Part shown: positions 1-54,782 of the stretch, piece after piece
Layout of the letters: every line of letters begins with the position of its first letter
Numbering within the stretch: position 1 is the first letter of the stretch
From: Candidatus Didemnitutus sp.
GTDB taxonomy: Bacteria > Verrucomicrobiota > Verrucomicrobiia > Opitutales > Opitutaceae
NCBI GenBank assembly: GCA_030681265.1
Contig: JAUXXD010000061.1
Coordinates: 1 to 54,782 of the forward strand
Direction of reading: 5' to 3'
DNA length: 54,782 nt
Made by a program: the position numbers and the translations under genes
Notes under the pieces: generated by a model
Told to the model about the DNA's origin: nothing
The model's input: the letters and a program-made list of their open reading frames with translations, nothing else
Databases searched by the model: none

Positions 1-817
1 GTTCGCTTTCCGCGCCGCGGTGGGCGGCCTCGCTCGCCCGCGCCACCGCTGCTCGTTGCCAGCCCCACCACGCCCCCGCTGCCAAAAGCGCCAGCACGGC
101 CAGAAAGCCGAAAAGGCGGGCAACTTTGCGCACGCGGACGCGCAGTGAACGACTCCCCGCAACGCGACGGCGCACGACTGCTTCCACCAACTGTGCTGTG
201 CGTTGCAATTCGTTGAGCCGCTCCCGCGCCAGCAGCGAGTTGGTGTGATCCGGTGACGCGCCCGTCGCTGCTTCAACCGCCGCTTCCCCCAGCGCCTCCA
301 AGGTCAGCGTCAAATCCTCGGGCAGCTTTTGCGACTCCTCGGGTCGGTGCACGCGCAACGCCGCGCAAATCCGACTCAAGGACACATGCACCAACTGCGC
401 CGTGTGCATCGGCGACAACTCCATGATGCGCGCGATCTCCGCGACATTGAATTCGTGCTGAAATTTCAACCGCAACAGCTCTTGCTGCTTGGGTGTGAGA
501 CGGGAGAACAGTCGCTGCACTGTGCCGAGCGGCGTCTCCGTGCCGTTCGCAGGCGCGGCGCTTTCGGTGCTGCTCTCTTCGGTTCGAAAGCGCTCGGCCA
601 CACCCGCGGCGCGTTGTGCGCGCGTCACACTGCGGCGCACGGCAACGAACAATTCTTCGCGCACGCGATCCTCGGCCTGTTCGAATCCCTCGACCGCGAA
701 TGCCCGCCAAACCTCGCGTAACACGCGTGCGGCGGCGGCATCGTTGCCCTCGAACAGATCGACCGCATAGCGCTGCAATACCGTGGCATACCGCTGCTGC
801 GCGGCGCGCACGGCCAT
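1..817 (-). CDS. Sigma-70 family RNA polymerase sigma factor with C-terminal membrane anchor (partial)
   Basis: The reading frame from the ATG at 817 stays open to the left edge, so the C-terminus is missing. The first ~80 residues resemble a divergent sigma region 2. Residues ~105-160 read as region 4: LTPKQQELLRLKF followed by the helix-turn-helix FNVAEIARIMELSP. A linker then leads to a basic stretch and a hydrophobic helix (FGFLAVLALLAAGAWWGW) just before the edge. An ECF sigma factor normally ends after region 4, so this is an extended, membrane-tethered version; a periplasmic sensor or other domain may follow. Sigma genes of this kind in Opitutaceae can precede large VWA-domain or repeat proteins (recalled, not tested). 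No typical Shine-Dalgarno precedes the start. The sigma identification is fairly firm; the anchoring is inferred from one helix. Confidence 0.75.
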   Translation of the reverse strand, partial: MAVRAAQQRYATVLQRYAVDLFEGNDAAAARVLREVWRAFAVEGFEQAEDRVREELFVAVRRSVTRAQRAAGVAERFRTEESSTESAAPANGTETPLGTVQRLFSRLTPKQQELLRLKFQHEFNVAEIARIMELSPMHTAQLVHVSLSRICAALRVHRPEESQKLPEDLTLTLEALGEAAVEAATGASPDHTNSLLARERLNELQRTAQLVEAVVRRRVAGSRSLRVRVRKVARLFGFLAVLALLAAGAWWGWQRAAVARASEAAHRGAESE

Positions 818-925
818 CGCAGGGGTCGACTGGGAGGCTGGCTGGCTCAAAGGTCGGCCCGAAGGCCAACCTTCTTATCGGCGCAATTCGGTGGAAATTC
901 ACCCGCTTGCACCAACAGCGGGAGC

Positions 926-2536
926 GTGCATTTTCCCCTCATGCTCGCACGCCTCGTGTTGCTCTGCTTTTGCGCCAACTTGCTCGTCGGCGCACGTCCC
1001 GTCGACGATGGCATTCGCGAGCAGATGCTCTTGCTCGGCAACAGCGCCGAACCGCGCGACCTCGATCCGCAGTTGATGACCGCGTTCACCGACCAAAACA
1101 TCGCACTCGCGCTGTTTGAGGGTCTTTGCGCGCTCGACGAACGCTCCTCGCAAGCTGTGCCCGCCTCCGCCGAGAGGTGGAACGCCTCAGACGATGGTCT
1201 CACCTACACGTTTCATCTCCGCGGGGACTTGCGTTGGTCGGACGGCACGCCACTAACGGCGGCCGACTTCATCGCTTCCTGGCAACGCGCCCTGCTGCCC
1301 GCGCTCGCCGCAGAGTATTCCTATTTGCTCTTTCCGCTCAAAAACGCCGAAGCGATCAACCACGGCCAAGCTGACGCCAACACCCTCGGTGCCGTGGCCC
1401 TCGATGCGCAGACCTTGCAACTCACACTCGAGCGTCCCACTCCCTACCTACCGGCCCTCACGGCCAATCCAATTTGGTTTCCGCTACCATTGAGTGTGCT
1501 GCGCGCGCACGGCGGCGTGGAGCAACGCACGAGCACTTGGACTCGTCCTGGAAACCTCGTGGGCAACGGTCCGTTCGTCCTTTCCGAATGGACGCCGAAT
1601 GTGCACGTGCGCGTCGCGCGCAATCCGCACTACTGGGACGCCGCCCACGTGCGCCTGCGTGGAGTTACCTTTTTTCCCACGGAGAATTTGCATGTGGACG
1701 AACGTAATTTCCGCGCCGGCCAAGTGCACGTCACCGCCGAGTTGCCGTTGAGCAAAATCGCCACCTACCAACGCAGTGCGCCCGAGCGCGTGCGGCTCGA
1801 TCCGTTTCTCGAAACTTTTTTTCTCCGCTTCAATACCACGCGGCCGCCACTCGACGATGCGCGGGTGCGCCACGCACTCTCGCAGGCGATTGATCGCGAA
1901 TTGCTCGCCCGCACCCTCCTGCGCGGCACGCGGGCACCGGCCTTCAGTTACACGCCACCCGACTGCGGCGGCTACACGGCGCAGGCGCGCATCAAACACG
2001 ATCCGGCGGCGGCGCGCGCTTCGCTCGCCGCGGCGGGTTTTGCGGAAGGACGCAATTTCCCGCGCTTCGAAGTGCAATTGCGCAACGATGATCTGCACGG
2101 CAAAGTCATGGAGGTCATCCAAGCGATGTGGGCGCGCGAACTCGGCATCCACGTCACACTCGCTCCGGTCGAACAGAAAACCTGGGTGCAAAACCAGCAG
2201 TCGCTCAACTACGCCATCTCGACGGCGCGCTGGGTGGGCGACTTCGTCGATCCGGTGACGTTTCTCGATATGTTTGTCGGTGGCGGCACGAATAATTGGA
2301 CGGGGTGGTCTTCGCCTGATTACGACGCCGCGATTTCGGCCGCAGCAACCGCCCTCGATGACGCAAGCCGCTTCGCCCACTTGCAAGCGGCCGAAGCGCA
2401 ACTCCTCGAAGCGTCACCGGTCGCACCGGTGTTTTACGGTGCACGCACCTACTTGATTCATCCGGCGGTGCGCGGCTGGGAGCCGGCCTTACTCGGCTTC
2501 CGCCAATACAAAAAGATTTACCTCGCCGCGCCCTGA
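926..2536 (+). CDS. Oligopeptide ABC transporter substrate-binding protein (OppA/SBP_bac_5 family)
   Basis: This is the periplasmic solute-binding component of a peptide importer. It carries a signal peptide (hydrophobic LARLVLLCFCANLLVGA), then the typical family opening NSAEPRDLDPQ with FTDQNIALALFEGL, and the ARNPHYWD segment of SBP_bac_5 proteins. Its length (about 536 aa) matches OppA/MppA. The start is GTG 926 or ATG 941; the GGAG at 921-924 is too close to the GTG and rather far from the ATG, so the call is open, but both keep the signal peptide. No permease or ATPase genes adjoin it, so it probably serves a transporter encoded elsewhere, or acts as an orphan receptor. The next gene starts 15 bases after its stop, suggesting cotranscription with the small exported protein and the glycosylase. 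Confidence 0.88.
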   Translation: MHFPLMLARLVLLCFCANLLVGARPVDDGIREQMLLLGNSAEPRDLDPQLMTAFTDQNIALALFEGLCALDERSSQAVPASAERWNASDDGLTYTFHLRGDLRWSDGTPLTAADFIASWQRALLPALAAEYSYLLFPLKNAEAINHGQADANTLGAVALDAQTLQLTLERPTPYLPALTANPIWFPLPLSVLRAHGGVEQRTSTWTRPGNLVGNGPFVLSEWTPNVHVRVARNPHYWDAAHVRLRGVTFFPTENLHVDERNFRAGQVHVTAELPLSKIATYQRSAPERVRLDPFLETFFLRFNTTRPPLDDARVRHALSQAIDRELLARTLLRGTRAPAFSYTPPDCGGYTAQARIKHDPAAARASLAAAGFAEGRNFPRFEVQLRNDDLHGKVMEVIQAMWARELGIHVTLAPVEQKTWVQNQQSLNYAISTARWVGDFVDPVTFLDMFVGGGTNNWTGWSSPDYDAAISAAATALDDASRFAHLQAAEAQLLEASPVAPVFYGARTYLIHPAVRGWEPALLGFRQYKKIYLAAP

Positions 2537-2551
2537 CGGCACCGTCCGCCC

Positions 2552-3013
2552 ATGCGTCTCCTCGCTCTTTTTCTCGCTCTCACGGCCTCCGTCGCGGCGG
2601 CGGATTTGCAGATCGTGCGCGTCTTCACGGGTTGGCGCGACGCGGCGTCGTTCAAGCGCATTTCCGAGTATTTTACCGGCGTGGAGAACACGAGCGGCCA
2701 AACGGTTGTGCGCACCAAGCCGGACGCGCGCGCGGGTTACTATTTTCTGGTGCGCACGGTAAATGCGAACGCCGCTTACGACGCTATCGTAGAAATTGCG
2801 GTCGTCTTGCCGGAGTCGCCGCGCCCGCACCAATTCACTTTCCCCGTGCGCGTCGCGAGCGGCCAGGCGTTGTTCAATCTCGGACTAACGGGCACGGATT
2901 GGCCGAATCGCGAAGTCGATGCCGTTGCGTGGCAAGTCACCGTGCGCAATGCAGCGGGTGCGGTGCTGGCGACGGAGAAAAGTTATCTCTGGGAAAAACC
3001 GCCGGAAGCCTGA
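2552..3013 (+). CDS. Small exported protein of unknown function
   Basis: The 153-residue product starts with a clear signal peptide (MRLLALFLALTASVAAA) and has no transmembrane segment after it. The mature part (~136 aa) alternates beta-like segments such as GYYFLVRTVNANAAYDAIVEIAVVLP compatible with an immunoglobulin-like fold, but I recognise no named family. It sits between the peptide-binding protein (15 bases upstream) and the glycosylase gene (ATG three bases after its stop), so the three are very likely one transcript. A periplasmic location is inferred from the signal peptide. Confidence 0.75.
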   Translation: MRLLALFLALTASVAAADLQIVRVFTGWRDAASFKRISEYFTGVENTSGQTVVRTKPDARAGYYFLVRTVNANAAYDAIVEIAVVLPESPRPHQFTFPVRVASGQALFNLGLTGTDWPNREVDAVAWQVTVRNAAGAVLATEKSYLWEKPPEA

Positions 3014-3016
3014 GCG

Positions 3017-3931
3017 ATGAATGCTCCCGCGTGGAGTGCGTGGCAGCCGCTCGCGCAGTGGACGCCGAGCCCGGCGGTGCTGGCCGAGACGATTGATGGA
3101 GGCCAAGCTTTTCGCTGGAGTCGCGCTGAAGCGGGGATCTACACCGGTCAGTGGTTGGACAATGTGGTCGAATTGCGTTGGCGCGACGGCGTTGTGAGTT
3201 GGCGCTCGCCACCGGCGCAACACGCACGGGCCGCGCAATCCCTGCCGCGTTACCTCGGCGGCGACACTGACTGGACGCAACTCACCGACGCACTACCGTG
3301 GCGTTCCGATGCACACCTCGCGCGTTGTCTGGCAGCGTTTCCAGGCCTGCGACTCTTGCGGCAACCCTTTGGTGAAACCTTGCTCGGCTTTCTCTGCAGC
3401 GCGACGAAACAGATTCCGCAGATCAAACACATGCTCGCGCTCCTCGCGGAGCGGCACGGGGCGCCAATTTCGCCAACCTGCGGCAGCGAAGGCGCACGAC
3501 GGCGCCACTCCTTGCCTACATGGGCCGCCCTCGCCTGCGTGCCCGAGGCGGAGTTGCGGCACTGCGCGCTCGGCTTTCGCGCCCGCTACATCAGTGAAAC
3601 GGCACGCTTCCTCGCGGCACACCCGACTTGGTTGGACGAAACCGAAGCCGCGCCTTATGCGTTAGCGAAAACGCGCCTGATAAGCTTACCCGGCGTCGGC
3701 GAAAAAGTGGCTGATTGCGTGCTGTTATTCGGTGCGGGAAAACTGGAGGCGTTTCCGGTTGATACGTGGATTCTGAAAGCGCTCGCCCGACGCTATGGAT
3801 TGGACGGCTGGACTCCGGCGCAACTCGCCCAATTTGGCCGGGCGCACTTCGGTCCGCACGCGGGTTTAGCGCAGCAGTATTTGTTTTCGTGGGAGCGCCA
3901 ATACGGCCGGACAATATCCGGTGCCGCGTAA
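3017..3931 (+). CDS. ogg: 8-oxoguanine DNA glycosylase (OGG1 family)
   Basis: This is a bifunctional DNA glycosylase/AP lyase that removes 8-oxoguanine opposite cytosine in base excision repair. The N-terminal ~110 residues match the OGG N-terminal domain (GGQAFRW, residues 29-34). The helix-hairpin-helix/GPD signature is intact: LPGVGEKVADC with the catalytic lysine at about residue 230, and FPVDTW with the catalytic aspartate at about 249. ETLLGFLCSATKQIPQIKHM (119-138) is the family core helix. At 304 aa it fits OGG1-type enzymes rather than the shorter AlkA/EndoIII types. The start is three bases after the upstream stop, so it is likely cotranscribed. The insertion of a short Gly/Ser/Arg-rich loop around 155-165 is a minor oddity. 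Confidence 0.92.
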   Translation: MNAPAWSAWQPLAQWTPSPAVLAETIDGGQAFRWSRAEAGIYTGQWLDNVVELRWRDGVVSWRSPPAQHARAAQSLPRYLGGDTDWTQLTDALPWRSDAHLARCLAAFPGLRLLRQPFGETLLGFLCSATKQIPQIKHMLALLAERHGAPISPTCGSEGARRRHSLPTWAALACVPEAELRHCALGFRARYISETARFLAAHPTWLDETEAAPYALAKTRLISLPGVGEKVADCVLLFGAGKLEAFPVDTWILKALARRYGLDGWTPAQLAQFGRAHFGPHAGLAQQYLFSWERQYGRTISGAA

Positions 3932-4074
3932 TCTGCAGCAGGGCGACCAAACTGACTTGCCCATGCGACCGGCTGGCGGCGTCGGGCAATAGAGCGGGCC
4001 GTCGTTTTCCCGTCACGCTGTTGGTGGCGAACCCGCAATTGACCGGTCGCTCTGCGCTCGCTTGGCTTTTGCTG

Positions 4075-4452
4075 ATGGCCGAGACGCGTCTGGACAAATG
4101 GTTGTGGAGTGTGCGGGTATGCAAGACCCGCGCCGAGGCGACGGCGGCGTGCCGGGCCGGTCACGTGCAGGTGGGTGATCACTCGGCGAAACCCGGACGC
4201 GACGTGCATCAGGGCGAGACAGTGGTTGTCAAGCTAGGCATGCTCACGCGCACGCTGCGAGTGCGCGACGTGCCGCGTTCGCGCGTCGCCGCGAAACTGT
4301 TGCCGGAGTTTGTGGAAGACCTGACGCCGGCAAGCGAATACGAACGCGTCAAACAAGCCGGGATCGAACACCTACTCGCGCGCGCACGCGGCAGCGGGCG
4401 TCCGACGAAGAAAGATCGACGCACGATGGCGGATCTCTTCGGGTTTGATTAA
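4075..4452 (+). CDS. hslR: S4-domain RNA-binding protein, Hsp15 (HslR) family
   Basis: The product (125 aa from ATG 4075) begins with RLDKWLWSVRVCKTRAEATA and continues GHVQVGDHSAKPGRDVHQGE, which is the S4 RNA-binding fold of Hsp15. Hsp15 binds free 50S subunits that carry nascent chains after heat shock and helps to recycle them. The basic C-terminal tail (ARGSGRPTKKDRR) is typical of the family. An in-frame extension back to 3766 is open but overlaps the glycosylase gene and resembles nothing, so the ATG with the conserved N-terminus was chosen. A strong hairpin follows 33 bases after the stop. Confidence 0.88.
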   Translation: MAETRLDKWLWSVRVCKTRAEATAACRAGHVQVGDHSAKPGRDVHQGETVVVKLGMLTRTLRVRDVPRSRVAAKLLPEFVEDLTPASEYERVKQAGIEHLLARARGSGRPTKKDRRTMADLFGFD

Positions 4453-4484
4453 GTCGCGTGCGCCCCACGCCGGTTTTGGGACGC

Positions 4485-4512
4485 AAAAAAACCGGGGCGA
4501 ACCCCGGTTTTA
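4485..4512. terminator. Bidirectional Rho-independent terminator
   Basis: A perfect 10-bp stem (AAAACCGGGG / CCCCGGTTTT at 4488-4497 and 4502-4511) closes a CGAA tetraloop. The A-run on one side and T-run on the other allow it to work on both strands. It lies between the convergent ends of the S4 gene (+) and the PEP-CTERM gene (-). Confidence 0.88.
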
Positions 4513-4539
4513 AGATCATGAAGTTTTTTCTGCGCTAAC

Positions 4540-5283
4540 TTAGGCAACCGCGACCGGCTGAAGCTTGGCGCGTTGCAAACGGCGACGGATCACCATCAGG
4601 CCAACGAAGCCAGCCACGAGCGCCGCAGCAGCGGCGGAGGGTTCCGGAACAATCGAGATCGAGATGGCCGAGAAGCCCCAATCCATACCCGGATCGTTAA
4701 TTTGGCTTAAGGCCATCGAGGTCAAATTCGTGAAACCGGTGGCGAGATTGGTCGAAATACCACTGAAGCGAACCAAGCCGGTGCCATACTGGAAATTGTC
4801 ACCGGGAGCAGCCGTCGCTTGGGTCAAACTCGGCATCGAGGTGCTGCTCGTTCCCACCAAGATCAATGCATAGGTGAGATCCGATTGGAGTGCTTGGTTC
4901 AGTGTGATCAATAAATCGTAGCCCTGATAGGGCGTTGACGTGGCATCGAAAAAGGTCGAGAAGGAGCCCGAGGGCGGCACAACGGCAGTCGTCGACAACA
5001 GCGCCGGCCCGATCGCGGTGTTCGTATTCGGGTTCCATTGGGTGAAATAGACATTCAGATTCGCGGCCGCCGTCGTGGTGAAGGAGGCAAACCGGTAAGT
5101 AGCACTGAAAATCTGGTCTGCACTGGTAAAAGTCTGCCCAAACGCACGACCTGTTGCAATCGACGTAGCCGAGCCCTCAAACAACGAAGCCGTTTCAATG
5201 GTCTGAACTTGGGCGAAAGAGGGAACCGACAACGCCAAAATTAAGGCGGGAGTAGCAAGAAATGTTTTCAGGTAGCGCTTCAT
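4540..5283 (-). CDS. PEP-CTERM sorting domain protein
   Basis: This is an exported surface or extracellular-matrix protein predicted to be processed by the exosortase encoded next door. It has a signal peptide (KTFLATPALILALSVPSFA), a Ser/Thr/Ala-rich beta-type body with few charges, and a C-terminal PEP-CTERM cassette: VPEPS, a hydrophobic helix AAAAALVAGFVGLMVI and an RRRLQR basic tail. Length is 247 aa. The body (FEGSATSIATGRAFGQTFTS and similar) is of the low-complexity choice-of-anchor type, with no catalytic motif. It lies 316 bases downstream of the exosortase gene on the same strand, but the AT-richer gap suggests its own promoter. The start ATG at 5283 directly precedes the signal peptide. 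Confidence 0.9.
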   Translation of the reverse strand: MKRYLKTFLATPALILALSVPSFAQVQTIETASLFEGSATSIATGRAFGQTFTSADQIFSATYRFASFTTTAAANLNVYFTQWNPNTNTAIGPALLSTTAVVPPSGSFSTFFDATSTPYQGYDLLITLNQALQSDLTYALILVGTSSTSMPSLTQATAAPGDNFQYGTGLVRFSGISTNLATGFTNLTSMALSQINDPGMDWGFSAISISIVPEPSAAAAALVAGFVGLMVIRRRLQRAKLQPVAVA

Positions 5284-5599
5284 GATGCACTAGGTAATAG
5301 CCCCTATTCGGCATCCGAGTCAAAACCTATTTGTTAAAAATTTCGTAAATGCGCCCCCTCCCTTGAGCGATCAGCTTTTGGTGGACGAAACTGGACGCTG
5401 CGCAGCAATCCATAGAATAGTTAACTATTTTTCATCAGGTCAGTTAAGGAATTCGCCTTCGCCTGATTCACCCAGTTCATTTCCGCGAATTACCGGCGGT
5501 GGCACCAGCCGCGAGAAAAATCTATTGGGTTCGCGCACAGCCGCTGACTCCCGACTTTCACCCGCGATGCGCTAAATTTTCTAGGGCACGCGCCCTGCC
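5284..5599. other. Non-coding gap between PEP-CTERM gene and exosortase gene
   Basis: This AT-richer 316-base gap should contain the promoter of the PEP-CTERM gene (minus strand). It holds a perfect 14-bp palindrome (5416-5429, listed separately). I see no credible gene; a 70-codon open frame on the plus strand (5363-5575) has no recognisable features. Confidence 0.5.
5416..5429. promoter_or_regulatory. Operator-like perfect palindrome AATAGTTAACTATT
   Basis: The sequence is a perfect 14-bp palindrome about 130 bases upstream of the PEP-CTERM start codon, in a locally AT-rich stretch within a GC-rich genome. A dimeric regulator site is a reasonable guess; no regulator gene is adjacent. The role is inference only. 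Confidence 0.3.
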
Positions 5600-7144
5600 C
5601 TATTTTCGCCGCACGAGCAATGCAGCGACGATCTCGTGGATTTCCGCTTCGGTGCGCTCGCCGTAGACGGCCACGGTGAGCAATTGCGCAGGTTGATCGC
5701 GGCGCGCTTCCACGACGTCGCGTAACTGGTATTCCCACCAACTGGCAAAGCCGCCACCGCTCGGCACAGAGGCTAACGGCGCGGCGCGACTCGGGTCCCA
5801 AATCGTGAAGTAGACGCGAAAGTCTTCGCCGGCGCGACGGAAGCGATAGCCCATGAACGGCACCGCCAAATCTCCCAGTGCGATTTCCATCTCGCCCAAT
5901 GAGCCATTCAACTCGCAACCCGCGAGAGGCAGACACACTGTCGGGTTGTGCAGGAAGGGCAGATACCGCGCCACCTGACCGCGGTGCCATTCGACGTAGT
6001 AGGCGCTGGTTGGTTGACCTTTCTCATCGCGCCAAAGCGCCGAGGCAAAGTGATCCGGGCGCAGTAATTCCCGCGAGGCGTCCGGCAGTGGCACGGTGAG
6101 ATAACCGGGGCGGTCAACTGGAAACTCCACCGTCCATTGGGGCAACGACTCGCGCCGGGTTTCGCCGCGATCGAACCACCAGCGCGCGCCAAGTTCCGTT
6201 CCCGCTAAACACACGACCCACAGCGTCGCGGCGAGCACGATGCCTGGCGGTGGTCTGCGCGCGCCCGTGCGCTCCAGCACGGGGAGTGGGGGCCGCGGTA
6301 ATTTGCGCGCCCACCACCACGCCACAACGCCGACGCTCGTCATCGTCATCGCCAACACAATCCATCCGGCCGGATCGTGCGCGGCGGCCAGCGCCTCGTC
6401 GCTCTTGGCTGCCTGCCACGATAGAAAAATCGTGCGACTCATGTTGCCAAAGAGCGCCGCACCAATGCCGATCAGCAACAGTGCGAGGCGACGGACGAAA
6501 CTCAAACGCATCATCTCACCGGCAAAGAGCGCGATCATCACCGCCGCCTGTTGCGAGCGGATACCACCGCAAGCTTCGTCGACGCCGACCCAGCCCGTGC
6601 CCAGTTTCACGCTAGTGCCATAGGCGATAGCGGGCTTGCCCGCAAAATTCAGCACCTCTGCGGAAAGGACCGCCAGGACCTCGCGAATCGGTTGAATCAA
6701 TTCCCGTTGCACAAACCCAGGCCACAACAATCCCGCCAACAGGAGGAGCATCGGCTGCGCAACCCAAACCAGCCACGCCCGCCCACCCGCCAGCCAAGCA
6801 AAGAGCGCGACCATGCCAGCGCAGAGCCCGACATAGCTCGCCAGCAATGCCGGCCAAAGCGGATACGGCTCGAGAAACAATCGCAGCGGCACGGCGACCA
6901 ACACCGCCAGTGCCAGCACCACTCCACCCCACCAAGGGAAGGAGGGCGCGGGCCGCCCCACCGGACGCTCCGCCCAACGCTCCCAGTAAAGGTAACCCAT
7001 CAACAACGGCACGGCCCAACTATGGCCTGCGTCGGACGACAGTTTCCAAGCCACGCTCAGCGGCACTAACACGAGGCCGGACTGCAACGCAATGAGGGCC
7101 CACCACCAGAACTCGTGGCGCAGAAACTTCACCGGAGCCACCAT
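5600..7144 (-). CDS. Exosortase fused to EpsI-like domain
   Basis: This is an integral membrane cysteine transpeptidase/protease that recognises PEP-CTERM proteins at the cytoplasmic membrane. About eight hydrophobic segments fill the first 300 residues. The catalytic residues are present: Cys192 in GVDEACGGIRSQQA, Arg237 in GNMSRTIFLSW and His256 in HDPAGWIVL. The C-terminal ~215 residues form a soluble domain with HNPTVCLPLAGCEL, which resembles EpsI/exosortase C-terminal domains fused in some types. At 514 aa it fits such fusions. Its start lies two bases after the stop of the TPR protein gene, so the two are one operon. The exosortase subtype cannot be fixed by eye; a verrucomicrobial type is likely. 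Confidence 0.9.
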   Translation of the reverse strand: MVAPVKFLRHEFWWWALIALQSGLVLVPLSVAWKLSSDAGHSWAVPLLMGYLYWERWAERPVGRPAPSFPWWGGVVLALAVLVAVPLRLFLEPYPLWPALLASYVGLCAGMVALFAWLAGGRAWLVWVAQPMLLLLAGLLWPGFVQRELIQPIREVLAVLSAEVLNFAGKPAIAYGTSVKLGTGWVGVDEACGGIRSQQAAVMIALFAGEMMRLSFVRRLALLLIGIGAALFGNMSRTIFLSWQAAKSDEALAAAHDPAGWIVLAMTMTSVGVVAWWWARKLPRPPLPVLERTGARRPPPGIVLAATLWVVCLAGTELGARWWFDRGETRRESLPQWTVEFPVDRPGYLTVPLPDASRELLRPDHFASALWRDEKGQPTSAYYVEWHRGQVARYLPFLHNPTVCLPLAGCELNGSLGEMEIALGDLAVPFMGYRFRRAGEDFRVYFTIWDPSRAAPLASVPSGGGFASWWEYQLRDVVEARRDQPAQLLTVAVYGERTEAEIHEIVAALLVRRK

Positions 7145-7146
7145 GG

Positions 7147-8952
7147 TTACGGCTTCTTTTCAGTCTCTTTCACGCGCGGACTCTTGACGTCCTTGCTCGC
7201 TTTGGGGGCTTCCGTCGGCTTGGTGTTCAGCAGATCAAGCGCCTGTCGAAGCAGCGAACGCTCTTCGTCGAGCAAGTTCGCATTCGCGGCGAATTCGATG
7301 TAGTGCTTGGTCTCCTTCTCCATCCTGTTGGCCCCGTAAATATACGCAAGGTAGGGCGCGCGCGCCGGCAGCGCGCGGTCCAGATCCGTCAGTGGTTCGA
7401 TCACCTTGAGCGCTTCGACCGCCTGCCCCGTCAGCGCCAGCGCAAAGCCATAGCCGACCATGTGGTAGGGGTTATTCTTCGCGCCGAGATAAAGTGATTT
7501 CATCTGTTCCTTATCGTTCGACCATTGGCGGGATTGATCGGTCAACATCGAGAGCAGCGCCCAATCGTGCTGGTTGCGGCTGACGCCCGCATCCTGCTGC
7601 CGCAGGGCGGCGATCACTTCGCGCATACCCGCCGCGCTCTTCTTCATCCGGTAGCTTTGCAACAGCGCATAGTGCGCCCACGTCTGGTCGGGAAACGCGC
7701 GCGCCACCGCCCACAACGTCGTCTCCATTTCCTGATCCCAGCGCCAAGCCCCGCTCAACCGTGCGAGCATGCGCAACGCAAAAGGATTGGAACGGCACGA
7801 TGCGACCGCCTCTTCCCAGACGCGTTTGCGCAAATCGGTGCGCTGCCGCTCCGACAGGGTGCGGGCTGACATCGCCAGTTGCACCGTCTCGCCTTCGACT
7901 TTGCCCCACGCACCTTGCTCCAGTAACGCGCCCAATAAATTCCATTTTTCCTGCCGCAGCGCCATTTCCGCGCCGACGTCCGCTACTTCAGGCTGCATCG
8001 TCATTTCGGTCGGTAACCGCGCCAGCCACGCCAACGCCAGCTCGATGCGGTTTTGATTCGCCAGCCAGCTCACCAACGTGGCCACATCGGTTGGATTCCG
8101 CACCGCGCGCAGTTCCAACGGCGGCAGCAATTCGGCGAGCGGCACCTGCTCGATCAACAACGCCACGTTGGCGCGATGCAGCAAGTCGTGCATCTCGGCC
8201 TTTGGGGCCGCGGCCAACTGGCGCGACCACTTGATCGCGGCCTCGTTTTCCTTTCTCTTGATGGCATCGACGAGCAACCACCGCAGCGCACGCAGACGAT
8301 ACTCCGGTTTCTCCGCAAATTTTTCCACTTCCGCGCGCGCCACCAACGCCAGCTCTTGATTGGGAATCAAACAGCGGAGCGCCGCATGATCGTAACGCAA
8401 ATCGTCATTGTCCGGATAAATCGCCCGCAACCGCTCGTAGAGCGCATCGGCGACCGGCGCCGCATTCGTGGCCAAGGCAAACGCGAGCGCCGCGCGCAAC
8501 GCCGCCGGTTCCTGCGCCTGCGCCACCGTCATGCCCGACAGCGCCTCGCGCGCCGTGATCAGATCCTTGAAACGCAGCGCGGTCATGATGAGTGCGATGC
8601 GATCATCGAGTGTATCGGGCGAGAGCTCCACGATCTGCCGCCGCACGCGGATCGCCTGCATCGCGCTGTTTTGCTCTAAAAATTCCGCCGCCGTGCGCCA
8701 CGCCACGGGATTATTCGGCGCCGCCAACAGGGCCACATCCAGTGCGATCTTTGCGTTGCGCTGGTCGGATTGCTCCATGAAATCGCGCGCCTGTTTCAAT
8801 GCGCGTTGCTGCTTCCAGAGATTATAGCGCGGCGTCAGTTTATCGCGCAGCGTAACACCGCCCACCACCAGCCCTGCGACGGCCACAATCAGAAAAATTC
8901 GTATCCACCGCCGTTTCGTTGGCGAATACCGTTTGGACTGCATGAGTTGCAT
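7147..8952 (-). CDS. Exosortase-linked TPR-like membrane protein
   Basis: A single N-terminal transmembrane helix (RIFLIVAVAGLVVGGVTL, about residues 18-35) anchors a long helical periplasmic part of ~560 residues. This part has TPR-like repeats, e.g. ALDVALLAAPNNPVAWRTAA and a Sel1/TPR-like segment near AALRFKDLITAREALSGM. The C-terminus is Lys/Pro/Glu-rich. It is cotranscribed with the exosortase (two bases between them). Its function is unknown; a role in presenting substrates or in assembling an extracellular polymer is inferred from the context and from TPR proteins such as PrsT found at other exosortase loci. ATG 8943 (MQSK) is an alternative start. Confidence 0.8.
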   Translation of the reverse strand: MQLMQSKRYSPTKRRWIRIFLIVAVAGLVVGGVTLRDKLTPRYNLWKQQRALKQARDFMEQSDQRNAKIALDVALLAAPNNPVAWRTAAEFLEQNSAMQAIRVRRQIVELSPDTLDDRIALIMTALRFKDLITAREALSGMTVAQAQEPAALRAALAFALATNAAPVADALYERLRAIYPDNDDLRYDHAALRCLIPNQELALVARAEVEKFAEKPEYRLRALRWLLVDAIKRKENEAAIKWSRQLAAAPKAEMHDLLHRANVALLIEQVPLAELLPPLELRAVRNPTDVATLVSWLANQNRIELALAWLARLPTEMTMQPEVADVGAEMALRQEKWNLLGALLEQGAWGKVEGETVQLAMSARTLSERQRTDLRKRVWEEAVASCRSNPFALRMLARLSGAWRWDQEMETTLWAVARAFPDQTWAHYALLQSYRMKKSAAGMREVIAALRQQDAGVSRNQHDWALLSMLTDQSRQWSNDKEQMKSLYLGAKNNPYHMVGYGFALALTGQAVEALKVIEPLTDLDRALPARAPYLAYIYGANRMEKETKHYIEFAANANLLDEERSLLRQALDLLNTKPTEAPKASKDVKSPRVKETEKKP

Positions 8953-9130
8953 AGAAGTATATTAGATGATCAGCCCCATTGAACTGCGGCGATGAATTTC
9001 AACTATTGGCGGTCAACGGCTTCGAACAGTAACTACGGCTCAAGCCAAGTCGAGACAAACGGGGTGATTACCCTATTTTACACCCTAGATCGCCAAACTG
9101 CGACTGCTTCATCACGCCATTTTACCCCGC

Positions 9131-9640
9131 CTATTGCCCGGATGTTACGGCGTCATACGCATGCCGAACGGCTCGCGTCATGCGGAAATCACCCGGTGGC
9201 AATTGCTCCGGCGCATCAGGAAAGGCGGCGCGCACGTCGCTCCAGATGGCCACCCGTGCCGTCCACTCCAGTCGATAGCGGTGTTTGGCCCTGTTGGGCA
9301 ATGGAGCGAACTCGATAATCAATAGTTGCGCCCCTCCTTCCATCCTCCCCAAGGCCACTCCCGCCAAATGCTGCTCCAGCGCGGGTTCAGCAATCGTCCA
9401 TATTTCGCTGCCTGCCTTTTGCTGCCAACCCACGGCGTGCGTCGTAGCCCCCATCCCGCTGATTGCCCACTCGATTTGCAGAGTCAAAACCTCATCTGTC
9501 CACCGCGATGTGCGCACCAACAACACTTCACCCGGGGCCAAGTTTCCCGCAAAAACATGTTCGTTCACTGACTCGCTCGTAGCCAACAACTCCGCCGCGA
9601 ACGCCAACACGCACGCAAGAAAAAGGGCCAATGGTTTCAT
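9131..9640 (-). CDS. Small exported protein near exosortase locus
   Basis: From ATG 9640 the product is 169 aa with a signal peptide (MKPLALFLACVLAFAAELLA). A longer frame to 9715 adds 25 residues ahead of the signal peptide, so the inner ATG was preferred. The mature protein has beta-rich segments such as GEVLLVRTSRWTDEVLTLQIEW and no cysteine or known catalytic motif. I do not recognise the family. It is oriented with the TPR/exosortase operon but 178 bases upstream, so it could be the first gene of that transcript or independent. Confidence 0.65.
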   Translation of the reverse strand: MKPLALFLACVLAFAAELLATSESVNEHVFAGNLAPGEVLLVRTSRWTDEVLTLQIEWAISGMGATTHAVGWQQKAGSEIWTIAEPALEQHLAGVALGRMEGGAQLLIIEFAPLPNRAKHRYRLEWTARVAIWSDVRAAFPDAPEQLPPGDFRMTRAVRHAYDAVTSGQ

Positions 9641-9786
9641 CGTGAAACTTGGCCCGTGCATGAGAACTAGTTGGAACCCCTCCGCGCTCAAGAAGCAAAA
9701 TGCAAACGGCGCCATAAATCCGCCTCTTTTGCACTACCCAGGGATGACCATATTCCGCGTGTCGATTTTGCCCCCATCGGCACACC

Positions 9787-11478
9787 TCAGCGCGTGAGTC
9801 GGCGATACTTGATGCGGTGCGGCTGGTCCGCGTCCTTGCCTTTGCGCTTTTTGTGATCTTCGAGATACGACGAGTAATTTCCCGCAAAGACGTGCACGTA
9901 ACTGTCGCCTTCGAACGCCATGATGTGCGTCGCCACGCGGTCGAGGAACCAGCGGTCGTGCGAGATGATCACCGCGCAACCGGCAAAGGTTTCGAGCGCC
10001 TCCTCCAGCGCGCGGATGGAATTCACGTCGAGATCGTTGGTCGGTTCATCGAGCAGGAGCAGATTGGCGCCGCTCTTCAGCACGCGGGCAAGCAACACGC
10101 GGTTGCGTTCGCCACCGGAGAGCACGCCGACTTTTTTCTGTTGATCCGCCCCGGTGAAACCGAACTGCGCGCAATAGGCGCGGCTGTTCACGGAGCGCGT
10201 GCCGAGGATCATCACTTCCTGGCTGTCGCTGATCACTTCCCAGATCGTCTTGTTGCCCTCGAGCGAGTCCCGCGACTGTTCGACGTAGGCTAATTGCACC
10301 GTCTCGCCGACCTTGAACGCGCCCGCGTCGGGCTGCTCCATCCCCGTGATGAGCTTGAAGAGCGTGGTCTTGCCCGCGCCGTTGGGCCCGATGATGCCAA
10401 CAATGCCGCCGGGCGGCAGCGCGAACTCCAGATTCTCGAAGAGCAATTTGTCGCCATAACCTTTCGCGACGCCTTCCGCTTGCACGACGACGCGACCGAG
10501 ACGCGGGCCGGGAGGAATGATGATCTCGAATAGTTTTTCCTGCTCGGCCACGTCGGCGTTGAGCATGGCCTCGTAGGCGTTGATGCGCGCCTGCCCCTTG
10601 GATTGCCGGGCCTTGGCCGACTGGCGGATCCACGCGAGTTCGCGCGCCATCGCCTTCTGGCGCTTGCCCTCGGTGCGCTCGGCCACCACCGCCACGGCCT
10701 GCTTTTGTTCCAGCCAGGAGGAATAATTGCCCTTCCACGGCAGACCGTGCCCATGGTCGAGTTCGAGAATCCAACCGGCGACATTGTCGAGAAAGTAGCG
10801 ATCATGCGTCACGGCGATGACCGTGCCCTCGTAACGACTGAGATGCTGCTCCAGCCAGTTGACGCTGTCGGCGTCGAGGTGGTTGGTCGGTTCATCGAGG
10901 AGGAGAATCGACGGTTTCTGCAACAGCAGACGCGCGAGCGCGACGCGGCGGCGCTCGCCGCCGGAGAGATTATCCACGATCGCCTCGCCCACTGGGCAGC
11001 GCAGGGCGTCCATCGCCTGCTCGACCAACGGCGCCACGTCCCACGCGCCGAGGTGATCAATTTCTTCCTGCAATTTCGCCTGCTTCTCGCCGATGGCATC
11101 GCGCGCCGCATCGTCGGTCGCTTCGGCGAGTTCATCCCACGAGGCATCGTAGGCAGCCGTCAGGTCGGTCAGGTGTTTCACGCCCTCTTCCACGCAGGCT
11201 CGCACGGTGGATCCGGCCGGCAGCTGGGGCTCTTGCGGCAGGAAGCCCACGGTGTAACCCGGCTCAAAATGAACCCGCCCGTCGATGTCCTTGTCGATCC
11301 CGGCCAGGATGCGCATGAGCGAGGACTTGCCCGAGCCGTTGAGACCGAGCACGCCGATCTTCGCGCCGTAGTAGAACGACAGGGAGATGTCGCGGAGGAT
11401 TTCCTTGCGCTCGATTTTCTTCGAGACGCCGAGCATCGAGAAGATGATCTTCGGGGCGGATTCGTCGTTTTTGGCCAT
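9787..11478 (-). CDS. ettA: Energy-dependent translational throttle protein EttA (ABC-F)
   Basis: This soluble ABC-F ATPase binds the ribosomal E site and gates entry into elongation according to the ATP/ADP ratio. Two ABC domains are present: Walker A GLNGSGKSS (about 45-53) and GPNGAGKTT, signatures LSGGERRRVALARLL and LSGGERNRVLLARVL, and Walker B LLLDEPTNHLD and LLLDEPTNDLD. The segment between them carries the EttA-type linker (RQSAKARQSKGQARINAYE). From ATG 11478 (MAKNDESAPK) the product has 563 aa, close to the ~555 of the family. A longer frame to 11547 adds an unlikely N-terminus. It is transcribed divergently from the SulP operon. Confidence 0.95.
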   Translation of the reverse strand: MAKNDESAPKIIFSMLGVSKKIERKEILRDISLSFYYGAKIGVLGLNGSGKSSLMRILAGIDKDIDGRVHFEPGYTVGFLPQEPQLPAGSTVRACVEEGVKHLTDLTAAYDASWDELAEATDDAARDAIGEKQAKLQEEIDHLGAWDVAPLVEQAMDALRCPVGEAIVDNLSGGERRRVALARLLLQKPSILLLDEPTNHLDADSVNWLEQHLSRYEGTVIAVTHDRYFLDNVAGWILELDHGHGLPWKGNYSSWLEQKQAVAVVAERTEGKRQKAMARELAWIRQSAKARQSKGQARINAYEAMLNADVAEQEKLFEIIIPPGPRLGRVVVQAEGVAKGYGDKLLFENLEFALPPGGIVGIIGPNGAGKTTLFKLITGMEQPDAGAFKVGETVQLAYVEQSRDSLEGNKTIWEVISDSQEVMILGTRSVNSRAYCAQFGFTGADQQKKVGVLSGGERNRVLLARVLKSGANLLLLDEPTNDLDVNSIRALEEALETFAGCAVIISHDRWFLDRVATHIMAFEGDSYVHVFAGNYSSYLEDHKKRKGKDADQPHRIKYRRLTR

Positions 11479-11812
11479 GGAATCGAAAGAAATAGCTGGT
11501 AACCATTTATGCCGGCAAATCAGCACAATTCTCGCGAACGCTGCCAATGACGCGCAGAAAAGGCAGGAATGTCTTGCCGTGGGCCGCGGACAACTGGGAT
11601 GCTGTCCAGCTCCACGTGTCCCACGCCTCGCTCACGCCACCTTGACCCGCTCCGCGCTTCCTTGAGGAGCGACGAGGGTCGCCGGGCGTCCATCGGCCAA
11701 GTCCGCGCCGTTGCGCGCTCTGTTGCATGCGACCCTCAACCAATCCGGTCCGCCATCGAAGGCCTTTCCCGCCAGAATGCGTCGCCAGCTATTTCCACCA
11801 TTCACGCTATTC
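11479..11812. other. Divergent intergenic region ettA/sulP with nested hairpin
   Basis: This 334-base gap must hold the promoters of ettA (minus) and of the SulP operon (plus). It contains a nested hairpin at 11644-11680: GACCC/GGGTC outside and GCTCC/GGAGC inside, with a loop of 12 bases. It has no T-run, so it is a REP-like or transcribed structure rather than a terminator. No gene is visible. Confidence 0.45.
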
Positions 11813-13294
11813 ATGTCCTCATCGTCCTATTTCCAACAATGGTTCTCCAACCCCCGTCGCGACATCGTCGCGGGGGCGGTCGTGGCGCTCGCGCTCATCC
11901 CGGAGGCGATCGCGTTTTCGATCATCGCCGGCGTCGATCCGCAGGTGGGGCTCTATGCCTCGTTTTGCATCGCGGTGGTCATCGCCTTTGTCGGCGCGCG
12001 ACCGGGCATGATCTCGGCCGCCACGGGCGCCATGGCCCTGCTGATGGTCAGCCTCGTGAAGGAACACGGCCTGCAATACCTCCTCGCCGCCACGCTGCTC
12101 ACCGGCGTGCTCCAGATCCTCGCCGGTGCGTTCAAGCTCGGTGACTTGATGAAGTTCGTCTCCCGCTCCGTGGTCACCGGCTTCGTGAACGCCCTCGCGA
12201 TCCTCATCTTCCTCGCCCAGCTCCCCGAGTTCAAGGGCCAGGGCCTGCTGATGTATGGCATGGTGGCCGCCGGCCTCGCGATCATCTATGTCCTTCCCCG
12301 CTTCACCAAGGCCGTGCCGTCACCCTTGGTGTGCATCATCGCGCTTACCCTCGTCTCCATGCTGCTGGGCCTCGATTTGCGCACGGTGGGTGATATGGGC
12401 GAACTCCCTTCCACCCTGCCGGTTTTTCTCCTGCCGGACATTCCCCTCACGCTCGAAACGCTCATGATCATTTTGCCCTACTCGGTTCCCCTGGCTGTGG
12501 TCGGTCTGCTGGAGTCGCTGATGACGGCTACCATCGTGGACGACCTCACCGACACTTCCAGCAACAAGAGCCGTGAATGCGTCGGTCAGGGCGTGGCCAA
12601 TATCACGTCCGGCTTCCTCGGCGGCATGGCCGGTTGCGCCATGATCGGCCAGTCTGTCATCAACGTGAAATCCGGCGGCCGCGGCCGCCTCTCCGCCTTT
12701 GCCGCCGGCGTGCTTCTGCTCATCATGATCGTGGTGCTCGGCGATTGGGTGAAACAGATCCCGATGGCCGCGCTCGTCGCCGTCATGATCATGGTCTCCA
12801 TCGGCACCTTCAGCTGGGCTTCCTTCAGGAACATGCGCGTGCACCCCAAGTCCTCCAGCGTCGTCATGCTCGCCACCGTCGTCGTCGTCGTTGGCACCCA
12901 CAACCTCGCCCTCGGCGTCGGCGTGGGCGTCCTGCTCAGCGCCCTGTTCTTCGCCCGCAAGGTTTCCCAGCTGCTCGACATCAGCTCCGAACGGTCGGCC
13001 GATGGCACCACCCGCACCTACCGCATCCGCGGCCAGCTCTTCTTCGTCTCGGCCGACACCTTCGCCGCCGCCTTCGACCTGCGCGAGGTGCTCACCAAGG
13101 TTGTCATCGACGTCTCGCACGCCCACTTCTGGGACCTCACTTCCATTGGCGCCCTCGACAAGATCGTCATCAAATACCGGCGCGGGGGCACGGCAGTCGA
13201 GCTCGTCGGCCTCAACGAGGCTAGCAAGACCATCGTGGATCGGCTCGCCATTCACGACAAACCCGGAGCAATGGACCAGTCCGCCGCCCACTAA
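11813..13294 (+). CDS. SulP family anion permease (sulfate/bicarbonate) with STAS domain
   Basis: This inner-membrane anion transporter has 493 aa from ATG 11813 ([17 protein letters not shown]). About 11-14 hydrophobic segments include [20 protein letters not shown], the hallmark of SulP proteins near helix 1, followed by [20 protein letters not shown]. The C-terminal STAS domain begins near [14 protein letters not shown] and runs to the end. The substrate is not certain; sulfate or bicarbonate are usual, and the pairing with a universal stress protein and the lack of sulfate-assimilation genes nearby favours bicarbonate (inference). The UspA gene follows 21 bases later. Confidence 0.9.
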
Positions 13295-13315
13295 ATCCCC
13301 TTACCCCTGAACGCC

Positions 13316-14170
13316 ATGACGACCATCCTGTCCTGCACCGACGGCTCCAGCTACGCCCGCAGCGTTTATGAGCTCACCGCTTGGGCCGCACTCCGACTCC
13401 ACGCTTCCGTGCACGTGCTCCACGTGCTCGAACCGCAAACCGATACCGCCGCCCTCGCCGACTTAAGCGGCGCGATCGGCGTCGATGCGCAAGCGAAGCT
13501 CACCGATGAAATTGTGGCGCTCGAAGAAGCGAAGGCCCGCGTCGCGCAAGTGCGCGCCCGCGCCATTCTCACCGACGCGAAGCAACACCTCGCTACGGCC
13601 GGCGTCACCCACGTGCATGCCGAGGCGACGCACGGCGAACTGGTCGAATCGATCGAGCATTTCGACGCCACCGCCGACCTCGTCGTCATCGGCAAGCGCG
13701 GCGAACAGGCCGACCTTGCACGAGGACATCTCGGCGGAAATCTGCAGCGCGTGATTCGCGGGTGTCATCATCCCGTGCTTGTGGCATCGCAGACGTTCGT
13801 GCCGATCGAGCGCTTCCTCCTCGCTTACGACGGCAGTCCGAGCGTGCTGAAGGCAGTCGACTTCGTTTTGCAAAGCCCGCTGCTGAAAGGACTGCATTGC
13901 CACATTTTGCGCGCGGGTAAAGTGGATGACAAAGCGACCTATTATCTGGAGGAGACCGCGGGAAAACTGCGGGCGGCGGGTTTCAGCGTCACGAGCCAGT
14001 CCACGGCCGGCGCCCCGGAGGAAGTCATCGCCGCCGCGGTGCAGGAACAAAGAATCAACCTCCTCGTGATGGGCGCCTACGGCCATTCCCGCATCCGCGC
14101 ATTCATCATCGGCAGCACCACCACCAGCCTGGTCCGCACCGTGCCCGTGCCGGTGCTCATGTTCCGCTGA
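13316..14170 (+). CDS. Universal stress protein, two UspA domains
   Basis: The 284-residue cytoplasmic protein has two tandem UspA folds: residues ~1-158 and ~162-284. The second ends with the ATP-binding signature GAYGHSRIRAFIIGSTTTSL followed by PVPVLMFR. The first has the related but looser GKRGEQADLARGHLGGN. Tandem Usp proteins bind ATP and modulate stress physiology. It is the second gene of the SulP operon (21 bases after SulP, 15 before the next gene), so it may regulate the permease; fused SulP-Usp proteins and adjacent pairs are known in other bacteria. Confidence 0.88.
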   Translation: MTTILSCTDGSSYARSVYELTAWAALRLHASVHVLHVLEPQTDTAALADLSGAIGVDAQAKLTDEIVALEEAKARVAQVRARAILTDAKQHLATAGVTHVHAEATHGELVESIEHFDATADLVVIGKRGEQADLARGHLGGNLQRVIRGCHHPVLVASQTFVPIERFLLAYDGSPSVLKAVDFVLQSPLLKGLHCHILRAGKVDDKATYYLEETAGKLRAAGFSVTSQSTAGAPEEVIAAAVQEQRINLLVMGAYGHSRIRAFIIGSTTTSLVRTVPVPVLMFR

Positions 14171-14185
14171 CGGCGACCCGTTCTG

Positions 14186-14902
14186 ATGAACAAGGTTTTC
14201 GAAGAGCTGGACTTCCAGCCGACGGCCCTCGGCGACCTCGTCCTGCGCCGGCGCCGCGTGGCCATGCTCGGCGACCTGGAGCTCTATGAGGTGACGCTCG
14301 CGGAGGACTTCCTGATGACCTCGCTGTTCCATGCCGTCGAGGACGCTGTGTCCGACCTCGGCCTGCGTGAACTCAACGGGATCGCCTGCGACGTGATTGT
14401 CGGCGGCCTTGGCCTGGGCTACACGGCCGTCGCGGCCCTGGCCCACGCCAACGTGCGCACCCTCCGCGTGATCGAATTCCTCCAGCCCGTGATCGGCTGG
14501 CACCAGCGCGGCCTCGTGCCGCTCGGCGAGAAGCTGACCTCCGACCCACGCTGCCAGCTCGTGCAGGACGATTTCTTCGCCCAAGCGATGTCCGTGGACG
14601 GCTTCGACGCCGGCCGCAAGTTCCACGCCGTGCTCCTCGACATCGACCACACCCCGCGCGACCACCTGAGCGCGCTCAACGCCGCCTTCTACACGACCGC
14701 GGGGCTGGGCGCCCTGTCCGCACACCTGCACCCCGGCGGCGTTTTCTCCCTCTGGTCGGACGATCCCCCCGAGGAGGATTTCCTGCATCTCCTGCGCACC
14801 GTCTTCGTCTCCGCGCGGGCGGAGGTCGTCACCTTTCCCAATCCGTTGCTCGATCGCGAATCCGCCGGAACGGTCTATCTCGCCCGCAAGGCGGGCGCGT
14901 GA
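14186..14902 (+). CDS. Spermidine-synthase-like SAM-dependent methyltransferase fold protein
   Basis: The 238-residue cytosolic protein has the class I Rossmann fold: motif I as VGGLGLGYTAVAALAHA, the acidic end of strand 2 as RVIEFLQPVIGWHQRG, a motif resembling QDDFFAQAM, and VLLDIDHTPRDHL as motif IV. This pattern is that of the spermidine synthase superfamily, but the N-terminal beta domain and the polyamine pocket residues are not evident, so spermidine production is doubtful. It is located in a SulP-Usp operon, third gene, 15 bases after the Usp gene. Its substrate is unknown. Confidence 0.75.
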   Translation: MNKVFEELDFQPTALGDLVLRRRRVAMLGDLELYEVTLAEDFLMTSLFHAVEDAVSDLGLRELNGIACDVIVGGLGLGYTAVAALAHANVRTLRVIEFLQPVIGWHQRGLVPLGEKLTSDPRCQLVQDDFFAQAMSVDGFDAGRKFHAVLLDIDHTPRDHLSALNAAFYTTAGLGALSAHLHPGGVFSLWSDDPPEEDFLHLLRTVFVSARAEVVTFPNPLLDRESAGTVYLARKAGA

Positions 14903-14940
14903 GCCCGCCGCCGTTGCGCCCGACCCTGCCTCGCCCTGCC

Positions 14941-15282
14941 ATGAACCCGACTGACCAAGAGAAATTTCGCCCCGTCATCCAACTGCGCCTCGATGCCATC
15001 GCGGCCGACTTGAGTGCGGCACAGGAATCCACGAAACCGATCTCCCCCGACGTCGCCATCGGCCGGCTCTCCCGTCTGGATTCGATGCAGATGCAGCAGA
15101 TGGCACTGGCCGGCAAACGCCGCTTGGAGGACGAGCACGCGCGCCTGCACGAAGCCATGCGCCGCATCGACACCGGCAACTACGGCCGCTGCTTTCTCTG
15201 CGGCGGCGACATCGCGACCGAACGCCTCGAATTTCAACCCGACGCCGTCTCCTGCGTCGCCTGCCTCAACCGGCGCCCGTGA
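14941..15282 (+). CDS. DksA/TraR-type C4 zinc-finger protein
   Basis: The 113-residue product has the coiled-coil arm (residues ~10-75, including LAGKRRLEDEHARLHEAM) and a C4 zinc finger with C84, C87, C105 and C108 (RCFLCGGD and SCVACLNRR). Proteins of this type bind the RNA polymerase secondary channel and tune transcription with or without ppGpp. ATG 14941 was chosen because it starts at the natural N-terminus; a GTG at 14899 overlapping the previous stop adds a Pro-rich leader. It is the last gene of the SulP-Usp operon, an unusual place for a polymerase regulator. Confidence 0.85.
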   Translation: MNPTDQEKFRPVIQLRLDAIAADLSAAQESTKPISPDVAIGRLSRLDSMQMQQMALAGKRRLEDEHARLHEAMRRIDTGNYGRCFLCGGDIATERLEFQPDAVSCVACLNRRP

Positions 15283-15298
15283 CAACGGGGTGACGAGA

Positions 15299-15322
15299 GC
15301 ATATTTGCCTTAGCGAATATGC
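15299..15322. promoter_or_regulatory. Operator-like inverted repeat upstream of acr3 remnant (possible ArsR-type site)
   Basis: Two 10-bp arms, GCATATTTGC (15299-15308) and GCGAATATGC (15313-15322), are inverted with one mismatch around CTTA. The AT-rich symmetric form suits ArsR/SmtB-family regulators, and the site lies 107 bases upstream of a truncated acr3 copy and in front of arsC/acr3. No arsR gene is in view. The function is inferred. Confidence 0.45.
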
Positions 15323-15428
15323 TGGCGGATGTATGGGTTGCCGTGGCGCACTTATGCGCTCGCTGCCCCCGCCCCCGCCGCCCTCGCGGCGAATCTGGAT
15401 TGCCTGCAAACAGCCCGCGCGACCCAAC

Positions 15429-15602
15429 ATGACCGACCGCGTCGCACAGAAAATGTCATTCGTCGACCGTTACCTCACGGTCTGGATCTTCGCCGCCATG
15501 GCGCTCGGCGTCTTGCTGGGCAACTTCGTCATCGCCGACCCGGTCGCCTTCTTCGCGACGCCGCCCAATCGTCCGTCGGCAAAAAGTAATCGTCTAACTT
15601 AG
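15429..15602 (+). pseudogene. Truncated 5' copy of acr3 (arsenite efflux gene remnant)
   Basis: The 57-codon frame [21 protein letters not shown]... parallels the first ~43 residues of the intact acr3 at 16294. By eye, 15453-15557 differs from 16318-16422 at only 7 of 105 bases. After residue 43 the similarity stops and the frame runs into an unrelated tail with a stop. It therefore encodes only one transmembrane helix and cannot work as an efflux pump. It is a partial duplication or a recombination scar. A longer open frame upstream (from 15333) is Pro-rich and has no support. A hairpin terminator follows 14 bases after the stop. Confidence 0.8.
15453..15557 (+). repeat. Direct repeat of the acr3 5' region (second copy at 16318-16422)
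   Basis: The two 105-base segments share about 93% identity (7 mismatches counted by eye) in the same orientation, 865 bases apart, with arsC between them. Recombination between them would remove arsC and restore a single acr3. The divergence shows that the duplication is not brand new, or that one copy came from a related strain. Confidence 0.8.
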
Positions 15603-15616
15603 ACGCCAACTCTCCG

Positions 15617-15646
15617 AGCCCGGTCCGCAAAGTCCGGGCTTTTTTT
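15617..15646 (+). terminator. Rho-independent terminator after acr3 remnant
   Basis: A 7-bp stem (AGCCCGG / CCGGGCT, 15617-15623 and 15634-15640) with a 10-base loop is followed by six T. It would end transcripts from the SulP operon or from the remnant before arsC. Confidence 0.8.
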
Positions 15647-15750
15647 GCGTCACCACGTCGGCCCCGATTCAACACACGCCGTTTGCCGCCACCCCATTGT
15701 CACATTTCTGCACTCGACACGCCGTCGTCCGCGTTTCCAATTAATCCACC

Positions 15751-16188
15751 ATGAAACCAAGCGTGCTCATTCTCTGCACAGGCAATTCGTGCCGCAGCCA
15801 CATGGCCGAAGGCATCCTCCGCGCCGCCGCCGGTGAGTTGATCGAAGTCCATAGCGCCGGCTCGAAACCCGCCGGTTACGTGCACCCGAAAGCGATCCAA
15901 GTGTTGCAGGAAATCGGCATTGATATCTCCGCGCACACGTCGAAACACATGAACGCGTTTCTCGAGCAATCGATCACCACCGTCATCACCGTGTGCGGCA
16001 ACGCCGATCAAGCCTGCCCGATGTATCCGGGCCAAGTAAACCGCCACCACTGGGGCTTCGACGATCCCGCGCACGCCACCGGCACGGAGGACGAAATCCT
16101 CGCGCAGTTTCGCCGTGTGCGGGACGAAATCCGTCTCGTCTTCGGCGCCTACGCCACTGGCCTTCGCGAAGGTAAATCTCTCCCCTAA
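15751..16188 (+). CDS. arsC: Arsenate reductase ArsC, thioredoxin-coupled (LMW-phosphatase type)
   Basis: This cytosolic enzyme reduces arsenate to arsenite for export by Acr3. It has the phosphatase loop C9-T-G-N-S-C-R15 and the redox relay cysteines C82 and C89 ([11 protein letters not shown]), at the same positions as in the thioredoxin-linked ArsC family. Asp/Pro of the general-acid loop are in [11 protein letters not shown]. The length of 145 aa is typical (~130-145). acr3 follows 105 bases downstream, so the pair probably forms an operon. No arsR is visible. Confidence 0.95.
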
Positions 16189-16293
16189 CCACAACACTTC
16201 GATTTTCCCACTCACCGCCGAATTCGCTGCAGTTGCACCGCGCCAGATTTGGCACGCCGCAAACTGCTCCGCCTCTTTAACCCAACTTCCACC

Positions 16294-17361
16294 ATGAGCG
16301 ACTCCATCGCCAAAAAAATGTCATTTCTCGACCGCTACCTCACGGTCTGGATCTTCGCCGCCATGGCGCTCGGCGTCCTGCTGGGCAACTTCGTCATCAC
16401 GGACCCGGTCGCCTTGTTCGCGCCGCTGACCATCGGCACGACCAATCTCCCCATCGCCATCGGCCTGATCATCATGATGTATCCGCCGCTCGCGAAGGTG
16501 AAGTATGCGGAGCTGCCGAAGGTCTTCGCCAACGTCCGCATCCTCTCGCTCTCCCTCGTGCAAAACTGGGTGATCGGACCGGTGCTGATGTTCCTGCTCG
16601 CGATCGTTTTTCTGCGCGACCACCCGGACTACATGGTCGGGCTGATCCTCGTCGGCATCGCGCGCTGCATCGCAATGGTGCTGGTCTGGAATGATCTCGC
16701 CAAAGGCAGTCCCGAATACGCCGCCGGTCTCGTCGCGTTGAACAGCATCGCGCAGATCGTTTTCTACAGTTTCTTTGCGTGGCTCTTCATTACCGTGCTG
16801 CCGCCATATTTCGGACTCGCCGGAGCGGTCGTGCCGGTGCGGATGGGGGACATCTTCTGGAGCGTGATGACCTACCTCGGCATCCCCTTCGCGGCAGGAG
16901 TGCTCAGCCGCCTGATCCTTGTGCCGCTCAAGGGCGTGGACTGGTATGAGCGCGTGTTCATTCCGCGCATCTCGCCGCTCACCCTCGGTGCGCTGCTCTT
17001 CACCATCGTCGTCATGTTCACCTTCAAGGGCGGCGCGATCGTGGAACTACCGCTCGACGTGCTGCGCATCGCGCTGCCGTTGGTGATCTATTTTGGCGTG
17101 ATGTTTCTCACGAGCTTTGCGATGGCGAAGCGTCTCGGCGCCGATTACCCGCGGGCCACCTCCCTCGCGTTCACTTCGGCGGGCAACAACTTCGAACTCG
17201 CCATCGCCGTGGCCATCGCGGTGTTCGGACTGAACTCCAACGTGGCCTTTGCGACGGTCGTCGGCCCGCTCGTCGAAGTGCCGGCGTTAATCGGTCTCGT
17301 GCACGTCGCGTGCTGGCTACGCCGTCGCTGGTATCCTGAAACTCCGCGCGCGACCCCATAA
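16294..17361 (+). CDS. acr3: ACR3 family arsenite efflux permease
   Basis: The 355-residue inner-membrane protein has ten predicted helices and exports arsenite using the proton gradient. The family markers are [10 protein letters not shown] in helix 2, [16 protein letters not shown] with the essential cysteine in helix 4, and [19 protein letters not shown] in helix 9. ATG 16294 ([15 protein letters not shown]) was chosen over an upstream frame start at 16249 because it matches family N-termini and the remnant copy at 15429. It follows arsC, and its 5' end is duplicated upstream. Confidence 0.95.
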
Positions 17362-17425
17362 CAGATCCGTCGCTTTCCTGCTCCTCTGCACCGGAAAATC
17401 CCTGCTGCAGCCGCGCTGCGCGTAA

Positions 17426-18469
<1,044 letters not shown>

Positions 18470-18520
18470 TTCGAACCGCGCACGACGCACCCACACGCTT
18501 AACCGCGCTTCGAACTCTTC

Positions 18521-18547
18521 GCCCCGCGCCAGTCGCGGGGCTTTTTA
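18521..18547 (+). terminator. Rho-independent terminator after aquaporin gene
   Basis: GCCCCGCG (18521-18528) pairs with CGCGGGGC (18534-18541) around CCAGT, followed by TTTTTA. It sits between the convergent aquaporin (+) and YkgJ-like (-) genes. Confidence 0.85.
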
Positions 18548-18796
18548 TTTCGTCGCCTGCTCCCACGCCGCGAGCGTCGCCAGCGCTTCCTCGCGCGACG
18601 CTCCGCACATTTCCTCGTGTGGGCGCAGACTCGCGCAAAACGCCGGCCGCTCCGGTCGCCCGAATAGCGCGCAGCGCAGATCCGGCAGCAACTGCACACA
18701 CTCAATCCCCGCCGGTTTCCCGTGCGGCATGCCGGGAATCGGCGAAGTAATCGACGGCGCAATACAACACGCCCCGCAGTTTGCCCGACAGTCCAT
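18545..18796 (-). CDS. YkgJ family cysteine cluster protein
   Basis: From ATG 18796 the product has 83 aa and begins [20 protein letters not shown], the Cys-rich motif of the YkgJ/UPF0153 family, which probably binds zinc or an iron-sulfur centre. Further cysteines follow ([29 protein letters not shown]), consistent with the C-x3-C-x2-CC ... C pattern. The longer frame to 18904 runs into a repeat element and has no support. Function of the family is not known in detail. Confidence 0.85.
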
Positions 18797-18800
18797 CTCG

Positions 18801-19020
18801 ATTTTATTAACAACGGAGAACGCGGATTGAAACAGATAAAGGCCAAATCCAAGGCAATCTTGGCCACGAAAACACCCAATCTCACCAGCAAACAAAACGT
18901 GCAAGGCGCCCTATCGGCGCTCGGACGATGTCCGCCCATAGAGCGGAATAATTTCGCGCCTCTTCGTGGCCAAATCTCCCTGCATTTATCCGTGCCCATC
19001 CGTGCAATCCGTGGCAAAAG
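18801..19020. repeat. Structured intergenic element with inverted ATCCGTG-type triple repeats
   Basis: The right arm carries three ATCCGTG units (starting at 18988, 18998 and 19007) ending near TGGCAAAAG. The left arm (18810-18838) carries a degenerate version in the opposite orientation (on the minus strand ATCTGTT, ATCCGCG, TCCGTTG). Between them TTGGCCACGAA (18860-18870) pairs perfectly with TTCGTGGCCAA (18963-18973), and smaller hairpins (CCAAG/CTTGG; CGGAC/GTCCG) lie inside. It is non-coding. I recall similar ATCCGTG strings between genes of many Verrucomicrobiota and other bacteria; their role is unknown. Confidence 0.55.
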
Positions 19021-19027
19021 TTTCCCC

Positions 19028-19447
<420 letters not shown>

Positions 19448-19532
19448 CGCGATACACGACCTCGTTCCCGACAATCTCTCACCCGCCACGCTCGAAGCGT
19501 TCCTGCGCGAAAAAATCCCACTCACCCGCGCG

Positions 19533-19919
19533 ATGGGTCTGCGGGTCGCCGCCAGCGATGCGCAACAACTCGTGCTCGAAGCGCCGCTCGAGCCGAACAT
19601 AAACCACCTCGGCACCGCCTTCGGCGGCTCGTTGCACACATTACCGACGCTCGCTTGCTACGCGACCCTGTGGATGATTTTGCGCGAAGCCGGACTCGAC
19701 GGACACGTCGTCGTGCGGCACAGCAGCGCGGATTATCGCGCGCCGGTCACCGGCACATTGCGCGCACGTTGCGCGCGTCCGTCGACCGCACTCGTCGCGG
19801 ATTTTCTCGCCGAGTTGCGCCGCCACCGCAAAGCCCGACTCGAATTGCAGGCGACGGTCGATGGCGAAAATGAAAAACCCGCGGTGCTCTTCGCGGGTTC
19901 GTTTGTGGCGCTGTTGTAA
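19533..19919 (+). CDS. YiiD-type hotdog thioesterase (start codon uncertain)
   Basis: The 128-residue frame from ATG 19533 encodes MGLRVAASDAQQLVLEAPLE followed by NHLGTAFGGSLHTLPTLACY, the active-site region of the YiiD_C putative thioesterase family. The conserved N-terminal helix of that family (here LEAFLREKIPLTRA) lies upstream of this ATG in the same frame, yet no ATG, GTG or TTG exists there. An ATA at 19452 sits nine bases after GGAG and would give a 155-residue protein. So either translation starts at ATA (or CTG), or the gene is truncated or has a base error. It follows the YjbQ-like gene by four bases if ATA is used. Confidence 0.8.
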   Translation: MGLRVAASDAQQLVLEAPLEPNINHLGTAFGGSLHTLPTLACYATLWMILREAGLDGHVVVRHSSADYRAPVTGTLRARCARPSTALVADFLAELRRHRKARLELQATVDGENEKPAVLFAGSFVALL

Positions 19920-19941
19920 ATGGCGCGCGCTTCACCTGCGC

Positions 19942-20313
19942 TCAAATGTGTTTAGAATCGGCTTCGTCCTTCTTCACGTAGCCGGTTTCCTGACGCTGGT
20001 GGTTCACCTGATTTTTTTTCAGGTATGCTTGGTAAACATCGTCGGGGGTCATCCCGAGCGTTTGCGCGAGCGAGACGAGGAAATGAAACAAGTCCACAAC
20101 TTCGACCTTGGCGTTTTGCTCGTCGAATTTCTGGTATTTCGCCCACCACTTCCACGGCACGCTGTCGATCAGCTCGGCAGTTTCCTGCTGCATCGCGCGT
20201 GTGTAGTTGAGGATCCACTTGGCTTTTTCCTCGTCGGTGGCCGGCGGTAAATTAACCCCAATGCGCTTATTCAGCGCATCTTGCATGCGAAAAATCTCCT
20301 CCAATTTATCCAT
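19942..20313 (-). CDS. Dimeric dUTPase-like NTP pyrophosphohydrolase (dUTPase_2/MazG superfamily)
   Basis: From ATG 20313 (MDKLEEIFRMQDALNKRIG) the product has 123 aa. The all-alpha NTP-PPase metal motif is seen as ETAELIDSVPWKWW and, about 25 residues later, EVVDLFHFLVSL, giving the E-x3-E/D ... E-x3-D arrangement typical of dimeric dUTPases (dUTP to dUMP and pyrophosphate). A TTG start at 20349 would add 12 residues without similarity. It is convergent with the thioesterase and divergent from the RGG protein. Confidence 0.88.
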   Translation of the reverse strand: MDKLEEIFRMQDALNKRIGVNLPPATDEEKAKWILNYTRAMQQETAELIDSVPWKWWAKYQKFDEQNAKVEVVDLFHFLVSLAQTLGMTPDDVYQAYLKKNQVNHQRQETGYVKKDEADSKHI

Positions 20314-20525
20314 GGCCGCGAGCGTGGGCGGCAAGGAATCCACTGGCAAGCCCGCGCCCCGAGGATTTTTCAGTTGCGGCGCGAGGGGGTATTATCGACG
20401 GTAACAGCCTTATTGCCACCGTGCCATCGCGCTTCCGCGATGCCGAGACCGCCTTCCCGCGGGCTCCGGTCGGCTCAACCTGTGCGCCGCCGATTTTCGG
20501 CAGGCGCTCTCAACCAAGAAGATAC

Positions 20526-21602
20526 ATGTCCTCCACAGAATCGTCCGGTGCGCCTACCGAAGGCACCGCGACTTCGCCAGCAGACGCTCCGAGCGCGCCG
20601 GCAGCCTCATTCGGTAATCGCGGCTCCGGTCTAGCCCGCGGCAAACGTCCGAGCAGCCCCGCCGCTTCCGCTGCGCCGGCCTCGTCCCCCAAGACCGACT
20701 ACCAACCGACCTCGATCGAGATCGTGACCGCGCCGCGCGAATACCAAAACCCGTTCGCGCCCGCTACCCCGGAACCCGCTCCTGCAGCGGAAACTCCCGC
20801 CGCTCCCGCGGCCCCAGCTCCTGCCCCCGCGCCGGTCGCGCAACCCGCTGCTCCGGCCGCGCCCGTTGCCCGCACCGCGCCTCCTGCTCGCACCGCTCCG
20901 CCGAAGCGCATCCCGCACGAAGAGTCGGACTTGTTCCCGCTCGACGGCGCTGCCGCCCCAGCCGACGCCAAGCCTGCCGCTCCCGCGGAAAAGGCCGAAC
21001 TCAACATCTTGCCGCCCGAGCGCGCGAAAGTCATCCCCACGCAAACGTGGGAGAGCGACAATTTCCGCCCGGCGCGCGAACCCCGCCAGGATCGTCCGCA
21101 ACGCGACGAACGTCCCAGCAGCAACGAACGCTCCGCGAGCAACGAACGCCGCGACTCCGCCCCGCGCGAAGGTCAACGCCCCGAGCGCACCGAACAACGT
21201 CGTGACGAACAGCGTCGCGATGATCGTCCGGCTCGCCCGGCTTCCGTTGCTCCGACGGTTGCCCCGAAAAAATCCGGCGGCTTCCTCGGCTGGTTGAAAG
21301 GTCTCTTCAGCTCTGTTCCGGCGGCCAAACCCGCCATTGAGCAACCGCCACACGGCGGCCAACGCGACGAGGGGCGCGGCGGTCATCGTGGTCAGCGCGG
21401 CGGCCGTGGAGGTCGTGGGCAATACCGTCAAGGTGGCGACAATCAACACTCCGGCGGCGGCGAGCACCGCCATGAAGGCAGCGGTAGCGGTGGCCATCGT
21501 CGTCGCGGCGGTCGCGGTCGCGGCGGCTATCGCGGCGGTCGCGGTGGTGATCACCAGGGCGGCGGTGGTGGCGGTGGCGGCGGCGGTCATCCGCAAAGCT
21601 AA
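20526..21602 (+). CDS. Disordered RGG-rich basic protein
   Basis: The 358-residue product has no globular domain that I can recognise. Residues ~50-170 are Ala/Pro-rich; ~200-265 are Arg/Glu/Asp-rich (PQRDERPSSNERSASNERRD); a short hydrophobic motif SGGFLGWLKGLFSS follows; the last ~70 residues are Gly/Arg/His-rich with several RGG boxes ([26 protein letters not shown]) and end in a Gly run. RGG boxes bind RNA in eukaryotic proteins, so RNA or nucleoid binding is a guess. ATG 20526 was preferred over a frame start at 20421. A strong terminator follows, so it is monocistronic or last in its transcript. Confidence 0.75.
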   Translation: MSSTESSGAPTEGTATSPADAPSAPAASFGNRGSGLARGKRPSSPAASAAPASSPKTDYQPTSIEIVTAPREYQNPFAPATPEPAPAAETPAAPAAPAPAPAPVAQPAAPAAPVARTAPPARTAPPKRIPHEESDLFPLDGAAAPADAKPAAPAEKAELNILPPERAKVIPTQTWESDNFRPAREPRQDRPQRDERPSSNERSASNERRDSAPREGQRPERTEQRRDEQRRDDRPARPASVAPTVAPKKSGGFLGWLKGLFSSVPAAKPAIEQPPHGGQRDEGRGGHRGQRGGRGGRGQYRQGGDNQHSGGGEHRHEGSGSGGHRRRGGRGRGGYRGGRGGDHQGGGGGGGGGGHPQS

Positions 21603-21627
21603 ACCTCACTCACTCGCAACAACTTCA

Positions 21628-21657
21628 GGCGTCCGCTTCGGCGGGCGCCTTTTTTTG
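21628..21657 (+). terminator. Rho-independent terminator with UUCG loop
   Basis: AGGCGTCCGC (21628-21637) pairs with GCGGGCGCCT (21642-21651, one G-T pair) around TTCG, followed by a T-run. It separates the RGG protein gene from murA. Confidence 0.9.
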
Positions 21658-21739
21658 TCGCATCGCGACGCGGAATAGGACGAGGTTCATCGCACTTCCT
21701 TTTCGCTACGCTCCCCGTTCGCGCTCCCCTTTTCGCCTC

Positions 21740-23029
21740 ATGGCTGACCTCATCATTCACGGCGGCAAACCCCTCAGCGGCACCATCACGCCGTCGGGCA
21801 ATAAAAACTCCGTCCTCCCGATTCTCTGCGCCACGTTGCTCACTGACGCCAAGGTGACGCTGACCAACGTCCCCAACATCACCGACGTGGAGAAGCTCGT
21901 CAGCTTTTTCACCGAACAGGGCTCGCGCATCGAGTGGAACCGCGCCGCCAACCGCATGGAGATCGACCACGCGCATTTCGACGCCACGCGGCTCGACGGC
22001 GAGCTGCCCTCCGGCATGCGCTCCTCCGTGTTGCTCTTCGCGCCGTTGCTGCAACGCATGAAAAAACTCGTCGTGCCGACCAACGCCAAGGGTTGCTCAC
22101 TCGGCATCCGCGAACTCGATCCGCATCTCGAAATCCTCGAAAAACTCGGGGCCACCATCACGCGCGGCCGCAAGCTGACGATGCGCTTGGACAAAACTTT
22201 CTGCGGCGCGCGCCACTGGCCCGATTACATGTCGGTGACAGCGACGGAAAATTTCGTGATGGCCGCCGTGCTCGCCGACGGTGAGAGCGTGTTGATCAAC
22301 GCCGCGAGCGAGCCGCACGTGCAGGACATGTGCAACGTGCTCGCGCAAATGGGCGCACAGATCGACGGCATCGGCACCAGCATGATCACGGTGCGCGGGG
22401 TGAAGAAACTCCGCGGCGGCACCTTCGCGATCAACACCGACCACCACGAAGTCGTCACCTTCCTCGCGCTCGGCGCCATCACCGGCGGCGAAGTGCGCGT
22501 GGAAAACGCGTTGCCGCAGCACTTCGATCTCATCAACCGCTCCTTCGCCAAACTCGGCGTGCGCATCGACTACGAAGGCACCACCGCCATCGTGCGCAAA
22601 AAGCAGCGCCTCGTCGTCGAAGAGCCGTTCACTTCAAATCTGTTGGCGAAAATCGAAGCCGCGCCGTGGCCGTATTTTCCCGTCGATTTGCTCCCGTGCA
22701 TGATCGCGCTCGCCGTGCGTGCCGAGGGCACCGTGATGTTTTGGAACAAAGTTTACGAAGGCGGCTTCACCTGGATGTCGGAACTCTCGAAATTCGGCGC
22801 GCACATCGTCGTCAGCGACCCGCACCGCATCATTGTCTTCGGCAACAAGCCGCTTCGACCCACCGTCGCCGAAGCGCCTTACATTATCCGCGCCGCCGTC
22901 GCGCTCTACATGGTCGCCGCCAGCATCCCCGGCAAATCCGTCGTGAAGAACGCCGACACGATCCGTCGCGCGCATCCCAATTTCGTCGAAAACCTGCGCT
23001 CCATCGGCGCGAAAGTGGAGTGGAAATAA
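21740..23029 (+). CDS. murA: UDP-N-acetylglucosamine 1-carboxyvinyltransferase MurA
   Basis: This cytosolic enzyme transfers enolpyruvate from PEP to UDP-GlcNAc, the first committed step of peptidoglycan synthesis. The 429-residue length fits. Lys22/Asn23 (SGNKNSVLP), which bind substrate, and the active-site cysteine at about residue 119 (TNAKGCSLGIRELD) are present, so it should be fosfomycin sensitive unless other factors apply. The start ATG lies at 21740. ruvB begins one base after the stop, so the two genes form an operon. Confidence 0.96.
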   Translation: MADLIIHGGKPLSGTITPSGNKNSVLPILCATLLTDAKVTLTNVPNITDVEKLVSFFTEQGSRIEWNRAANRMEIDHAHFDATRLDGELPSGMRSSVLLFAPLLQRMKKLVVPTNAKGCSLGIRELDPHLEILEKLGATITRGRKLTMRLDKTFCGARHWPDYMSVTATENFVMAAVLADGESVLINAASEPHVQDMCNVLAQMGAQIDGIGTSMITVRGVKKLRGGTFAINTDHHEVVTFLALGAITGGEVRVENALPQHFDLINRSFAKLGVRIDYEGTTAIVRKKQRLVVEEPFTSNLLAKIEAAPWPYFPVDLLPCMIALAVRAEGTVMFWNKVYEGGFTWMSELSKFGAHIVVSDPHRIIVFGNKPLRPTVAEAPYIIRAAVALYMVAASIPGKSVVKNADTIRRAHPNFVENLRSIGAKVEWK

Positions 23030-23030
23030 C

Positions 23031-24071
23031 ATGCCCAAGGAACAACCACCCAAAGGCACCGATTTTCTCGCGAGCGCCCTCGCTGCGCCGGTCTCGTCCG
23101 CCGAAGCCGCGTTGCGTCCGCTTTCTTTTGCCGACTTCGCCGGGCAGACGAAAACGGTGGAGCGGTTGAAGGTCATGGTCGGCGCCGCGAAGCGTCGCGG
23201 CGAGGCGCTCAATCACATTCTCCTCTCCGGTCCGCCCGGTCTCGGTAAAACCACGCTGGCATTCATTCTCGGTCACGAACTCGGTCGCAACGTGCGCGTC
23301 ATCGCCGGTCCCGTGATTGAAAAGCCCGGCGACCTCGCGGGCTTGCTCACCAATCTCGAGGAAGGCGACCTGCTCTTCATCGACGAAATCCACCGCATTC
23401 CGAAGACCGTCGAAGAATACCTTTACAGCGCGATGGAGGATTTCCGGCTCGATATCATGATCGATCAGGGTCCGAACGCGCGCAGCGTGCGGCTCTCGAT
23501 TCCGAAATTCACCCTCGTCGGCGCAACGACGCGCTCCGGCCTGCTCACCGCGCCGCTTCGCTCGCGCTTCACGCTCAACACGCGCCTCGATTACTACCAA
23601 CGCGACACGCTCATCGGCATCGTGCAACGCAGTTGCTCCCTGCTGAAAGTCGAGCTCGACGCCGGCGGCGCACAGGAAATCGCCCGTCGCGCGCGTGGCA
23701 CACCGCGCATTGCTAACAATCTCGTCAATTTCTGCCGCGACTTCGCACAGGAAAAAGCGAACGGCATAATTACCCAACCCGTCGCCGCCGCCGCGTTGGA
23801 GTTGCTCGAAATCGACGCCGCCGGACTCGACGAGATGGACAAGCGCATGATGCGTCTGATGGCGGAGCATCATCAAGGCGGCCCCGTCGGACTCGGCACC
23901 ATCGCCATCGCCGTCGGCGAAGAAGCCGACACGATCGAAGAAGTGCACGAGCCGTTTCTCATTCAGGAAGGCTTCCTCGCCCGCACCGCCCAAGGCCGCA
24001 TTCTCACGCCGAAAGGTTACCACGCCATCGGCCTGAAAGCCTCCAGCAGCGACCAAGGCTCGCTGCTTTAG
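23031..24071 (+). CDS. ruvB: Holliday junction branch migration helicase RuvB
   Basis: This AAA+ motor drives branch migration with RuvA during recombination repair. Walker A is GPPGLGKTT (67-75), Walker B with sensor LLFIDEIHR (D118-H121), followed by the RuvB-specific hairpin YSAMEDFRLDIMIDQGP and sensor 1 LVGATTRSG. The C-terminal winged-helix domain has QEGFLARTAQGRILTPKGY. Length 346 aa is typical. It is translationally close to murA (one base gap). Confidence 0.97.
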   Translation: MPKEQPPKGTDFLASALAAPVSSAEAALRPLSFADFAGQTKTVERLKVMVGAAKRRGEALNHILLSGPPGLGKTTLAFILGHELGRNVRVIAGPVIEKPGDLAGLLTNLEEGDLLFIDEIHRIPKTVEEYLYSAMEDFRLDIMIDQGPNARSVRLSIPKFTLVGATTRSGLLTAPLRSRFTLNTRLDYYQRDTLIGIVQRSCSLLKVELDAGGAQEIARRARGTPRIANNLVNFCRDFAQEKANGIITQPVAAAALELLEIDAAGLDEMDKRMMRLMAEHHQGGPVGLGTIAIAVGEEADTIEEVHEPFLIQEGFLARTAQGRILTPKGYHAIGLKASSSDQGSLL

Positions 24072-24140
24072 TTGTCGGTCCGCCAAGGCTCGACTCGCTG
24101 CCGCATCTTGCACTCCTCGTAATTTTACCCCTACAACTCC

Positions 24141-26048
24141 ATGCCTTCTCTGTTATCCTCCCCGTTCGCTCGAATCATCAGCACAACCGTTGGCGCGCTG
24201 CTCGCGTGTGCGCTGGTCCACGCCGCCGCGGCAAAGCGCTACACGATCGAAGAGCTGCTCGCGACCGAAGCGGTCTCCGGTGCCTCGCTCTCGCCTGACG
24301 GCTCGAAAGTGCTCATCACCAGCGACCGCACCGGCATTCTCAACGCCTACGCCTTGCCCGTTGATGGCAGCGCCGCCATTCCGCTCACCACCTCCACCAG
24401 CGAGTCCATTTTGGCCCGCTCCTATTTTCCCCACGACGAACGCTTTCTCTACGAAGCCGACCAAGGCGGCAACGAACTCAACCACGTCTTTGTCCGCGAG
24501 CTCGACGGCACCGCTCGCGACCTCACTCCCGGCGCTCGCCTCAAGGCCAGCTTCCGCGGCTGGTCCGACGATCAGCAATCATTTTTCGTCACCACCAACG
24601 AGCGCGATCCCCGTTATTTTGATTTATACGAGATCTCACTCGAAGGCTACGCCCGCACGCTGGTCTACGAAAACAAGGACGGCCGCGATGTGCAGGCCAT
24701 CTCCGCCGACAAACGCTTTCTTGCTCTTGGCAAACCCAACACGCGCAAAGACAGCGATGTTTACCTACTGGACCGGCAAACCGGTGAGATTCGCGAACTC
24801 CTCAATCCCGCCAGCGACGCCGTGGTCACCGCGGCGACCTTCTCGAAGGACGGACAATCGCTCTACTACCTCACCGACCTCGATCACGAATTCCAATACC
24901 TCATCCGCCGCGATCTCGCGTCCAACACCGACGAGTTGGTGCTGAAGACCGATTGGGACATCGTGGCCGCCCGCCTGTCACGTTCCGGTCAATATCTCAC
25001 GGTTTCCATCAACCGCGATTCCCGCACCGAGTTGCGCGTCACGGACATCGGCACCGGGCAACCCCTCGCGTTGCCGGTCATGCCCGGCCTGAAGATCACC
25101 ACCGTTTCGTTCGCGGAAGACGAATCGGCAATCGCCTTTTACGTCGAAGGCGGTCGCTCGCCCGGCGACCTCTTTCACTGGTCACTCGGTTCGACCACAC
25201 CACCGGTTCAACTCACGCGCCGCCTCAACCCCGTGGTCGATCCCGTTGATCTCGTCGAACCTGAAGTCGTTACTTTTACCTCGTTCGATGGCCTCACAGT
25301 CCCGGGCGTCCTCTACAAACCCCACGGCGCTTCGCCAGAACAGAAAGCTCCGGCGCTCGTTTGGGTGCACGGCGGACCGGGCGGTCAATCCCGCGCCGAC
25401 TGGAGCGCCACCATTCAGTATTTCGTCAATCAAGGCTACGCGGTCTTCGCCATCAACAACCGCGGCAGCAGTGGCTACGGCAAAACTTTCTACGCACTCG
25501 ACGATCAGCGCCACGGCTCCGATGACCTCGACGACTGCGTCACCAGCAAGCAGATGTTGATCGACACCGGTTGGGTGGACCCCGACCGCATTGCGATCAT
25601 TGGCGGCAGCTACGGCGGCTACATGGTCTGCGCGGCGCTGACGTTCCGCACCGGCGCATTCAAGGCGGGCGTGAATATTTTCGGTGTCACCAATTGGGTT
25701 CGCACGCTCAAGAGCATTCCCGCCTGGTGGGAAGCCGCCCGTAATTCTCTCTACCTCGAATTGGGCAACCCCGACACGCAGGAAGAGTATTTGCGCAGTA
25801 TCTCACCCCTCTTCCACGCCAAGAACATCAAGGATCCCCTCATGGTTCTCCAGGGCGCCAATGATCCCCGCGTGCTCCAAATTGAATCCGACGAGATTGT
25901 GGCCGCCGCCCGCGCCAACGGCGCCGAGGTTGACTACCTGGTTTTCCCCGACGAGGGCCACGGTTTCCGCAAAAAGGTGAATCAGATCAAAGGCTACGAG
26001 AGCGCGCTGCAGTTCTTGAATCGCCACCTCGGAATTCCGACGCCCTGA
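24141..26048 (+). CDS. S9 family prolyl oligopeptidase-type peptidase (exported)
   Basis: A signal peptide (ISTTVGALLACALVHAAAA) precedes a beta-propeller (residues ~45-370, with segments like ATFSKDGQSLYYLTDLDHEF) and an alpha/beta-hydrolase domain (~385-630). The triad is Ser490 (GGSYGGYM), Asp575 (GANDPRV) and His607 (DEGHGF). Such enzymes cleave short peptides, often dipeptides, in the periplasm. Length is 635 aa. The start and signal peptide agree. The stop is followed in the same frame by 34 codons of coding-like sequence (listed separately). Confidence 0.93.
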   Translation: MPSLLSSPFARIISTTVGALLACALVHAAAAKRYTIEELLATEAVSGASLSPDGSKVLITSDRTGILNAYALPVDGSAAIPLTTSTSESILARSYFPHDERFLYEADQGGNELNHVFVRELDGTARDLTPGARLKASFRGWSDDQQSFFVTTNERDPRYFDLYEISLEGYARTLVYENKDGRDVQAISADKRFLALGKPNTRKDSDVYLLDRQTGEIRELLNPASDAVVTAATFSKDGQSLYYLTDLDHEFQYLIRRDLASNTDELVLKTDWDIVAARLSRSGQYLTVSINRDSRTELRVTDIGTGQPLALPVMPGLKITTVSFAEDESAIAFYVEGGRSPGDLFHWSLGSTTPPVQLTRRLNPVVDPVDLVEPEVVTFTSFDGLTVPGVLYKPHGASPEQKAPALVWVHGGPGGQSRADWSATIQYFVNQGYAVFAINNRGSSGYGKTFYALDDQRHGSDDLDDCVTSKQMLIDTGWVDPDRIAIIGGSYGGYMVCAALTFRTGAFKAGVNIFGVTNWVRTLKSIPAWWEAARNSLYLELGNPDTQEEYLRSISPLFHAKNIKDPLMVLQGANDPRVLQIESDEIVAAARANGAEVDYLVFPDEGHGFRKKVNQIKGYESALQFLNRHLGIPTP

Positions 26049-26151
26049 CGCACCTCGCTGGACCGCATCCTCTCCACCAACGGCTACAACGCCCTCGACC
26101 TGAAAGCGCACTTTGCCAGCGACACCGCGTCGCTCAAATTCACCGATTGAT
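26049..26151 (+). other. In-frame coding-like tail after the S9 peptidase stop
   Basis: Directly after the TGA of the peptidase the same frame reads RTSLDRILSTNGYNALDLKA and HFASDTASLKFTD before a second stop at 26149-26151, where it overlaps the TTG start of the cyclophilin. There is no start codon of its own. It might be the remnant of a third gene, lost by deletion. A possible relation to the N-terminal part of retropepsin-like proteins is only a guess. Confidence 0.35.
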
Positions 26152-26731
26152 CGCTCGATTTTTATCGTTGCTCGCGTTCCTGCTGCTCGCCCCCGCGTGG
26201 GCGGCCGAACCGGTTGTGGTTGTCCGCACGTCTCTCGGTGAATTCGCCATCGAACTCGACGCGACCCGCGCGCCGCGCACCGTCGCGAATTTTCTGCAAT
26301 ACGTGGAAGCCGGGCACTACACCGGCGGCATTTTCCATCGCACCGTGCGCCTCGAGCCGGACAACCAGCCGCACAACGACGTAAAAATCGAAGTCATCCA
26401 AGCGAGCGTGAATCCCGCCCAAGCCGGCGCCGACCTCGCGCCTGTTGCGCTCGAACGCACGCGCGACACCGGCCTGCTCCACCGCGACGGCACGATCTCG
26501 ATGGCGCGCGACGGACCCGACACCGCCACCAGCGATTTCTTTCTCTGCCTCGGCGACCAGCCCGAACTCGATTACGGCGGCCAGCGCAATCCCGACGGAC
26601 AAGGCTTCGCCGCGTTCGGCCGCGTCATCCGCGGCTTCGCGGTCGTGCGCGCGATCCATCAGTCGCCAGCAGACAAGCAAGTGCTAACCCCGCCAGTGCG
26701 AATTCTGAACATCACGCTTTTGTCGGAATAA
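26147..26731 (+). CDS. Exported peptidyl-prolyl cis-trans isomerase (cyclophilin)
   Basis: The 194-residue protein has a signal peptide (RFLSLLAFLLLAPAWA) and a cyclophilin domain: TSLGEFAIELDATRAPRTVA, NFLQYVEAGHYTGGIFHRTV and SDFFLCLGDQPELDYGG. It would speed proline isomerisation in folding of exported proteins. The active-site region FHR is present, but the loop after it (LEPDNQPHNDVKIEV) is a variant of the canonical IIPGFMIQGG. The start is TTG 26147, four bases into the stop of the preceding tail; no better codon is nearby. Confidence 0.88.
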   Translation: MIARFLSLLAFLLLAPAWAAEPVVVVRTSLGEFAIELDATRAPRTVANFLQYVEAGHYTGGIFHRTVRLEPDNQPHNDVKIEVIQASVNPAQAGADLAPVALERTRDTGLLHRDGTISMARDGPDTATSDFFLCLGDQPELDYGGQRNPDGQGFAAFGRVIRGFAVVRAIHQSPADKQVLTPPVRILNITLLSE

Positions 26732-26776
26732 TAGCCACGAGAGAGCGAGAAGCCTTTCCTCGCCCAAGCGCACCAC

Positions 26777-27484
26777 TCACAAATCGCCCAGTTGCGGGCG
26801 GAGAACGATTTCTTCCACCACTGTTTTCCGGCTGAGCTGATAGACATTCAGCACCGCCCGCGCGATGTCCGTGGCGGGCATCATGCGTTCGGCAGTGAAG
26901 CCGGAATTCGCCCACGACGGCGTCCAGGTCGCGCCGGGGCAAACCGAGCACACGCGCACGCCCTTGTCCTTGAGCTCTGCGCGCATCACTTTCGTCAAAC
27001 CGGTAACCCCAAATTTTGCCGCGCAATAGGCCGCGCCATTGGGATACGCCTGCAGTCCCGCGATCGAGGACAGATTGAACACATCGCCAATCCCGCGTTG
27101 CACCATCCCGGGCACGAAGGCCTGTGAGACGAGAAACGTGCTGCGCAAACTGGCGGCAACGACGCGGTCAAACTGCGCGACGCTTGTCTCCAGCAACGGC
27201 GCGCCTTCGAACACACCCGCGTTGTTGATCAACACATCGACGCGTCCGAAGCGCTCGTGCACCGCGGCGGCCATCGCATTCACCGCCGCTTCATCGGTCA
27301 CATCGCAAACGAACACTGCCGCCTTCGCGCCGAGTTTTTCCACGCTGCGTGCGACCGCCTGCAATTTCTTTTCCGTGCGAGCCACGAGCGCCAAACGCAC
27401 GCCCGGAATTTCTTTCGCAAACATCCGCGCGATCGCCGCGCCGATTCCTTGCGATCCACCCGTGATGAGGACGACGGGTTTCAT
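26777..27484 (-). CDS. Short-chain dehydrogenase, sepiapterin-reductase-like
   Basis: The 235-residue NAD(P)-dependent SDR has TGGSQGIG (8-15), NNAG, and the catalytic Ser140, Tyr153 and Lys157 (YCAAK). The C-terminal stretch MMPATDIARAVLNVYQL and then TVVEEIVLRPQLGDL strongly recalls bacterial (Chlorobium-type) sepiapterin reductase, which ends in a near-identical VVEEIILRP motif. Together with the two pterin genes upstream on the same strand (folE2 ends 114 bases before it), this supports a role in making tetrahydrobiopterin-like pterins. That is an inference; a general SDR function is possible. ATG 27484 was preferred over TTG 27499. Confidence 0.8.
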   Translation of the reverse strand: MKPVVLITGGSQGIGAAIARMFAKEIPGVRLALVARTEKKLQAVARSVEKLGAKAAVFVCDVTDEAAVNAMAAAVHERFGRVDVLINNAGVFEGAPLLETSVAQFDRVVAASLRSTFLVSQAFVPGMVQRGIGDVFNLSSIAGLQAYPNGAAYCAAKFGVTGLTKVMRAELKDKGVRVCSVCPGATWTPSWANSGFTAERMMPATDIARAVLNVYQLSRKTVVEEIVLRPQLGDL

Positions 27485-27598
27485 GCGGGTAAGCTCCAAG
27501 TTCCAAATTCCAAACTCCAGAAACGCAGCAATCCACGGCTGATAGCGGCTGGGAAATTCACTGGGGCTTGTGAGTTTGGAGGTTGGTGCTTCGATCGC

Positions 27599-28579
27599 TC
27601 AGCAAAGCAGCGAACCGAAATCCATGAAGTTGGCCGCGAAACCACCGGGCACGCCTTTGCAAATCACGCTGACGGCGTCGTGCGAATGGAGTGATTCCAA
27701 GTGCGAGCACGCGATGCGGAAATCGGCGATGCGTTTGTCGCCGTCGAATTCCTTGTAGAGCAGACGCGCGGCGTCCTCGACAAATTTCAAGTAGGCGCCG
27801 TTGAGTTCGGCGAAAGCCTGTTCGTCTTCGCGCTTCACCATCACCTGCGTCTCGGTTTGGAGCGCGTTGAGGCAGTGTTGGTGGATGTCTTCGATCCAGA
27901 TTTTTTTGCCCTCGGCCTCTTCGATCGTGACGCGTGCCTTGCTGCGTTGCGAGTGCGGCACGGTGTAGGCGCCGCGCACATCGCGCGCGTGCTCCGACAA
28001 CTCCGCCGAGCACGGACAGGCGGACGAATAGACGAAATCGAAATGGATAAAGCGGCGGTAGCGGCCATCGCGCGTCATCACGCCTTCGAAGGCGACGTGG
28101 TAGAACTGGTAGCCTTCGAGACCGCTGCGCAGACTTTGGCGGAGCATCGGGTAGGAGAACGAAATCCGCAGGCGCGCGTCCTTGCTGTCCACGTTGCGCA
28201 GGTAGTTTTTGAGAATCTTGCCCATCCACTCGCCGGTGGTGACTTCGTCCTTGTGGTCGTAGAAGGTCCGCATGATGCGGCTCATGTTGATGCCCTTCAA
28301 CTCGGCTTCGAGCGACACCGTGCCGGTGACGCTGGTTTCGAGTGTGTGCTGTTTGCCGCCCTTGGTGCGGTATTTGAGCGGCAACTTGAAGTTGTGGATG
28401 CCGACCTGCTGGATCGGCACGTTCACGCCCTGCAAGGTGCTATGCGCCGCCTCCATCATGTCCGGCAACGACGCGCGGTAGGCGGGCGTAACCCGGAATT
28501 TTTGGTCGTAACTGCGCGACTGGCGCGGGGCGGCGCCGTCGTCAGAACGGTGGAGATACATCGGCTTCTTTTTGCTCAT
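27599..28579 (-). CDS. folE2: GTP cyclohydrolase FolE2 (type IB)
   Basis: This enzyme converts GTP to 7,8-dihydroneopterin triphosphate, the shared precursor of folate, queuosine and biopterin. The family hallmark [18 protein letters not shown] has the active-site cysteines C188 and C190. Other conserved stretches are [15 protein letters not shown] and [15 protein letters not shown]. At 326 aa it matches the FolE2 family (~260-330). Type IB enzymes can work with metals other than zinc and are often used under zinc limitation. Located 48 bases downstream of the PTPS gene and upstream of the SDR. Confidence 0.95.
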
Positions 28580-28627
28580 GTCGTTTTTTGCGGGGACGAT
28601 AACCGGAAGGTTGCGCGCAAGGCGCGT

Positions 28628-29101
28628 TCAGGTCGCGGTGGGACCAAAATATTCCGCGTAATTGCGGGGAGTTTCGTAAAGGCGCACGCGGTAGAGTTCG
28701 CCATGCGTGAGGCGCGGCGCGATCTCGTTCCAGAAGGCGATGACGAGGTTCTCGCTGGAAGGAATGATGCCGCGCAGGAAATCGACTTCGTCGTTGAGGT
28801 TGCGGTGGTCGCACTTGTCGACGATCGCTTCGTGCAGCAGGCGTTTCAGCGCGCCCAAATCCATGATGTAGCCCGTGTCGGCGTCGGGTTGGCCGCGAAT
28901 GGAGACTTCGAGGACGTAATTATGGCCGTGCCAATGCGGGTTGGTGCACAGGCCGTATTGCCGCTTATTCCACGCCTGACTCTTGCTCGGGTTGTGCAGG
29001 CGGTGGGCGGAGTTGAAATGCACTTGCCGCGTGATCGTAACGACGCCGCGCAACACGCGAGGAGCGCGGGCGGTTGGCTTGGCGGTGGATTTCTTGGGCA
29101 T
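28628..29101 (-). CDS. ptpS: 6-pyruvoyl-tetrahydropterin synthase / 6-carboxytetrahydropterin synthase family
   Basis: Zinc ligands are His33 (SAHRL), His58 and His60 (HWHGHNY), and Cys52 lies in GLCTNPHWHGHNY. This long-loop form with CxNPxxHGHNY looks like the eukaryotic PTPS rather than bacterial QueD, where the loop is short with a Cys just before RLHGH. PTPS converts dihydroneopterin triphosphate to 6-pyruvoyl-tetrahydropterin. A second conserved region is YIMDLGALKRLLHEAIVDKC and DHRNLN. The first ~20 residues are a basic, low-complexity extension. It heads a three-gene minus-strand group with folE2 and the SDR. QueD activity cannot be excluded. Confidence 0.85.
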   Translation of the reverse strand: MPKKSTAKPTARAPRVLRGVVTITRQVHFNSAHRLHNPSKSQAWNKRQYGLCTNPHWHGHNYVLEVSIRGQPDADTGYIMDLGALKRLLHEAIVDKCDHRNLNDEVDFLRGIIPSSENLVIAFWNEIAPRLTHGELYRVRLYETPRNYAEYFGPTAT

Positions 29102-29220
29102 GGAAGAGAGATAGGAAGCGAGTTTCGTTCGCGGGTCAACTTTCGCGGCATGTCGGCGCGGGCGGCGACAAAAAAGGCCCGCGGTGCGGCGGGCCGGTAA
29201 GGCAGGCGGGGGTCAGTTAC

Positions 29221-29715
29221 TCAGGCGGTGCGGCGGCGATAAACCGCCCCGGCCAAGCTGTCGGCTCCGCAGATCAACCCGCAGGTCGAGGGCTCGGGGA
29301 TCACGCTGTAACCTAGATCAGCCAAGATACCGAGTTCGCGCGGGCTCAAGGTGCGCACGCCCGGACCGGCCACGGTAGCAGCGTTCATCAGTAATTGATT
29401 CATGCCGGTGAAGGTCAGGTCGTCGGTGTGCCTGCCGCTGCGGTTGGTCAGGAAACGGTCGGAATAATACCAGACGTCAGGCGCGACCGAGGAATTGTTG
29501 TGCAGCCCTTGGCCGAGCGAGTTGGTGGCGGACTGCAGGGCATCGCGGCGCACCGCGCCGAACGTCGGGTCAGCGTAGCCCGTGCCGGTGCTGTTGACCA
29601 CGTCGGTATAAGTGAACGAGAAAACCAACTGCGCGCTGGCGGTCGTCGCCCACAACATGGCGGCCACACACATGACGACGAAGCAGGGGGAAGCGCATCG
29701 TTTGGGGGTAATCAT
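29221..29715 (-). CDS. Short PEP-CTERM protein, possibly an internally deleted metallopeptidase
   Basis: The 164-residue exported protein starts with a signal peptide (VVMCVAAMLWATTASAQ) and ends with a degenerate PEP-CTERM unit: IPEPSTCGLICGADSLAGAVYRRRTA-type sequence with a weak hydrophobic helix containing polar and cysteine residues. The phrase LSPRELGILADLGYSVIPEPS is what PEP-CTERM metalloproteases usually carry after their catalytic region, and the opening FSFTYTDVVNSTGTGYADP is what they carry before it; no HExxH motif is present between. An internal deletion is therefore likely (inference). Confidence 0.7.
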   Translation of the reverse strand: MITPKRCASPCFVVMCVAAMLWATTASAQLVFSFTYTDVVNSTGTGYADPTFGAVRRDALQSATNSLGQGLHNNSSVAPDVWYYSDRFLTNRSGRHTDDLTFTGMNQLLMNAATVAGPGVRTLSPRELGILADLGYSVIPEPSTCGLICGADSLAGAVYRRRTA

Positions 29716-29832
29716 ATTCGCGCCGAGTATGACCCGACAAAGCGCCCGCGCGCGCTTGGGTCAAACCTTCGTTCCCTCTTATATTCTCGATGAATCCTTG
29801 CCTCATCCGCCCGCCCGGCTTCCGCTCGTTGC

Positions 29833-30627
29833 GTGTCCTTGCGTTTTCAGATTCTCGGCAGCGGCAGCGCGGGCAACGCCGCGTTGCTCCAGTCCGAAAA
29901 CACGCGCGTGTTGGTCGATGCGGGATTTTCCGCGCGCAAACTCAACGAATTCCTCCTTGCCGCCGGTGAATCGCTGGCGCGGATCGATGCGATCTTTCTC
30001 ACGCACGAACACGGCGACCACGCCGCCGGCCTCAGCGGTCTCGCGCGCTACCCGCAGATCAAAGTCTTCGCCAACCGCGCCACCGCGCAGGCCACCCAAC
30101 GCACGCTCAAGCATCGCATCGACTGGCAAGTTTTCGAAACCGGCACGACGTTTCGCTTCCGCGATTTCGAGGTGGCCAATTTCTCCGTGCCGCACGATGC
30201 GCAGGATCCGGTCGGTTTCACCTTTGCGCACGGCGAGGGCGACTTGCTCTCGTCCCGCCGCACGCTCACGTGGCTCACCGACCTCGGCCACGCCCCGCAA
30301 CACGTGCTCGAACGCGCGCGCGACTCCGACGTGTTGGTGCTCGAAGCGAATTATTGCCCGGATTTGCTGGAAGCCGACACGCGCCGCCCGTGGTCGGTCA
30401 AGCAACGCATCAACAGTCGCCACGGCCATCTTTCCAACCACGCCGCCCGCGACCTCCTCCAAGCGCTCGCCAGCCCGCGTTGGCGCCACGTCTATTTCGC
30501 CCACCTCAGCCGCGACTGCAACACCCCCGCCGCCGTCGAAGCCGCGTGTGCGCCCGCGTTGGCCGCACTCGGTTGCGCCTACTCCATCGTCGCCCCCGGC
30601 ACCGGCACGGCGGCCTTTCGCTTCTGA
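29833..30627 (+). CDS. MBL-fold metallo-hydrolase (YycJ/WalJ-like)
   Basis: The 264-residue cytosolic protein has ILGSGSAGNAALLQ at its start and the metal motif THEHGDHAAG (H58, H60, D62, H63), as in the YycJ family of possible nucleases or hydrolases. Later conserved pieces are LTDLGHAP, VLEANYCPDLL and FAHLSRDCNTP. Starts at GTG 29833. It lies divergently from the short PEP-CTERM gene and 166 bases upstream of pyk. Confidence 0.9.
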   Translation: MSLRFQILGSGSAGNAALLQSENTRVLVDAGFSARKLNEFLLAAGESLARIDAIFLTHEHGDHAAGLSGLARYPQIKVFANRATAQATQRTLKHRIDWQVFETGTTFRFRDFEVANFSVPHDAQDPVGFTFAHGEGDLLSSRRTLTWLTDLGHAPQHVLERARDSDVLVLEANYCPDLLEADTRRPWSVKQRINSRHGHLSNHAARDLLQALASPRWRHVYFAHLSRDCNTPAAVEAACAPALAALGCAYSIVAPGTGTAAFRF

Positions 30628-30793
30628 CTCGGCATAGCGACGTCGTCAGACCAAAGCATGGCCGAGAGAGGCCGCGGCGCACTCCCACCCATCGACTTGC
30701 TCGCCGCCATCCCCGCGGCACCTCTTGAAGACACGCAGCGGAGTGGACATTGGCGGCAAAGCTGGTGAACCTACCTCCCTTTTCTTTTTGCCT

Positions 30794-32227
30794 ATGACCG
30801 CCCTGCCCTTCCGCCGCACCAAGATCATCGCCACCCTCGGCCCTGCTACCGAGAGCGAAGAGATGCTCGGCAAACTCATGAAAGCTGGCGTCGATATCGT
30901 GCGCCTCAACATGGCTCACGCCAAACACGACTGGACGCGCGCCATCATCCGTCGCATCCGCGCCGTCTCCAAGGCCACCGGCCACGAGGTCGCGATCATG
31001 ATGGACATCAAAGGCCCGGAAATCCGCACCGGTGATCTCGAAGTGCCGATCCAACTCCAGCCGGGCGAAATCTTCGACTTCACCGTCAAGCCCGAGGTCG
31101 ATCGCGACCGTGCCGAGGAAATCCGTTCGGTTGACGTCAATTACCGCAATCTCGTTAACGACATCCGCATCGGTGACACCGTGTTGGTGGACAGCGGCCT
31201 GATTCAACTCGAAGTGCTGGAGAAAAACGACGCCCACATCCGTTGTCGCGTGCTCACGCCCGGGCAACTCACCTCGCGTCGCCACATCAATTTGCCCGGC
31301 GTGCATGTGAATCTCCCCTCGTTCACCGAAAAGGACCGCGGCGACACGCTCGTCGGCATCGAGGAAGGCATCGATTTCGTCGCGCTCTCGTTTGTGCGTG
31401 AAGCCGCCGACGTCGCTCTGTTGCGCGAATTTCTGAAGGAGAACCATTCCCGCGCGCGCATCGTCGCCAAGATCGAGGACCAGTCCGCCATCGACAACCT
31501 CGACGAAATCATCCGCGCCACCGACGTGCTGATGGTCGCGCGCGGTGATTTGGGCATTGAGATCCCGTTGGAAGAACTCCCCGTCGTGCAACGCCGCGCC
31601 GTCCGCACCTGCCTCTCCATCGGCCGCCCCGTCATCATCGCCACGCACATGCTGGAATCGATGATCAGCCAACCGATGCCTACGCGCGCCGAAATCACCG
31701 ACGTCGCCAACGCGGTTTTCGAAAGCGCCGACTGCGTGATGCTCTCCGGCGAAACGACCGTCGGGCGCTACCCGCTCGAATGCGTGCGCGTGCTCGACAC
31801 CATCGCGCGCCGCATCGAAGACGAAATCGCCAATGAATACGGCGAACCGGCTGTTTTCCTCGCCGAGCGCATGAAGATTCTCCGCTCCGCCGTGTTGATG
31901 GCGAACGAACTGCCCAACTCCGCCATCCTCTGTTTCACCCGCCGCGGCATCACCGCCGCCGGACTCGCCGCGCATCGTCCCGTCCGCGCCCCCATTCTCG
32001 GCATCACCGACTCCATCGATACGCTGCGCCACCTCAAGATGGTGCGTTCCGTCGAACCCTACCTGCTCTCTGCGTTCGGCGATCCGGAAAAAACATTGGT
32101 CCGCGCCATCGCCCTTTTGCGCGAACACCAACGTATCAAATCCGGCGATAAACTCGTCATCATCTCCGACGTCACCACCGCCGCCAACGAGCGCATCGAC
32201 AGCATCCAATTGCGCACCGTAGAGTAA
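30794..32227 (+). CDS. pyk: Pyruvate kinase
   Basis: This cytosolic enzyme makes pyruvate and ATP from PEP and ADP, the last step of glycolysis. Conserved regions: RRTKIIATLGPATES, MDIKGPEIRTG, IVAKIEDQSAIDNLDEI (active-site Lys), MVARGDLGIEIPLE, and MLSGETTVGRYP. The canonical RLNFSHG is RLNMAHAKHDW here, a small deviation. The C-terminal allosteric domain is present. At 477 aa the length is typical. ATG 30794 was chosen over the upstream frame opening at 30725. Confidence 0.95.
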   Translation: MTALPFRRTKIIATLGPATESEEMLGKLMKAGVDIVRLNMAHAKHDWTRAIIRRIRAVSKATGHEVAIMMDIKGPEIRTGDLEVPIQLQPGEIFDFTVKPEVDRDRAEEIRSVDVNYRNLVNDIRIGDTVLVDSGLIQLEVLEKNDAHIRCRVLTPGQLTSRRHINLPGVHVNLPSFTEKDRGDTLVGIEEGIDFVALSFVREAADVALLREFLKENHSRARIVAKIEDQSAIDNLDEIIRATDVLMVARGDLGIEIPLEELPVVQRRAVRTCLSIGRPVIIATHMLESMISQPMPTRAEITDVANAVFESADCVMLSGETTVGRYPLECVRVLDTIARRIEDEIANEYGEPAVFLAERMKILRSAVLMANELPNSAILCFTRRGITAAGLAAHRPVRAPILGITDSIDTLRHLKMVRSVEPYLLSAFGDPEKTLVRAIALLREHQRIKSGDKLVIISDVTTAANERIDSIQLRTVE

Positions 32228-32317
32228 TTTTTTTTCGCGCGCCTGGTGGCTGATGAAAGTTTGCGGGAGTATTTCCCGCGTGCTTGACAATCCACAACAG
32301 CGAAGAAGTCTGCCGGG

Positions 32318-32698
32318 GTGTTTCCTACGAAACAATTCATCGCGCTGCTGCTTCTGGCTCTTTGGCTGCCATCCACGCTGCATTGCGACTTAGAGCGAGC
32401 AGCGATTGATTTTCTCGCGCACGATCACGAAAACACTTCGTCCGCGTGCCACGGCAACGGCAAAGACTGCCACGCGATTGAAGACGTCGATTACGCCGCC
32501 AGTTCGCCATCGCCGAAAATTTCACTGCCCGCAGATTCTTTTTCCGAAGTCCACTCGTCGCTCGTCCGGGCAATCGCGCAAGCGACCGAGCCTAATTTGG
32601 CTGTCCCCCGCCATGTTCCACCCCGTGCAACAGTGGTGACTTGGCAATTTGTGCGTCGCGCCGCGCCACTCGCGCGGGCACCTGAGTTGAACGCCTGA
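32318..32698 (+). CDS. Small exported His/Cys-rich protein heading the metal efflux cluster
   Basis: The 126-residue protein has a signal peptide (FIALLLLALWLPSTLHC) and a short motif with metal-binding potential: HDHENTSSACHGNGKDCHAIED (residues ~35-56). The rest is low-complexity. No family is recognised with certainty; small exported His/Cys proteins in front of RND efflux operons are common in Opitutaceae (recalled). Start GTG 32318 directly precedes the signal peptide. A -35-like TTGACA lies at 32284-32289. The TolC gene starts 118 bases after its stop. Confidence 0.65.
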   Translation: MFPTKQFIALLLLALWLPSTLHCDLERAAIDFLAHDHENTSSACHGNGKDCHAIEDVDYAASSPSPKISLPADSFSEVHSSLVRAIAQATEPNLAVPRHVPPRATVVTWQFVRRAAPLARAPELNA

Positions 32699-32816
32699 TC
32701 ACGTCGCCGCGCCGGAAGCTTCCGGCGGCCGTGATCTCCTGCACCCGCTCCGCGCGGGCCCGTCGGCCACTGGCGTGGCCAGTTCGTCTCCCGTTTCGAC
32801 TTTGCCGTGTTCCACT

Positions 32817-34040
32817 ATGAAAATTTTTCTCCTTTCTCTTCTTCTCTGCGGTGGCGTGGCCGCTGCTCCGCTCACGTTACCCGACGCGCTGGCCCGCGTG
32901 GATGCCGGTCACCCGTGGCTGCGCAGTCGCACCACGCTGATTTCCGCCGCTGCCGCTCGCGACGACCTCGCCAGCGTCGCACCGCCACTGGAAGTTTCCC
33001 TCCAGCTCGAAAACGCGCTCGGCACCGGTGAACTTCGCGGCGCCCGCAGTCTCGAAACCACGTTGCAATTCAGTCGCGCCCTCGATCAGGCGGATCGCCG
33101 CTCTGCCCGCCGCGCCGTGGCTCATGCGCAGAGCGAAGCAGAGCGCGCCGCATGGGAGGAGCGCCGGCGCGTCTTGCTCGCCGAAACCGCGCGGCGCTTC
33201 GTTCTCGTCGTCGCTGCGCAAGCGACGATTGAAACTGTCACGCAGCAACTCGCTCTCAGCCAACAAACCGTCGCCACCGTGCAAACACGCCTCGCGAAGG
33301 CCGCCGCGACCGTCGGCGAACTCGCCCGCGCCAAACTCGCGCACACCGAACTGGTGATCACGGTCGAACACGCGGAGCACGATCTGGCAGCGGCACGGCA
33401 GAATCTCGCCACGTTGTGGAACGCCCCGAATGCGGACTTCACGACCGCGACCGCCGATCTCGCGGAACTCCCTGCGGTTGCCTCGTTCGACCAGCTGGCC
33501 GAGCGCCTCTCCTCTGCTCCCCAGCAAACGCACTTCGCCGCTCTCTTGCGTTGGCGCCGCGCCGAGGAGTCGCTTGCGCTCACGCAAGGTGCGCGCGGGG
33601 AACGCCGCTGGTCCGCCGGATTACGCCGCGCGGAAACCACTGACGATTTCGGCATCGTGCTCGGTGTTGATTACGCGTGGCCGACCAAGCAGGCGCCGCG
33701 CGCCCAAGCTGCCCTCGCTCGTGCCGATCACGATCGCGTTGCCACCGACCGCGAGTCGGCGCAGCTCGCCGCCCGCGCGACGCTCTTCTCCCTTTATCAA
33801 GAACTCGGTCACGCCCACGTCGAATACACAGCCACTCACGACGAATTGCTCCCCGCCGTGCGGGAGTGGATTGCCAGTATCGAAACTGGACTCGCCGCCG
33901 GGCGCTACGAGTTGCGCGAACTGCTCGAAGCCCGCGCTGCCCTCTTCGCCGCCCAACGCCGCCAAACCCAGGCCGCCGCCGACTACCACCTTACCCTGGT
34001 CGCCATCGAACAACTGCTCGGCACATCCGCCACCCACTAA
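32817..34040 (+). CDS. TolC family outer membrane efflux protein
   Basis: The 407-residue protein has a signal peptide (KIFLLSLLLCGGVAAA) and long alpha-helical hairpins rich in Ala/Glu/Arg (e.g. AQSEAERAAWEERRRVLLAE, ELARAKLAHTELVITVEHAE), the tunnel helices of TolC-type exit ducts. It forms the outer-membrane part of the RND pump encoded next. The start ATG 32817 is preferred over an in-frame ATG 42 bases upstream because the signal peptide begins there. The adaptor gene starts 12 bases after its stop. Confidence 0.88.
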   Translation: MKIFLLSLLLCGGVAAAPLTLPDALARVDAGHPWLRSRTTLISAAAARDDLASVAPPLEVSLQLENALGTGELRGARSLETTLQFSRALDQADRRSARRAVAHAQSEAERAAWEERRRVLLAETARRFVLVVAAQATIETVTQQLALSQQTVATVQTRLAKAAATVGELARAKLAHTELVITVEHAEHDLAAARQNLATLWNAPNADFTTATADLAELPAVASFDQLAERLSSAPQQTHFAALLRWRRAEESLALTQGARGERRWSAGLRRAETTDDFGIVLGVDYAWPTKQAPRAQAALARADHDRVATDRESAQLAARATLFSLYQELGHAHVEYTATHDELLPAVREWIASIETGLAAGRYELRELLEARAALFAAQRRQTQAAADYHLTLVAIEQLLGTSATH

Positions 34041-34052
34041 CTCCCTTTCTCC

Positions 34053-35324
34053 ATGAATCGTAAACTCATTCTCACCCTCGCCGCCTTGTTCGTTCTCGCC
34101 GGCGGCACCGCCTACTACCTTGTCGAACGCAGCCACCTTCACGCCCACGCTGAAGGACACGAAGCTCACGGTCACACCGCGACCACCGCCGAATCGGCGC
34201 GCGGCCCGCACGGTGGACGCCTGCTGGTGGACGGCGACGTTTCGCTCGAACTTGCCATTTTCGAAAAAGGTGTGCCGCCCGAGTTCCGCGCATGGCTCAC
34301 GGTCGCGGGCCAACCGGTTGCTCCCGCCGACGTGAAACTCAGCGTCACGCTGCAGCGGCCCAACGGCGTCACCGATCACTTCACGTTCGCGCCCGAAGGC
34401 GATTACGCGCGCGGCCTCGACGAAGTCTATGAGCCGCACTCGTTCGACTACGCCATCGTCGCCGAACACGGCGGCCGCACCATGCGTTGGTCCTTCGCCG
34501 CGCCGGAAATGCAAACCACCTTGCCACCGTCCGTGGCGCAACGCGCCGGGGTCGTCAGCGAAGAAGCCGGACCTGCGACACTGGCGGAGACGTTGACCGT
34601 GTATGGCCACATCCGGCTCAACGCCAATCGCGTCGCACGCGCCGCCCCGCGTTTCGGTGGCATCGTGCGCGCAGCGCACAAGGCTCTCGGCGACCCGGTC
34701 ACCGCCGGTGAAGTCGTGGCACTCGTTGAGACCAACCAATCGCTCGTCACCATCGAAGTCATCGCACCGCTCGACGGCGTGGTGATCGATCGCGATGTCA
34801 ACCCGGGCGAAACCGTCGCCGACGGCGCGGCACTCTACACCATCGCGGACTTCCGCGAAGTCTGGCTCGATCTTAATATCCCGAAACGCGAGCACGCGCG
34901 GGTGAAAGTTGGACAGACAGTGACCATTCACGCCGACGACGGCGGTGCCACCGCACACGGGATTGTGGCATGGCTTTCGCCTTTCAGCTCCGCCGACGCG
35001 CAAACCGCGACGGCCCGCGTCTATCTGCCCAACCCCGATCAGCGCTGGCGGCCCGGTCTCTTCGTCAAAGCCGACCTCCTGCTCGCGGAGCATCCGGTCG
35101 CTGTCGCGGTGAAGGAATCTGCGCTGCAAACGCTCTACGATTTCACGGTCGTTTTCTCACAGCACGGCGATCTCTACCAAGCGCGTCCGCTCGAACTCGG
35201 ACGGCGGAGCCGCGGCTTTGTCGAAGTGCGCAAAGGCCTCAACGCCGGCGAGCGCTACGTGACGGAGAACAGTTTCCTCATCAAAGCGGACATCGGCAAA
35301 TCCAGCGCGTCACACGACCACTAA
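34053..35324 (+). CDS. RND efflux periplasmic adaptor (CzcB/CusB type)
   Basis: The 423-residue membrane-fusion protein has an N-terminal anchor (LILTLAALFVLAGGTAYYL), a His-rich stretch of residues ~28-47 (HLHAHAEGHEAHGHTATT) that may bind metal, and a lipoyl/beta-barrel/MP fold: GHIRLNANRVARAAPRFGGI, TAGEVVALVETNQSLVTIEV, GVVIDRDVNPGETV and FREVWLDLNIPKREH. It links the TolC duct with the inner-membrane pump and may pre-bind the metal. The CzcA-type gene starts 12 bases downstream. Confidence 0.92.
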   Translation: MNRKLILTLAALFVLAGGTAYYLVERSHLHAHAEGHEAHGHTATTAESARGPHGGRLLVDGDVSLELAIFEKGVPPEFRAWLTVAGQPVAPADVKLSVTLQRPNGVTDHFTFAPEGDYARGLDEVYEPHSFDYAIVAEHGGRTMRWSFAAPEMQTTLPPSVAQRAGVVSEEAGPATLAETLTVYGHIRLNANRVARAAPRFGGIVRAAHKALGDPVTAGEVVALVETNQSLVTIEVIAPLDGVVIDRDVNPGETVADGAALYTIADFREVWLDLNIPKREHARVKVGQTVTIHADDGGATAHGIVAWLSPFSSADAQTATARVYLPNPDQRWRPGLFVKADLLLAEHPVAVAVKESALQTLYDFTVVFSQHGDLYQARPLELGRRSRGFVEVRKGLNAGERYVTENSFLIKADIGKSSASHDH

Positions 35325-38959
<3,635 letters not shown>

Positions 38960-38974
38960 ATTTCATTCACCACC

Positions 38975-39736
38975 ATGCTTCACTTCATGAAATTCCTTCT
39001 GACCTTGGCTGGCTTTCTTCTGACGACTTTGCCTGCCTCCGCCCATGCCATGACGACTGCGGATCAGGCGACCGCCCTGGCCGGTGGCAACCCCGAATAC
39101 CTGATACTCGGCGCCACGCACATGCTGACGGGTTACGATCACCTGCTGTTTCTCTTTGGCGTGATGTTTTTCCTGACCAGCTTCAAAGACATCCTGAAGT
39201 TCGTCACGGCGTTCACTCTCGGCCATAGCCTCACGCTGATCTGCGCAACTCTGCTGCAACTTAAAGCCAATTATTACCTCATCGATGCCGTCATCGCGCT
39301 GACGGTCTGCTACAAGGCCTTCGACAATTTGGACGGATTCAAGCGCTACTTTGGCATGGCGTCACCGAATCTGGTCGGGGCCGTGTTTTTCTTCGGACTG
39401 ATCCACGGTTTCGGTCTCTCCACGCGCCTACAGCAACTCCCGCTCGGTCAGGACGGCCTCGTGCTGCGCATCCTGTCCTTCAACGTCGGTGTGGAAATCG
39501 GCCAGGTCCTGGCGTTGGGCCTCATGTGGGTTTTGCTTGCGCAGTGGCGCAAGACCCCGTCGTTCGCCCGACTCGGCCGCGTCTGCAACGTGGCCCTTTT
39601 ATGCGCCGGACTGCTGTTGCTGCTCATGCAACTGCACACTTACCAGCACTGGCGTTACGCGGAAGATTTTCCGCTTAACAAAGACGAGCACTTCCATGTC
39701 CACGAAGGCATGGCCGGATCAGGACACAAACACTGA
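38975..39736 (+). CDS. HupE/UreJ-like membrane protein
   Basis: The 253-residue protein has a signal-like N-terminus and six to seven hydrophobic helices. Family-type motifs are GATHMLTGYDHLLFLFGVMFF and LTSFKDILKFVTAFTLGHSL, with a later GLIHGFGLSTRLQQL; the His residues of HMLTGYDH and GHSLT are those thought to take part in Ni/Co handling in HupE/UreJ. The C-terminus ends in a His-rich tail (HFHVHEGMAGSGHKH). The 15-base gap to the lipoprotein gene suggests the same operon. Transport of nickel, cobalt or another divalent ion is possible; the direction is not known. Confidence 0.85.
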   Translation: MLHFMKFLLTLAGFLLTTLPASAHAMTTADQATALAGGNPEYLILGATHMLTGYDHLLFLFGVMFFLTSFKDILKFVTAFTLGHSLTLICATLLQLKANYYLIDAVIALTVCYKAFDNLDGFKRYFGMASPNLVGAVFFFGLIHGFGLSTRLQQLPLGQDGLVLRILSFNVGVEIGQVLALGLMWVLLAQWRKTPSFARLGRVCNVALLCAGLLLLLMQLHTYQHWRYAEDFPLNKDEHFHVHEGMAGSGHKH

Positions 39737-39781
39737 CCGCCCAACTCCGCTTCATTTTTCCTCTGCCACCTCCCTCCCACC

Positions 39782-40225
39782 ATGAAATCATCCCTGAATA
39801 ATTCCCTGCTGCTCGCCGCTTCGCTGGTCGCACTGTCCCTGATGCGCTTGGCCGCCCATCCCGAGCACGAAATCAGCCCGCCGCCAATCGCAGAACACGT
39901 CACCAGGGAGCCAGACGCTATTGTGGATATCCTCCAGGAAATCTCCCGGCAACAAAGTCTGCTGGAGCAGAGCGTCGAAGAACGAAAATTGGGAAGCGCC
40001 CATGATCACGCCTTCGCTATCCGCGATCTCGCCAAAGCACTCGCCGCCAAAGTGCCGGACGCAAACAGGGAAACCGTCGCATCGGCGGTCACCAAAATCA
40101 GTGAGATCGCTACCGCCATTGATAAATCGGCGGCGGCGTCCGCCCAGAAAACCACTGCGGCGAATGTCAAAAATATGGCTGAAGCGATCAAGGCCCTTCT
40201 CCTGGCCTTGCCCCACGGGCACTGA
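39782..40225 (+). CDS. Small exported protein at the end of the metal cluster
   Basis: The 147-residue protein has a signal peptide (LLLAASLVALSLMRLAA) followed by HPEHE, then a helical, charged body with EILQEISRQQSLLEQSVEE-like coiled-coil character and a terminal HGH. I recognise no family. The 45-base gap to the HupE-like gene and the His-containing ends suggest that it belongs to the metal operon, perhaps as a periplasmic metal binder. Confidence 0.7.
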   Translation: MKSSLNNSLLLAASLVALSLMRLAAHPEHEISPPPIAEHVTREPDAIVDILQEISRQQSLLEQSVEERKLGSAHDHAFAIRDLAKALAAKVPDANRETVASAVTKISEIATAIDKSAAASAQKTTAANVKNMAEAIKALLLALPHGH

Positions 40226-40260
40226 TTCGCTCCGCTCGAGTGTATAGTAGACCGGCCTCT

Positions 40261-40314
40261 TCGCCACCGGCAGTTATTCCCCGCAGGCACCGCAAAGGAT
40301 ACTGCCCGTGGCGA
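40261..40314. ncRNA. Strong intergenic stem-loop, candidate structured RNA
   Basis: TCGCCACCGGCAGT (40261-40274) pairs with ACTGCCCGTGGCGA (40301-40314), 13 of 14 positions matching, around a 26-base loop. A second short stem (GGGA ... TCCC) follows. No T-run follows, so it is not a simple intrinsic terminator. It lies in a 245-base gap between the metal cluster and the DUF5916 gene. Transcription is not shown. Confidence 0.35.
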
Positions 40315-40470
40315 CGGGAGATGAAATATCCCTCTTCCCCACGCGCTTTCTCGCACGGGTTACCGCGTCATGAAAGAAATCTGAAACCTTTCGGCTTCCG
40401 TCAGGTTTTAGAAATATAACTTTGGTCGCACTGGCCCCTTTCCGCCAACGCCCCTCGCCCCTCGCCCCAT

Positions 40471-42615
40471 ATGCTTCGGCCTTTTTTGCTCTATTCCGCA
40501 CTCGTCGCCCTGCTCATTGTCACCGCACCTTTGCCGGCCGCCCCCGCGCTCACCATCTCCGCCACGACGACGCCGCCGCGCGTCGACGGCGTGATTTCGC
40601 CCGGCGAATGGGATGGGGCCGCGACCAGCTCGGCCTTCCGCCAAGTGCTGCCGCTGGAGAATGCCGAGCCCACCGAACGCACCGAATTCTGGGTCACGCA
40701 CGACGAAAATTTCATCTACATCGCCGTGCGCAATCACGACAGCGCCGGTCTCGTCGGTCTCCGCGCCTACTCGATGCAGCGCGACCAGGACAATGGCTCC
40801 GATGATCTGGTGCGCATCGTCTTTGACACGTTCAACCGCCAGAATGACGGTTACTATTTCGCACTCACCGCGGCGGGCGGCAAACACGACGGACTAGTGC
40901 AGAACCAGACGGAAGCCAACGCGCACTGGGACGCACTCTGGCACGGCAAGGTGTCGCGCGACACAGGCGGCTGGTCCGCCGAGTTCGCGATTCCCGCCAA
41001 GAGTATCGCGTTCAACCCGCACCACGACACGTGGGGCTTCAACATCGCGCGCGCCGTGCGCCGTAAACAGGAAGTGCTCCGCTGGTCGGGCATTCTGCGC
41101 AACAAATCCACCCTCTCCCTGCCCGATCTCGGTTTGCTCCATGGCGTGACCGCACTGCGTCAAGGCCGCGGACTCGACCTCAAGCCCTACGCGTCCTTCA
41201 CCCACCGCACTAATCCGCAGGGCACCGCCAAACAAAACGATTTCCGTCCCGGCCTTGATGTGACTTGGCAGATCACGCCCGCGCTCGCCGCGACGTTCAC
41301 CGTCAACACCGACTTCGCCGACGCCGAAGTGGACGACCGCCGCATTAACCTCGGTCGCTTCAGTCTGTTTTTCCCCGAGAAACGCAGCTTCTTCACGCAG
41401 GACGCGTCGCTCTTCACCTTCGCGGGCCTCCGTCGCGACCCGCTGCCGTTTTTCTCGCGGCGCATCGGGCTCGCCAGCGACGGCAGCAAAGTCGATCTGC
41501 TCGGCGGCTTCAAACTCACCGGCCGCGCCGGACCGTGGACGATCGGTTTGCTCGACGTGCAAATCGACGAGCACGCCGGGCTGGATTCGCAAAACCTGTT
41601 TGTCAGTCGCGTCACGCGCGGAGTGGGCGATGAATCGACGGTCGGCCTGATCTTCACCCACGGCGACCCGCGCCACAACGGCGACAACACGCTCGTCGGC
41701 ATGGACTACAATTTCGTGAACTCGCAGTTGTTCGGCCACAGTAAACAACTGATCGTGCGCGCCGCGTTGCAAGCGACCGACTCCGACTTCGTCGCCGACC
41801 AAGGCACCGCCGCGACCTTGAGTGTTTCTTACCCCAACGAGCCGTATGAATTTTTCGGCACTTACCAGCGCATCAGCGAAAATTTCGATCCCGCACTCGG
41901 CTTCGCGCCGCGCACCGGCATGCAGACCGCGCATGTGTGGAATCGCTACCGTTGGTATCCCACGAGCGCGACCATCCAGCGCTTCGACGTGTTTCTCGAA
42001 GGCGATTGGGTCAACGACCTGCGCAACCAACCGCTCGACCGCGGCTATTGGGCGGGTTTTCAGTTCGGCACGAAGGCCGGCGATGAATTCACCTTCTTCC
42101 TTGAGCACGGCAGTGAGGTGCTGGATCAGGCCTTTGCCATCCGCCCCGGCATCATCATCCCGGCAGGCGATCATCAATGGAACGGGACCGTGGCGCGCTT
42201 CAGCACCACGCGCACCCGCCGCACCAACGTCGGGGTTGAACTGCGGCACGGCGGCTTCTTCACCGGCGACCGCACCAGCATCGAACTCGAGCTCGGCTGG
42301 CGTCCGTCATCGCACTGGGAAGTGCGCGCGGAAGGGGAACTGCGCCGCATCCAACTTCCGCAAGGCAACTTCAGCGTGCGCCTTGCCTCGGCCCGCGCCG
42401 TTTACACCGCCCACCCCGATCTGCAATTCAGTCTGCTCGCGCAATACGACAATTTCTCCCACCAACTCGGTCTCAACTTCCGCACGAAATGGACCGTGCA
42501 GCCGGGCAACGAAATCTTCTTCATCGTTAACCAAGGCTACGACGCATCCCACCATTCGCTCCGTCCCACCAGCAGCGAAATTTCCACGAAAGCCGCGTGG
42601 ACGTTTCGCTTTTGA
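40471..42615 (+). CDS. DUF5916 / CBM9-like outer membrane protein
   Basis: A signal peptide (LYSALVALLIVTAPLPAAPA) precedes a CBM9-like N-terminal domain (residues ~30-200: PRVDGVISPGEWDGA, WVTHDENFIYIAVRNHD, FALTAAGGKHD) and then a DUF5916 beta-barrel-like part up to the final Phe (WTFRF), the outer-membrane C-terminal signature. The 714-residue length fits DUF5916 proteins. The role is unknown; binding or uptake of carbohydrate-like ligands is only suggested by the CBM9 fold. It lies downstream of the metal cluster but with its own 245-base leader. Confidence 0.88.
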   Translation: MLRPFLLYSALVALLIVTAPLPAAPALTISATTTPPRVDGVISPGEWDGAATSSAFRQVLPLENAEPTERTEFWVTHDENFIYIAVRNHDSAGLVGLRAYSMQRDQDNGSDDLVRIVFDTFNRQNDGYYFALTAAGGKHDGLVQNQTEANAHWDALWHGKVSRDTGGWSAEFAIPAKSIAFNPHHDTWGFNIARAVRRKQEVLRWSGILRNKSTLSLPDLGLLHGVTALRQGRGLDLKPYASFTHRTNPQGTAKQNDFRPGLDVTWQITPALAATFTVNTDFADAEVDDRRINLGRFSLFFPEKRSFFTQDASLFTFAGLRRDPLPFFSRRIGLASDGSKVDLLGGFKLTGRAGPWTIGLLDVQIDEHAGLDSQNLFVSRVTRGVGDESTVGLIFTHGDPRHNGDNTLVGMDYNFVNSQLFGHSKQLIVRAALQATDSDFVADQGTAATLSVSYPNEPYEFFGTYQRISENFDPALGFAPRTGMQTAHVWNRYRWYPTSATIQRFDVFLEGDWVNDLRNQPLDRGYWAGFQFGTKAGDEFTFFLEHGSEVLDQAFAIRPGIIIPAGDHQWNGTVARFSTTRTRRTNVGVELRHGGFFTGDRTSIELELGWRPSSHWEVRAEGELRRIQLPQGNFSVRLASARAVYTAHPDLQFSLLAQYDNFSHQLGLNFRTKWTVQPGNEIFFIVNQGYDASHHSLRPTSSEISTKAAWTFRF

Positions 42616-42674
42616 GTCATCGGGTTGGGCGCGCGGTCCGCAGTGGGCCCGCCGCGCGCCCAGACTGATGACGC

Positions 42675-44765
42675 TTAGAAACCGCGCCGCACCCCCACGC
42701 TGACTGCGCGCCCGGCCAGCGGCGCAATTTCGCGCAAGAATGAGGTGTGGGGGCGCGCCTCCGCGTTGGTCAGATTGGTGCCACGCACCAAGATTTCCCA
42801 TGCGCCGGCACCACGCTCCAGTCGCCACATCACATGGGCATTGAGCAGATCGTAACCGGCGGAAGACGCTTCGTTCGCCGCCACACGGTGTTGCGCGCGC
42901 GTGGCCTGCCACTCCGCGCCCGCGCCCCACGCGCCGCGTTGCCACGCCACGCCCAGCGTGTGCCGCAGCGCCGGAATTCGCGGCAGCGGCTGACCGGCGG
43001 AATCTTCGGCCCGCGTAAAATCAGTCGCGAGCCGCAGATCGAGTTTGTGCTGCGCCGTATCGTGCAAATGCATGATCAACTCCGCTTCCGCCCCGCGGAA
43101 AGTCGCGTTGGTCGCGACGAATTGATAGACGTCCAACGTCTCTTCGCCGGGCAAAACCGCGGCGGGCGCAATCACCACATAGCCGCCGCGATCCACGGCA
43201 ACGGCGCCAGTCGGCACTTCGTGAATGTAGTCCCGGAATTGGTTGGCGAACACGCTCACTTCGCCAGTCACAAACCCGATGCGCCGGCGCACATTTAACT
43301 CAGCGCCGAGCGAACGTTCGCGCACGAGCGTCGCGTCGCCGAGTTCGAATGCGCCGGTGCCGAGGTGCGGCCCGTCGGCGAAAAGTTCCTGCACGTTCGG
43401 CGCGCGCACGGTGCGCGTCAGCGACACACCGACCACCCAACCCGGGGTCGGATTCCACACCGTGCCCACCGAAGCACTCAACATCTGATCGTCCCGCGTG
43501 CGGCCCGTGCCGTCGCGCACGTCGATCTGTTGCGTCTCGTAGCGCGCGCCGAACTGCGGCGTAAACGCACCGGACTTGAATTCCTCGAAGGCAAACAGCG
43601 CCCGGTTCGTTGTCTTTGTCGAAGGCAGGAAACTTTCCTCGCCGATCGCTTCGACGCGGTTGCCGCTCACCTGCACGCCCCACGCTCCGGAAAACTGCCC
43701 GAGACCGGCATGCAATAATTCCGCCCGGGCATCGTAGCCTTGGTTCTTGAAGGTGGTGCCAATCACGGCGTTTTCCAACTCGCGATGCACGTAGTCGCCC
43801 ACCCCGATTTTTGCGCGCACTCCGGAGAACACACCAAACGCACGCGTCGTCTCGCCTTGCACGTCGAGGCGCCGTTGGCGGAGATCGAGCTGCACGTCCT
43901 CTTCATTCGGCACGCCATACAGCAGATCGAAACCGCTGAAGGCAAAGCCGACATAGCCGTCCTTGGTCACGAGGGAAATTCCCGCCGCGCCGCCCGTGGA
44001 TTCGATGGCGGAGTTGGGTAACACGCCGCGCGCGAAGTCCGGCACGGGATCGCCCACGGCTTGCGCGGCCAGCGTTTCCTCTGCGCGCCGCTCGGCACTC
44101 TTGGCGTAGCCGGGAATTTTCACGTCGCTCGTTTGACGGCGAAATCCATCGAGGTGCAACACGAGCGCGCGCTCACTGCTCAACGACGACGCCACGTTCA
44201 CGATGCCGCCCCACGCGAGTTCGTCGGTCGCTGTTTCGGCGCGAGCCTCGAGCAACCCGCTGATCGGGCGCACGGGCACTTCCGTTTCGATGCGATGCGT
44301 GAGGAGGTTGACCACCCCGCCAACTGCGGAACTACCATAGAGCAACGACGCCGGGCCGCGCACCACTTCGATGCGGTCGATCAGGAACGGCTCCACGCCC
44401 ACGGCGTGATCCGGACTCACGCTCGACGCGTCGATGGTGCCGCTGCCATTTTCGAGAATACGAATGCGATCGCCGCCGAATCCGCGAATGAGCGGTCGGC
44501 TCGCGCCGGGGCCGAAGTAGGTCGAATGCACGCCCGGCAGGCCCGCGAGAATTTCGCCCAGCGTGGGTTGTCGGCGCACGGCGAGTTCGGTGTTGGCGAG
44601 AAGATGCGTCGCTTGCGCGAGTTCGGCCGGATCACGCGAAAACGGCACAGCGGAAACCACGAAATGGTCTAACGCAACGGCTTCGTGGGCCGGAGGGAGC
44701 GCCGCGGTAAGCACCGCGGCGGGGGCAAGAATGAGTAGTGCAGAAAGAGTTTTGGAAAGGGACAT
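42675..44765 (-). CDS. TonB-dependent outer membrane receptor, ZnuD-like
   Basis: The 696-residue barrel has a signal peptide, a plug domain (TLGEILAGLPGVHSTYFGPG, RPLIRGFGGDRIRILENG, SVSPDHAVGVEPFLIDRIEV, VRGPASLLYGSSAVGGVV) and a 22-strand barrel ending in an aromatic residue (GVRRGF). The SPDHA segment and plug layout resemble ZnuD, the zinc/haem receptor. A TonB box may be in ALDHFVVSAVPF. Neighbouring CobW-type GTPase and small exported protein support a metal role. The substrate cannot be stated from sequence alone. Confidence 0.9.
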   Translation of the reverse strand: MSLSKTLSALLILAPAAVLTAALPPAHEAVALDHFVVSAVPFSRDPAELAQATHLLANTELAVRRQPTLGEILAGLPGVHSTYFGPGASRPLIRGFGGDRIRILENGSGTIDASSVSPDHAVGVEPFLIDRIEVVRGPASLLYGSSAVGGVVNLLTHRIETEVPVRPISGLLEARAETATDELAWGGIVNVASSLSSERALVLHLDGFRRQTSDVKIPGYAKSAERRAEETLAAQAVGDPVPDFARGVLPNSAIESTGGAAGISLVTKDGYVGFAFSGFDLLYGVPNEEDVQLDLRQRRLDVQGETTRAFGVFSGVRAKIGVGDYVHRELENAVIGTTFKNQGYDARAELLHAGLGQFSGAWGVQVSGNRVEAIGEESFLPSTKTTNRALFAFEEFKSGAFTPQFGARYETQQIDVRDGTGRTRDDQMLSASVGTVWNPTPGWVVGVSLTRTVRAPNVQELFADGPHLGTGAFELGDATLVRERSLGAELNVRRRIGFVTGEVSVFANQFRDYIHEVPTGAVAVDRGGYVVIAPAAVLPGEETLDVYQFVATNATFRGAEAELIMHLHDTAQHKLDLRLATDFTRAEDSAGQPLPRIPALRHTLGVAWQRGAWGAGAEWQATRAQHRVAANEASSAGYDLLNAHVMWRLERGAGAWEILVRGTNLTNAEARPHTSFLREIAPLAGRAVSVGVRRGF

Positions 44766-44861
44766 GACAAAGTTGGGTTACGAGAGGAACGCGCGCCGCC
44801 ACACCGGCGGTTCGCCAAGGAAAATACGACGCCGACACGGCGCCGTTCGAGCAGCTGATCC

Positions 44862-45197
44862 TCAGGCCGCAGGCGGGGCCCGGCCCGGGGGTCGTAACTG
44901 AGCCGACTGCGCCACCTCAAGGTGTTCGTGCCGCAGCACGATCATTGCCTCTTGTGGCACGGGCACCGGCACCAACGGCGCGATGCTCCACGCGGTCGCT
45001 CCGCCGCGCGCCCAATGCAGCACCACGCAACCTTCGTCATGGTGCGCGGATTCCGAGTGGGGCGCGGCTTCGTTGCCATGCAGCCACTCGTGCAAATCGG
45101 CGCTCGCGGCGAAGGCACCGAGACTCAGCACCAAGCCAATGCCCAGCATCGCAACGAAGCGTTGCCAGACGGGCAAGGACTGCTGGAGGTGCCGCAT
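44862..45197 (-). CDS. Small exported or membrane-anchored His-rich protein
   Basis: From ATG 45197 (MRHLQQSLPVWQRF) the product has 111 aa, one transmembrane/signal segment (FVAMLGIGLVLSLGAFAASA) and a His/Glu-rich region (LHEWLHGNEAAPHSESAHHDEGC). DUF2946-like proteins have similar layout. It is 96 bases upstream of the TonB receptor on the same strand and probably cotranscribed. A metal-related function is inferred. On the minus strand a TTGACA (45234-45239) may be its -35 element. Confidence 0.7.
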   Translation of the reverse strand: MRHLQQSLPVWQRFVAMLGIGLVLSLGAFAASADLHEWLHGNEAAPHSESAHHDEGCVVLHWARGGATAWSIAPLVPVPVPQEAMIVLRHEHLEVAQSAQLRPPGRAPPAA

Positions 45198-45255
45198 GTT
45201 CAGGAAGGGGTAAAGGCAACACATTCCGCCGCCTGTCAAGCGGAGTCAGCCGGAC

Positions 45256-45501
45256 TCAGCGATCTTCGTCTGCCACCCGCGCAAACCGCAGCACCTGCGC
45301 ACCGCCGACTGCCACGGTTTCGCTAAACATCGCCGCCGGCCGCACCCACCAACCGCCCTCGCCGTAAAGCGCCTCATAGACCACCAGCGGCTCCAGCGTC
45401 TCCGAATGCCGCGCCACGCCGTGCACGCGATAGTGGTTGCCCTTGTAGTGGCGGTAAAGCCCCGGGCGCGGTCCGGTCGGCAACGGCGGAAGATCGTCCA
45501 T
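45256..45501 (-). CDS. DUF1653 domain-containing protein
   Basis: The 81-residue cytosolic protein reads [36 protein letters not shown], the DUF1653 core, a small beta fold of unknown function. Length fits the family. It is divergent from the CobW-type gene, whose ATG lies 81 bases away, and upstream of the small exported protein on the same strand. Confidence 0.9.
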
Positions 45502-45582
45502 CGCACGAGTGCAGCAAAGTTCTCGCGGGTTGCAAACCGCCGCTTGCGGAATTCGCTGGTTTGCCCACAGCTTACGCTCCCG

Positions 45583-46977
45583 ATGTCACTCGCCCCCATT
45601 CCTGTCACCGTCCTCACCGGCTTCCTCGGCGCCGGCAAGACCACCCTCCTCAACCGGATCCTGACCGAACAACACGGCCGGAAGATCGCCGTGATCGAAA
45701 ACGAATTCGGCGAGGTCGGTGTCGACAACCAACTCGTCATCCAAGGCGACGAGGAAATCCTCGAAATGAACAACGGCTGCATCTGTTGCACCGTGCGCGG
45801 CGACCTCATCCGCATCCTCGGGCGCCTGATGAAGCGCAAAGACCGCCTCGATGCCATTCTCATTGAGACCACCGGGCTCGCCAACCCCGCGCCGGTCGCG
45901 CAAACCTTCTTCACCGATCCGGAGATGAAGGAGCAATTCCGGCTCGATGCCATTGTTACCCTCGTCGACGCCAAACACGTCCTGCTGCACCTCGACAATG
46001 CGCCCGAGGTGCTGAAGCAGATCGCCTTTGCTGACGTCATTCTGCTCAACAAAACCGACCTCGTCGCGCCCGCCGAACTCGACGCACTCGAATCACGCCT
46101 CCGGCGCCTGAACGCCGTCGCCAAAGTGCACCGCACCCAAAACGCCGACATCGCCATCAACAAGGTGCTCAACCTCGGCGGCTTCAGCCTCGACCGCGCC
46201 GTGGAAGTTGATCCGCAGTTCATGGAAATGGAATACCCGTTCGAGTGGGCCGGTGGTTATCAACTCGCCGCAGGTCGCTACGAACTCGGCATTGGCCACC
46301 ATGACCACGCAGGCCACGACCACGACCATGAGTGCGGCGACGCTTGCGGCCACGACCACAACGAAATCGATGTCGTCGTCGCGCCGCTCACCTCGCTCGA
46401 TGCGCCAGCGCTCGACGCCGCGATCAACGCCACGGTGCCGACCTTTTCCGATTGGGAGAAACTCACGCTCCCCGGCGAAGCCGTCGCCGCCGACGGCAAG
46501 TTGCACCGGCTGAAGTTGCAGAACGAACACGGCCACTTCCCGATTCAAATCACGACGCCCGGCGCCTATTTGTTGTTCACCGCGCACGATGTGCCGACGC
46601 ATTTGCACGACGCGAGCGGCGAAGTCGTGCGTTACCAGTGGGACAAGACTTTCCGCCACGAACATTCGCACGACGAAGCCGTGTCCTCCATCGGCATCAG
46701 CACGCCGGGTGATCTGGACGGCAAGAAACTCAACGAATGGATTAGCGAACTCCTCGCGAAAAAAGGCGGCGATATCTACCGCATGAAAGGCGTGCTCTGC
46801 GTCAAGGGCACGAACAAGCGCCTCGTGTTCCAAGGCGTGCACATGCTCTTCGATGCGAAATTCGACCGCGAATGGAAGCGTGACGAAAACCGCACCAACA
46901 CCCTCGTCTTCATCGGCCAGAACCTCGACCGCGCCGCCCTGACCGAAGGCTTCAAGGCCTGCCTGACGGCAGGCTGA
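45583..46977 (+). CDS. COG0523/CobW family GTP-binding metallochaperone
   Basis: The 464-residue GTPase has Walker [10 protein letters not shown] (13-21), the metal-binding CxCC (C66-C69, [13 protein letters not shown]), Walker B-like [11 protein letters not shown], and NKTDLV. After the G domain is a His/Asp/Cys-rich loop ([20 protein letters not shown], residues ~230-250), then one or two CobW C-terminal domains ([20 protein letters not shown]). Proteins of this group supply zinc or cobalt to client enzymes. The upstream frame opening at 45406 is overruled by the conserved N-terminus from ATG 45583. No Zur-like box could be recognised in the 81-base upstream gap. Confidence 0.95.
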
Positions 46978-47056
46978 AGGAGCGGGTTGTGAGCAGACGG
47001 CAGAGGATCACTTTTCTTCTACTTACTACTCGCTACCCACTATTCTCTCCTGCCAC

Positions 47057-48079
47057 ATGAATTTCCAAAAACACTGGGCGGCAACCCTCGACGACTACCT
47101 CATCGACCTTGCGTGGTCGCCGGATGGCGCGTGGCTTGCCGCAGCCTCGGCCGCGGGTGGCATCACACTCCATGACGCCACCACCGGCGCCGTGAAACAC
47201 CGGCTGGCCGGCCACACCAACGGCACCAACTGCCTCGCGTGGTGCCCCACCGCCCCCGAACTGGCTTCCGGCGGACAGGACGGCTGCGTGAAATTCTGGA
47301 GCGCCGCCACCGGCGCCGAACTTGCCGAAACCAAACTCGGCAACGCTTGGGTCGAACACCTCGCGTGGACGACTTCGCCCCGCGCGCACGCCCCGCGCAC
47401 CGCGCTATTGTTCGCCGCCGCCGGCAAAAAACTCGTCGCGCTTCACGCCGATGGCACGACCGAACACACCCTCGCCGACGCGCCGAAAACCATCTCCGCA
47501 CTCGCACCGCATCCCACCAGCGCCACGGTCGCGGTCGCTTACTTCGGCGGCGTGTGTCTGTGGGACGCACAAACTTTTGCCGCAGAAAAAGAATTTTCCT
47601 ACGGCAACGCCATTCACGCCCTCGCGTGGTCACCGGACGGACGCTGGCTCGTCGCCGGTTGCCAGGACAACGCCGTGCACCTGTGGGTGCCCGCCGAGGA
47701 CCTCGAACTCCACATGAGCGGCTACGAAACGAAGTTGAAGGAGCTTTCCTTCAGTCACGACTCCAAGTGGCTCGCCACCGGCGGGGGGCGCGACTCGTGC
47801 GTGTGGGATTGCAGCGGGGCCGGGCCCGAAGGCCGCGAGCCGCTCGCGCTCCCGCACAACGCGCCGATCAAAGCCGTCGCCTTTCAACACCAACACGGCC
47901 TGCTCGCCACTGGGGCGGCGGATGGCGAATTCATCCTCTGGTCGCCGACGCGCAAGAACCCCCTGGTCGCCGAAGTGAAAATGCCGTCCGCAGCCACCAA
48001 GTTTTCCTGGCGCGCCGACGACACCCTGCTCGCGGTCGGCACCGCCGGCGGCCAGCTTTTCGTCTTCAAAACCGCGTAA
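47057..48079 (+). CDS. WD40 repeat protein
   Basis: The 340-residue cytosolic beta-propeller has about seven WD40 blades, e.g. IDLAWSPDGAWLAAASAAGG, CLAWCPTAPELASGGQDGCV with KFWS, HALAWSPDGRWLVAGCQDNA with VHLWV, and GLLATGAADGEFILWSPTR. No signal peptide is seen. Such proteins are scaffolds. It lies 79 bases after the CobW-type gene on the same strand and may assist it. Confidence 0.88.
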   Translation: MNFQKHWAATLDDYLIDLAWSPDGAWLAAASAAGGITLHDATTGAVKHRLAGHTNGTNCLAWCPTAPELASGGQDGCVKFWSAATGAELAETKLGNAWVEHLAWTTSPRAHAPRTALLFAAAGKKLVALHADGTTEHTLADAPKTISALAPHPTSATVAVAYFGGVCLWDAQTFAAEKEFSYGNAIHALAWSPDGRWLVAGCQDNAVHLWVPAEDLELHMSGYETKLKELSFSHDSKWLATGGGRDSCVWDCSGAGPEGREPLALPHNAPIKAVAFQHQHGLLATGAADGEFILWSPTRKNPLVAEVKMPSAATKFSWRADDTLLAVGTAGGQLFVFKTA

Positions 48080-48101
48080 GCCGCCGCCGGTTTGTAACGT
48101 A

Positions 48102-48677
48102 TTATATTACAAACACGGCCGCGCGCTCGGTGGGGGTGAGTTCGCGCCATTGGCCGGCGGCAAGCGCGAGCGACGCGAGCGTGAGGGCACCAATGCGCAC
48201 GCGCACGAGGCGCAGCGTCGGGTGTCCCACGGCGGCCGTGATGCGGCGCACCTGACGGTTTTTGCCCTCGATGAGTTCGAGGGCGAGCCAGCAATCGGGC
48301 ACATTCTTCCGCACGCGAATCGGTGGATCACGCGGCGCCAGCACCGGCTCCGGTTCCAGTCGTCGCACGTCGCAAGGGCGCGTGCGGTAATCACTAATCA
48401 TCACTCCGGAGCGCAAACGCGTGAGCGCCGCCTCGTCTGGCACGCGCTCCACTTGCACCCAGTATTCGCGACGATGCGCGAAGGCCGGATCGAGCAGACG
48501 CGAGTTCAGGCCTGCTTCGTCACTCAACAACAGCAACCCTTCCGAATCGGCATCGAGGCGGCCAAGTGGATAAACATTCTTCGGCAAAGCGAAGTCGGCC
48601 AGCGTGCGCCATTGCGAACCGGTTTCCGGCGTGAATTGCGAGAGGACGCCGTAAGGCTTGTGAATCGCGAGCAACAC
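48102..48677 (-). CDS. rluE: RluE-like 23S rRNA pseudouridine synthase (RsuA family)
   Basis: The 191-residue enzyme lacks the S4 domain, starts AIHKPYGVLSQFT and has the catalytic GRLDADSEGLLLL (Asp42) and NRQVRRITAAVGHPTLRLVR near the C-terminus. This is the RsuA/RluB/E/F group; the short size and missing S4 domain are like RluE, which modifies 23S rRNA U2457. The start is GTG 48677. It is divergent from chrA (77 bases between the starts). Confidence 0.88.
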   Translation of the reverse strand: MLLAIHKPYGVLSQFTPETGSQWRTLADFALPKNVYPLGRLDADSEGLLLLSDEAGLNSRLLDPAFAHRREYWVQVERVPDEAALTRLRSGVMISDYRTRPCDVRRLEPEPVLAPRDPPIRVRKNVPDCWLALELIEGKNRQVRRITAAVGHPTLRLVRVRIGALTLASLALAAGQWRELTPTERAAVFVI

Positions 48678-48754
48678 AGGCGCGAGCCTGCAGGCTCCAA
48701 GGCCGTTGCCAATCTTTCGCTGGACTCGGTGGCGGTGGTAGATTCGCTGACTGC

Positions 48755-50071
48755 GTGAGTTCGCCCGCTGCCCCTATTGCCCGTCCCACTGTGCGTGAGG
48801 CGCTGCCGGTGTGGGCGAAAATCGGGTTGCTTAGCTTCGGCGGTCCGACGGGGCAGATCGCCTTGATGCACGGCGAACTCGTGGAAAAACGCCGCTGGGT
48901 GAGCGACGCCCGCTTCGTGCACGCGCTGAATTACTGCATGCTGCTGCCCGGCCCGGAAGCGCAACAGTTGTCGATCTACGTCGGCTGGTTGTTGCACGGG
49001 GTGCGCGGCGGGTTGGTGGCGGGACTGCTCTTCGTGCTGCCAGGCGCGTTGCTGCTGTGGGGAATTTCGTGGCTCTACTTGGCGCAAGGTCACGTGCCTG
49101 CGGTCGCGGCAATTTTCGCCGGACTCAAACCGGCGGTGCTCGCGATCGTGGCGTTTGCGGTGCTGCGCATCGGCCGAAAAATCCTCAAACGTCCGCTGCT
49201 GTGGACGATCGCGGCGGCGGCGTTTGCGGGAATTTTTTGGCTGAAGCTTCCCTTCCCTGCGATCGTGCTCAGCGCAGGTATCGTGGGGCTGATTGGCGGA
49301 AAATATTTCCCGGACTATTTTCCCGTTGCGGAGCAACATCGCAGCGGTAGCGCGCCCGCGATTTCCGATGACGCTACGCACGTAATGCCACCGCCATCGG
49401 CCAAACGCACCGTGCGCACCCTCGCGTTCTGGGCGGCGATCTGGGTCGCGCCGCTCGGGTTCGCGTGGGTCACGTTGGGTTCACCGCATGTGCTGTTTCA
49501 ACAAGGGCTGTTTTTCTCGAAGGCCGCGCTCGTGACTTTTGGTGGAGCCTACGCGGTGTTGCCCTATGTGGCGCAACAGGCGGTCGAAACGCACGGTTGG
49601 CTGACGGCCACGCAGATGATCGACGGGCTCGGGCTCGCCGAGACGACGCCCGGTCCGCTGGTGCTGGTGTTGCAACACGTCGGCTTTCTCGGCGGCTGGC
49701 ATTTTCCCGCGCCATTTTCGCCGCTCGGCGCGGCGACGCTGTGCGCGTTGATGACGACGTGGTGCACGTTTGTGCCGGGGTTTTTGTTTATCTTCGCCGG
49801 TGCGCCTTATGTCGAAGCGATGCGGGCCAATGAATGGATTGGTCGCGCGATGTCCGCCATCACCGCCGCCATCGTCGGCATCGTGCTGAATCTTGCCGTG
49901 TGGTTCGGACTCAACGTGCTGTTGCCCGACGGCGCGCGCCTCGATTGGTTGAGTCTTGGTCTCGCGGTCGCCGCGTTTGTGGCGCTGCAAAAATTCAAAT
50001 GGAATGTCGTGCGCGTCGTGCTGATCTGCGGTGCGCTGGGATTTCTCTTTCACCTCGCCAACTTCCGATGA
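48755..50071 (+). CDS. chrA: Chromate transporter ChrA
   Basis: The 438-residue inner-membrane exporter has two homologous halves. The first contains the family signature SFGGPTGQIALMHGELVEKR with ALNYCMLLPGPEAQQLSIY; the second contains TFGGAYAVLPYVAQQAVE and TPGPLVLVLQHVGFLGGWHF. Such long (two-domain) ChrA proteins export chromate. Start is GTG 48755. The stop TGA overlaps the ATG of the next gene (ATGA at 50068-50071), so both proteins are made from one transcript. Confidence 0.95.
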   Translation: MSSPAAPIARPTVREALPVWAKIGLLSFGGPTGQIALMHGELVEKRRWVSDARFVHALNYCMLLPGPEAQQLSIYVGWLLHGVRGGLVAGLLFVLPGALLLWGISWLYLAQGHVPAVAAIFAGLKPAVLAIVAFAVLRIGRKILKRPLLWTIAAAAFAGIFWLKLPFPAIVLSAGIVGLIGGKYFPDYFPVAEQHRSGSAPAISDDATHVMPPPSAKRTVRTLAFWAAIWVAPLGFAWVTLGSPHVLFQQGLFFSKAALVTFGGAYAVLPYVAQQAVETHGWLTATQMIDGLGLAETTPGPLVLVLQHVGFLGGWHFPAPFSPLGAATLCALMTTWCTFVPGFLFIFAGAPYVEAMRANEWIGRAMSAITAAIVGIVLNLAVWFGLNVLLPDGARLDWLSLGLAVAAFVALQKFKWNVVRVVLICGALGFLFHLANFR

Positions 50072-51522
50072 GCGCCCCGTCCCTCGCCGCGCCAGGTCCG
50101 GCGCTGTTGATCGCCGTCACCGGCACGCCGGGCGAAGGCCGCACTCGGTTACTCGCGACGCTGGCGGCGGAATTTCGCACGGCGCAAAAACGCGTGGAAG
50201 GGATTCTCGCCGTCGCCGGTCCGCGCGCCGCCGCCGACACCGGTGCCGACTACTACCGGCTGCATGTGCTCGGTGAAGCGGGGGATTTGCCCTGGGTCGA
50301 GCGGCGGCCGAGCGGAGCGGAGCGCGCGATGCCGCCCTACCAGTTTCATGCCGCGACGCGGCAACATCTACAACGCTGGGCGGCCCACTTGCGCCAAGCT
50401 CCACCAACTCCGCTGTTGCTGCTCGATGAATTCGGCAAGTTCGAGGCGCGCGGCGGCGGACTGATGGCGTTGTGGCCGGTGTTACGCGAGGCCGCGCCAC
50501 AAATCGCGGTGCTGGCGGTGCGCGCGGAATTTGTGGCGGAGATCGAGGCGCAACTCGGGCGGAAATTCGACCTGTGCATCGCGGCAGCAGCGGCGGATGC
50601 GGCGGACCAACTGCGGCGCGCTTGCGCGGATTTCAGCGAGTGGACGCGGCTCGGTTTGTGGGGCGGCGCGGCGGGTGGCATCGAGATGAGTGTCGGTTCG
50701 CTGTTGCACGCCACGCGGGTGCCGTTGCGCGGTCTGGCACTGTCGAGTCTGCAAGCGGCGATCATGACGTTTGCGTCGGTCGGGCTCAGCCGGCCCGGTC
50801 GCGTGGTGTGGGTGCCGTTTATTTCCGCGGGGTTGAAAGCGTTTTCCCCGGGTGGCGGACGCATTCGGCCGATGGTGGCGATTGGCACGCAAGGGGCGCT
50901 CTTCAGTGCGAGCGTGCAGTTGTTGGGACGCAATTTTTTCAGCGTCGCGCTCGGCGGCGTGTTGATCGGGGCGTGGGCGGCGTTGCAGGGGTTTTTGCTG
51001 CAATATCTGTTGCTCGGCGAAGAATTGCTCAACGCCTACCGCAAGCTCGTCGCGTGGCTTGCGGAAAATTGGCAGGTCACCGCCCCGAGTATGGTCGCCG
51101 TGCTGGTGGCGTGGGCGGCTCTGCATGCGGTGGCGGCAGCGAGCGCCGCGCTGGTGGCGTGGCGCTTGCGGCAACCGCCGCGGGCGTTGCAAGCGATCAT
51201 CGAACGCGAGATCGCGTCGATCAACACCGTGGCCGCTCCCGCCAGCACAACGGCGCCACAGCGCCGTGAGCGCATCGTGCGTGAGTTGCTCCGGTGGCAA
51301 TTTTGGCTGCCGTTCGGGGCGGTCGCCGGCGTGTTGCTGATCACTGGCGGCCCATGGGAGAGCGTCGCGTGGCTCGCGCTGCGTTTTGTCGCCGTGGGCT
51401 TCGTGTTGGTGGGATTGTTGTCGTTGTTCAAACCGGCGTGGCTCGCCGAGCGGTTGCGGCGACGCGGTTGGTGGGGGCCGGCGGCAGCCTTCGCGGGCGC
51501 ACTGCGGCGCGGGAAAAACTGA
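50068..51522 (+). CDS. Fusion of THEP1-like NTPase and ECF-S-like membrane domain
   Basis: The N-terminal ~190 residues resemble THEP1-type nucleoside triphosphatases: P-loop GTPGEGRTR (19-27, with Arg25 in place of the usual Lys) and LLLLDEFGKFE (D120/E121). From ~195 the protein is hydrophobic: GLWGGAAGGIEMSVGSLLHA, then five to six helices with FISAGLKAFSPGGG and QLLGRNFFSVALGGVLIGAW, and a further hydrophobic C-terminus after a polar insert (~390-430). The membrane part resembles ECF transporter S components found beside NTPase genes in Bacteroidota (recalled). Length is 484 aa. It is coupled to chrA by ATGA overlap. Catalysis with Arg in the P-loop is uncertain. Confidence 0.65.
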   Translation: MSAPSLAAPGPALLIAVTGTPGEGRTRLLATLAAEFRTAQKRVEGILAVAGPRAAADTGADYYRLHVLGEAGDLPWVERRPSGAERAMPPYQFHAATRQHLQRWAAHLRQAPPTPLLLLDEFGKFEARGGGLMALWPVLREAAPQIAVLAVRAEFVAEIEAQLGRKFDLCIAAAAADAADQLRRACADFSEWTRLGLWGGAAGGIEMSVGSLLHATRVPLRGLALSSLQAAIMTFASVGLSRPGRVVWVPFISAGLKAFSPGGGRIRPMVAIGTQGALFSASVQLLGRNFFSVALGGVLIGAWAALQGFLLQYLLLGEELLNAYRKLVAWLAENWQVTAPSMVAVLVAWAALHAVAAASAALVAWRLRQPPRALQAIIEREIASINTVAAPASTTAPQRRERIVRELLRWQFWLPFGAVAGVLLITGGPWESVAWLALRFVAVGFVLVGLLSLFKPAWLAERLRRRGWWGPAAAFAGALRRGKN

Positions 51523-51607
51523 CTGGGCCTGGGGCCGTTTGACGCAGGTCAAGCATTTCGCAAAATGCATTGGCGCACCACGCCGACTGGCGGAATGTGA
51601 CATCCGC

Positions 51608-51991
51608 GTGCGTCGCCGTTTTCCCATCGCCTGCCTCCTTCTCGCTTGGCTCTGCGCCAACGGCGCAGTCTGGAATGTCGTGCAGGTCGTCGCGTGGGCG
51701 AAGATGTTCCACGATTACTCCGCGGTCATGCCTGCCGTGCAGGCACTCAAGCTGACCTTCGACGGCAGCGCCCCCTGCAACCTGTGCACGGTGGCTCAGG
51801 CCGGGCAAGACGGCGCGCGCGACCAGCTGCCCGCCGGTGCCGCTCTCACCGACGGTGCGAAACTCATCCTCGCCCTGCACGCCTCGCCCGAGTTGGTGCT
51901 GAAAGCGCCGGGTGAACTTTGGCCGGGCCTCGCCCACGAGGTCGGCCGCACACGGGGCGAACGCGTGCCCGTGCCCCCTCCGCGCGCCTGA
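51608..51991 (+). CDS. Small exported or membrane protein with CxxC, copper-module satellite
   Basis: From GTG 51608 the 127-residue product starts MRRRFPIACLLLAWLCANGA, a signal or membrane anchor, followed by AKMFHDYSAVMPAVQALKLT and a single CxxC (SAPCNLCTVAQ). This layout is like DUF2946 or related small proteins linked to copper genes. No domain is firmly recognised. It stands first in the group with the CDCC pseudo-sialidase and the CusF-like gene. An upstream frame opening at 51386 overlaps the fusion gene and is not favoured. Confidence 0.65.
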   Translation: MRRRFPIACLLLAWLCANGAVWNVVQVVAWAKMFHDYSAVMPAVQALKLTFDGSAPCNLCTVAQAGQDGARDQLPAGAALTDGAKLILALHASPELVLKAPGELWPGLAHEVGRTRGERVPVPPPRA

Positions 51992-52339
51992 GCGCGGACC
52001 CTCCGGTCCGCCCACCACGTCCGTCCGTGTCGCGCGCGTCCGTGTTGACGCCCTTCCACCCTCCGCCCATTCCCCGGCCGTGCCGCTGCGCGCACGTTCT
52101 CCGCAGTCTCCGCCATGAATTTTAAATTTTCCCTTCCCTCTCTCGCCACGCTCGCCTGGCCGGCCTTGCTCGCCGCGGGCCGCGGCACCAACGACAACCT
52201 CCTCGCTGCTGCGGACGAAACCTCACCGACAGCGAATACGGGCCCGTTGCCGGCACGGCGATGTGCTCCCGCGCCAATCCACGCGGCGCTGAGTGCTCGA
52301 CGCGAGTGCGGTTCTGACCCACCATCGCACCTACCGAAC
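51992..52339. other. GC-rich gap upstream of the pseudo-sialidase gene
   Basis: This 348-base gap begins with a hairpin (GCGGACC/GGTCCGC, 51994-52011, loop CTCC) without a T-run. From ATG 52115 an open frame continues in phase into the next gene and starts MNFKFSLPSLATLAWPALLA, a second signal-like stretch; it may be an extended N-terminus or a gene remnant. Otherwise I see nothing. Confidence 0.4.
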
Positions 52340-53608
52340 ATGCCTCCAGTCTTCACGCTCCTCGCCTGTCTGCTCGGCACCAGCCTCCTCGTCGCAACCC
52401 CGATCCAGTTGCATGCAGCCCCGGCCGGCCCAAGCACGGACTTGGCCGCGCCAACTCCAGCCGTCCGCGCACTGGCCAATCCCGCCGGCCCCGGCGCGAT
52501 GGGATCGGCGCTAACGACCACACCCGACGGCACCGTGCTCCTCTCCTGGCTCGAACCAATCGGTGCGGAAGTGTGGGCGCTGAAATTCAGCCGCTTCGAA
52601 GCTGCGACGAAAAACTGGGGCGTCGCGCGGGCAATCGCGACGGGGCGCGACTGGTTCATCAACTGGGCCGACTTCCCGAGCGTCACTCCGCTGTCGGACA
52701 CCGACCTGATGGCCGTGTGGTTCGAGAACAATCCCGACGGCGCGCACCACGACGGCCATCACGGCAGCGGTTATCACGCGCGTTACAGCTTGAGCCACGA
52801 CAGCGGTGCCACTTGGTCCACGCCGCACCGCCTCACGGGGGAGAGCGCCGTGACAGAGTTCGCCGCCGTGCTCGCGCTCGGAGAGCAGTCGCGCGCACTC
52901 GTCGCGTGGTTGGATGGGCGGGCGCGCGCCGGTCATCGACCGGTGCAGGCACTTTACGCGCAGACGATGGCCGCAGGCGGGGCAGACATGCTCGTGGATA
53001 GTTCGGTGTGCGATTGCTGCCAACTGGCACTGGTGCGCGTCGGTGACGACGCGTTGCTCGCCTATCGTGGGCGCACGGACAACGAAGTGCGTGATATCTG
53101 GCTCGCCCGTTGGCGCCACGGTGCGTGGGAGGCACCGCGGGCGCTCCATGACGATGCGTGGGAAATTTCCGCCTGTCCGGTGAATGGGCCGCGCCTTGTC
53201 GCGCGCGGCGAGCACGTGGCGGCGATTTGGTTCACGGCGGCGCAGGGCAAACCGCGCGTGCAGGCCAAGGTGTCGCGCGACGGTGGCGAGACTTTCGGTG
53301 ACGTGCTGGCGATTGATCTCGGGCGTCCGCAGGGCCGCGTCGATGCGGTGATGCTCGACGATGGCACGACGTTGTTCACGTGGCTGGAGTTGACGGGCAA
53401 TGAGGCCGGCAAGGCCGGGGGGATTTTTCTGCGGCGCTTGAGTGCCGCGGGCGAGATGAGCGACGCGGAATTGCTCGCGCCCAGCACGACGGCGCGGGCG
53501 GGCGGTTTTCCGCGCATTGCGCAGCTGAGCCCGACCCAACTGCTGCTGAGCTACACGGCACAAAATGGCGTCTCGCGTGTTGCTACATTGCTAATCGATT
53601 TCAACTAG
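52340..53608 (+). CDS. Exported BNR/sialidase-fold protein with CDCC motif (probably copper-linked)
   Basis: The 422-residue protein has a signal peptide (FTLLACLLGTSLLVATPIQL) and a six-bladed sialidase-like propeller with Asp-box-like repeats (SLSHDSGATWSTPHRL, KVSRDGGETFGDVLAID). It has HHDGHHGSGYHARY and SVCDCCQLALV, cysteine and histidine sites that true sialidases lack; the catalytic Arg triad and Tyr/Glu nucleophile are not evident. RGRTDNEVRDIWLARW completes the pattern I recall from copper-associated homologues. A metal or thiol function is therefore more likely than glycan cleavage. A longer frame from 52115 is open. Confidence 0.75.
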   Translation: MPPVFTLLACLLGTSLLVATPIQLHAAPAGPSTDLAAPTPAVRALANPAGPGAMGSALTTTPDGTVLLSWLEPIGAEVWALKFSRFEAATKNWGVARAIATGRDWFINWADFPSVTPLSDTDLMAVWFENNPDGAHHDGHHGSGYHARYSLSHDSGATWSTPHRLTGESAVTEFAAVLALGEQSRALVAWLDGRARAGHRPVQALYAQTMAAGGADMLVDSSVCDCCQLALVRVGDDALLAYRGRTDNEVRDIWLARWRHGAWEAPRALHDDAWEISACPVNGPRLVARGEHVAAIWFTAAQGKPRVQAKVSRDGGETFGDVLAIDLGRPQGRVDAVMLDDGTTLFTWLELTGNEAGKAGGIFLRRLSAAGEMSDAELLAPSTTARAGGFPRIAQLSPTQLLLSYTAQNGVSRVATLLIDFN

Positions 53609-53621
53609 TTAGCTTTTCAAC

Positions 53622-53951
53622 ATGAACGTCCGTCTTGTTTGCCTGTTGCTCGCCTTGGCTTCACCCGCGCTCGTCCACGCGACGAGCGAGCAAACCGCAC
53701 CGGCGGAAAAAGCCGCGGTGCTCCACCCGTTAAAAGGCATCGTCGTGGATGTGATGACGAGCCGACAAGCGTTGATGGTGAAACACGAAGAAATCCCCGG
53801 CGTGATGCGCGCGATGACGATGATGTTCCGCGTCGAGCCCGAGGTGTTGGAAGCAGTAAAAAAGGGCGACGCGATCAAAGGACTGATGGGGCGCGACGAG
53901 CACAATCGTTGGATTCTGCGCGACGTCGTAGTCGTCGCCGCGGCCAACTGA
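53622..53951 (+). CDS. CusF-like copper-binding periplasmic protein
   Basis: The 109-residue exported protein has a signal peptide (LVCLLLALASPALVHA) and a small beta-barrel with the methionine-rich ALMVKHEEIPGVMRAMTMMF and FRVEPEV, as in the CusF_Ec domain that binds Cu(I)/Ag(I). Its gene follows the pseudo-sialidase by 13 bases. It would carry copper in the periplasm. The domain call is well supported by the HEEIPGVM and MTMMF positions. Confidence 0.88.
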   Translation: MNVRLVCLLLALASPALVHATSEQTAPAEKAAVLHPLKGIVVDVMTSRQALMVKHEEIPGVMRAMTMMFRVEPEVLEAVKKGDAIKGLMGRDEHNRWILRDVVVVAAAN

Positions 53952-53997
53952 ACCGCCCGTCACATCACTCACAGCGTTCATTCGCTCCGCTCCTTTT

Positions 53998-54782
53998 ATG
54001 CGTCGACTATTTTTTCTTTGTGCTGCCGTTAGTGTGCTCGCGCTCGGCGCGCGTGGCGGCGATCTCGTGTTGCGCGGTCCGTGGTCGGGTGCGGTGACCC
54101 ACGATTCCGCCGTGGTCGTGGCCAAGCTCGCCACGCTTGCGAATGGGGCGTGGCTGGAGCTGAGTCACAGTGTCGATTTCGGGGAGGTGACGCGCGTCGA
54201 GGCGTTGCCCGCGCTGGCCGAACAATCCCCGGAAATCGCCCGCTTTGCCCTCACCGGGCTTTCGCCGAACACGCCGTATTACTACCGCGTGCGACTGGCC
54301 GACGTGCCGCGCGATCCGTCCGACGACCGGAGCCATGGCACGTTCACGACTTTCCCGCCGCCGCTCACGCCGAGTTCATTTCATTTCGCCTTTGCGTCGT
54401 GTGCCCGGACGGGGTCGACCCATCAGGTCTTCCGGCAGATCGCGCTGCAGGGCCCGAGTTTTTATCTGATGACGGGCGATCTGCACTATGAGGATATCTC
54501 GTGGAATCACCTTCCGAGCTTCCGCAGTGCCTACGACACCGTGCTCGGCTCGGAGCGCCAGCGCGCGCTCTACCGCATGGTGCCGATTATCTACACGTGG
54601 GACGACCACGACTTCGGTCCGAACGGTTCCGATCGTCACTCGCCCAGTCGCGCCGCATCGCACGCGGTGTATCGCGAATATGTGCCGCATTACCCGTTGG
54701 CGGCGCCGGGCGACGACGGCCCGATTGCGCAGGCCTTCACTTTTGGCCGCGTGCGTTTTCTTGTGCTGGACACGCGCAGTGC
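53998..54782 (+). CDS. PhoD-type alkaline phosphatase D family protein (3'-partial)
   Basis: The frame from ATG 53998 remains open to the right edge (261 codons visible). It has a signal peptide (LFFLCAAVSVLALGARG), an Fn3-like N-terminal domain (LPALAEQSPEIARFALTGLS with PNTPYYYRVRLAD), and a metallophosphatase domain with LMTGDLHYEDISWNH and YTWDDHDFGPNGSD, metal ligands of PhoD. It would hydrolyse phosphodiesters or monoesters outside the cytoplasm. The catalytic C-terminal half is beyond the window. It is 46 bases after the copper-binding protein gene. Confidence 0.88.
   Translation, partial: MRRLFFLCAAVSVLALGARGGDLVLRGPWSGAVTHDSAVVVAKLATLANGAWLELSHSVDFGEVTRVEALPALAEQSPEIARFALTGLSPNTPYYYRVRLADVPRDPSDDRSHGTFTTFPPPLTPSSFHFAFASCARTGSTHQVFRQIALQGPSFYLMTGDLHYEDISWNHLPSFRSAYDTVLGSERQRALYRMVPIIYTWDDHDFGPNGSDRHSPSRAASHAVYREYVPHYPLAAPGDDGPIAQAFTFGRVRFLVLDTRS

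Follow-up and report, generated by a model that had tools for sequence, protein, structure and literature searches.

Three consecutive minus-strand genes in Candidatus Didemnitutus sp., a member of the Opitutaceae, raise the question of whether a bacterium of this family carries a complete route from GTP to tetrahydrobiopterin (BH4), and, if it does, what the resulting cofactor is used for. A first-pass annotation of the window (that is, of the whole stretch of 54,782 nucleotides that was analysed) had described the genes as encoding, in order, a eukaryote-type 6-pyruvoyltetrahydropterin synthase (PTPS), a FolE2 and an SDR resembling sepiapterin reductase. All three open reading frames were found at the place and on the strand claimed, their Pfam domains agree with those names, and both of the quoted peptides, GLCTNPHWHGHNY and TVVEEIVLRPQLGDL, are found in the translations. 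The features of the locus are the following:

28628..29101, minus strand: PTPS-II, 6-pyruvoyltetrahydropterin synthase, 157 aa (PF01242, E 1.6e-34)
27599..28579, minus strand: FolE2 of 326 aa, from the type IB family of GTP cyclohydrolase I (PF02649, GCHY-1, E 3.1e-72)
26777..27484, minus strand: SDR of 235 aa, a candidate reductase for sepiapterin / 6-pyruvoyltetrahydropterin (adh_short PF00106, E 1.7e-56)
28922..28948, minus strand: codons Cys52 to His60 of the PTPS, the CxxxxxHGH signature (alignment with animal PTPS; motif as given in a passage of PMC5041015)
26912..26914, minus strand: codon of SDR Trp191, the counterpart in the alignment of Trp-196 in the Chlorobium enzyme
26780..26800, minus strand: codons of the SDR C-terminus RPQLGDL, aligned with RPTSGDI of 2bd0
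29176..29195, minus strand: hairpin resembling a terminator, in the interval from the upstream ORF to the PTPS (consensus match only)

The genes are separated by gaps of 48 bp (PTPS to FolE2) and 114 bp (FolE2 to SDR), and would presumably be co-transcribed. The mechanical reading frame of the SDR opens at a TTG at 27499, and the ATG at 27484 matches the start of the Chlorobium enzyme in the alignment. The hairpin at 29176-29195 is weak, as two terminator-like sites were found in the window against 4.0 from shuffles; a scan of the window gave no promoter-like site, and Rfam and tRNA scans of it gave no matches. A repeat-like string in the spacer between FolE2 and the SDR is present as a single copy in the window and, among 273 loci, in only three, which contain this very place. 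The arrangement of the three genes is not a product of chance, because in a comparison set of 57 related genomes (this one included) a PTPS-II is present in 26, and FolE2 adjoins it in all 26 of these ‘cluster genomes’, again including this one.

The closest solved match of the PTPS is the rat enzyme (1b66, E 5.8e-31), and in an alignment with animal enzymes the residues His33, Cys52, His58, His60, Asp98, His99 and Glu143, which we take to have catalytic and zinc-binding roles, are all invariant; within the motif region, Cys52, His58, Gly59 and His60 are shared with both the rat and the C. elegans proteins. That motif, CTNPHWHGH, has the form CxxxxxHGH, which a passage of PMC5041015 gives as the signature of PTPS-II. 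A quick tree of 128 rows, in which long branches are present, places the protein among the PTPS-II of animals and bacteria, separate from proteins of the QueD type (split support 83), several of which adjoin queC. Best solved match, motif and tree position thus uphold its description as a eukaryote-type PTPS; its score lies below the NCBIfam 6PTHBS cut-off (90.6 vs 125.5 bits). The PTPS-I (QueD) and PTPS-III paralogues of COG0720 belong to the same family but differ from it in motif and tree position. Across the 57 genomes, 60 proteins match PF01242, comprising 26 with CxxxxxHGH (one per cluster genome), 33 with CxxxHGH and one with neither. According to PMC5041015, the labels of PTPS genes in bacteria are frequently wrong, and only about 50 had been predicted to serve BH4 as of 2016.

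A comparison of the PTPS with QueD, proposed in the first-pass annotation, revealed no grouping of the two, and the queC and queE genes of the genome lie on another contig. It is nonetheless conceivable, if improbable, that the PTPS acts, alone or additionally, as QueD in queuosine synthesis and that the SDR is unrelated to it. Such a role is suggested by six relatives (G004, G013, G019, G027, G029 and G030, with a stated completeness of 96-100%) that possess QueC, together with a full-length QueE that is 65-81% identical to that of the Didemnitutus genome, and in which the BH4-type protein is the only PF01242 member. The Didemnitutus genome itself, however, encodes a second PF01242 protein, of the CxxxHGH type (CRFPHGH), that is closest to QueD (82.3 bits against a cut-off of 89.25). 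In addition, the motif of the operon PTPS is still that of PTPS-II, the window PTPS has neither the CxxxHGH motif nor queC or queE as neighbours, and in none of the 26 genomes does a full-length QueC lie within 500 kb of PTPS-II on a shared contig. QueD activity as the main role of the PTPS was thus rejected for this genome on the grounds of motif, tree and the separate QueD-like protein, but may apply in its relatives.

Searches for FolE, FolB and HPPK, which returned matches in 11, 10 and 11 of 14 control genomes, respectively, gave no match in the Didemnitutus genome (given as 98.9% complete). Because all three are missing, the gene content suggests that the bacterium is a folate auxotroph, in which the single GTP cyclohydrolase I works for the synthesis of tetrahydrobiopterin and of queuosine. 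The lack of a FolB match, and the adjoining FolE2, would also be expected if FolE2 performed its usual first step of folate synthesis and the PTPS took the place of FolB in that pathway (the part of a PTPS-III); we consider this extremely unlikely, since HPPK, which acts at the next folate step, is absent from the same 17 cluster genomes (this one included) that are without FolB, while the other 9 keep both, and since the PTPS has no ExxHGH motif. A folate role for the PTPS was rejected, HPPK being absent as well as FolB.

The third gene belongs to an abundant family, with 14 matches in this genome, and it might therefore be a generic dehydrogenase that lies beside the others by chance, in which case the pathway would stop at 6-pyruvoyltetrahydropterin or be finished by another reductase. 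Its best solved match by sequence is the sepiapterin reductase of Chlorobium tepidum (2bd0, E 7.6e-40), which is also the top fold match (TM 0.94) of its AlphaFold2 model (pLDDT 95.5). The substrate-binding residues of the Chlorobium enzyme are given in a passage of PMC7520308 as Trp-196 and Phe-99. The first of these positions is occupied by tryptophan in 25 of 25 operon-type SDRs (one from G055, the others from 24 cluster genomes, the window among them), compared with 2 of 10 generic SDRs; at the second the window SDR has glycine, and the phenylalanine is not conserved. The C-terminus, for which a likeness to Chlorobium-type sepiapterin reductase had been claimed, does align as RPQLGDL with RPTSGDI of 2bd0, and P230, G233 and D234 are invariant across 21 aligned SDRs.

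In a tree that left out SDRs shorter than 180 aa, the window SDR and the Chlorobium enzyme fall together on one side and the generic SDRs on the other, with a support of 82 (72 rows) that becomes 92 when 8 long or distant rows are dropped (64 rows). The window SDR did not group with unrelated dehydrogenases in these trees, although the test leaves standing a tree in which the Chlorobium enzyme is forced in with the generic SDRs (p-AU 0.335), and the tie to that enzyme is not statistically firm. NCBIfam provides no specific name (best model 199.1 vs a cut-off of 234). As to the distribution of the gene, an orthologue is found in 24 of 26 cluster genomes (all except G013 and G019) against 1 of the 31 others, so that 24 of 25 operon-type SDRs occur in cluster genomes, and these operon SDRs show 52-100% identity, whereas other SDRs of the 57 genomes reach at most 44% among the matches listed. 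Even with the tree test, and with six PTPS-FolE2 loci of Balneolaceae and Rhodothermaceae that display no SDR match, a generic dehydrogenase placed there by chance appears very unlikely.

The product of the second gene, FolE2, scores above the cut-off of NCBIfam NF010200 (284.4 vs 215 bits), matches a solved FolE2 (3d2o, E 1.3e-25) and is the sole match of its family in the genome. Its position was examined in a broader set of at least 586 confirmed PTPS loci, the best 80 of which were named, many of them ending at contig edges. Directly downstream of PTPS in these best 80 lie 36 FolE and 21 FolE2 genes (57 together), and 25 of the 36 FolE loci also have a downstream SDR match, defined as any tblastn match on the same strand within 3.5 kb. 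One locus (L225) has the order hydroxylase-PTPS-FolE-SDR, and another (L168) has PTPS and SDR followed by a convergent hydroxylase, with no FolE or FolE2 match in the locus. FolE2 stands in for FolE in the Opitutaceae operon, because the same position in other phyla is often held by FolE. The earlier statement that such a pathway seldom uses FolE2 thus holds only broadly, FolE being commoner elsewhere, but not among the relatives with PTPS-II, in all 26 of which FolE2 adjoins it, nor in the Balneolaceae and Rhodothermaceae loci. Acquisition of FolE2 from Balneolaceae together with PTPS is unsupported: in a quick tree of 50 rows, which took in 30 of the relatives' FolE2, the cluster proteins group with FolE2 of three cluster-less genomes of the same family, and the six Balneolaceae and Rhodothermaceae proteins form a separate group (support 99 each).

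A survey of gene neighbourhoods that covered over 10,000 PTPS sequences (PMC5445326) reported FolE beside PTPS-II at low coverage (0.13), and placed its ‘FolE2’ beside PTPS-IV; as the term there denotes PF00925 rather than PF02649, that study did not bear on the PTPS-II/FolE2 pairing of this operon. No paper joining FolE2 with a bacterial BH4 operon was found in the open-licence literature searched, although FolE2 is named in the legend of figure 3 in PMC5041015, a figure that may already show a cluster of this kind. The pathway itself is already known; the FolE2 variant and the apparent loss of folate synthesis are the newer parts.

The prediction that pterin-dependent hydroxylases should exist elsewhere in the genome was borne out by a phenylalanine 4-monooxygenase of the PF00351 family (NF008877, 285.9 bits vs a cut-off of 247). 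It is adjoined by HPPD (TIGR01263, 392.3 vs 277 bits), a pairing seen in this genome only, as no HPPD was found in the 1500-base flanks of the hydroxylase loci of 8 relatives. A pterin-4a-carbinolamine dehydratase (PF01329) is also present, and a homogentisate dioxygenase is weakly assigned (63.8 vs 510.75 bits). The hydroxylase occurs in 9 of the 57 genomes, all of which carry the cluster; as 8 of these belong to a single genus, few independent events underlie the association. Tetrahydropterins other than BH4 can also serve bacterial hydroxylases, and in Pseudomonas tetrahydromonapterin does so.

Hydroxylation cannot be the sole use of the product, since 17 of the 26 cluster genomes are without the hydroxylase. 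A tentative alternative, which we hold to be possible but the less probable reading, is that tetrahydrobiopterin is made but serves the family mainly as a glycosylated pterin, as a photoprotectant or with another enzyme, the hydroxylase being a late user. In keeping with it, a strong match to the Chlorobium glycosyltransferase CtPGT (E 1e-29 or better) is found in 9 of the 57 genomes, of which 8 carry the cluster; however, the ninth (G026) has no cluster, identities of 32-40% mean that the matches may have other sugar substrates, and in 11 cluster genomes both the hydroxylase and a strong glycosyltransferase match are missing. The pterin glycosyltransferase that had also been predicted failed to appear: the genome has the hydroxylase and no Chlorobium-type glycosyltransferase (best partial match 26.9 bits), and a pteridine glycosyltransferase was rejected as the pterin user there.

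Taken together, we assign a probability of roughly 0.87 to the reading that these genes form an operon for BH4 synthesis in a member of the Opitutaceae, supplying phenylalanine 4-hydroxylase, and that early pterins go to BH4 and queuosine, not to folate. The original proposal that the genes jointly cover the route from GTP to tetrahydrobiopterin is supported by homology, by conserved residues and by the order and content of genes in the genome. FolE2 would convert GTP to 7,8-dihydroneopterin triphosphate, PTPS-II would convert that compound to 6-pyruvoyltetrahydropterin, and the SDR, with NADPH, would reduce both side-chain ketones to yield a tetrahydrobiopterin, possibly the L-threo isomer, as in Chlorobium. 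The cofactor would then serve phenylalanine 4-hydroxylase in the conversion of phenylalanine to tyrosine, which would proceed via HPPD towards homogentisate, and would be recycled by the carbinolamine dehydratase. The early pterin pool would be directed to BH4 and queuosine, because the searches found no GTP cyclohydrolase I besides FolE2, and neither FolB nor HPPK.

The predicted reactions are the same three as in animal BH4 synthesis (GTP cyclohydrolase I, PTPS and sepiapterin reductase), with an animal-type PTPS, and the genome, as in the animal system, also encodes a phenylalanine hydroxylase and a carbinolamine dehydratase; unlike in animals, the genes lie side by side, FolE2 replaces FolE, and the reductase is of a bacterial type related to that of Chlorobium. 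The L-threo-tetrahydrobiopterin pathway of Chlorobium tepidum is the closest in the sequence and fold of its reductase, with Trp-196 conserved, but differs in Phe-99 and in the CtPGT that has no homologue here. Gene order is shared with the PTPS-FolE-SDR loci of Rhodothermales, Gemmatimonadota, Ignavibacteria and others, except that FolE is replaced by a FolE2 of the Opitutaceae's own lineage, apart from that adjoining PTPS-II in Balneolaceae and Rhodothermaceae. A more speculative extension, which we consider rather unlikely as a whole, is an animal-like pterin economy in which folate synthesis was lost and BH4 kept, FolE2 displaced FolE in the operon and serves only BH4 and queuosine, and the BH4-type PTPS also performs the QueD step in QueD-less relatives.

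The locus thus presents a bacterial family with a compact, recognisable predicted BH4 operon, for which one genus offers a clear user of the cofactor while most of the other cluster genomes have none that is known, and bacterial BH4 use therefore becomes a testable question. The presence of FolE2 at the FolE position indicates that the first step of the pathway has been swapped. If it is true that the PTPS of the QueD-less relatives does both jobs, a single enzyme would link BH4 and queuosine.

The three minus-strand genes that the first-pass annotation had described for this region, encoding PTPS, FolE2 and an SDR, are confirmed by their coordinates, strand and Pfam families, and are separated by intergenic gaps of 48 and 114 bp, in that order. 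The features of the locus and of the surrounding window are as follows.

5600-7144, minus strand, exosortase gene (PF09721)
26147-26731, convergent peptidyl-prolyl isomerase-like ORF downstream of the SDR (named by eye)
26777-27484, minus strand, SDR (Pfam-confirmed family)
27491-27517, minus strand, repeat-like string GAGTTTGGAATTTGGAACTTGGAGCTT in the FolE2-SDR spacer
27599-28579, minus strand, FolE2 (Pfam-confirmed family)
28628-29101, minus strand, PTPS (Pfam-confirmed family)
29221-29715, minus strand, unrelated secreted-protein-like ORF upstream of PTPS (no Pfam match)
47057-48079, plus strand, bacterial WD40 repeat protein (PF00400)

The upstream ORF is followed by a terminator-like hairpin and ends in a PEP-CTERM-like tail; the exosortase gene lies in the same window. 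The repeat-like string is present as a single copy within the window, and its core was found at no other locus among those compared, bar ones covering the same place. The source genome comprises 3.56 Mb in 220 contigs (stated completeness 98.9%, contamination 2.32%), and its closest named relatives judged by PTPS, among the matches listed, are Opitutaceae and Opitutae records of the Verrucomicrobiota.

The proposal that the PTPS is of eukaryote type and distinct from QueD is borne out by its structural match, its motif and its position in a tree. The top solved-structure match is rat PTPS (1b66, E 5.8e-31), with QueD-labelled entries far behind (about 1e-6), and residues H33, C52, H58, H60, D98, H99 and E143, presumably corresponding to the zinc-binding and catalytic positions of its animal counterpart, are invariant in an alignment with the rat and C. 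elegans proteins and 11 relatives. The protein carries the motif CxxxxxHGH, which the excerpted account in PMC5041015 assigns to PTPS-II, the BH4 type. In a 128-row quick tree containing some long branches it groups with bacterial PTPS-II and two animal sequences, and 20 second-type PTPS-family proteins, several of which adjoin queC, fall apart from it. Across 57 related genomes (the source genome included), the 60 matches to PF01242 comprise 26 with CxxxxxHGH, 33 with the queuosine-type motif CxxxHGH and 1 with neither. One family member (L241, in genome G055) lacks both motifs, reading SAEVRENLHGH, and has a very long branch. Ten of the 80 named loci (the best 80 of 586 confirmed PTPS loci), all from Bacteroidota (L197, L205, L206, L208, L215, L217, L219, L220, L227 and L234), encode PTPS-II with both CxxxxxHGH and the folate-type ExxHGH, as CANENWHGH or CANEHWHGH, and are possibly hybrids of the BH4 and folate types.

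The likeness of the SDR to Chlorobium-type sepiapterin reductase was likewise upheld, since the Chlorobium tepidum enzyme (2bd0) ranks first among solved structures both by sequence (E 7.6e-40; runner-up 1.4e-36) and by fold, where an AlphaFold2 model of mean pLDDT 95.5 matches it with TM 0.94, rmsd 1.5 and E 3.2e-27 (runner-up 4.3e-25). Trp-196 and Phe-99 are described as indispensable for substrate binding by the Chlorobium enzyme in the excerpted text of PMC7520308; the Trp-196 equivalent is found in 25/25 operon-type SDRs from the 57 genomes (24 cluster genomes, the window included, plus G055) versus 2/10 generic SDRs, and Phe-99 is not conserved. Operon SDRs and the Chlorobium enzyme separate from generic SDRs with support of 82 (72 rows) and 92 (64 rows), and the alternative in which the Chlorobium enzyme was constrained to the generic SDRs was not rejected in the 64-row tree (p-AU 0.335). 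An SDR match follows PTPS in 38 of the best 80 of 586 loci; of the SDRs so counted, those of L221 and L233 group with generic SDRs and that of L169 stands alone on a long branch.

PTPS-II is present in 26 of the 57 genomes and is adjoined by FolE2 in all 26, and an SDR orthologue is found in 24 of these cluster genomes versus 1 of the remaining 31. Such orthologues share 52-100% identity, other SDRs reaching at most 44% among the matches listed. For 23 of the 24 cluster genomes with an orthologue, the SDR and FolE2 share a contig and are no more than about 3.1 kb apart; in G034 the SDR is on a separate contig, adjoining a FolE2 fragment. In G055, from another family of the same order, a region of about 6 kb without PTPS-II (C1:1260096-1266358; L060, L099) encodes FolE2, carbinolamine dehydratase and an SDR of 52% identity.

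The FolE2 passes the NCBIfam equivalog (284.4 vs 215 bits) and is the sole match of its family in the source genome, where a search for FolE found none; across the 57 genomes FolE occurs in 3 (G015, G019, G042) and FolE2 in 48. Among the best 80 of 586 loci, FolE directly follows PTPS in 36 and FolE2 in 21, the latter from Opitutaceae/Verrucomicrobiota and Balneolaceae/Rhodothermaceae. In the FolE2 tree, cluster copies group with those of three same-family cluster-less genomes (support 99) and six Balneolaceae/Rhodothermaceae copies form a separate group (support 99), from which we infer that FolE2 probably arrived beside PTPS-II on two occasions. Six Balneolaceae/Rhodothermaceae loci (L180, L181, L183, L184, L185, L203) have adjacent PTPS and FolE2 with no SDR match nearby, and a different reductase may complete the pathway there. 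In G011, a same-genus genome (74% complete, no PTPS match), FolE2 is in fragments with in-frame stops (C9:9465-10215) and is apparently undergoing decay.

The source genome also encodes QueC (170.9 vs 150.3 bits) and a protein whose best-scoring model is QueE, below cut-off; these sit together on a contig other than the window. It contains a second PTPS-family gene, not adjoining queC/queE but next to a hemN-like and a sufS-like gene (both named by eye):

L032:6781-7365 (contig C193 of the source genome), PTPS-family gene with motif CRFPHGH (CxxxHGH), just below the QueD cut-off

Six relatives of stated 96-100% completeness, G004 (L266), G013 (L290), G019 (L291), G027 (L267), G029 (L288) and G030 (L289), have both QueC and full-length QueE, and no PTPS-family member besides PTPS-II was found in them; it is therefore possible that PTPS-II doubles as QueD in these six. 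A second PTPS is likewise missing from G032 (one contig, 100%), which has QueC but no QueE match.

Hydroxylases or glycosyltransferases had been predicted as pterin users elsewhere in the genome, and a hydroxylase was found. No convincing homologue of the Chlorobium pteridine glycosyltransferase was seen in the source genome; homologues scoring E 1e-29 or better were detected in 9/57 genomes, of which 8 carry the cluster. The single PF00351 protein of the source genome, on a different contig from the window, is a phenylalanine 4-monooxygenase by NCBIfam (285.9 vs 247 bits; structure match 3tk2, E 2.5e-55), adjoined by HPPD (392.3 vs 277 bits) and then by a homogentisate-dioxygenase-like ORF scoring far below cut-off (63.8 vs 510.75 bits). 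Same-genus genomes share this hydroxylase at 82-86% identity, and contamination is therefore unlikely. All 9 of the 57 genomes with the hydroxylase have the cluster (Fisher p 3.5e-4, uncorrected for kinship, 8 of the 9 being of one genus), and 17 cluster genomes lack it. Carbinolamine dehydratase is present in the source genome and in 22/26 cluster genomes. Among the best 80 of 586 loci the hydroxylase lies near the operon in two: L168 (Verrucomicrobia record; PTPS-SDR with a convergent hydroxylase and no FolE or FolE2 match) and L225 (Bacteroidetes record; hydroxylase-PTPS-FolE-SDR).

FolB and HPPK, whose steps are neighbours elsewhere, are jointly absent from 28/57 genomes, the source genome included (27 of the other 56), which points to a probable loss of de novo folate synthesis in many Opitutales. 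Seventeen of the 28 are cluster genomes (4 under 90% complete), and FolE2 is kept in all 17.

As judged from sequence, the first-pass interpretation stands, in that PTPS, FolE2 and the SDR would constitute a BH4-like pathway. The pathway itself is already known; the variant is its FolE2 step within a compact operon common to a family, together with a same-genome hydroxylase and an apparent loss of folate synthesis.
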